NCBI GenBank assembly: GCA_030141605.1
Contig: JAQGDQ010000055.1
Coordinates: forward strand, 124,001 to 188,000
Source of the DNA: Tubiluchus corallicola
Taxonomy: Eukaryota; Priapulida; Priapulimorpha; Priapulimorphida; Tubiluchidae
DNA length: 64,000 nt
Reading direction: 5' to 3'
The notes beneath the pieces were generated by a model. The model saw only the letters and a program-made list of their open reading frames with translations. It made no database searches and was not told the origin of the DNA. Shown piece after piece: positions 1-64,000 of this stretch. A program made the translations under genes and the position numbers. The stretch's first letter is position 1. Every line of letters begins with the position of its first letter.

Positions 1-214
1 GAATGCCGGGAAAACTTTGTTGGTGAGAACTGTGATTCCTGCAATGCTGGATATTATGGTTATCCGGACTGCTGGCCCTGTGACTGCAACTCTTACGGGA
101 CTCTTGGAGACGTGTGCCATGCTGGCGGCGGTAACTGCCCTTGCAAATACAACTTCGACGGGCCTCAGTGTGACCAATGCGCGGCGGGTTTCTATCAATT
201 TCCAGATTGTCTGC
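1..214 (+). CDS. LAMA5: Laminin alpha exon 1 (partial): LE modules
   Basis: The frame starts at base 1. The exon holds the last half of one LE (laminin EGF-like) module, ending Y-G-Y-P-D-C, and then one complete eight-cysteine LE module that ends Q-F-P-D-C. The donor is gtaagt at 215 and the exon ends in phase 1. The left end is cut by the window. Confidence 0.92.
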
Positions 215-3200
215 GTAAGTCCGTAATTTATTTGTTGTGAGACAAAGCTCAGCTATTGACAACTACTAGAGAACAGTATTGATGTGTACTTTACATACAC
301 ACAGTTTTAGGTAGTTCTATTGTTTTGTAACTATCGATTGTAACTGTAGTAATGTAAACACAACTCAAATATCTAAATGAAAAGTGGATAGAACGATAGT
401 ATATATCATTTTTATTCACATATCGAAATGCAATACATCGACAAGTTAGTATAATAGTAGCAATATAAATAACTAAAAAATTAAAAGTGTTAGTAACATA
501 GTTTCAAATTCATCATACACAAATCCAGTTATTAATATCTTGCTGTTCAACATCCAATAAAGTTCATATGCTATCCAATCATTAAAACTATAATTATCAT
601 TGTAATAATGTACAAAAATGTTATTTTTTTCCAACGTTGTTAAGCTACTGTGAGTATTTTAGATTGACAATGTACTCAAGTGTTCATTATTGGAGTTTAT
701 GCTCACGAATAGAATTTTTACAAAAACTTAATACTTTTTTGTTAATCATAATTGGTTGCATTACCTGTGCTGATATGGCATAGAACAGTACTACTTAAAC
801 AGTAGCTGACAGCCTTAATATTACTTCTTACACCAGCCTGTTATCTTAACCTGCTTAGCATGTTGCAAAATTATAACCTGGTTGGCCCTGGTTAGGGTCA
901 GCCTTGCAATGTTTCATCAAACTCTTTTATAGCTAATGTTTCTGGGACATTTTCTAAGTGATTCATCAATGTCAACAGTTTGTTGAAGTGCACTGATTTT
1001 CTATTTTTCATGAGTTTGTAAGAAAAACAGTCAGCTGGGTTTATGGTGAAAAACGCTAAGAACTTTTTTATTTTAGCCTGCAACTGTTCCCAATATGGTG
1101 CTATAAATCAGGTATGCGACCTCGAAACTGGACAGTGTCCTTGCGATAACCGCTACACGGAGAGAGCTTGTGATGCGTGTCGACCAGGCACCTGGAATTA
1201 TCCTAATTGTGATTGTAAGTAATATAGCTGTCAGTTTTTCTTATAATTTTTTATACAGATTATTTCTGGGCTGCATACTGTTATGTTTTTGCTGTACGCG
1301 ATAATTAAGATAGAGTGTGTGGTGGCTGACTAGGTGGCTGACCCTGATAAGTTTTCAGTTCTTTCACCACCTACTCACCAACCAGCATTATATTTTATCA
1401 TTACACTCACATCTCGGTTAACCGAACCTCACTCTTACAGATATGGGAAAAATTTGACAAAATCTGTAGACCGTTACTATGGACACAGTCCGTTGTTTCG
1501 CGAACTAACTGCTAGTTACTTATTTACATCATTACATCAGTGTTACCACATGTGTATGTCTATGTACAAAAATATATAATCAACTATGTGGAATTATTTG
1601 AGTCAATTGCTGACAGTTTTTATATACTTTTGCATAGGAGCGGCCCGTACTAGACATTTTTGGCACAATTAGGCCATTGATTCTACATTACCGTGAGTCT
1701 AATACATGGCGCCTACTCTGTTAGCTTAGTATCAGTAAATATGGATGATCGTCAAATTTGAACCGACGTCTTCCCGCTTTTGACCGGCAAACCGAGCTAT
1801 GATTGTATATTTTTCTATATAAATCATCACTGACCCTCGTATTTAATTATCTTATTGTTACATGCTCTGTATTTTGTAAAAGGTGATAAATAACTTACTA
1901 TGTTACTTACTGCATGAGTAAGGCTAGTTTTGCGTTTTTCTATGCAGTTATGGATTTTTAGCTGTAATACTTAGCTTTGTTAAATAAACTATTAACAAGA
2001 AGTGTACCTTTTCACTTTGTTACTTATTTAACGAAGAATTGGCATGTTTTTTTAAAAAATTTTACACCTTAAAAACATGCAGTTTGTTTTCCTTATTATA
2101 ACTCATCTCTTACTGAAGAAGAGTTTTGTGCCTTACTCTTTTTGTGAAAATTGCTAGTACTTCTCAAAAATGCATTACCGCCTGTCATTCAAAGTATCTG
2201 TTTTGGCTTTTTTCAAACTCTTATGTAAAAGTATGATCAGCATAATCGTAAAAAAGATAAAGTATCCATTAAGTCTCAGAAAATTTTATTTTTCACCATT
2301 TTTGTTCTTCAGGTGAATTTTTGAGAATTTTTTAACAAAATTTTTGAGTACTATTTTATTTTCAAGCTATGATCAGCATACTGTAGCTTTAGTATACCTA
2401 TAAAAGTGACTCGTATTTTTTGTTTAAGTTTGCCAGTGTGATCTTGCTGGAGTTACACATGAGGTGTGCGACGTCCATTCTGGCTGGTGTATTTGTAAAG
2501 ATGGGTACACAGGAAGTAACTGTGAACGATGTGATTATGGATATTTCGGATTTCCTGAGTGTGTTGGTAAGTTCATCTTATTTTCGTAATTAAACATCGT
2601 TTCCAAGGAAATGTTGAGGTTGCGATAACATTGTGCAAAATTCTCTTATGTGGTACCAGAAACTGATGTCAATTGTAATTATGTTAATTAATTATACTAA
2701 GTAATAATATTATTTGTTAAGTAATAGTGCACAAACAGTTAGACACTATTACAGCATAGTTTTGTTTAAAAACGTGGTTATGTTTTTAATTAAGCTATGT
2801 AAGAATAGTGTCTAACTTTTATAATCCGTATTATATTAAAACTATTTGCTACTAATGTCTCATTTTTTATGGACTGTCATTTAACATATCAAATTATGTA
2901 GACTGTAGATGTCTTTCTTTCATTGTGGTTAAACCACTTTGAAGTGAGGCCTTTCGTGAATGGCTTTTTTTATGAAGTCCAAATGACTTCATTTTGGTAA
3001 ACACTAGTGGTATGAAAAATGCAAAAACAATTATAAATGCTAAGTGCACTTTTTCTGCCCGAAATTTTCTGTTTATATTTGGAAAACTCTCTTTTGAGTG
3101 TGCTTCTCTTGTGTCTGCATTTCTCTTGTGTGTGTCTCTCTTGTGCATGTGTCTCTCTCATGTGCATCTCTTGGTCACGTGTCTCTCTTATGTGCGTCTC

Positions 3201-3371
3201 TTGTGCATGTGTCTCTTTCGTGTGCATCTCTTGTGCATGTGTCTCTCATGTGTGCGTCATTTGTGCATGTGTCTCTCTCGTGTGCGTCATTTGTGCATGT
3301 ATGTCTTTCGTGTGAATCTCTTGTGCATGTGTCTCTCTCATGTGTGTCTGTTGTGCATGTTTCTCTTGCAT

Positions 3372-3415
<44 letters not shown>

Positions 3416-6400
3416 ATGCATGCGTGTCCTTTAATTCATATGTTGATGTATTTCCATTTTTATTTTAACTATTTTCAGAATGTGGTTGTGATCCGGAAGG
3501 ATCCGAAGGAGAGGCGTGCAATGTAGTCGGACAGTGTCGCTGCAAAGTAAACTTTTCCGGAGAGAAATGTGATCGCTGCGCTTCTGGCTTCTACGACTTT
3601 CCAAGCTGCACAGGTATTTTTTATTTGGCAGTGATAAGACAAAATTGTTTTCTTGCAACCAAGTTTTTGGAATTCATTCAATTCTTTATAAACATATAAA
3701 TCTAAAGCACTACTAGAAAAGACCTGGAAGACCAAATGGGCAGATTTTAATGAAACAAATTTGTTTACTTAGTCAGTCCATATTTACAAAGAATGAAAAA
3801 TTCTTATTCAGCAACAAATGGTAAAGTTATGTTGCTACAGCTTAGATAGATAACTAAAGAAAGGAATCAAATTTTGTCTTGTACCAAATAATTATTTAAA
3901 AAGTACATACAACATGTTTCATGTGAACTTCTACTTCCTTACATTCATTTTCTTTGAAAAGAACTCTGAATTTGTTTTATTTGAAAAGAACTCTAAATTT
4001 TTTAGTAAACTTTGTACGGCAACCGTTGTTGTATATTCAAGAAAACTTAGCCAAACATAGTATCAAAATTAGGAGTTCTCATCCTTTAAGTTTCTAGTTT
4101 CCATTGTTTTGAACAAATCGTTTTAATCAGTAATTGTCAAAAATTTATTCTGACTGTGCTATTATTATGTTCTTGATTTGGTCTGAAGTGTTTTGTATAA
4201 CAAAATTAATTTTGTTTAAAATGGGACGTACAGGGCTTTGAACCCGTTGCTTATGTCACTTGTTCTTGAGTGTAATCAACGAATGTGTTAATTATTTTCT
4301 TTCAGCATGCAATTGTGATCTGCATGGATCCTGGGGTTCTTCATGTAATGATGCTGGCCAGTGCACATGCCGCTACAATTTTGCTGGTTTACAGTGCAAT
4401 TCATGCAAAGATGGCTTCTATAATTATCCACTTTGTGAAGGTATGGCTTGGTTTTGTAAGTGGTTAAAAATCTTTGCTTTATTATTTTTCTTTTAATTTA
4501 TGATATTTCTGTGAATATTTGAAATTAACCTTTTTATTAGAATTTAAAAAATCAAAAGCAGTTCACTTTTCTGAGTGTAAAAGATTGACTCTTTATGAAT
4601 TTGTATTTATCTTTAAATATAATAGTTTTCTCAGTGGTACAGCGTATAACTTATGACTGTTAACAGTATTGTTTAGGAAAATCTGTGTGATACACTTTTT
4701 GATGTACTTATACTATGTATTATTACCACATGGCACTAAAATAAAACTTATTATGTCTTAATTGTTTTAGAGTGCAATTGTGATCCAGCTGGCGTGTCGG
4801 CTACATTTGAAGGGTGTGACTCGGTTGCCCCTGGACAGCTCTGCGAATGCAAAGAAAGGGTAACAGGTATCAAAATTTATTGATTAGTTTGTCTATTGAT
4901 TGCAAGAAATTGGCTTTTGCTAAACAAATTATTTTATTTGAAGTAATTTTTATTGCATTTTTACTCGTAAGATATTTTAATTCTTTAAAACTTTAGTGCT
5001 TTGTAAGAAAGTCCGATGTTAGTACAGTAGGTGCCGCTTATTAGACCCACGGTAAATAGGAAGTCGCCAATGGACTCAAAAATGTCTGGAATGGGCCGCT
5101 CCTGTTCAAATGTACATAAAAGCTGTCAGTAATTGGCTGAAATATCTCCGCATAATTGACTCGATATTTTTCCTTCACATACTTCAAATAAGACACTTGT
5201 GTGTACTCAAAGAGCTTTTACTGCTCTTATGTTTTTTATGCCGATTTTTTCCACTATAATATACGTAGAAACAGTCATGTTAAGTATAGCTTTGTTTGTA
5301 AGCAGGTACAGTACGTTTATCGTATGTGCTAATATCTTAGCCTAGTGATTTTGCTTTGAATCTGGCACCCCCTTGTCCACTGCTGTTAACCTTGTTGTTT
5401 CTAGAAGCTAAACATTTAATCATTTGCCCAGAAGCTGTTTGCTTTTAAAGCTCCTGCTACTTTTCACAATGTCATCACCAACTGCGTGAACATGTACAGC
5501 ATACAGCAACAGATTTTGAACGTTTTTATCTTGTAATATTAACTTCTTGTGAAGAAATGAAGCAACCGACTTCTCATGAATTTTTGTAATATTTGCTTTT
5601 AATAATCGGATTTGTGCGATTTATTATTTCTTTTTTTTATTGATGCACTTACGTAAATTAGTATTCTTAAATAATTACAAATGGGTATTTTTGACATTAA
5701 TTCGTTTCTAAAATTCATATAAAGCCTTTGCTAAGGTGATTAATACTAAGGTGATGAGTGATGACTTATACTTGCACAGTAGTAATATACTAAACCGGTC
5801 GGCTAATTGAATCAGTCGGTTAATTGGGTCAAAACACTTCCATCCCGAAGTAAGCTTATTAAGCGGTGCCTGCTGTATTATGAATTAATTTTCACACATC
5901 AAAAATACATCATCAGACACATCAATAAATTTAAAATAAAACAATTTGAGTAGGGCGAGGTGACTGTATGACCATTTGGTCATTAACAATTTTAAGTGAG
6001 CCATGAAGAGTGAAAAAAATTTAAACAGTTACGAATTCGAAATATCTGTCAGCACAGCAACAAGCAGTAATGTAACTACATATATGTATGTGTGTACGTA
6101 ATGTAACTACATATATGTATGTGTGTACGTAATGTAACTACACATATGTATGTGTGTACATAACATATACTGTTAATTGCTCATAATAGTACCATAATTA
6201 TGATATTTTTTCAGGCCGCATTTGTGATCAATGCAAACCATTGTACTGGAATCTCCGTGCGAATAATCCAGATGGTTGCCAAGGTAAGCTGTAGTTGAAA
6301 TGTCCTTGTTTATGATACAGTATCTTTAAAGACGCAGATTTCAATTTGCATGTGATAAATACATGGAGAACGATTTCTTTGTTTTTGGATAAGTTTCCAG

Positions 6401-9400
6401 TAATTTTCTTGCTTTAGTGGAAGTGGTATGTTTATCACCATCATTTAAGTTTTGAGATAAACTAACCTTTTTAAAATTTCTGTAAGACATCTGATTCAGC
6501 CTGTTTATGTCACGAGAAATGATGTCACGACTTATTTACGTCTACGGCCATATCACATTGAAAACACCGGTTCTCGTCTGATCACCGAACTTAAGCAACG
6601 TAGAGCCTGGTTAGTACTTGGATGGGTGACCACCTAGGAAAACCAGGTGCTGTTGGCTTGCGGGATGCCCACACTGTATCTCGACACTAGGCAGAGGAGC
6701 TGCACAAGCAGCCAACGGCTAGAGGGCGGAGGAGGTCAAGTGACCCAGCAGCCATGTGTAGAGGAGTAAACCTTCCAAATCAGGAGTGGAGCCTGAAATT
6801 TTACATGCTTTTTTATGCTGTATTTGATAATTAAAATTAATTTTAGTTGGAAGACATTCACACATTTTCTTAAATTCTCAAAAGGTGCCATCTTAGCACT
6901 CATGTTTTTTTACAGAATGTGACTGTTGGCTGCCAGGTACTCTGTCCGGCTACAATGTTTGTAGTGGGTCAACTGGGCAGTGTCTGTGTAAACCATACGT
7001 AACATCACGCCGCTGTGATCAGTGTATGCCAGGAACTTACAGCTTGGAAGAAAGCAACTTGTTCGGTTGCCAGCGTGAGTCTCTGAGAGTCTTTATAACT
7101 ATAAAGAAATATGTTTTTGTAGAAATATATAGAATATTAGCTAATGTCATCATTTGAAGTGTTATGCAGTGTTTCCTTACATGTTTCTGTATAGCAAAGC
7201 AGTAGCAGTGTAACTGTGTGTTATTCACGAAAAATGTTGTAAATTCCTCACACTTGTCACTAGTGTAGCTATCTTATAATAGCATTAGATTATTGTAGTT
7301 GTCTCAATAGAGTTTTATCTATTTTTGTCTACAACAAAATGCGTTGCATAAAATGATGCACAGTAACACAGCCAGGTTGTAGAAACAGTTGTGAAATGCC
7401 TGCGAGGAGAAGCATAGCTATGCTATTAAGCTAGAGGGACACTTGTACCTGTTTGGAAGACTTATGTAACAAGAAAAGACTGTTCCTAGTAATTTCAAAT
7501 GCTCGTGCAAACTGCTAAAATGTCACTGCATCACCTCCCCAGCGTGCCCCATTTACTTACCAAAAAACGTATTTTTAATCTTACTAACTAAATACAGAAA
7601 TCTGCGCTTTTGCTTTAGCGAAAAGTGCGTTACGAATGCTCTGATTATTTTTTCAAGCTTTACACAATGTTAACTAAGCATGGTTCATCCCAAGAGTTTA
7701 AATTTTCAAGTTTTATTCAGCGTTGCAGATTAATGCAAAATCTGTGTACAATAAGGCAGTATGTAGGTGATAGAAAATTTCAAAATATTTTTTTGGCTTT
7801 ATGTAAAGCTGTGAATGTTAAGAAAAGAGTTTGCTTTTGCTTAAGTTAAAGAAATAGTCATGAAATGCCTGCACAAATTTGCTGAAAGCCAGTACAGAGC
7901 TTGTTTTTTATTGATGTGTCTTTCGTGCTGCTGTTTTAAAGAAAAATCTGTAACTTGCTTTAAATGACTTCTTTTTCCTTCACATTTAGCCTGTGAATGT
8001 GACATTGGTGGGTCTGACGGTACAGAGTGTGACATCGTCACGGGTCAGTGCCGTTGTCGACCACGTGTGGACGGCAGAGCATGTGACTACCCCATGACCA
8101 ATCACTACTTTCCAACATTATTTCAACATCAGTATGAGATTGAAGATGGGAAAACACCTAGTGGTAGTAGTGCTAGATTTGCTTACTACGAGGATGTATT
8201 TCCGGATTATTCCTGGAGAGGATATGCTATATTCTCTAGAACACAGGTTTGATCCCAACATTTTGTAGTCTTTTAAATTATCAGTTTTGCATCAAATCAT
8301 GTAGTTATATGGTGTCTAAGTCATATTAAGTGATATAGATTTGTTAACAAAACTGACATTGTCAAAAAGGCAGATAAACTTAGATATACATATATTATTT
8401 TAAAACTATTAGTTCTCTAATGCGAACACTATTAACACTGATTTTTGTCTGAAAAGATGCTTGACTCACTGGAGTGCTAATTTGTCCCAAATAAACATTG
8501 CACCAGGTTGTTTCTACTGCTCATAAATCTTGCAAATAAAACAGTCTTTGTTTTTAGCACTATCATTCATTCATCTTTTGCCATAGTTTATTCATTCATC
8601 TTTTGCCATAGTTTATATTGGGTGTAGAATCATTCAACAGCACAAGTCATGGTACACAGAAATGCTTATGCAAAATCCTATTGAAGTCAAAAATTTCTTT
8701 TTAAACTCTGTTCTCTTACCTGCTTTTTAAAACGGTCTCTTATGTGTTTACTAAAAATAAAAAAAATAAAATTACGATAAATGGTAAAGCTCTTCCGTTC
8801 TCAGGTTGAGAACAGACTGATGAGTTGCAAGTTAACCTTGTCTGTCTGCGTAACTGTCAAAATTAACAGTCACACTTAAAAATATCAGTTGCTAATTTAC
8901 ACTTTTTGAAGTGTGTTTGTGCATCAACATCATGCATGAATGTCAATTACAGGGCTGCTTATTAATTTTAAAAAAACACAACAATTTATTAAATACTTTA
9001 GGCCAGAATTGAACCAGGGAGTTTTGAATTACACTCTCAGAGCTGTAGAACATTTGAGCCTTTCTCTTGCAATTAGGATAGGTTCTTATTTAATCCTAGA
9101 ACTTTGCTTATCCTATCAACATTTTTAAGGGTCGGCGCATGGATTTATTTTATTGATTTTTATTACTTAAAATGCTAATGTTAAAGTTATGTCAACTAGT
9201 TTGCCCCCACAACCTGATTTTTATCTTTTAGCCTGAAGTGTTACTGGATTTGTCATTGGAGAAACCTAACATTTACCTTTTGCTGTATCGTTATGTGAAC
9301 CGCGGATTCAACACTATTAAAGCAGTTACTGAAGTAGCTTCAGATACAGAAGGTAGGTTGTTATCAGTATTTTTTTTATTTTTTAGAACTCACTTGATAC

Positions 9401-12400
9401 GTCATTTATTAGGACATTGATTCCTGCATTAAAAGTATTTTCTCGATCTTTTTTTTAATGTAAGTAAATAATGCCATTAAAATAAAATTCCTCTGCAATA
9501 ATTATTCTTTTCTAAAATAATCATCTTTGTTAATTGCTTGTCCCATGATTTGTTTGCTGTGGTTAGCTTGGTAGTATTGATGAACGCTTCCTGTTTATTA
9601 ATAAAAGGGGAGGTCAGATATATTTAAATGTAAAATGTCAGGAAAAATAAATAATAAATCTGTTTTGTGTACATATTTTGTTTATAAATAGATGAAAAAC
9701 ATAGCTTAATAATATAGAACTCAAAATGGTGTCAGTGAATAAAGTTATAAATTATAGTTATTTGTCATAAAATTTACTTATTTCTAATGTTTTAATATTT
9801 TTTCAGGGGCTCAGAAGGGTTATTTGGATCTTCGGCCAGCTTCGTATCCAACATTTGGAATAGTTTCCACTTCCGATGGAGATCCTTATCTATTTGTGTT
9901 GAATGCTGGGGAGTGGACCGTCAGTACGATGATACCGGATCTACTTGATCCTGTCTTTGTGGTTTGTATTAAGTAACAATGTATTGTGGTCTATATTGTT
10001 AAATAAAAATGCGTTTACTGTCTTACGTTTAAACTATAAGATCGCAGCATGTAAAGATTGCGGTGCTGATTGATGTGCTAAACAGCATTTATAGATTGCA
10101 ACATTACAAACTTTTTATTTGCTATTCTACATAAAGATTATTTTTTAACACAGATTATAATACGTTCTCATTACTGCATAAGTACTTTACTCTGAATGTT
10201 CACGTGATATATACTCTTTTTCATATGATATTATCATCTTTATGTACAAATGTAAATGTTTAATGCTAATTTTTTACCATTAGATATTAGTATGTATTGC
10301 GGCAGATCCACGTTTGCTTTTGTAAAGTATCTGCTTTTATTCAAAGAAAGACAAAATTTTCTGGTAATTTTTTTGCAAAGTTGTGAATTTGTCAGCTATG
10401 GTTTTGATTTTTGTTAACAACTTTTTTGCATCAAAGGTTATTTCTTGACATATCTATGTAGTAAGTCCTCACTTAACGATGCTAATGCGTTCCAGCAGAA
10501 TGCACCATTAAGCGAAACGTCGTTAAAGGAAAGCAAGATTTCTGCAGAAAGTAATGTAATAGAACTGAGATACATTACAGAAGAAAAAATATCAATGCTG
10601 CTTAAATCATATAAATTAAACATTTTATAAGTTTTATTCATATTTCTACTGATTAATTTTTTTCGGTTTGCTTGAAACCACCTATCTTTTTTACCAATAT
10701 CTAGTTAGACTTGCTAACAGTTTCTCTTTCCTTAAGGTTGAAGCCTATAAATAGTCAATTAGGGGTTAAACTCTGCGTAGTAAAAGCCAAGCCCTGTATG
10801 GAGCGACCTTGAGACAATTTCATGTTAGTGGCTGTTATAGCAATATGTTGCAAACAAAATTCGTTGGCATGAAGTTTAAACTTTGTTGCCTGGAGGCGTA
10901 TAACTCGGCAAATATGTGTATAGATCTCGCTTGATGCAAACGGCTAGAATTTAGTAGGTAGTCACAGGGAAGCAAAAACATCATAATAATTGGACTGTTT
11001 AGGCTACTAATACATTTCTGGAACAGAATCATTTTTAATGCTTCAAATTAGGTAAAAAAAAGTTGTTGATAAAATAAGAAATGGCTGTGGGCAAAGTAAA
11101 AAAATCGTTGTTAAAATGAAATTTGCGTCGTGAAGTGAGAAAGGGGTGTCAAGTATTCAGCGTCGTTGAGACGAAATGTCGCTAAGTGGGGAGTCATTAA
11201 GCGAGGACTTACTGTATCTATACAACGACGAACTTAATAATCACTGTTTGTAGGATTACTTTGTGCTATTGCCGTCTGATTACTTCGAAGCCAGAATGCT
11301 CAGACAGGATGTGCTTGAACCATGTTCCGTGGAAAACTCTGAGAGCTGCCGAATGTTTGTGTATCCACGCACAACTCAATTCTCGATTGCTCGCGGCGAG
11401 ACGGGATACGTGGGAGTAAATAACGAGAGGATGAGAGTTGCCTTGTATCCGGATACGGAAGTCTTGGAAATTCTGGATAGTTCCGGAATGGCTTGGCTAA
11501 ATGAGAATCAGGTATTTGATGTTTTGGTAGCACGAGATAAATCTGTACCAGACTAATAAGCTTATACTCGTTCCCATATTTAGACATTCATTTATTTTAA
11601 AGTAAAGTTCAAAGCAATTGTTTAAAGGTCAAAGACATTGTTTAGTGCTAAATATATAATTGCCATTTGCTGATTGATGATGCATTATCATTGCCAATCA
11701 CAACACAAAAGCTAACTATAGAAGTGTTGTTTTAACTTCATGTGTCATGAAGATAATTGATTGAATTGTAGTAAATAGGTTTAGGGAGAATTTTTCTAAC
11801 CGATTTGTGTTTTCTTATAATCGAAGATATGGTTAAATAGTATCTTCAAAAAAGACCAATGTTCACTGTTGCTTATTAGATTTTTCTAAAGCATTTGACA
11901 GAGTAAAAATCACAACTTTACTGTCTAAATTGAAAAACCAGTGCAAATTACCTCAACCAATATTAACATTTTTACGTTATGTGTTTACAAATCAGGAAAT
12001 ATGTGTACAATTGAACGGTTGTAAATCATATAAATTTTCTGCCACTAATGGTATAAGGCAGGTACTATCTGGTATTCCATTTACAATTTATGCTAATGAC
12101 CGTTTAGTCTTCAAAAATCTAAGTATGATTGTCATCTGCTAAATGTGTTTTTTGGAGGCGTTGGATTATGCAGATGACATAACTCTCCTTTCCCTGTCTA
12201 CAACCGTCTTAGGAAAATACTTAATATCTGTGCAGTATATACAAAAAGTTGTGATATGTGCTTCAATATTGCAAAATCCAAAGGGATAATATTTGGAAAA
12301 TATAATCGTGTCGACGTGCCTGAAATATATATTAGTGGGAAAAAGCTAAAATGACACAGTAGTGTCACTCATTTAGGGAACAAGTTAACTAACAATCTCG

Positions 12401-15400
12401 ATCAACAGCCTGCTATAGCTAGATGTAAGAATGATTTTATCAAATCAGTAAATTCCCTTGTGTGCTTCTTCAGATCGGTTAAAAAAGTGTGATTCTCAAG
12501 CTGTTTTGGTCATTCTGTTGCTTGTTCTATGGCAGCTCTATGCTTCAGTTATCTGGCAAGAGTGTTAAATCTCTAGCTGTTGAATTAAGGAAGGCTTTGC
12601 GTGGGATTTGGCATTCCACTAATTGATTGATGAGTTCTGCTTTCAGACATCTATGTACCTGGACTTGGTGACAGCTGGATCCGGAACATACATTCTGATG
12701 GTGAATTATTATATGCCAGACAACGAAAGAACTGACACTTTGTCCGTCGACGTCACCACTGCCTTTGGAACGCAAGCAGGAAAAGCGGTTCTCTATGACT
12801 GCAAGTACAGGTAAAAGCTAGCATACTTTGCATCTTTAGCTAATAAATTCTAGTATAGTGCTAAAGTAACACTATCACTCCTAAGAATGATACATAAAAA
12901 TGTTGTATAGTCAAACCTCTTTGTATCGCCTGCTTTAAAACTGTTGTGGAGATCGCTGGCATCTATTAAATTACATAGAACTTTGTAGAATGTTATGTTA
13001 GAATAATCGTCTTACCGTGTAGAATGTTCTGGAACAAAACTTCTAGAAGCTTCTCGGGCACGCTGTATAAGGTGAAACAGGCCGCTGAGAGACACACGCA
13101 AATTTTGCACCCACGTACACTTACACATTCTCTTGCATACTTGTAATTTCAGATACACTTAAACGTTTTCCAGATTTTCACGTTTAGTGTAATCATTTCG
13201 TGTTCCTTCATACTTTTGTGTTGTAGAATTCTCGCTTAATAAACTAGTTTAGTGTTTTCTGGTTTTCTCTACGAGCCTTCCGAGAGAAACAAAACAATAA
13301 AAACTGCAAAAAAGTTCGCGTTAGCTCCTTCAGGACCGTAAGCGTTTCCTGCATTTTGCATGGATTCATGGAAAACTGCTCTCACTAAGCAATGATTATG
13401 TTATATTTGATAATTTTTATAGATTTCTGCTCCTCATACAATGAATTTTCTTACAAAATTGATTATGAAATGCATTTGCTTACCTTAGACAAATGAATAA
13501 ATTGAAAGAAACTTTCAGTAACTGTAGTGTTTGCACTGTAACAATATACAGTATCGCTTGGGTGAAATTTGCTAATGCAGAAAATTTCAACTATCCGGAA
13601 GCAGCATTCTGATTCACTTTGGCCTCAAGTCTACTCTATTCTCAAGGAGAAATTCCTAATAAAAAAAAGATGAAACAACCTTAATTTGTCCTTGGCTGAT
13701 CGGTTGCTTTTTCCTGGAATAGCAACTGAACACTGTAAAAGGAGCTGCTCAATAGGCTAAGTTGGAGTGCCTGAAAAGGGCACGTTTTTCTTAATTTTGT
13801 CATTAATATCTTAATTATAAATGTTTAAGCAAATAGTATAATTGGGCGGGCAAGATTCTCCTGAATAGCACAGTACCTAATTTGTAATCATTTAGTTATG
13901 TCTGTGCTCATACAGTAGCAAAAATGTCATAGAGAACTATTTTGAATGGTGTGGTCCTGCAAAAGTTAAGCGAATTTGGCATTATAAGAAGGTTCATTAA
14001 TACATGCATGTCTGTGCTATTATAGACATTTGGCCTACGCAAAACTTTGGGTGTTAAGCGAGGTTGGCATTTTTAGTGGGGGGAGCATTATAACAAGGTT
14101 TGATTATACTTCTAAAGGTGAGGTATATCCTGTAGCGGATAGCCGTATAGGCTGAATAGGCTGAAGCCTAAGGTCCGGGATCAAAAGGGGCCCGGCAAAA
14201 TAAAACGAAAAAATTTTTTTTTTGTAAAAAAAAATAAATTGACAAAACAGCAAGGGGCACGCCAAAATAAAATATAGAAAAAAGTTTTTTTTTCAAAAGT
14301 CAGTCACTATATTTCAAATCGGGTTTACAATGCGTTTATCTAATGCAGCACATAGTTGATCTATGATAGAAATAGTCCTAGAAATAGTTTATATAGTCCT
14401 AGTCCACATCTCAAGGATCAAGAAGATATAATTTTTATCACAATCGGTGGGCAAAAACTCACAAAATTAAACAAACTTACAAACGACGAGAGCTCCACAA
14501 AAACACGTCAGCTCAGCAGTGTAGCAACATTTAAAAGGCCCCCGTTCCAAGCTCAAGCCTAAGGCCCATAAAATCATAATCCGCCGCTGGGTATATCTGT
14601 TATTTTGTGCTAAAACTAAACACAAAAACTAAAAAAACTTTAGTTAATGTGATCTGTGATGGAAGAATTAAACACATGTAGATTCTTATTGCTGCTGTCC
14701 AAGTCAAGATTGAATGAACGTCTTTTTCAGGACTCTGTGTCGAGCTGTTGTACTGGACATGGACGGCAAAGCTGCAGAGTACGATGTAACTGCTGACTAC
14801 ATCAGTCTGACATTGCAGGGTTCTGCTGATGTCAATGCTGCTATTGTATGTTGTAACTTGTTTTTACAGTAAACTCCGCATAACTCAAAATCGCATAACT
14901 CAAAGAATTTCAGCGGAACAGATGAAATCCTTCATTTTTCCCACAAATAAACATCACTTAACTCTAAATATATAACTCAAAATTTCACCTAACTCACATA
15001 AAAAATTATGGTCCATTTAATAAAAATACATGTTATTTACTCTAGAAAAGTATAAGAAAAATACAACGCAAAAGCAGTATCAGTTTCTGGGAAAATTCTG
15101 ATGTCTTACAAGTCACGCCCCGATTATTTTCTCCAGGATTGATCTTTCAGTGCTTTCAATACAATCAGTTCTGATGAAACGGGCACAGGATTGGTGCAGA
15201 TTAAGATAACTTAATACTAGACGGAGAGTGCGTAAATAATCGAACTACGCTGTACGTAAGACATTGGTAGCCCCACCGTCATATTGAATGTAATTGTCAT
15301 CAAATCTTGTCTTTTATGTATAGAAGGGTTGAGTTTCTGCTTTCCATTTAGCTTGCTGTCTGGAGGACTGGAGAAGAGGTTTAGAGTTTCTTTGCTGAAA

Positions 15401-18400
15401 AATGATCAACATTGCCTAACTCAGAGTTTTTTCAGTCCGGTTGGATTTGGGTTATGCGGAGTTTACTGTATTATCTGATAGAAGTATTCATTATTGCCTT
15501 TTAACTAAATCACATCATTAAAATGCCCTATTTACTCACCGTCTGATGTCTTTAGTCAGACCCTTACTTATGACATTGTATATCGTGAAACAGTCTGTAT
15601 GTCATCATTCACTCTGTTGCTGTTATGGACACTTTGTTTCGATGATCCACTAACCTTTCTGTGGTTCTCAGCCCCATGGCTTCCGCCTTCACAGTAGGAT
15701 GAGTGCTGATTAATTGAAGCCATACTCTCTCTTTTTAGGATTCTGTTGTTGCCATACCTCTAGATGATTGGAGTTTGGATTACCTGAAGCCACACTTTCA
15801 ATGTATTAAAGGAGCAGACGGCTTGTAAGTGGGGAAGAAGCGATATGGTGTAACTAGCTGTTTATTAATAAAATATCATTTGATATCAAATGATATTAAT
15901 TTAATATCATTTGGCGTTATAAAAATGGCAAATAGCTAATGAAAGTGATTCTGTACTTAAACCATGATAGAATTACTAACACTAATTTCTAGACTAGCTG
16001 TTCATCTACCTCCATTATTTTTCTATGTATACGTTAATTTTCTATTCATATAGAAGTTCTTAGCTAATTAGTCATATCATTTTGAAATTAGAGTGATACT
16101 GGTATTATTTCTAGTAGTATAATTCCCCTATGCTTCATTAAAGGTATTTGTAGTTTAAACGCTTAACTAACAATCCAACTTTTCCATTTCAAACCAAATA
16201 CGTTTTTTCTATACATATCTTCTGGTCTGGAACAATCCCCTGTTTTATATGCGTATATTGCCCCACAGCAACATTTCTGACTGCAAAAATTTCGTTTTTT
16301 GAAAACTTGACTGTGAAGATCTACAAGTCACATTTACTTTATTTCTCATGCTTAAAACAAGTATTAGAAGCTATAATTTTTTATATTTTAGTATAATCGT
16401 CATAGCGCCTAACAACGTGCTTCCCGTTTTTAGCTAACCGTGCCTTTGCAGGTGTCAGGGAAATAACTTCCGATCATTTCCGAGTTCTTAGCTAATTAGT
16501 CATATCATTTTGAAATTAGAGTGATACTGGTATTATTTCTAGTAGTATAATTCCCCTATGCTTCATTAAAGGTATTTGTAGTTTAAACGCTTAACTAACA
16601 ATCCAACTTTTCCATTTCAAACCAAATACGTTTTTTCTATACATATCTTCTGGTCTGGAACAATCTCCTGTTTTATATGCGTATATTGCCCCACAGCAAC
16701 ATTTCTGACTGCAAAAATTTCGTTTTTTGAAAACTTGACTGTGAAGATGCTACACAAGTCACATTTACTTTATTTCTCATGCTTAAAACAAGTATTAGAA
16801 GCTATAATTTTTTATATTTTAGTATAATCGTCATAGCGCCTAACAACGTGCTTCCCGTTTTTAGCTAACTGTGCCTTTGCAGGTGTCAGGGAAATAACTT
16901 CCGATCATTTCCGAGTTCTTACAAGTTTGAAGTTGAAGCTGGTTACAATGCGGAACGGAAACTACCCATTTCAGACTATCCCGGGGAAGTCTTTGATCTA
17001 GATACCGGCCTTATTTACTTGGATGCAGACCAGGTGGGTTTAAGTCTACCTTTCTAACTGACGTTGATGCACCAACTTAACCATAATTGACACCCAAAGT
17101 GTTATATTTAGTTTTATTTTTAAAACAAAACTGTCATATCCTGGTTTTTTCATATCCCTACCCCATTTTGAAGTACAGTAAAATGTATACATTTTAATAA
17201 ATATAATAATGCCAAAGCATTCTGATAATTAAATAATAGGTTAAAAATTTAACTAACAGTGGGCAAGCCCACCTAGTGATGACGTCACAAACTAACATAA
17301 TTTTCAACAGCACAAACATTCCGTGAGCGACTTGAACACGTTTGTGAAAGCAAAAATTGATGTACAGTGCTACTGTAGAACATTTAGTGTAATATACAAA
17401 AACTCCACAAATTTTAAGATAAAAATTTAAATTTACCACTGTGCTCACGCATCATCTCTCGAACATGTGTAGTTTGTCACAAGCTAACACATCTGAACTG
17501 AGAAGTACATCACCTGTTTTTTGTGCAAAGTGTTTCTGAATTGCAAGCGCTAGTGCCCAGAAACGAATGGCAGAATGCATGTAACAGCAAAGAATAATAC
17601 AATTTAGGATTGGGTCCGGTTTTCCTTTAAGCTTTAATGTTTTTTGAAAATTATTGTATTTCGAGTATTATACAAGCAAAGATGTGCTTAGTAAACATCT
17701 GTCTATAGTTTCAACAGATTTATACTAAGCAATTAATGGCACAAATATCAACATTTTTTTGTGGTTTACATCTCAGTTTGCAATGAAAAAATATAATTTC
17801 TGTTAGTTTTCTTTTACTAAACTGACACATTTGAGATTCAGACCTGGGTTACAAACAGCACTGCAAGTTTTTCCATATTTTCTGCACAGGAACCGTTGGA
17901 CGTGACGGGAACTGTTACAAAGCGAGGCACATACAACTTCATTGTTCACTTCTATCAACCCAAATATCCTACGTTTGACGTTGATGTCACTGTTAACATC
18001 GGCGATGGCATTAGCATTCACGAAGGTATCAGTTTGAAAGCTTGTGTAGAAGCAGTAGAACTTTTGTTGTTTGTGATGCTTTAGGCGTATTTTCCACATT
18101 AATTTTCTGTACAAACTTCCTATGATAATTTTCATTTAAATTATCAATTATTGTGTAATGAATTGTTAGTTACTAAATTGTCAAAAATTATGGTTTTACC
18201 TTCTGGTTTTTGCAAAGGGTTTTCACAATTATCTTTACCTATTCACTTTCTGAAAATTCCAGCTTTCCTGCCCACACCGTTTTGCTCCGCTGAATCCGGT
18301 TGCCGAGCGATCATTGAGATGCCAAATGGAGAATTTGAGTTTGACATTGATGCCAACTTTACATTGACCTTCCTGGTGCCTGGAGAGAAAAGCATTTTCA

Positions 18401-21400
18401 TAGTATGTTTCATTTAAGATCAGCTTGTTTACTTTAACTCAATGCATTCTTTCAAATTTTTAGTTAATACATGTAATATTTTGATGCAATGATTCCAGTG
18501 GCGGCTCACAGCTAAAATTAGTGGGTGTGTTGCTTCAGAAAATGTTTAGCCGTTGTTTTGATACTGTGTAAAACAAAACAAATGTATGTAATTTTAATTT
18601 TATAATTTGTGATTATAATTTTAAACAAACAAACATACAAAAATTTATACATAAACTTAATAAAATCCTAAACAAAAAATTATTTTTTGCTTACTGATAG
18701 CCTAAATTGTCGCAGTTCAAGCTTGATCCATTCACAGTAAGCACATGACAACTAACAACAAACTTTGTGAGAGACAGTGCTTTCTCTGTCTGGGCTCAGA
18801 CATGTATGCATGGCCGCATGCGCACAACAGTCATACACTGCGTTGCTGGAGTGCACTGTGCTGGACTGTAAAGCAAACAGTACTACTCTCACATGCTCTG
18901 TTTCCATACAAGTATGAAAAAGAACTAAAGAAAAAAGACTTATTATATTGAATATTATCGATAATATCAAAAGAAAATATAGTGATATCTCAAGATACGA
19001 AATTAATTCGTTCAGAAGGGACTTTCGTATCTTAGAATTTTTGTGTTATAGATTTACCCTATAAGTGGCGTAATCCGTTCTAGTTCCCCCCTCGAAAACA
19101 GTCGTATAAAGTTACATGCTGTACCGACCCGAAAGAAATATGTTCGTTAATGACCAATCGTCGAAAGATTTCGCTCATACTCCTTTGTGATAGCACTTAA
19201 ACGCATGCCACTTTCATATTTAGCTATAATTTCAGGCTTTGTTTCCTTCGATATCATACTTTTCTTCTTATAATTACCACTGGCACTTGCTTTTTTCGGA
19301 CTCATGGTTATTGAATGCGTTCACGTGAGATAAGAGTACAACAAAGCATTCACGTGATGCTATGAAGTGCATTCTCGGAGGACCGCTGTCGGGCGGCACT
19401 TTCGATTTTCGTTTTCGCATCTTGAATATTTTTTCGTTAAATGGGAAGTAAATTTCTTCTAAGCCAGATTCGTATTAAGCATTTTTCGTATAATAGGGTT
19501 TTCATAAGTCAAGGTCCACTATAGGGGGTGCTGCAGTTCCATAGTACTTGAGCCGCCATTAAATGATTCGTAAAACCGTACAAGCCATTATACTGTAAAA
19601 TATCTTTCAGGATTATGTGCTAGCAGTGCCATCTACAGGTCAAAAACCAAACTTGGAAGAAGAGGGATCTGTGGACAAAAGTGCAAGGTTTATATCAGAC
19701 TGCATTGGCAACGACGACTTCAACATTGAGTATGTGTATTATTATTGCATACTAATCTGCTGACAACATTGAGTATGTGTATTATTATTGCATACTAATC
19801 TGCTGGCAACATTGAGTATGTGTATTATTTCTGTAGCTCATTGAAGCATTCATTTTCCTTCGAGTTTTTTCTGTTGCCAAAACTAGATCTTCGTCAGGAA
19901 GAGCCCTCTAATGGATTTAAGCATTAAGCATAACTTCAAATTGCATACTAATCTGCTGACAACATTGAGTATTTGTATTATTATTGCATACTAATCTGCT
20001 GACTACATTAAGTATGTGTATTATTATTGCATACTAATCTGCTGAGAACATTGAGTATGTGTATTATTATTGCATACTAATCTGCTGAAAACATTGAGTA
20101 TGTGTATTATTATTGCTTACTAATCTGCTGACGACATTGAGTATTTGTATTATTATTATATACTAATCTGCTGACAACGTTGAGTATGTGTATTATTATT
20201 GCTTAGTAATCTAATGACAAAATGATTATGTCTAAAGAATCTCACTTTTTGCAAATTTCACAAATTTTATTTACATGTGTGTGCTTTCAGACCAAAACCG
20301 TCCATAAGTCGGCATAGTTAAAACTACGTTATGATGCTTGAAAGTAGAATGCACCAAAATTTAGTCATATGCCAATTTTTTGTTCTTAAAAACAAATGCC
20401 AAATATAATGGACTTTTATATTCTACGATCAAGTTATCAAGAAAATGTTCAAAAAATACTAAAAATCTTATTTTGTAATCCTGTACCCATTTCTCGTGCT
20501 AGAAACTAGTACTTCAATTGTCAAAAAACTTGCATTTTCAAACTTGTATCAGATAGTAAGGTTGTTGAAGTATTCATTTTCGTTTGAGTTTTCTCTGTTG
20601 CCAAGCCCAGATCTTCGTCAGGAAGAGCCATTTACTGAATTTAAGTACTAAGCATAACTTCAATCTGCTCTTGCAAAGTCTGTAGCAACCAACATTTGTG
20701 TGGTTGGTAAGTGCTTTGTAGAAATGCGACAAAAAACAATGGCGAACTTTAACAGCAATTTTCTCAAGATTATGTTTTTCAGTGCGTAGCATGCACCTCA
20801 GCTTCAACGATTATCTTAGCTTACAAATAACATAGAGTGATGTACTTGGTAGCAAAATCATCTTCATGAAATGGAGATTCAGGATATGTGAATAACTAGA
20901 AAAATTAACCGACTTATGGATGATTGTGCTATGCAAGCACACATGTATATTTTTTACCTCGAGCTTAGGCTTAGTAATTTTCTGTAAATTAAATCATTAC
21001 AATGAAAAAGGTGTCAAAATAACCAAAGTTCCTTGAAACAAGACGAAGTTGTGTAAAGATCATGGTTTTTATTCATTCTATTATGCTATTATTATTTATT
21101 ATTATTATTTGTTATATTTGTTTAATTATTCTAAGAACTTCTCGTTAGTGTGCTATGTTTGTCATTGACATTTTTTTCAGAAAAATAACTATAGTTTGTG
21201 CTTTTACTCTGCTGTTTTGATTAGCCAAGCAACGAGTCTATTGTTATTTCTACTTAACATTTTAGCAAGCATGTCGGTAGTTGCTGCTTTTTGCTAATTA
21301 AAAATTTTAATGTTATTTTTTTTTAATTGTAATATTTCGTTTTGATAATTGTAGTCCTAACGTACAAGGCTGGTGTAGGGATGCCGTGTTCTCATTGACA

Positions 21401-24400
21401 ACAGATTACAACAATGGAGCATTACAATGTGACTGTAACATTGACGGGTCGTTGAGTTTCCAGTGCGAGGAATTTGGTGGTAGATGTTTCTGTAAGGACT
21501 ACGTGATTGGGCGAACGTGCTCCCAGTGCCAGTCCGGTTACTATGGATTTCCAGATTGCCAGTGTAAGCCACTTGATGACACGCAGAATTTTTTGTTTAG
21601 GCATGAAACTTGAGCGAATTGGTTTGCGATTTCTTTTATTTTATTTGTTTTTCTTAAAAATCTGTAAAAGTTAAAAGAAACGAATGGCTGTGATCAATTT
21701 ATTCTTTGTTTCTATCAGCCAGTATTAGATTTCTGCAATTTAGCACTTTGTAAGCCAATAGCCAGCAGTCACTGGGCATGGCGTAGTTAATAGTTTCATG
21801 ATTGCAGCGGGACTGGAATCTTTCTCATTTCTCTACAAAGAGACATCCGACCAGCAGAGACGTCTTAACCTTGTTTTGAAGTGATCTTCCCTCAGTGACA
21901 CAGCCAAAGGCAGTGTATCAGATTAAAGTGTTCTGAATCACTTTTCCCAGCAGTTACCCATCCATTTACTAACCAGGACTGATGTTATGTAACTTTTTAG
22001 GCTGGTACACCATGGCAGCCCAGCTATTTTTCTTCTCTCTTTCTCTCTCTCTCTCAAATAATGCATAAAAATCCTGTTGAACGTTTTGTTAAGGTGTTAT
22101 AGCTATCGGCCAGGCTATGTAATGATAAAATTATTATTATTAAAATAATATGATTAAGATAAGATTAAGATTAATGAACTTGTGCCATGGTTACAATCTG
22201 TGCACAAACTAAGTGTCATCCATAAGTGATTTTACAGGTTGTATGAATTAACACCTTGCGATAGTTTCGGCACTTTTGAGTCTGTATCGAAACCTTGCTT
22301 ATTTTTAAAAAGGTTTGCATAATTTTCAGAAACTGTTTTAAATTTTAATTTTGTTTTGTTTATTTTAATGTTTATATAACAATAGTAAAGTGTTCTACAG
22401 CATATAGACAGAGCAATATTAGTAGTGCTTTATAACTGTACTATAGTAAAGTAAAAAATTTAAAGTTGACTTAAAACTTCGGGGAATTAAACACAAATAG
22501 TGAACATTAGAGATGCAGTTAGTTATTTTCTTTAGCTTGTGACTGTCCAAATGGTGTCTGTGAGGAGACGACGGGAGCCTGCATTTGTCCTCCACATGTA
22601 ACAGGTGAACAATGCAACATATGTTTACCGGAAACCTTCGGTTACGATCCATTCATCGGGTGTGAAGAGTGCAAATGTGAGTTCTACGGAGTTGTGGATG
22701 GAAACATGGAGTGCGACCTCATTACAGGACAGTGCAAGTATGTACATTGATTTGTATGCTGACATTGCGATCCTTTAATCTCATTTGTTTAATCGTTGCT
22801 GTAGCAACCAGTTCTCGGTAAAATTGAGTAATACATAATTTTATGACACTTTTGAAGAAAAACCTGATGGGTGTTGCTGCAAAAAGGCATCCACTCATGT
22901 TCAAAATTTCAAATATTCCATTTTACAACTTCTTATATAGCAACGACTTATTTCAAATATGACAAACTTCTGTTTCTTTTTCACCTAATGACGCATGTCT
23001 CATTTATTGCATTTTATGCTCTAAGTCCCGAAATTTTGTTTGGTGCAAGTTCACATTTTGTAAAGAAGTCGCTACTAACGTCACAATGTAAGTATATGCT
23101 GTTGATTACAGGAGACTGTAAAATTTAATTCATTGTTAGTGCTTGCTTAAGTACCGTATATACTCGCATATAAGCCAAATTTAGAACTATAAAATACAAT
23201 ACTGAAATCAGGGGGTCAACTTATATGCGCATGAAACAAAATGAACACAAGGACAGACACATAATTAAACAGAAATGTTATAATTTTTTGTGAATAAATA
23301 GAAAACAAAATATTTTCTTCTTTATTCATATCAAAATGTATAATTTCTTCTATTTCTTCTAGTATGTAACATAAAAGTAAGCATTTTACATCTTTATAGT
23401 AAAAAATTTCCATGAACCAAAAATACCCAATTAACAAAATGTGACAAAAAGGGATCAATTTTGTTGATTGGTTATGGAGTAAAATTAGACAAGTTGATGG
23501 TCGGCTTATATACGGGTTTTTGCAAAAACTGGCCATTTTAAAGCAGTTTTAGGGGGTCGGCTTATATGCGATGTAGGCTTATATGCGAGTATATACAGTA
23601 GATGATTTGTCTTGTTTTTTGACCATTAGAATTTGATTATCTAATGTGTAGAAGAAGAAGAAAGACCCACATGCCCGATGAGTTTAGCATTGGAATAGAT
23701 GAATATGGCATCTATTTATGTTCCCTCAACACACAAGGATAGGTGGCTGGTCATCGCCCAGCCACCTTTCTTTCCCCAGTACATTACCGGGCACTTAACT
23801 GAGGTTGAGATGAGCTAGGAAGGTAGCCAGAGAGTCTCATATAAAAGTCCTATCACTAGAAACCTTTGGGTTGGCTTAAAACTCCATATACCACTAGGCC
23901 ACTGCTTTTAATATGTAGAAGTGGAGTTAACTGCATTCACTTACTTCTTCATAAATTGTATTCATGCTGTTGGAAAAACAATTCTGTATTATAAAAAAGT
24001 TTCTCAGCAAAATTACATGACTAGCATGAAACAGAGAAGAGAATCTTTCGTAAGAAATGAAATTATATATTTTAAAATTACTTAATGCTAGCAAAAGAGA
24101 GCAATATTTGTCTTAACTTATCCCAGGTAATAATAAAGACAGTTCAAAATTTTTTGTACAAGCTTCATAACATTTAAATAAAAATCCAAAACATGCAAAA
24201 TTACATTCACCCATAACTTCTGTTTTTAATTCTTCAACCAGAAGTCACTACACAAAAACACTCAATCTTATTAATTATGCGAACGGTCAATTTCGAATGA
24301 CCATCAACACATTACAAGAATGCAAAAAAACTAATCCAAGTAAGAAAGTGCAACACCAGCAAGCTCTTTTGCCGCCAGACTTAGTCAGAGCAAGTTGAAA

Positions 24401-27400
24401 GTTAATTAGCAAAAGGTTAGTTAATTAGCTGATTAATTTTTAAAAGCCTATATTTTTGAAGTTATTTGTGACTAGTGTTTCTAATTCATTATATGTGATC
24501 TACAAATGTATACCTATCAATTATCTGAGCAGCTTTTGTCACATTATTGGCTTTAATGAGTGAAAGTTTATCAATGCGCAATTGATTTTCAAAAGACTAA
24601 AATTTTGAAGCTATTCAGTTCTAATTCAGTGTACAACTTCTGTATTAATTTTTGCCTGAGTGATTGCAGACATATGAGAGAAAAACTAATTGTGTGGACA
24701 CTGGATGATGAATGTAAGATTCCGGAATGACATCTACTGTGACTGTATTTTTATTTTTGTGTTATCAGCTTTTACATTTATAACTCATCTCCATACATTA
24801 CATTATTTCTTATGAGAGGCGTGGCTTCATTTAAGAAGAGTTTGCTTAATAGTTCTTTTGCAGTAGGTGTATTAGCCACCGACCAAGCCAGGATTTACTG
24901 TGGTAGTTGTCAGAATCAAAGACTGGAGACATTGAGTTCATTTTAATGGAATAATGGCCAGATAGAGTAGAATAGCATAGAGTCCAGCAAGACCAAATAC
25001 TAGACGATAAATCGGACACTGTCTTGGTATAGAAATCATTATGTTTTATTCCTATGTTGCCACATTCCCACAACAGATGGCGTAGTTGTCAATGTTTTTT
25101 TGTAGCACAAAACGTTGTACCTATGCAGATGAATGCTTGTACCAACAGTGGTAAGCAGCAGTGCTGGCACTCCCACATATAAAGGAAGCCGCTTGTTAAC
25201 AATTATGCCAGTTAGCTGACATAACCTCCCAGTTAGTCTCCCACGACATATTCCATTATATGATGCATAATTATTGACGAAGACGCTGCATTGATATGCT
25301 TCTAGTATCATGAGCATATTGATTTCTGATCGTCTTTCGTGTAACCGATTAGATGTTAGCTTTACTTGGCCAGTGTAGAATCAGCTTAAGCAATACGCTC
25401 CCTTGCTAATTGTCTTAAGAAGTAGGACACTATTGGATAATATAGTCCCTTCGTTTGAAGCATTTTGTTTTTTGCCGTCTGTTAAAAGCACGAAATAATT
25501 CACTGAAATGGTACTGTTTTTCTGTCTCTTTTATAGTCGGTAATCTGCTTAGATATGTTGCTTTTAATGTGAAACTATAAGACAGGTGCTGCCCTCTCTG
25601 TATGCAGTGATTAGAGCATCACTATGAAAGGTGCTGATTCCATGGCTAGCTTTAGTGGATTTGTGTTAAGATTGTCACTATTTGATAAGCGCACATTCTT
25701 AACCCTTGCTTACTTTTCACGAATACATTAATGAGAAAATTGATTTCTTTGTATTAATTGAAGAAGAAATACTTTTCGCTGTTTTAAGCCTATAAACTCT
25801 ATAAATTTACGTTTGCAACCGTATAAAACAGTAAACATGATAAATGTTATTAGACATATAATCCCAATGGCAAATAGCAGTAATGCGCAAAAATTCCACA
25901 CAATGCCTTCGTAGCAAAATTTAATGATGTAAGAGAATGAAGACATCTTGGTTATTTCTTTATGATCCCAACACTGGAAGGTGAGGATTAAGCAACTAAA
26001 ATTTCTTCCATTTTTTAGTTCGTGCGTAAGATGTGATAATGTAGTTTTTAAATTTAATTACCAGCTAAAAGCCTGTAAATGTGCGAAAGATGCGGTTTAG
26101 TGCAAAAATGTCAAGATTGCATTTATGAGAATTTTGTGGATTAATTTAATGCTTAAACATATTATTAGCTGGAAAAATATAAGTTGGAACCTGTTACTAT
26201 TTTGTGTAGTAGCATGCCATGAGAATGCTACACAAACATTCTTGAGATACAATTAAATTCCATTGCTAGCGGCGTTACATTTCCATCGTTTCTCGTTCTC
26301 ATGAGTCTTCTTCAGGTCTGCTTCTCTGTGGAAGTCACTGATTGCTAGAGCATCGTTTTTTCTCGTTTGCAGTAGTAAATGTTGTGTGTATTTATTTATT
26401 TCGTCTTTATGCATGTGCAATGGGTGGATGAACGTTTCAGTTTCTGAAATATTACAAATTTAGCAATAACTAATCAATAAAAGTCGCAGGTGCATTTAAC
26501 TTTGTAATTTATATTCCTCCTTCAAGGTTCACCTGCTGATTACATAATTCACTGACAATTGATCCACGCTTCATTACCAAATGCAGATTTATTGTGCTGG
26601 CTAGCTAATAATACAATAACATCTCACAATAGCATAACTAGCTGGCTACATTTGGTTAATTCCTTGCAAAGTACTTAATTAGTGCTTGTGTTGATTGCGT
26701 GACTAAATTACGCCTCAGTAGCTGAACTGCATACATAATGTCCCATGCAAGTATGCATGAGAACAGTTTATATGCTGAAAATTACAGTCATTCTCAATCT
26801 AGTAATATACGTATTGGCATAATATGTATTTTAACACAAGTTTTTTTCAAATATTTTGTTATATAATACGTTTTTGAACCTGTGATGTTTAATAAATTAA
26901 AGCTTTTAAGCCACCACATTTTTCAATCAATGAAATTTTTTTGGAATAAAAGTCAGTGAATTCACTTGTTACTGGTTACATGAAAATTACAAATGTTGAT
27001 TCCACTGAAACAAGCATGAGTCACACGTGTGATTTTAGTGAGTTCATTTGCAGTTGTGTTAGACTAGTGTCTTTCGTATGCAGAGTATTTGCAGTTACAC
27101 TTCTGCGGACTAAAACAGCTTGTGAAGAGTAGTTTGAAGATTGTTGAAACCCTTTCTACTCCTTGGCTATAATCGAGTTATCTATTCTTGGCTTCATTTC
27201 ATACTGAATGGTCTTACAGTTGGTGTAATAACAAGCGCCAAGTGAGATTCTTATCAGCTGTTCTGGAATTAGCCTATTAATTTTGATGAAGTGACAATGA
27301 TACTCACTTTAAAGTTAATTAATCTTTTATTTTAAAAGCTCACACTTCCCATGGCAGTTTTAAGACATGTAGCAGCTAGTGGTGAGCAGTCTGCACCAGA

Positions 27401-29828
27401 AAGTGAATTTGAATCGAATCGAATTTGTGACTTTTAAATTTGAATCGAATTCGGATTGAGTTTGAAAGATTTTCAAACAAGTTTTCGAGCCACTAGTAAA
27501 AAGTGGCCTTACAAAGATCATGCATAGTACTTGATTTAGTTCTGCAGTAAAACCACTATAGTTTATTAAAAATTTTGCACAGAAACTGCAGCTAAATTGT
27601 GCTAATTGCATTCCGTTTCAAACATTTTAATGATAAAGAACTTATGTGGCTGAAGTGTTGAATTACTCGAATCTGTAAATTTAGGTTCGAATCGAATTTG
27701 AACGTTCGATGCTCACCCCTAGTAGCAGCCCAGTTCAGTGTTAGAGATGTTCTACTTCTCTCATAATGGCACTTCTTCACTTCTTGTCATAAATGAGTTT
27801 AAAGTCAACAAAATCATTTTGTCAATTTCTGTTCTTCAACTTTTATTGAAAGCAAAAACTGGCAAAATAATACTGAAAATTCACCAATAAATACATATGA
27901 ATCTTCAAAATAAAACGTAAGTTCGATTTGGTGGATTCTTGAACATAACATTAAAAAAAGCAAAATTTGCACAACTTGCTAAGATTAGCCAGTGGAGTAT
28001 TTAAAATGTTAGGCAAGATATTTATTGTAGAATTTCGTCAAACATTTAACAAAGCATGAAATATAGTTAACAACACACCTACTATATCATACTAATCATA
28101 AGCCACTTAAATGCCATGTATGAGAGCTTCACTGGCTAGAGATGATGAAAAGGTATTTCTGAGATTTTTAATACAACGATTTTCTATAATTATGGTAGTT
28201 TTTCTTTGTTATTTGTGCCTACCTTTTAGCCAGGTAAAATTGCACTTGCTAACACAAACACAGACACTTCGCAGTTTTGTTGAATGAATACATGTACAGC
28301 TTACGTTAATTTTGACTTTATGATTTCCCACTTAAGTGCTAGATCATTTTCACTTCAGTATACTTAATTTTTGTTTTTATGACACATTTTTTTACAAAAA
28401 TAATTTTTTCAATGCAGTTTGAAATAAATTTTGTTTGTTTGTTACTTTTTCTTACTGTCTCACTTCCTTCGATCAGCACGTTGGAGATTTTAGTAGCGCC
28501 GAATACTTCCTTTATTTTGCCAATGCCTCTCCTTTCTTTGCTCTTCATTTGTGCATCATATCTTGTTTTTACCATTTGAACTTTTATTTTGTAGATCGTA
28601 ATTTTTAGCGGTAGTAGTTGCCGTTTTTGAAAGTTCCTGGCTTTTACATTTTACAAGTCTTAATTTTACATACAGTACGCAAAAATTTCTCTGATATCGC
28701 AAGGTTTTGCACAGCACTCGTCGTATGCTCCACGGGTCACGCGCACCATCCCTGTACTCCGTCCTACCCTAAGAAAACTAAGCGCTGAGGGTCGATCTAG
28801 GAACGGTACCATGTTGTTCTGGTCGAACGCGTCAGTATCTTCGCCCCCTGGTTGATACCAGTCGTACGTGTCCCTGCTTTGAACATCATACACGTTTTTG
28901 CTACCTCCGTCATCTGCCAGGGAACGCTTGCCCTGATTGTTGAACTTCCCCCTGCAGACGAAACTGAACATTTGTGGTAACTTCTGACCGCACAACCGTG
29001 ACCGCGACGCGTGCACCTCGGCGATGACGACGATCATCATCAACAGCACACAACAACAGCCTGATTTTTGGCCACTCATATTTGGTCAGCCAAGTGATGA
29101 AATTTGTAGGTATTTGGCGGTACACGCGTCAGCGATGTGTGCCCAGAGGTTTGCTTGCTGCACACTTTTATGCAAGCTTTGTAAGTTTGTCAGATAGCAG
29201 CAGGAATTGAGCGCTACCACGCACAGAGGTAGTCATACTCATTGATTGATACATGTGTCGTAATGAAACTGAATACCAACAAGTACTAATTGCTTTGTCT
29301 AATATCCGCCCAATGTTCTTTGTCGGTAGCGCATCTGAATACGTCATTCCCTAAACTCAGCTATTTGCTTGGTTTGGCTTCTACGCATCATACATGCGTA
29401 ATCTATGTCTATGACAGGATGAAACCCTCGTGATTTGCTGGATTGCAAAGAATTGGAACTAGATTGGATTTTGTATTCAATGTTTTTTGTAATTCTAAAT
29501 TGCATATGATTTTTGGTGGTTTCTAGTAATTGCCTTGTTGTTCATCAGGGATCTTTCAAGCACAGTTATTTTTTTCAAGCTTCTTCCTTTTTTCATTTGA
29601 TATTTATTCAATGTCCATTTGTCTTACATTATTAAACTTTTTTGCAAGACTTTGGTCATTGTTACATCTCTCTTGTCATCATTTGCCCTTGTTTTTTATT
29701 TCGTTTCATCTTATCCTACCTTCTCTGTCTTCTCTTCACTTTTTTGTGTTTCTCTGTCTGTTCTTTCTCCTTTCCTTCTCTCCCTCCTGTCTCTCTCTCT
29801 ACTTCACTCCCTTCCTCCTCTCCCTTGC

Positions 29829-29883
<55 letters not shown>

Positions 29884-30070
29884 CTCTCTCTGTCTCTTTC
29901 TCTCTTTCTTTCTCACCCTCACTTTCTCTCACCCTCTCTTTTTCACCTTCACTCTCTCTCACCCTCTCTTTCTCACCCTCACTCTCTCATCCCTCTTTCT
30001 CACCCTCACTCTCTCTCTCTCTCTCTCACTCTGTCTCTCTTTCTTTCTCCCCCCTCTCTCTCTCTCTCTT

Positions 30071-30112
<42 letters not shown>

Positions 30113-31257
30113 CTCTCTCCTTTCTCTTTCTCTCTCTCTCTCTCGCAAATAAAAATTTTATACAAAACCTTTTTCGAAGGAAGCCACTTGCAAAGTAGAA
30201 ATTTTGACCAGGAATGGTTTTACAATGTGGAACGTGAAGTACAGAGTTTTCATATGAATGAAGTGACAGATAATGCTTTTAATCAACCATTTACTATGGC
30301 AGATGTAAAATTGGCTATTAAAAGATGAGAACTGTGTAATAAGGCTCTAGATAATGACGGTTGTCATCCTGCTTGTGCTAAAACATATGGGATTTTGGGC
30401 TAAAAGTCTGGTGATCAGTTTAGCAAATTTGTGCCTAGAATTGGGTGTATGGCCATGGCAAAAAACAAAAATTTCCTTTATTTGCAAATTCAAAAAGTAA
30501 TTTGAGAAATGTAGCATTAAGTGATTTTTCTTTTGAATATCTTACTGACAGCAAATTAGAAATAGAAAAATTTGTCAAAACTGTGTGGAAGAAAAAGACT
30601 CAATATTCAGAATAGATTGATGGTACGTCTGCAGATGTCATTTCACCTGAATTATCACCTCTAAACTTAGGGTTAAATAATCATGAACGTGATGCAGAAA
30701 TGACTGCACTTAATTTGTTGTTAAAAAGAGGCACACGCAGCCGACACGCTCTTTTCTGTATGTAGTTGGTGAAAGCAATACTGATTGTTGTAGTTGCGAT
30801 AATATATCTGTTCAAAAACCAGAACATCTAATTTACGTTAGTAAATGAAATAGATAGAAGGAATCTCATAATAATATTGCCAGCTATGGATTTGGGAACA
30901 ATCTTTACTGTAAGAGATAGGGGCACCAGCGACTTGTTTGGAAAAGTTGTACGAAATATTGTAAATACACAGATTTTGTCAAATTATCTCGTTTGTGGAT
31001 TTAAATTTTTTTTTATATTATGAATATAAAATACTTAATTTCGTTTTAATACTAGTGTTGTCATGTATGATCTTTAACAACTTTGTTTATCTGTCAGCTC
31101 ACATGTAAGAAATATCATATTATGTATATTTGTACATTAACTAGAACTGCTTTGAACTCTTGTCTTGTTATGATAACTTGCTTTGAAAATTATGTACATT
31201 TAATGTAAAATGTTATGTACTGCCTGCAAAATGAGGTATTTTTTTAAATAAAAGAGT

Positions 31258-31293
<36 letters not shown>

Positions 31294-34200
31294 CTCTCTC
31301 TTGTCTCCCCCCTGTCTCTTTCATGCCTTCCGTCTCTCATTCTCTCTGGAAACTTTAAACAGTCAACTCACTCTCCCGCCTACTCTCAGGCAATAACCTT
31401 TGATGATAGCTTAAGCACTTATAAGGTGTCTTGGTGCGGATTGTGCAACATTAACTAAGCTCATGAATCATACTGTTAATTACTCAGCTTGTAGCTACTA
31501 ACTACTACAATTTTCAGCAGTCCTATTATTATTTATAAGTAGGTTTTCAGTTATATAAAATAAAAATATTTTGCTCTGTCTATATGTACATATATACCAA
31601 GATGCTGTTGACGACCGTTATTGTTCATTTGAATTTGAGATAAAACCTAATAGTTAAACATGAAAGCAAAGCAACTATACAATGTGGAGATAGTCTGAGA
31701 TATTTTAAAGTGAAATGATGAGTCGATTGATGGCTTTTCATTTCTGTCCAGGCTTTTGATCTTTGGCATTATCTGGGTCTTAATTTAGTGCATTACAATG
31801 TTTTTACACACATTATATCCAAGATTTTGCATTTTCGCAGAGACCTCTTGACCACTTCCATCTCAGGTCTTAGATTTTTCCTGCATTAGTTTAATGTACT
31901 TGATACCAGGATGGTCAAAATTACAGCTTTGCTCAGTCCAAATAGCAGTAGGAATGACCTTGGCGTAAGGCCTAGGCCTGAGATCTTGACTTTTTCAATA
32001 AACTTGACTTTTTGTTCACAGCTATGTGAAATTTTAGATTAAATTCAATGCTAAAAAAGCAACCCTAACAATGATGATAATGACAACAATAATGACAACA
32101 GTTTGTGGCAACAATGATGAATAAGTTTTTATGATTTGCTATCATAATGGTGCTTTAAAAGGATGGCTTTGCTTTTTAGACAAATATGGTAATTTATAAA
32201 TAGTAAAATAGTAAACAACAAATAAGTAAATAAGTGTGTTGAAGTGAAGACTTCATTTAAACTTGCATATTCTCTGGAAGTTTTTTTGGACATTGAATAC
32301 TGATATCTTAAATTGTATCGTATTATACAGTCAGTTTATTGCTAAACGAATTTTTTGAAATTTTGGCAATTTACATTTTGAATCTTTTGAAAATCTGTCA
32401 AACATTTTTTCTTTCAGTTGTAAAGATCATGTTGTTGGTCGACAGTGTGACACTTGTGAGATAGGATTCTATGCTTACCCACACTGTGTTGAATGCTCGT
32501 GTAACTTGCAGGGCGTAACAGAGGAAATATGTGAGCAGGGAGATGGATCCTGTATATGTAAGGTGAGGACAAACAATGAATTTTTTGTTTTGAACTGAGT
32601 TTTAGTGCAAGGTCAGTGCTATATATAGTCGAGCAGCCGGTAACTTAGGTTCTAACCTATCTAGGTTGGTGACTAACTTAAAATAATGTTTTTTTTAATT
32701 TCCAGTTCGTTACTTTTAGCGTAATAATATGTCGAGCAGCAGGAGACTTGATTTCTATCTAGGTTGGTGACTAACTTAAAATAATGTTTTTTTTAATTTC
32801 CAGTTCGTTACTTTTAGCGTAATAATATGTCGAGCAGCAGGAGACTTGATTTCTATCTAGGTTGGTGACTAACTTAAAATAATGTTTTTTTTAATTTCCA
32901 GTTCGTTACTTTTAGCGTAATAATATGTCGAGCAGCAGGAGACTTGATTTCTATCTAGGTTGGTGACTAACTTAAAATAATGTTTTTTTTAATTTCCAGT
33001 TTGTTACTTTTAACGTAATAATATGTCGAGCAGCAGGTGACTTGATTTCTATCTAGCTGAATTAATGTGCTAAATAATGCACTTAATCTGTGATGGTGTA
33101 AGTGGGATGTGCGCTGTTGATCTGGTGAACATCCTGTTTTATCCCTAATAAAAATTTCGTAGAAGCTGACAATGTCACCCTTCTAAATTTGTATGGGTGA
33201 GAGCAAACAACAATGAAAAACTACGAAAATTATAACATTAGATAATAAGTTTTTAATGTAAATCGTTTAGAAAATACCTTCACTTCGTATATTTTATACG
33301 TAGATTATTTTGTACTATGGTTGAAAATTGGATACAGTTTTTGTTTAAACCAGCCCAGCTTTGCTGTTACATTCTACCACTGTAGTTCGTGTACTCAAAT
33401 GAATTTCTCTTGTTGCTAATTACACTGTCTAGCTAACTTTTTGATTACACCGGCTTGTGTAGAATTCCTGCGAAGCTTTTCTATGTGCCTTGATCAAGCT
33501 AATTTGTTTTTTATGGACCATTGTATCCTAAAAGCCGCTTGAGACTCGTTCATTCATTCAGACTAGTGTAAGAACAGCTATGTCAATACGACAATGCTGC
33601 AGCAGTGCTACATGCAAATAGCGCCTTTGTAAACACCATACCTTTGTGTTGACAAGTTGACAAAATATCAGGAAATGAATATCAAGTGATGCAGAAACAG
33701 ATTTCCTGTTACCTAGTGATACGGTTTCATACGGTTAATGTTGTGCAGTAGTATGTAGTCTCATTACTTCTTCGGGTGGTCTGTATTATGCTGAGTTTAT
33801 TTATAATTATAGCCACTCGTATGTGCCTTTTCATGGTGTATCATGCACAGGAATTGCCCTACTCATTATTTGCATATGGCAAAATTGACAGTTAATGTTC
33901 TAGCAAAAGCATAGTAATTGAAACCGAAATTAATATTGCAGCATTAAAGATAAAATAGGTTCTATATAAAATAGCAAATTCAGTTAACTCAATTTAAATG
34001 AGCAATATTAATTTGTGGCTTCATGTACCCCTGATGCCCAGTTTCACATGAAGCCAAGGACAACATTTGCATGAATTTCAAACGAGCTAATAAAATTTAC
34101 TTTCCAAACAAGACGAGGTCTCCGGACTTATTATTCTGAAACATAGTTAAGATCATAATGTTTGGCAGAGAAAATAACATCATAACCTGGCTTTCAAAGT

Positions 34201-37200
34201 GTTGATAACTAAATATAAAAAAAATCATTAGTATACATTACAAGTTTGCCACATTTCTATAACATATTATTATCTGTAAGAGTTATTCTTGTAGTTTTGT
34301 TGTATAGTGATTGTAAATTAGTAATAATCATCAGAAATGATTTTGTGAAGTTCATATACAATATGCTTTGATCCTATTGAATCATAATGCTAAAACAAAA
34401 TATTATTTAACATTTCTGTGTTTTTAATAGTAAAAACGTCATATCTTCTACAAAATAAAGTTTTTGCTATAATGAGTAATGGGCGTGAAGCAAACATTTA
34501 CAGTTAGTACTTACAAACTATGAAAAAGTCATACGTGTCTAATTGGCTGGATTTTCTTAGAGTTGCTCGTATTTTTAGACAGGCATACTGTTGCAATAGT
34601 TGCGAGGAGCTAATTTAGTGTCAAATGATTGCAATATTACATGTTAAGTAATGTGTTATTCTTTTCTTAAAGTTTTGCTGAGGTTAGCAACATTGTTGTT
34701 AGCTTGCTTCTGTTAAAGTTTTGCATATTTGTTTTATTAAGGAAAACGTGGAGGGTGAACGGTGTGATGCTTGCACTGCTGGCTCTTATAATCTCGAGGA
34801 AGACAACTTCAAAGGCTGCACCAGCTGCTTCTGTTTTGGAATAACAAAGTCCTGTTCCAGTTCTGATTGGGCTTTGGTCGAGGTAATTACCTGCTGCAAA
34901 GTCTGTGCGTTTAGCTATATATCTTATGCATTTTAAACCATCACTAGCTGAGTCCATCCACACTGTGGGTGTTATTTTGAATGCCACCGTGTGGTGTGTC
35001 ATATTCGGATAGAGTTGGAATGTTGATATTTGAACTTGAGACCCCCTAAAATTTCTGAAAAAACCTTTGATGACTATATCCAGTGGAATATCCTATAAAG
35101 TTGATATTTTGGGTGCAATTTTGACCACCATATTAAAGGGGACAGTCCAAGTGGTGAAGTCAACATTCGAAACCGGGAACACCTCTAAACACGACATTTT
35201 GGCACTATATATATATATATATATATATATATGGTAGAGTGTCCTAAAAATGCTATTTGAGTGCCATGTTTGCTGGGATGACCTACATTGATAGTAGCTT
35301 AAACACTTCTGGTACACTGCATTTGGGGGGTCTGCTGCTGGGGACTATTTTGATGTGTATAAATCAAACAGAAACACAGAGCCATTCATCTTTGTGCATT
35401 TACGAATACTAGACAACTTATTTCTTTGCCTGAAATTTTGTAAGTTATATGTTAGCCAACAAAGTGGTCGAAAGTGGTATTTTATTTTTGCATCCTTTGC
35501 AAATCTTATTTTATTTTTGCAAATCTTATAATTTTATTTTTTTGCTTCATTTATATCTGTGTAGAGAGACACTATTTTTGTACAAGTAGTATGCTCATTG
35601 CTATAGAATATGCTCAGGTAACATTTTTTCACAAACTAATTTCATTTCTAAAGGCAGCAGCACTATATATGCATGCTTCAAAGTTATTTCAATCTTTTAA
35701 GTTTAAAGTTTATTAAAACTCTTGTAACCTGAAGGGTAAATTACATTGCATTAATTAAGATAAACTGAGGTTTAACAATTAAATTACACTTAAAAGATAA
35801 TAATTTATGTTAAAAATAATTTTATTAAAACTCATTATTATAATATCTCGTGTCACAGTGTACACTTGTAGTAATGAACTTACTGATAATTAAAAAGTGC
35901 ATATGGTATAAAACTACTTTTAAAACATTCAGTACGGCAAAGAGGTAAAGGGTGCATCAGTTGTTTATGAAGATTGTGCTTAAGGGGGTTGAGTTTAGGT
36001 AATAAATAACGGAGTCTACTGTCTTGGTTTTGAATTGATTTAAAAAATTTCTTACAAAATTCATTTCTACATACAGATAAATTTTCAATTTTTGATAGCT
36101 GCAAAGCATCTACGTAAGGTGTGCAGGGGAAAATTAACTTCAAAATACGTTTTTGAATTGACTCTAGTAACTTTGTCTGTTCTAATGTTAAAGAAGTATG
36201 CCATGCAGGACAAATGTACTCCAATATTGGTCTTATTAAAGTACAATAAATAGCATTCATGTCTTTCTGAGAAATACCTGCTCTCGTTAAGTTTTATTAA
36301 GTAAATACGTTTGCAGGCTTTTTTGTGTACCTCTTCAAATCTTATAGTGTCAAACACAATCTTTTTTCAGATAATAGACATGGAAGGTTGGAATGTGACC
36401 AATCTTGTTGACCCTAGAGTAGATAACTATGGTGAAATGATTAGGGTACTCGTGTTGAATGCAGGTATTGATGTTCCCGAGGAAGCGTCATACTGGGTTG
36501 CTCCGGAAAGCTACCTTGGCAACAAGGTATTAAATGTTGCCTTACCGTATCTTTTATAGCATATAAATAAAAAAATAATTTAGTGTTGATGTTGTGTAGA
36601 TTTACTGTTCATCAAGCAAATATGCTAATGTTAACTGTTGAGTGAGTTTTGCATTAATTTGGAAATTTCTTGCTTTGGCTAGCTGAATATTCTGACCAAT
36701 GCGCGTTTATCAGCCGAGCAGCAGTGCACAGTTTTGTCCATTTTGTATTCTTGCCCCCAAGGAACATTACTTGTAAGATTATGGAAATGGCATGTATCTA
36801 ATAACGTCTAGCATCTTGTTGTCAACACATGAAACTAATGAACAAGTTAATTAAACGTTCTGTGCTTACCACGAATTTTACGTTCAAGTTATCATAAGCT
36901 AATATGCTCATGTATACTTAATTGCCTTGTTGTACTTGAAAATCAGTACCTAAACCATTGCGTTTTTTAAAACTTTTGAAAATACTTTGCTTGATTTTGC
37001 CGTTTTTTAATGTTTTTGTCATATTATTGCTTAGCATAGCAGGCCAAAAGTAGGAGTTTTTGGGTTCGAATCCCAGTCGCAGTGCAGAATTTTTGAAACT
37101 TGCTAATTTAGTATTGCTTGTTTCACGTTTATTGGATCGCTAATCATTGATACCTGCATGAATAGTAGAAAATTTAACACCTTGAACTCTTTTCTACATT

Positions 37201-40200
37201 ACATTGTTTACCTAGGTCACTTCCTACGGAACAAGGTTAACTTACACCATTCTACACATGCTGCCTGAGGACATGGATACATATAGAGTCATCACCGCTG
37301 ATGTCATACTTACAGTAAGTTTTCGTGTGTGAAGTTCAAATTTTAAGTTACACTAAGCAATTACTCTTATAGGGATAAACAATTTGTATCAGTGATTTGA
37401 ATAGCCTGTGGTCATGTGAAGACACTGTTTATCACATGTCTTAAAGTAAAAGCCCAGAAATTAATCGATTTTGCTTACGCCAATTGCTTTATATATGCAA
37501 TTCAGCGATCGTGCTGTCATTCACTGGTGACGTCATGGCAGGACTCTTGAAAAGACTGCCACCACTGCTTGTTGCTTTAGTACATCTATCTGCTACACAA
37601 ATTACACAACACAAAAACACACTTCTGTACTTCCAAAAAGTTTAACGTGCGACAGCTCGTCGGCCTGATGGGATAAGTAAACAAAACACAGGTGCAGACA
37701 TCCCTTAATGCTTTTCGGACTGTCATCCTTATCCTGCCAGGACATCACTCACTACATGTAACCGAAGTTTGGCGAGTGCAGATACAACACCGCAAATGCT
37801 CAAATTGATGAGATGTAACATGTTTTATTAATTAATTCATGTAGTTGCACGCATAAAAACTGGTGTATTCGATTTAATTATTTCTTTTCTGCTTAAGTTG
37901 TTGGTTTTCATATTTATAAAAATGACTCGGCATTTACTTTATAATCCTAGTATATGTTCAACTTGTCTTGTTGCATAGATTGAACAGTAGCAATTTTGTT
38001 ATTGTTATCATTCGATTCCTGTAGGATGAACATTAGCTTGTATATTTTTTTGTCATTTGTGGCTGTGTTTTATGCAGGGTCGCAACATGTCGCTGTTTTT
38101 TACGAATTTCGACCAACCAGAGCCGAATAAGGAAATGGAACTTGGCGTAAAGCTTGTTGAGGTGGGTTTCTATGATTTTTTCATTTGCAGAGATACACAT
38201 GTAGCATTCTACTGCAGGACTAGAGTTATTACTTTCTTTATAATTGTCTTATTTTAAAGCAAAACCGGACCCAATGTTAAACTGTAGGTCAAAACAACCT
38301 GTTATTTAAAATATTGAAAGTAAACATACTATTTTTTAAAGAATGACTTACGTTTAAGAATTACCACTCAAATGCAATTTCGCGTTCGTGCCACTAGTTC
38401 TTGCTGTTACATGCATTTCGCCATGGGCACTAGCGCCTGCATTTCGGAAAGTGTTGCACAAAAACAGGTGCTGTACTCTCAGTGCAGATATGTTAGTTTG
38501 TGATGAACTGCACACATTCTGCAGGTCATCCATGCACACAGCGGTAATTTAAAAATTCAATTTTTATCTTAAAACTTGCAGGGTTTTTTAAACAACACAG
38601 TGAATGTCTTACAGTACCACTGTACTCCAAGTTTCGCTTTCACAAACACATGCAACACGCTCGTGGAATATTTTTGCTGTTGAAAATTATGTTAGTTGTC
38701 ATCAATAGTTGGGCTCATCTGCCATCAATTAAGTTTTTAATCTATTATTTGATTATCAGAAATGCTTTTGCAGTATTTATTGTGTTAAAATGTATACTAT
38801 TTAGCGTACTTGAAAATGGGGTAGTATATGAAAAATCGTCCTGTCTTCCTTTAAGTTTAAATTTATGGTAATGCAGCAGTGTCTTGTGTTACTGATGCAC
38901 TTCTTGTGATGGCTTCCTTAATCAGACTTCACTGTTTCTACATTAGTCCAATGTAATCACGGTCGAAGCTTGTTAAAACGCCAGGTCTGAGACACCACTA
39001 TATATGGCGGGGTTGGCGGTAAGGCGAGCTTCATCAACTGTCAAAGCGTAGTGTTGTGCAAGTCGATTTTGTTTCCTAAGCAATTTTTATATGTGATAAA
39101 TAGGTGGAGTGTAGAGTATTATTATACCTATGTGTTACACTACACTGTTTTGCTGCGTTAACAATGCAGGTGTAGTTTTCGATACCTTGCAAAACCTTTA
39201 CATGACACAACATGGAGAAGCACTCTTGTGAAATGCTAATAATTAGCCTACTGCTGATAAGAGAAATATGCAGCCAGGTGACCCACCCATAACGTAACAT
39301 TACTGCACAATTAGACTATAAATAGCTGCCGCTAACTTGACATTGAGCCATAACTTGACATTGAATGCCGCACGTAACCTGACCTTGAACAAACAGCAGT
39401 TTTAACAACTTTTAAATTCACATCAGTTCAGTACTAAAGCTTACATACACAACTCTTGTACTCTTAAAACGCATGCTCCTTGCTCAAAACCTTAATATTC
39501 ACTTTCATACAGTCACTTGGTATGAAACCTAAATCTTAACTTAAACACCATAATTGCTTTGCTGTTCAGAGGTCATTGTTTTTACAACACATTGGCTGTT
39601 TTTCAGCTGTAATTCATTGTGCTTTATCTTGGCTGGCATTACAACGGGGCGGGGGGAGGGAGGTATAATGAAATTCGACTGTAAATAGTTAAGTTATAAT
39701 TTATAAAGATAAATAGAGATAAAAGATAAATAACAAAATACGTGTTTCTTTCGCCCTGATGAGGAGAAATTATTCCAATGGTAATTTGGAAATAAACTGT
39801 TTAATTATTAACCATATGTGATAGATGAGGCCTTGGTTCCTTGTAGGCATCAAGTCCCAGTTTGCCGTTCAATTTTTTCACTGTTTTTGTTCCATTCAAT
39901 TCAATTCAAAAGGGTTTATTTATCTCGAATATAATATTTATGGTGCAAATGCAACAAATTATGTAAAGTGTGTAGAGATTATTCAATTATGGAAGTTCTA
40001 TGTCTTTCTTAGAACTTAATGAAACATATTATTAATAAAGTGTATGCACTTACGCATCCGTAGTAGGTTCAAATGGTGTTCACTGAATTGTATTTTACAG
40101 ACTAACTTTGTACACGCTGATGGTACTGAAGCTACGAGAGAACAGTTGATGATGGTCCTGTCTCATCTGGATGCTTTGCTGATCCGTGCCACATATTATA

Positions 40201-43200
40201 CCATTACACTGGAAACTAGGTAGTTTGTTCCCATTTTCAAAGTTTTATGAATAAATTCTACTGTTTTTAATAACATATTACTGGCAGTTACCACTTTTTA
40301 ACTGTTGCAAAGTGGAATATCACGACAAATGGCACATTTCTGTAGATTAATGTAAACACTCAAATCTCGGTTTGCTAGACAAAAGCGGCAAGAAGTCGGT
40401 CCGTATTTCCTGATGCTAAGCTAATATAGTAGGCGCCGTATATTAAACTCACGGTAATGTAGAATCAGTCACCTAATTGTCTCAAAAACGTCTAGTACAG
40501 GCCGCTCCTATGCAAAAGTATATAAAAACTGTCGGCAATTGACTCAAATAACTCTGCATAATTGACTCTTAAACATGCTGACACACATGTCTTTACATGC
40601 TGCTTGAATGTAAACAAAGTGACGGCCCGCCAACTAGCAGTCAGCCCGCGAAACAACGGACTGTGTCCATAGTATGCGGGACTTTGTTCAGATTTTGCCC
40701 GAATTTTTCGATATCTGTAAAAGCGAAGTCCGGCAAACTGAGGTTTGAGTGTATTATTGTTTGTAATGTGCTCAAGTTGTTGTAAATTGTGAGTTCTTTT
40801 GTATGTTTTGTAGTCATGTTTGCATGTCAAATTCTTTTTTTATACCTTTGCTTTATAATTAGCAGGACTGCAATGAGTCACCGTGCCATTTCTACATAGT
40901 TCAACATTTGTCCATTAGCTAGGAGATTTTTTTATTGTTTTTTTAGAATGACAAATGTGTCACTGCCCCTAGCAATGGAGGATGTTATATCAGTAGAGCA
41001 GGCTGTGTCAGTTGAAAAATGCCAGTGCCCACACAACTACATTGGAAGTTCATGTGAGGTGAGCTTGCACAAATTTCTGTAACAAGTACATGTGCTTTTG
41101 CTCGAACACCAGAAACTAAACTTTCTTTTAGATCTATTTGTGACACATTAATGTTTTTAACTTCATCGATATTAAATTAGTAGATTAAAATCATCAGGTT
41201 AATGGGAGAAGTGGATTTATGTGTTTCTATCATAGCTATTCAGAAAGAATTTGGAAATACTATGATACTTTACTTTCTAGTGTTGTTACTGTGTTAACTG
41301 TGTTACTATATTTTTGGATTTTTTGTGATAGGCATGTGCCCCTGGCTACTATCGCATCAAAGAGGGTCCGTATCTAGGCGTGTGCGTACCTTGTATCTGC
41401 CATGGACATGCCAGCACTTGTGATCCTGAGACAGGCCAGTGTATCGTAAGTAGAAATTCTGGCTTTTCTTCTCTTCCTATGTATTTGTGCTGTCACTTTG
41501 TTCACAACTTGACAGATGCTGTGTAATAATATGAATATGTATTTATGTTCAAACCATGAAATAACACCAAGAAAATCGATTTGCTATTTGTAGTTTGTCT
41601 GTTAAGTGTCATTTTTATGTATACAGTGGCCGCCGCTTATTATGGACACGGTTATTGTGGACAGCCGGTTATTGTGGACAACTCGCGAGGGACGGAATTT
41701 TCCCCTAATAAAATCCGCCGGTTAATATGGACAACCGCCGCTTAATATGGACAGCGAACCTATAACGTAAGGTCATATAACGTGAACCAGCCGTGCCAAC
41801 CACGGCCTGCGCGCGTGATTGAAAAGAGCTTCCCGCTCTGCTGCCTGTGTGAGTCATTGCATCAGTCAGTTCGCCGTTTGCCGTGGCCTTGAGAGCTTCG
41901 AAACTGTGATAACTTCCTTCCGTTCAAGGTTGAGAGAAAAGTTTCCTGCCAAACAAACTCGTCTGACTTCTTTTTTTCAATAAAACATGAGACGAGTTGA
42001 TACAGACAGTTTTTTGCCTTTTTTAATGAAGGGGAAGGGTCTTCATGGGTCACTTCGCTTAATATGGACAGCCGCTTAATATGGACATACACTGCTGGCC
42101 CGAGGTGTCCACAATAAGCGGCGGCCACTGTAATTGACTTTAGCTATATATGGTTTGCAATGGTCAAAGTTAGTCCATCAATTTTTGCTTGTGCAGTTTA
42201 TGTAAGCTTCTCATGGCTTAAATTTTTAGTTACAAGTCTGTTTTTTGGATGCCGTTGCATCCATTTTTCCTTTTGTATGTTGTGCGAATATGTTATAATA
42301 AGATTAACGTTGCGTTTTTGTTTTTTTATTAATTCACTTACCGTGATGGTATAGCTTGCATCAAACGTATACGAATGAATGTTGAATAAATATTTAATTC
42401 ATTGCTCAGGACTGCAGGAACAATACTCGTGGACACCAGTGTGAACTGTGCGCAGTCGGCTATTATGGTGACGCCACCTATGGAACCGAATATGACTGTG
42501 CCATCTGCTCCTGCCCTCTGCCGACAATTTCTAACAATTTTGCCGCAACGTGTACCCCCATCAATGGCGCAGGATTTACTGATTTAGAGTGCGAATGCAT
42601 AGAAGGCTACAAAGGATTCAATTGTGAAGAGTAAATATTCAATTCAATTTATTCATTTATCTGTTTTATATGTTATAACAGAATATCATTAATAACAGGA
42701 ACAATAGGTTAGTCATGAAAAATTGCAGATACTACAGGACCTTGGACAAATTTGTATGTGCTAGAAATCTCTTGTACTAAAGCCCAATCTAGTGTATAAA
42801 GGGGGTAAATCGTTTCCTCAAATAAACTATACTCATATCTCGGTTTGCCAGACAAAAGCGGGGAGACGTCGGTCCAAATTTGTCGATTGTCCGTATTTAC
42901 CTATACCAAGCTAATACAGTAGGTGCCGTGTTTTAGGCTCACAGTAATGTAGAACCAGTCGTCTAATTGTCTCTAAAACGTCTAGTATGGACCGCTCCTA
43001 TGCAAAAGTATATAAAAATTGTCAAATAACTCCGCATAATTGATTCTATATTTTTATATATAGAGATATACACGTGGTTACACTGATGTAATGATCCGCC
43101 AACTAGCGGTCCGCTCGCGATGGCCCGCCAACTAACAGGCAGCTCTCGAAACAACAGACTGTGTCCGTAGTATGCAGGACTTTTAACGGTGCAGATTTTG

Positions 43201-46200
43201 TCCGATTCTTACCCGTAAAAGCGAGGTCCGGCAAACCGAGATATGAGTGTATGCTCAACAAATAAGAAGATAAATTGATTAGAATGCAACAACTTATCAG
43301 TTGGCTAACAGTCACCATTTGGTAGAGACTAATTAAGAAGGGGTTTGTAAATGGAAATGCGCTCCATCAGGTGAGCAAATCGGGTCAGCTAAATTGTTAC
43401 AACAATTAGTTAAAAAGCTAGAGACGAGAGCAAAAAGACTGCAAGAGTCATTTCTAGTCTGCTATCCTTTACCAAGTATAGAAAATGGTAATTAGGCACT
43501 GTTTATAATCCATTTCGACTTTTTTTTCAAGAAATTTTATTGTGTTTTGTAATCAAAGTAAGTTTATTCCTAAAATTTGCGTAACTTTTTACTATTCGCG
43601 CTTTTTATTGCTAATTTGATCGTTAAGAATCAGACACCTAAATCATTTGTGGCAGACTTGCCGAAATATTAGGCCTGCTGATATGCTAAACAGGATTTTT
43701 CATCAACGTTTCAGAGGAGCAGCTGAGCTGTGTAACTGCAGCAAACACATGCCTGATTTATTTACTTTAAAAACTAAAATTTCTATAATGAAGCATATTT
43801 GTTTGATTTCATATTATAATGAAGCGATATTGTGTGTTTAAATTTATGTTGCCGTGTGCAGTGGAATACATTTTGCAATATGGTTAATACACAGACTGAT
43901 ATTTAAGAATGTAGGCTGCTGCAGATTGTATTACGTTGAAAGGTCACCAAAATAATGTGGAAATTCCTTGTGATTTCTAGGTGTGCACCGGGTTACTATG
44001 GTGAACCCACCATACCTGGTGGTAATTGTACGATGTGTGAGTGCAATGATAACTTAGACATGAGTGCACCAGTGCCTTGCAACCCAAGAACTGGTGAATG
44101 TATAGCTTGTGCTAACAACAGTTATGGACCAGCCTGCAGCCGCTGCGAACCTGGTTACTATGGAGATGCCATAATTGCGAAGAACTGTAAACGTATGTAT
44201 CTAATTTCTAATATATATATATATATGGGTGTATATGTAATGATACTTAATTAAAAGTTAAAACTTAAGTTATTATGTCATTCATAATGTCATTATGGCT
44301 GAACATTTACATCTAAGGCTGTACATCATTTCCTTTTCGTTTATTCATTTATATATTATTTATTTGAAGAACTCACTTGGTTGGTTAAATCTCAAAGTTT
44401 TTTGTATTTGAATTAACTGTCGATTGAAAAGCTTGCTGAACCAACAGGTGACAAATTCTCCAAGTGAGCTCGGAAGGGATTTTGGAAATTTGTTTTTTTG
44501 CTGGATCAAAAAAGTTGTGAATCAATGAAATTTTTGGATTGCTTAATCATCAAAAGCTGAAAAACAATATGATTAACGGCACCTTTGTAGTAATGTCACA
44601 GGTAACAGTGGAACTGCAGCACCTCCTATTTTCAGTCAATACTATCAATAATATTCAATATATGTCGGGAACCAGAGCATGTGAGGGTAGTATTGTTTGT
44701 TTCACAGCCCAGCACAGTGGTGTGTTTGGATGTTGTGCGCATGCGGCCATGTGCACATGTCTGAGATAACATGCTATATGCTGCACTGCTAGCATCTGCT
44801 GCTCGCTAGAGGAAGTACTGTCGCTCACACAGTTTCTTGTCAGTTGTCATGTGCTTAAAACAGTGTACCAGCATATTTTTGAACTGCAGCAATTTAGGCA
44901 ATTCGTAAGCAAAAATATGTTGTTTAGGATTTTATCAAGTTTATATATAAATTTTTGTATGTTTGTTTAAAATTACAATTACAAATTATAGCATTAAATT
45001 TACATATGTTTGTTTCGTTTTACACAGTATTAATACAATGGCTAAGAATTTTCTGAAAGCGGCACCCTCACTAGTTTTAGCTACGATGCAATTTTGTCTT
45101 CCATGGTGCGTTCTTACTGCTTAACAAGTCACTTTATAAATTTAAGTGTTATTGTGACTTTGCTTTGCAGAATGTTCTTGTGATATGTGTGGTACTATTG
45201 AATGCAACTTTGAGAACGGCTTGTGCGAGTGTCAGCCTGGCGTTACCGGAGCAAACTGTGACAGGTGTGAGCGAAACATGTACGGATTTCACAGGTAAAG
45301 GATTAGTGTCAGGTGTATCGTTACATTTGCACTGTAATGTTGCCAATTTGGAGTTTAGTAAATATAATCGCAATTTAGTTATTTAAATGCTTTGACATAA
45401 TGATGCTTGTTCTTTAGAAAATTGCAATAACTGTGAAGACCTGTTAGCAAAAACTAATCTAAATTTGTAATATCATATTTTAAGAGCTTCGTTTAGCAAA
45501 AAATGAAGGAGTTAACCCTAAAGTCACCAGAAATGTGGTGCAAAAACACCCCAACGTTAATTTGGTTATATCGTTTTGCCACGTAACAGCCAGTACATGT
45601 CGTCTGTATTGAAACGATTTTCTGTCCACTATATGTAGATGTGGTGCTTTTTCAACTTATCTCTGATATTGCTGTGGTATTGACTTTCTCCATTATTTAG
45701 TATAGGCAAAAAGGAGAAAGTTACAAATGCTAAATATTTTTATAGTGTGTGTTATCTAGCATTGAAATTTACCATTATTGCAGAACTATGGCTTATAATA
45801 TTATTATTATGGCTTAGGGACGTAATGTTAATCATTAAATAAAAACATGCTTTCTGCCAATTTTCTTATAATTTTTCATGTGTAAGCAATGCAGCATGAT
45901 AGTAAAAGTAGCAAAAAAATACAGCAAAGTTGTAAAAAATATGGGTTAGGTTTAATGACAAATGGAAGAGGTACATTTGCTTTTTTCTGTATTTTTATGT
46001 ACTAGCTGGCATTTTATGTGACCACAAGATATATTTCCAGTGGCCTAGAGTTGATTTATCTAAATGAATATGATTAAAGCAAAACTGGACCCAATCTTAA
46101 ACTGTAGGTCAAAACAACCTATTCTTTAGAATATTAAAAGGAAACCTACTATTTTTTAAAAAAATGACTTACGTGAAAGTATTATTACCACACAAACACA

Positions 46201-49200
46201 ATTTCACGTTTGCGCCACTAGTTCTTGGCTGTTACATGCAATTCGCCATTGGCCAATCAGACGGCCACAAGCGCCTGTACTTCGTAAATGCATTGCGCAA
46301 AAAAAGTGCTGTACTTCTCAGTTCAGATGTGCTAATTTCTGACTGCACTTCTCGAGTCAGATGTGTTAGTTTGTGATGAACTACACACATTCGACTGTTC
46401 ATAGCGGTAGCGGTAAATCTTAAATTTGAATTTTTATCTTAAAACTTCCCGAATTCTAATACAACACACTGAATATCTTGCAGTAGCACTGCACTTAAAT
46501 TTTCGCTTTCACAAACACGTGCAACACGCTCGTGGAATATTTTTGCTAATAAAAATTATGTTAGTTTGTGATGTCATCAATAGTTGGGCTCATCTGCCAT
46601 TAATTAAGTTTTTATAATATTATTTAATTATCAGAAATGCTTTTGCACTATTTATTGTATTAAAATGTATACTTTTTATTGGACTTGAAAATGGGGTAGT
46701 ATATGAAAAATCATCCTGTCTTCCTTTAAGATGCAATGTAATTTTTCAGTTGTCAGGGTTGTATGGACTGCAATTGTTCAGTAGCTTCAGTCAGTAATCA
46801 ATGTAATATGACGTCTGGTGAGTGCGAGTGCCAGCCGGGTGTTACCGGAAGAACGTGCGATCGTTGCATGAACGGTTTCTGGAACTACAGTCCTTACGGA
46901 TGTCAGAGTATGTATTTATAAAGAAAACAGTTCTGCCACAATAGGTGCCAACTGGCTGATTAGGGTGTGATGCAATTGCGCACAGCATAGTGCTTTTTAA
47001 TGCTGTACTGATGGTTTTAGTTTGCAATTATGCCTTGTATTGTGTCAGAAAATAATGCTAGTAATAAATTTTGCAAATTACTCTTGAGGTAGGTTAAGAC
47101 TTCATGTACACATAATGTGTGAGCTGTAATGCTTGGTGCACATATTATAATTTGTATTTAAATATGTGGAAGTATTTCCATGTGCACAATAGTGCGTGTT
47201 GTCTGGTCCACATTCACTCAAACGTGATCACTATCATCCGAATATGCATTGCTCAGTAATATGCAGATGGGAAGCCTCCACTGTCTAGGTGACTTTGCAA
47301 ATTTTCAAATTTCCGTTGACCATTTTCGCTGATTAGCTTCCTGGTCAGGTGAGTTTTGGTCACTTCAGGACCTGTACACAGTAAGAGTTTGTTCTGTTTG
47401 AGTTTCTGAGAGGTGGCAGATGCGCGTCGCAGTTCCTTCACTGAGTGATGATACATGTCACGTTGCTCTCTCTCCCCTGCAAAACGTTGTGCATGCAAAA
47501 AAGACTTTTTTTTTGTTTTCTTTTTCATTTTTCTGTCTTATAATGTAATGATAAACTAATGCCACCGCTGCAATTATTCCTTGATCACTGTTGCGCTGAA
47601 ACCTCGACAGAGATATGGCTTTCAAAAATCCAGTTTTCACGTACAGCAACCAAAAATGGCGGCAAGGGTGCTCAGAGCTTTATGAATATGCATGGCGGTC
47701 ACTGACACATTGAAATAGTGAAAACACATCTTATATTACGTATGGATCATGGTCACGCATTACTTGCTTATGGAGTCCGTACTTTTAAGTTGTAATCAGT
47801 GAAAAGTGTGCTTTAATTCTTTACATTATCTTTATGCAGTTATATTTACACTTCACGAATTTTCACTCTCTATGGGCCAGTGTAATCTCTTTCAACATTG
47901 TGACATGACCCGATTGTAGCTCAATAACAAGAACAAGTGCTTAAGAGACACGCTAAACTTAGCAGAGCTATCTTACCTATATTCTGCTGGGTAAATGCTG
48001 TACACCTTCCCTAAAAGAGAGAAATAATAGGTGAAACTGACCAGAAGCATTTCTCTGTTGGTCACCCAACCAGATACTGACAAGGTTATAAAAAATATAA
48101 AAAATAGTCAAGCGGACAGTATGATTTGACATCTTCAATATGAACATTACTACTAAATCACTTAATTGATGATTTCCTCCGTTTGTTTGTTTAGAATGTG
48201 ATTGTGACAACTTTGTTGATTCTGGCACCATCTGTGACCAGGAGACGGGACAATGCCGCTGTCTTCCTGGCGTCATCGGAGAGAAGTGCGACATGTGCGA
48301 CGAAAAGTGGGTGTTCATCGACAACGTCGGCTGTCAGCCGTGCGACGTATGTACGCACGTGTTGATTGATGATATTTCCTGGCTGGAAGACAACGTCACC
48401 GGCATTTTGACTGAAATTGAAGACATCTCCATTGGGGTGTATGCTCAGCAGCGTTTGAGAAGGGCAGAGGAACGCGCCACACAACTCAGAGTAGGTTACA
48501 TTATTCTTATACATTTTGTTTCGGATTTCCCTTAGAATCTGTCTGTAATAAATAAGAAGTTTGGTATACCAGTATAAACTGTATGAGATTTTTTTTGTTT
48601 TGACCTTGTTACTTTTGCTTTTCTAGCCCCTAGTTGATGGAATAGTGACAGATCCGACACAGGTGGATCTTTATCCACTGCAACATCAGCTGACATTCTT
48701 GGATGACAAGTCAAAGAGCGTGAAACTTAAAGCTGATGGTAAATATGTTTGCTACCTAATTTCTAGCATGAATTTTTTGCTTTGTTTGATTTAAAGGAAA
48801 ACTGGTCTCATACTTAAACTATAGCTTCAAACAATGTAAAATTTTGAAAGGGAACATATTATTTTTTCCAAATTAATTACCACAGAATCGTAAAACTACA
48901 CATTCTCGCGGCTAGTTCTTCGCTGTTACATTTCGCCATTAGATGGGTACTAACACCTATGTGTCGGAAATGTGTAGCTTTTGCTGTACCTCCTCAGCTC
49001 AGACATGTTCTGTTGTGACCTAGTGCACATGTTCGAGAGCTCATAAGTGAGTACAGCGTTAAATTTGAAATTTGAATTTTGAACTTGAAATTTACCGTGT
49101 TTTTGTTCTTCACACTGAATGTTGTACAGTAGTGCTGTACTTCAATTTTGGCTTTCACAAACTAGTGCAACACGCTATTTGAAAGTTTGTGCTACTGAAA

Positions 49201-52200
49201 ATTATGTTCATTTGTGATGTCATAACTAGTTGGGCCTGACTGGTGTGAATTAAGTTTTTAACCTATTATTTAATTATCAGAAATGTTTCGGCGTTATTAT
49301 GGGTGTTAAAATGTATACATTTTACTGTATTTTAACATGGGGTAGAATCTGAAAAATCATCCTGTTTTCTTATAAAAGTAGTTTGCCTAACTTTTAATGT
49401 GTAAATTTCTTATCATTACTTACTAATGAATTTAGTATACGTTTTTCATTTGCAATTATACCTTTTGTACCTTTTATTTCATTTGTACCTTTTTTATTAT
49501 TTGATAGTAAAAATAACTGTTTGTTTGTCTGTGTGTGTTTTGCATTTGTGTCTGTCTGTGTGTTTGTTTGTTCATTATCCCTTTTGTTTCTTTATTTGCT
49601 CCTTTACTGGTTTGTTTTTTCTAGTTTAGCATTGTTTTCATGAAAATTACTTGGCATTTTTAAAGTAAATTTGTAGTTAGTTGTTTAATTTATTTATTTT
49701 TAATCTTTTCAAGTTAATTGATTAATAGTGCAATAAACGTACCTTTATTAAAGTTTTGACACCAAACTTAATCAAATGGAATAAAGTATCGGGCCTGAAA
49801 CTGAAGGGAAGCTTTGGAGTATTTGATATCCATTCTGGTTTTAGGTACCTTAGCTGAGATGGACGACTCTAATTCACATGCTGCCAGTATGAAAATAAAA
49901 GCTAGAGAGATGGAAAGAAATTCTAGTTATCTTATACCAACTGTTAATAGTAAGTGAAGATTCATTATTTAACTATTATAATAATTCTTCACTGACAAAG
50001 AAAACAATAATGAATAAATACTGGTTTTGTTAGAATTCGATACTTATGGAAACCCAAATCTTGGATACATAAATTGTATTTTTCTGTTTGTGACCTTCGA
50101 ATGATTTCTGTCGTTGCACTGTTCGACTCATCTCTGACCTGTGCTTTGACCTTTGACTCCGACTTGCCTGTCCGAGGTAAGCTACTTTTTCCCATGTTGT
50201 GCTAAGTTTGCTCGTAGTACACCCAACCGCCTACAGCCTACAGATGAATGCTGCTGCCAGGAAACTTGCGCGAAATGAAGGAATTGCTAATTTTAGGCAA
50301 TAGCTCAAAATGAAAATTAGTGTGAAATATCTTAAGGGCAAGTATATTAACAGAAGGGCTTGTATTCAAATATGATGCATTGATAGTCTGAATATGTATT
50401 GCATGAAAACTTTGCTGTGCTGATTAGTGAAACTAGAGTTGTGAATACGCCAGTCAGTGTATATGCACTATAGCAGCACTGTATTGCAAACATATGTGAG
50501 GCTCACTTGTCATAGGAAAATTGTATTCAAGGGTAACAGCACTGATGTGTCATTCATGAATGAGGTAATATGTAAAAATATGAAACATTTTGGTAGATAA
50601 ATAATGAAATGAATATTTAAAGGCCACATGTCAGTGTCATCAAAGTCAGTTAAAATACTGCATTTTAATCAGCGTGTAACACGTATATTTTGCTCTAGAT
50701 TAATCTTGATTAATTGAACAACCGTCGAATTGAATTCGATTAGTGATGGGCGATTAATTCGATTAATATCTTAATCACCCATCACTTCGTCTGACGATGT
50801 CGCTTTTTGCCTTTCAGATGCAGTAGTTTATGTACAGCAGCTCCGCTACGGTATCATTGCTGGTACGTTGGAATTGAACGCAGATGCATTCATTGCGGAA
50901 GCTGAAAATATGTTGAATGAAATAAAAGCAAGAAGTTTTGATTCTGCCAGAAATCAAACTAACGACGAACTAGACATGTGTGAAGAAGGTACTTATAAAA
51001 TAGTGGATACTGCTTTTAAAGCACAAGAAAACATTCTTCATAAATAAAGCTTAAAAAATTCATCTTGAAATTTGTGTCACTCATATGCTGTCTTGTTGGA
51101 TACAGAACTTGTGTTGACAATAATGCTGTATAAAACTTGCAAATTTAAACATTCGTGATGACGTCAGTTGCAGCCATTTTAACAGGTACGTTGTTTGAAA
51201 CAAGCTTAGATAATTTAGCGTAAAGTTTGAAAAAATAATCCCAGCTAAAGCAAAATCTAAGCTAAGCAAAATACATCTTGTCAGTAAGGTTAATAATAAG
51301 GTGTTTTTTGGTGAATCAGTGGTGCACACTGGGATGGCGAAGCAGTGCCGATTTACCAGGTGGCACGAATATTTTAACTTATTGAGAATGTTCTTTTCCA
51401 ATTACATAAGTCCTTCAAACAACTAAGCATAATGCTAAGTAATATAACTTTGTGTAGAAAGTTTTTTGAGACATACTTTGAAATTCCCTTTTCCTTTGAG
51501 CAAATAAATAAACAAATAATGTAGATTTAGTTGGTTATGTGTGGTTGTTCAGATTAGCTGGTTGTTTGTTATGGGTCACTCTTGTACTATAATAATTGTC
51601 CTTTGTTTTTACTTAAAGAAGTTCGGATTGGTTTACAGCTTCTTTGCACAGAGATGTAACTGTTCTATAATAACTTCCATAAATAAATGAACATTTCCTA
51701 AGAAATTTAATTGTCTTTAGTGTACATATTTCTTCTCTAGAAATGTAATTCTTTGTAGATACTGAGTGACTGTGTTTCAACACAAAGAAACAAACTTTTG
51801 GGTTCATTGGTTTAAGCAATACTCGGTCAGTAATCGTTAGTCAAAAGCATGTCTTTATTATTTTAAACTAGTTGTTATAGGTTCGTTTAAATGATAATTA
51901 CTTTCATTCTCCACCAGCGGTGAACAAGTCAAGTGAGTTGGTTGCTAAGACATCCGACTTGGATGAGAGGATTGCTGCTGATGCTGAAGAGCTAGCAGGA
52001 CATGCTGGAAGTTTCAGGGAAATGATGAACATCACGCTGTATGCTAACGAGCAGATTCGCACAGCCCAAATCACCAATCAGCGTAATATGGAGAACCCAG
52101 TCTATGTATGTGCTTGTGTTGTTGTATCTGTCTGCATAAATACAAACTGATAAATTGAAAAAATGGAAAGATTTTCAAAAGTTGTCGGATTCTGAGTAGT

Positions 52201-55200
52201 TTTATTATGCATTGGTGTCCTCCGCTTTTAGAGCAACTGTTTTGATCTGACTCTAATAAGAAATACATTTTTAAACATAATTGTGATAGACTCAAAATTG
52301 AGCATGATTCACTTTAAGGAAAACTGAAAATCATTTGACTTTTTAGTTTTTTTCTATATGCTTGCAGGGAAGTGTGGCTAGTTATATGATCTGGCAATTT
52401 GTTGTTTTATATATATTTGATGTTTTGACTTGTGGCTAATTTTACAGTTCCCACATTCAAGAAATTAGTTCGTTTAGTGGATTAGGATTAGGATTAGGGT
52501 TAGCATTAGGGTTAGAGTATTCGAACTATGTAGTGAATTGTAAACTCCTTCCGTACATATTTATTGCATTAGGTTTAACAGATTTAAATATTTTTTTAGG
52601 AAAAGATGACGATGATTGAAGAAACAGTAGAAGACATAGAAGCAAAGATTCCGGAAGCTGAAGAAACTTTAGATGAAGCCAGAAACTTGTTAGAGAATGC
52701 TACTACTCAGTACGAGGTACGTTCTTACGTTGACATAAACTTTTTTTACAAAACATCGCAGTCTTCTTCTGAAACTTGGACAGTAAATATCAAACCTTCA
52801 TGTCGACTCGAAAACATTTTTCTGTCTCCTGATGTGGTTCATGCTATCGTTAAGCGTAGTTTAGCTGATAGATAAATAGATGTATGTATGTAAAATGTTT
52901 TATCACATTTTAGGGTGTGGCTTCACTGAAGCCAGAATTAGATGGGCAGACAGAAGAACTTGGTGAAAAAGCCGATAGTCTGAATGACACCGTGCCTGAC
53001 TCTACAGTTGAGGAAGCTCAAGCTCGTGCAGATGAGCTGTCGGAACAAGCGCAGCAGCTGTCAGAGTCAGTCTTAATTAGATACCACGTTGCTTTTTACT
53101 TTAAAAGATTTTAGAAGTTTCTAGAGAACCTTTTTTGTTTCCGTCATTGCAAATTTCTATGTTTGTAAGCAGGCAATTTAGTAAAAATGCAAGAAGATGA
53201 GTACAAAAAAAGTACAAACTTCCAAGTGTCAGCAGTCAAATATTTAGTGAGGTAGTCAAATAAAAAACGAAATTAAATAAGAAATCATTTTGGTGTAGTG
53301 TATGCTGGTCAGTGTAAATTACACATTAATGCCGAGTGAGAATATAGCTGAATAGCCACAGTGTGTGTGTGTGTGTGTGTTTTCAGCTATGAAGTTAAGC
53401 AGCAAATGGGTAGCTAGTAAATGGATGTTGATCAGACGGAAAACAGCTTCAGATTAGTTTCAAACTTTGACACTGTACTCACTGCACTGATTATTTTCTC
53501 ATTAAACGACTTGTAAGAGCATAGCTAAGCCATGTCTTAGACCTGGTTTAGATCTAATTTTAATGGTTTTTACTGTTTTAGTGATTAGTGAAGTACCAGT
53601 ACTGCCACACCTGTCTGTTAAGTGTTAGATGATTGCTTGCAGCGTGTTAGAAATGTTAGCAAATTTTTGTTATTGTTATACAATCAAGAAGAAAAAACTT
53701 TTCTTTGTAAAAATTGAACTGTGAAACCATTACTTATTACACTTGATTGACTGTTTCTGGATTTTTTGGTAATTTGTTGTTCTATTTAGGTTGTCAGCAA
53801 AAGCTACTGATCCAGCTAGTGATGCTATCAAAGCTGCAGAAGCAAACTTGGACATTGTGGCAACAATTGAAGCAGCGATGCTTGCTGCTGATGAGGGAAT
53901 TGCGTCTTCACAGAACGCGACCGCACTTTCTGATGGATTATCGGAAGAAGCTGAGGTGAGACATGGAGTTTTTTTATGATTCCAAAAGTAAAGGACCAAA
54001 GTGTGTTGGACAAACAGACTACCTTCTTTATCATGGCTTTACACATTTTCTTTTGTTTTATGCCAGGCCATTATAAGATGTAATTTGCCGTTTTCTGACA
54101 ACTTAAACATGAATGAAAAAACGCGATCTGAGACTCACACATGACACAGTTCTTGCACGGCATAAATTTTGTTAGAACAAGCTTATGTTGTATTTACTTG
54201 GAAAACGTGCAGTTGTATCATGCAGCAGAATCTTCGTGGTGAAATATGTATGTTCAGCACTTGAATTACAAAAAATAGATCCAAAAGCAATTGTGGGCAG
54301 CTGATTTTTTGTTACTAGCATTTTTTTTTATAATTTGTCAATACAACAGAAATGAAACGGTGCTTTACTTTAACTCATAATTCCTTGTTGAAACAAATCA
54401 TATGTCCTTAAGTGGAAAAGTGGGAGTCAAAATTTCATCAAGTGGTTAGTGTTTAACATTTTCACTGCATAGTTGCTTTTTAACTGGGTCACGTTGACTT
54501 TTGCACATTTGATATTAGCTTCTTGTGGTGTGTTACTAAAACAGAATCTTGTAAATAAACAAATACTTGTTCGTTATTGAGTACTAACATTAAATATTAG
54601 TTTTATTTCTACACGTGCACACACACAAACGAGCACACATACCTGCACACACACACACGTGCACACTTGCACACCCTCATAAGTAAGCATGTGTTTATAT
54701 TTAGAAGCCAGTTTTCACAAAAGGCACAATACTAATCCATAATATGCAATCATTTTATAAGAATGCAGAACAATCAACTAAACATAACACGTAGGTGGAA
54801 GGGTGCCACCTTCTGTAGTGAAAGTTAAGCAAGGCCTTACTTTGCTAGTAATGCAGCTAGTTTCCTTACACGGTACTGACTCTGTAGTACTCTAATCTGT
54901 TGAACAGTGTCACTGTCTGATTTGGAAGTGTGTTTTTCAGTAACAAATAATTTCATTTATTAATACATTGTGTTTTTAGGAATCAAATGCCCGTAGCAGC
55001 AACTTGCTGGCAAATGCTACAGACGTGCAGGAAAGGGCCAATAGTGGATTCAGTGACAAAGTAAAAAATGCAAATAATGAACTGGATCAAGTAGAGAAAA
55101 CTTACACAGAACTAAGTCCAACAATGGAAGACATAAAGAGCACAACTGCTACCTTTGAATCGGGTAAATTGTGCAATTTTTTTGAATGGAAACCTTCTAA

Positions 55201-58200
55201 CAACTTAGCAAATGCTTTCAAAAAACAAATATTAATATGTAACCGATTGATATGTGTAATAACATTTAGATTTCTAGTCTTTTTTTGCATATTTTGCAAA
55301 CACATGAAACATGGATTTTTACATCAATTTTTCTTCTTTATTGTCACTGTGAGAATATATCAAGTGAGGAGTTGTTTTGTTGCTTATTGTCATCACCTAT
55401 TAAACCCAACTTGTTAACATCTTGCAATAGTCTTATAAGTCATCATTTCATCATCTTGTTATTTTGATATAAACAGTATGAAAACTGTTAAAGATTCATT
55501 TATGTCTCTTAACCTTAAAGTCATTCATACTTCGATAAAAAATATATTGAAAAGCTCTGCTTCAGTTTTTTAACTATAATTTTCTCCTAAAAAGCAAAAA
55601 AGCGCAAACGTACAATGTACATTTTCAAAGCCGGTGTGCAATTAATGGATAAAATACCCAAGTCTTAAACCTTACGATGTGGCAAGATAATACCATCATG
55701 AACACACTTCTAGGCCATTGCACTTGAAGAATGTAGTGAGGGTTTAGCCTCGCTTAAAGACTACCCGTTTAGCGAAGTTTTGATTTAACAATGCTGATCA
55801 TTTGACATCATTTTTCACTTAACGACGCACATTTCACTTTAACGACAATTTTTTTGTTTTACTCAAGGCAAATTTTTATTTTATCAATAACGTTTTTACC
55901 TGATTTGGTGCTTTAAAACAACATCTTGCATTGTTGTGTTCTAAAAACACACTAGTGATGTAAACAATGCATTTATCATACATATTTTTGCTTCCTGACT
56001 GACTATTGACGCTCGAGTGATCAGCGAGTAAACTTATGCAAGGCATTTTGCCTGCAACCTGTTGCTATAGCAACCAAATTAAGTATGTAGATAAAATTCC
56101 CAGGGTCGACCCAGAGCTTGGCTTTGACTCTGCACTGTTTATTGTTTAACCGCTGACTAGGCTTAAACGTTAATAAACGAGAAGCCGCTATAGCTAGGTA
56201 TGGACAAGTAAAATATATATATAAGTGGTTTCAGTCAAGCAGAAAGACATTAATCATCAGACATATGAATTGAACTCATAGAATGTTAAACTTATGTGAT
56301 TTAAGCAGTATTAATTTTTGTTTCTGCAATGTATCTCAATTTTTTTACATTATGTTCTATGGAGATTTTGTCTTTGTTTAACGACATTTCGCTTAATGTC
56401 GCATTTTGCTGGAACACATTAGCATCGTTAAGTGAAGACTTATTGTACTCAAGTTACATGGTTACTGAATGGTTTAAGTCGTATTTTTGTGCTTTAGACG
56501 AAGTAACAAAGCAAGCTAATGAAGCTGATGCTACCTCCAGCAAAGCTTTCGAGCAACTGAATGAAACGACAAACAATATCCACGATACTGTCGATGAGGT
56601 ACCAGCAGAGAAGGAAAGAGCAGAAAAGATTACCAAGGAGATAACTGAAGCTGACATTGCCGTTGCTCGTGCCAAAGTGCAAGGTGAGATGTTTGTTTTT
56701 TGCTTGTGTCTTATTTGGTTGACTTTTATTCGCTTTAAACTGTGCTGCCATCTCCACACATGCTATCCCGTATGCTGAATTGCCCTGTTGCAATTTCATA
56801 GACACTATTTTGTGATGTGATATCCAGTTTGCTAAGTTGCCAACTTTATATATTTGTTGATAAATTTATTAATATATGCTTTCTTAAATCACTGTACACT
56901 TTAATTTCTAATTTTCTTTTTAATTTTTTTTCTAATCTCAGCAGGCTCTTACGTGAATCAAACGAGACCCTTTGGCAATTCTTTTCATTTATTTTTTAAC
57001 TGGAACTTGGTTGCTATGGTGATGACAGTAATATTAGACAGTAAGGTGCAAAATCAGCCTTAGCTGAGGTCCTTCGATCACCAACTGAAGTTCAGCAGAA
57101 ATTCGGAGCACCATATGGACCACACTATTAACAATGTAGTTTTGCAGCAAAGTGCAGAGCTGTGAGAGACTTTTTAAGTCAAAGTTGCCCGACTTGCCAT
57201 TGGATTGGGCTCTTAAGCTCTTAAGGTCTCTGAAGAAGGTAGCAAAAACAGCAAAGCCTACTGGTGCAGTAGTTCTTTTCAGATTTCTAACTTGCGACTA
57301 AAAGGATTGCTCGGGGTTTTAAGTCATCTGTGCCAATTTTCAAACATTTTGCTTTCTTTGGATAATTTTTCAATGGATAATTTGTTTTCAGTTGACCAGG
57401 TAAAGAGGATAGTTCCGGAATCGGAAGTTATCATCGATGACATCTGGATGCGGAAGGAAGTGGTGGTACAGCTAGGAAAAGATCTTGCTGATAAAATAGC
57501 TCAGCTAAGAGACAAGGTTGATATGGCTCGCGAGAAAGCTAACAGCATCAAAGTCGGAATGAAGTACGATCTGTTGTTAATTTAATGAAGAAATATCAAA
57601 CTCGTACTTTCTTTTGTGGTAAATGAATTGAATTAAGTTGTATTGAGTAACAAAAACTTTTGGTAACATGATACTTGTGTTATAAACTTTTCAAAACATT
57701 TCCAACTTTTGTCAATATGTATCAAGTGGCACAGAAAAGATGCGCTGAAGTTTAGACTGCAATAATATTAGCAGTAAGTGTTCTGCAGAAATGAAATTTA
57801 ATAGTATGGTATTAAAATGCATTAGCTTTTGGCTGCGAAAGTTACAAGTTCATAGTTTTAAAGCAAAACCAAACCCAGTATTAAACTGTAGGTCAAAACA
57901 ACCCATTCTTTAAAATATTGAAACGAAACATACTATTTTTTAAAGAATGACTTACATAAAACAATTATTACCACTCAAATGCAATTTCGCATTTCGCGCC
58001 GTTACATGCATTTCGTCATTTGCTAGTTGGACAGGCACTAGCGCCTGCATTTCGGAAAGTGTTGCACATAAAACAGGTGTTGTACCTCTCAGTCCAGATG
58101 TGTTGGTTTGTGATGAACTGCACGTGTTCGACAGCTCATGCGTGAGTACAGCGGTAAATGTGCAATTTGAATTTTTATCTTAAAACTTGCCGGATTTTAT

Positions 58201-61200
58201 TACAACAGACCGAATCTCTTTCAGTAGCACTACACTTCAATTTTCCCTTTCGCAAATACGTGCAACACACCTATGAAATGCTTTTGATTTTGAAAATCAT
58301 GTTTGTTTGTGATGTCATCACTAGTTGGGCTCTCCCAACGTTAATTAAGATTTTAATCTATTATTTAATGATCAGAAACACTTTTACAGTATTATTGATG
58401 TTAAAATGTATACTTTTTATTGGACTTGAAAATGAGGCAGTATAGGAAAAATCATCCTGTATTCCTTTAAATTATGGATGAAAAGCTTTTACATGTTAAA
58501 CATTTAAATGCCAGAACAACGTGAGTTAATCATCAGTTGAAAATAGCCACGTTGTTGTATAAACAATAAATGGCATCAATTAATAAAGAAATAATTCAGT
58601 TAGGTTGTAGTCTTTACCAAAAAAACTAAAGCACTGATAAAAATTTGGTACCAAGAGAAATATAGGTCTTCATCATCTAGCTACAGTATCTGGAATTCAC
58701 TTGAAGAGAAGGCGTATGACGACCATATAGGGCCATTTGCTGAGGCGAAATTGTTGACTGCTGGTACCAAACACCCCTTAAAGAAATAAGAAACTATATC
58801 AGCTGTTGGAACAAATGCTTTCATCTAGTTTACGGTGAAAATGGTGGACACATAGTGCACTTGCTGTAAATTTTAACAATAGTGACACTGGAAATTTTCC
58901 AGCATTTATTTTTTTTGAGTCATTTATTAAAAATTCTGTTCTGTAAAAATATAAAAAAACGACCTAAAATTTTTGAAATTTATAATAGTAAGACATAAGT
59001 ATATGCCATATGAGTGTATCGATTTTCAAGAGATTCGATTATCTTCTTATAATATCATAATCAAAACGTTGGTGCAGTTTTTGCTCCACCTGATATAAGC
59101 TGCAGAAAATTGGAACCTTAGCTAAAGAACATAAGAAAACTAGCAATAAAAGCAGAGTGATGAAATGTTTCATTTCAAACTTGATTAATCTAATAATGCT
59201 TTTTGAATACTTCTCCATTACAGGTTCTTTGCAAACACCACATTGGAAGTGAGCAATCCTGAGCAGTTGGTTGAGTCTGTCACCCACAGTCAGGTCAGCA
59301 TGTATTTCAAGTCAGCTGAAAGCAATGCTTTATTGGTCTACATTGGCAACGAGGCTTCAGAGGCAAGGGTAAGAATGCTTTATTGTGTATACAGGTAAAG
59401 ATTATAATATTTGGTTTTATGTTAAAGCACAAGAAAATCCTTTACTTACATAAAGCTTGAAAATTTGTCTCGAAATTTTGTATCACCTACATAATGCCTG
59501 ATTAGCAACAACGCTGTATAAAATTTGAGCATTTAAATTGCCCGTTAGTTACAATCATTTTGAATGTAAGTCATTTGAAACAAGTTTAGATAACATTGCG
59601 TAAAGTTTGAAAAAGTCATCAGAGCATTCGTACTACATGCCTCACTAACTGAGTAAAATGTTAAATTACTGTATCTTGTCAATATGGTTAAAAATACGTT
59701 TTTTTAGTGAGTCAGTGGTGCACACTGGGAAGGTGAGTCAGTGACATCTTATCAGTAGGCATTTTTTAAATTACTAAGAATTTTATTTTTTAGTTACTTA
59801 AGTTTTTCTAGCAAGCAAGCATAAAGCTAAGTAATATATAACATTGTGTCATGGTTTTTTGGGACATACTTGAAAATTGCCTTTTCTTCCCCCTTCAGAT
59901 AACAATTATCAGTTTCAGATAACAATTTTTGTGAGGTTTAATCAGGACATTGTTTATTTTGCGAGATTTAGGCAGGACATGTTTATTTTGCAGAGGTTTA
60001 AGCGGGAGGCTGGAGTGATAACTAACGACTTCATGTCCATTGAGATCATCAACGGTAAATGTGTGCTGAAGTATGAACTAGGATCAGGCGTAACTGAAGT
60101 CATCAATGACAAACTGGTCAATGACAATCAATGGCATTTAGTTGTAGCTGAAAGGTAACCTCATTTCTACTGTCTGCTTGCTTCTCTATTCTGCAGAAAA
60201 GAGACGTAAATGCTGATATTGCTTGTATTTTTCTCTCTAGCAAGAGTAATTTTTGATTGAAGAAATTTTCTTGATACACTTATAAAACACTTCTCAGTAG
60301 ATTTTGGCAATTTTTTTCTATTTTGGACTGATTTGGTTCAGCACGGTTTGCCATTGTAACTGGTTCACTTCAGTAAGCAGCTGTCTGATATTTTTTTGAA
60401 GGTTCCTAAAACAATTGATCATCTTTCTTTTTCTTTTGAAGAATTAATTCTGCTTCATTGTATAAAGGTAAAACAATTGTTTTTTGTTTCACTTTTTGGC
60501 TTGGAAATAGTGGACAGCAGGAAAAGCATTTTGCTGTGGAATTACACTAATTCACAAGGTTTTATCAGCCTGCCATTAAGGTTCGATACAGCTTGGACAT
60601 GCAGAGTTTTCAATTTATGTTTACCATGTGATAATTTTCTTAACAAGACTTATCTTATCTGGTATGTTTAGAAATGGTAAAATGGCTACATTAACCGTTC
60701 ACACCGAAGATGAGCCGGAAGTGACCGTAGAAGGAGCTTCGGAGGGGCAGTTTACTTCTCTTAATTTTAACCTCGATACTGCTCACATGTACGTAGGTGG
60801 TGCTCCAGCGGATGCAAAACTACAGAGAGAGGTTAGCTGGCGGTTTTTCCTATTTTAAGACATCGATAACATGCACAATTTTACCAAGTTGTTGCCTTTC
60901 AAACAATTGTTTTAATTTTGCAAAAACCTGTTAAAGACCAGCATGAAATAATGACATTTACTTCTGTGCATTTCAGTTGGTAAATCGAAGGTTTGTTGGC
61001 TGCGTTGAAGGTGTTTCTTACAACAATGAGCCCGTTGGACTGTGGAATTTCAGACGAGCTGAAAATATAGACGGCTGTATGGAAAGGTACGTCTTGCATG
61101 AGATGTCAGACTAGCACGAAAAGCATCCTTGAAAATTTGTCTCATAGTCGTGGCTTGAAAGTTAAACATAGCAAGACCTGTTTAGTAGTTTGTACTGATT

Positions 61201-63331: not shown

Positions 63332-63527
63332 GTATGTAGTCTTCTTATTAACTCTTACAGTATTAATTTATATAGCTTAAGTAGCTAGATTCTTATAATT
63401 GTAGATTTGACATTAGATTTGCAAATTAAATTACTTGTGTTTGAGTAAGAGTCTTTGAGTTTGAGTGTGTTAGCAATAACGGTGTGCTGTTGGCTATGTA
63501 TAATTTTGTGTATTGTTATATCTTTAA

Positions 63528-64000
63528 AGGAAAACCGACCCAAACTTAAACTGTAGCTGAAAACAACCTACCCAATAAGATATTGAAAGGAAACATACTA
63601 TTTTTTCAAAAATAACTTATGCGGAAGAATTATTACAGAAACATAATTTTGCCTTCGTGCTGCTAGTTCCTCGCTGTTGCATGCACTTCACCATTCATTA
63701 GTTAGATGGACACTAGTGCCTGCATTTTGGAAAGTGTTGCACATAAAACAGGTGCTGTATCTCTTAGTTCAGATGTGTTAGTTTGTGAAGAATGTTTGAT
63801 GGCTCATGGGTGAGTACAGCAGGTTTTGTGTATCACTGTGAATGTTGCACAGTAGCACTGTAATTCAATTTTCTCGCATGAAATGCTTGTGTTGTTGAAA
63901 ATTATGTTCATTTGTGATGTCATCACTAGTTGGACTCGACTGCTGTTAAACAGGTTTTTAACCTATCATTTAAGTACCAGAAATGCTTTGTGATTATCAG
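63528..64000 (+). mobile_element. TTAA-flanked MITE (piggyBac type), copy 6, cut by the window end
   Basis: TTAA at 63524-63527 is followed by AGGAAAACCGACCC; sequence then follows the other copies up to the last base of the window. The right end is not visible. Confidence 0.85.

Follow-up and report, generated by a model that had tools for sequence, protein, structure and literature searches.

An uninterrupted insulin-like gene lying antisense within a laminin intron of Tubiluchus corallicola

The insulin-like gene and its laminin host

In the stretch of Tubiluchus corallicola DNA analysed here (64,000 nucleotides, referred to as the window), direct reading of the sequence revealed a single 137-codon frame, from ATG to stop, on the minus strand at positions 28666 to 29079. 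The frame encodes an insulin-like precursor and lies within an intron of a laminin gene carried by the plus strand. The features of both genes are given below in window coordinates; C1776 denotes an intron-bearing gene of the same family found elsewhere in the genome.

22523..22737, plus strand: open frame with the upstream laminin exon (LE domain), exon start not fixed exactly; from Pfam and the splice join
22738..32417, plus strand: host laminin intron, phase 2, GT...AG, 9,680 nt; from splice reconstruction
32418..32595, plus strand: open frame with the downstream laminin exon (LE domain), exon end not fixed exactly; from Pfam and the splice join
29167..29172, minus strand: TATA-like CATAAA, 93 nt 5' of the ATG; consensus match only
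28666..29079, minus strand: CDS of the insulin-like precursor, 137 aa, one open frame; from sequence and Pfam
29008..29079, minus strand: signal peptide, residues 1-24, cleavage predicted by eye after VHA; from hydropathy, site inferred
28933..29007, minus strand: B chain, residues 25-49, C-x11-C; from sequence and Pfam
28924..28932, minus strand: GKR processing site at the boundary of B chain and C peptide; from sequence
28732..28923, minus strand: C peptide, with a furin-type RVTR at its end; from sequence
28807..28920, minus strand: 38 codons from KRS to PFL, 36 more than in C1776, at the position of the C1776 phase-1 intron
28756..28806, minus strand: tail of the C peptide, PFLxxxxALxFxxxGRS, with homology to the first part of C1776 exon 2; 0/5000 shuffles
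28669..28731, minus strand: A chain, residues 117-137, CC-x3-C-x8-C; from sequence, Pfam and a PDB match
28583..28588, minus strand: AATAAA poly(A) signal, 77 nt past the stop, with a second at 149 nt; consensus match only

A preliminary description of this DNA had claimed a complete and uninterrupted insulin-family precursor at this site. Coordinates, strand, ATG, stop, and motifs all agreed with that claim, the protein matched the Pfam Insulin profile (PF00049), and the B, C, and A segments were contained in the one 137-codon ORF. The six-cysteine pattern was complete in both chains, and sequence and hydropathy together placed a signal peptide at the N terminus and basic cleavage sites on both sides of the C peptide. 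Hydropathy reached its 13-residue maximum (3.25) at residues 8 to 20. The Gly of the GKR site suggests that C-terminal amidation of the B chain is possible. The GC content of the frame was 0.52, against 0.44 in the preceding 200 nt, 0.36 in the following 200 nt, and 0.35 on average across the window.

Pfam comparison of 10 plus-strand frames gave matches to laminin-EGF or laminin G for 7 and to nothing for the other 3, and laminin-domain frames were present on both sides of the insulin-like gene. The laminin G domain fits an alpha chain. When position 22737 was joined to 32418, an unbroken LE domain was restored (GQC-N-CKDHVVGRQC), so that no exon need be missing between them. The antisense nesting within a laminin intron that had been proposed was thus upheld, since the flanking exons rejoin within one laminin-EGF domain. 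The further claim that this is the largest laminin intron stood in part: it was the largest among the modelled gaps, except for the region from 8.2 to 21.3 kb, which has further exon-like frames. The hormone gene has, 0.7 kb upstream and in the same intron, a (TC)n dinucleotide array of about 370 nt (29777-30144). Elsewhere in the window, frames near 38358, 46160, 57944, and 63647 carried peptide strings that were similar by eye, which suggests an interspersed repeat.

Paralogues and the missing C-peptide intron

The contigs of the animal's own 343.5-Mb assembly were searched with the PF00049 profile (E values up to 10), and seven matches were obtained on six contigs, with those on C627 and C1717 falling under the Pfam cut-off. 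Exon junctions of the paralogues, named here by contig, were read from the sequence. Two genes were intronless (the window gene and C380), three had both exons (C1776, C24, and C1717), and one was represented by a B exon alone (C627).

C380:17653-18147 (1495-1989 of the extracted locus), minus strand: a further insulin-like gene without introns, the sister of the window gene
C24, 608 and 5221 of the extracted locus, minus strand: intron-bearing insulin gene
C1717, 6895 and 7794 of the extracted locus, minus strand: relaxin-type gene, CCHIGC A chain, phase-1 C-peptide intron
C627:8990-9073: B-chain exon with a phase-1 donor

The junctions of C1776, C24, and C1717 were all phase 1 and lay in the C peptide or, for C24, directly before the A chain. 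If the B exon of C24 joins its A exon directly, the C peptide would be four residues (TQNK); the C-peptide tail was searched for between the two C24 exons and was not found. Likewise, no A exon of C627 was found over the 9 kb up to the contig end. When the window protein was compared with the genome, there were three matches: the window gene itself, C380 at E = 3.8e-11 over residues 12-136, and C1776, where exon 2 matched at E = 0.72. An unrooted tree of eight sequences over 37 core columns grouped the window gene with C380 (0.88), then with C24 (0.94), and then with C1776 (0.874). C1717 paired with human relaxin-2 (0.985), and human insulin was nearer to this pair (0.676). In both intronless genes, a Gly precedes the basic site that ends the B chain (QGKR in the window gene, FGR in C380), which suggests an amidated B chain; this Gly is absent in the four intron-bearing paralogues seen.

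The window gene lacks the phase-1 C-domain intron typical of the family: its frame is uninterrupted, and the segment homologous to the sequence after that intron is read in the same frame. The C peptide of the window gene, taken from PFL onward, aligned over 23 columns to the start of C1776 exon 2 with a score of 51, which was reached in 0/5000 shuffles. The C-peptide similarity between the window gene and C380 was not significant by itself (552/5000 shuffles), and that between the C380 tail and C1776 was weak (82/5000 shuffles). Intron loss had been put forward in the preliminary description as one explanation of the uninterrupted frame, and the search for intron-containing paralogues in the same genome bore it out, since C1776, C24, and C1717 carry the intron. 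If the root is placed near the relaxins, the sister pair groups inside the intron-bearing genes, so that its loss of the intron looks derived. It is a loss relative to these three genes, none of which is singled out as the parent. Moreover, because the C380 sister is intronless as well, the loss most simply predates their duplication; the intron would have been lost once, ahead of the duplication that gave the pair, and one copy would later have come to lie in the laminin intron.

It is also possible, if doubtful, that the window copy is itself a retrogene, the mRNA of an insulin gene having been reverse-transcribed into the laminin intron. The gene is intronless and sits in another gene's intron, and the host intron gave no blastn match to the C380 flanks, as this reading would have it. 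However, the sister is intronless too, and the two genes are deeply divergent, with 24/37 core residues in common and a pS of 0.88. Direct repeats of at least 10 nt between 28200 and 29500 fell into three families, each on one side of the gene, so that none brackets it, and no poly-A tract was seen near the gene by eye, although such marks decay. The earlier suggestion that the window copy was born by retroposition thus found no hallmark to support it, and an ancient retroposition that produced the common ancestor of the pair is plausible. A blastn search of the host intron against 20 extracted loci of the genome, with the window's own copy left out, gave no match at an E value of 1e-3 and thus no sign of segmental duplication. 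In the 38 kb surrounding C380, nothing laminin-like was seen by eye among open frames of at least 55 aa with a GC content above 0.42.

Relative to C1776, the window gene has 36 extra codons and C380 has 29, located at the C1776 intron position. They may have been inserted, may be retained from an ancestral C peptide that was already long, or may be an old intron that turned into coding sequence. The GC content of the extra segment in the window gene is not intron-like: segment 28785-28904 has a value of 0.51, which is reached by 1.8% of 120-nt windows, against a mean of 0.35 for the whole stretch. We considered it unlikely that a former intron lost its splice sites and stayed in frame as a new C peptide. 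If this were true, the pair would exemplify the conversion of an intron into an exon in a hormone gene.

Family assignment and evidence for a working gene

The PF00049 match covered residues 28-136 (E = 9.3e-8; 33.4 bits versus a cut-off of 23), so that the profile check against the insulin family gave a result above the cut-off across both chains. The best of 15 PDB sequences (E values up to 10) was the A chain of Drosophila DILP1 (9ef1_D; E = 9.3e-4), with which the window gene has YDECC...YC in common; this match is short (24 residues), and orthology is not claimed. The pattern C-x11-C...CC-x3-C-x8-C occurred in one open frame once in the window and in 0 of 60 first-order Markov sequences of 64 kb. 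ORF length alone was unremarkable, since 7 of 40 random 64-kb sequences contained an ATG ORF that long. AlphaFold, run on the precursor without an alignment, gave a mean pLDDT of 37.8 and no usable model.

Over the 37 core columns, the window gene was identical to human IGF-1 at 17, to human insulin and to C1717 at 12 each, and to human relaxin-2 at 10. Its placement in the unrooted tree leans to the insulin/IGF side; human insulin, however, lies nearer to the relaxin pair. A relaxin-type peptide, acting on a leucine-rich-repeat GPCR, would belong to the same superfamily, a gene of that type is present in this genome on C1717, and the core identity to C1717 equals that to human insulin. Yet the identity to human IGF-1 exceeds that to human relaxin-2, the pair of C1717 and human relaxin-2 is separate from the group that holds the window gene, and the window B chain is without R-x-x-x-R-x-x-I/V, the relaxin-type B-chain motif. 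A relaxin-type assignment was thus judged very unlikely.

In the preliminary description, function had been deduced from the intact frame alone. This deduction was strengthened by comparison with the C380 sister over 42 codons of both chains, in which pN was 0.23 and pS was 0.88, with pN equal to or above pS in 0/2000 bootstraps; because pS is near saturation, the ratio is rough, and its direction was used rather than its value. Different codons were found at 13 of the 25 identical residues. The comparison with C1776 was weaker (pN = 0.48; pS = 0.70; pN at least equal to pS in 116/2000 bootstraps), and for C380 versus C1776 the corresponding count was again 0/2000. These values favor the window gene and its sister being two working genes, and the window gene is probably a working member of the insulin family. 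The positions of the TATA-like box and the AATAAA signals are those that a short gene without splicing would be expected to have. At C380, a search of the 400 bases on either side for promoter and poly(A) patterns found none, so that these consensus matches at the window gene may be due to chance.

That the frame is intact by chance, in a recently dead gene or an assembly artefact, was considered highly improbable. Transcription of the window gene is a prediction, and C380 is without promoter and poly(A) patterns, both of which would suit this reading; against it, the 137 codons are intact with all cysteines and processing sites kept, and the synonymous bias versus C380 is strong. The least probable alternative was that the gene is not intronless and that splicing still removes a short intron, in frame and phase-matched, from the C peptide. 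A GT at 28904 is in phase 1 like the family intron; AGs in matching phase follow after 57 and 66 nt, ahead of the conserved tail, and among the pairs noted a phase-0 pair spans 75 nt. However, the 28904 donor fits 3 of 7 consensus positions, the acceptor pyrimidine tracts are poor, the GC content of 28785-28904 is that of few 120-nt windows, as given above, and all 17 gaps that separate neighbouring laminin exon frames, where these were recognised, measure at least 246 nt. In addition, because the tail from PFL aligns with C1776 exon 2, the acceptor-like AGs at 28785 and 28797 sit within conserved coding sequence.

Proposed pathway and relation to known insulin-family genes

Taken as a whole, we consider it probable that the window holds a working gene for an insulin/IGF-type peptide hormone, the ancestor of which lost the C-peptide intron of the family. 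From the TATA-like box and poly(A) signal, the gene would have a promoter of its own and give an unspliced mRNA in the orientation opposite to laminin. The precursor would enter the secretory route and be cut at GKR and RVTR, with removal of the C peptide. The mature peptide, with its six cysteines presumably paired as in insulin, would act via an insulin-type receptor tyrosine kinase.

The bombyxins of Bombyx mori are, like the product of the window gene, insulin-family members whose B-C-A precursors are encoded without introns. All 38 genes first cloned, 37 of which were sequenced, are said to be intronless in one account (PMC8157905), and a later review describes most, not all, bombyxin genes in this way (PMC3745042). 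Since bombyxin genes are already intronless, this state in the window gene is not new. The bombyxin genes are clustered, whereas the window gene is a single copy that lies within a laminin intron in antisense orientation, and its one sister is on a different contig; no sequence relation to the bombyxins in particular was shown. In ambulacrarians, every type of insulin-related gene is described as having the phase-1 C-domain intron (PMC8286064), and several bilaterians are described as having it in their relaxin- and Dilp7-type genes (PMC11863921). These genes have the same B-C-A precursor as the window gene, and their phase-1 intron is common to the paralogues found here but absent in the window gene and C380. 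The Pinctada insulin-like gene is given as having four exons (PMC6965660), and the IGF genes of Aedes aegypti and the honeybee are described with further coding exons; unlike these IGF genes, the window gene is coded by a single exon, which stops one residue past the last cysteine. Searches of the open-licence PMC library brought up no earlier description of an insulin gene inside a laminin gene. Intronless insulin genes are thus already known and the placement inside laminin is unusual, and the novelty is modest, below the estimate in the preliminary description.

Besides the bombyxins, the T. corallicola pair gives the insulin family a further case of apparently derived intron loss, in a genome that holds paralogues both with and without the intron. 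If the window gene is expressed, it would bear on how a hormone gene functions within a large basement-membrane host gene whose transcription passes over it in the reverse direction.
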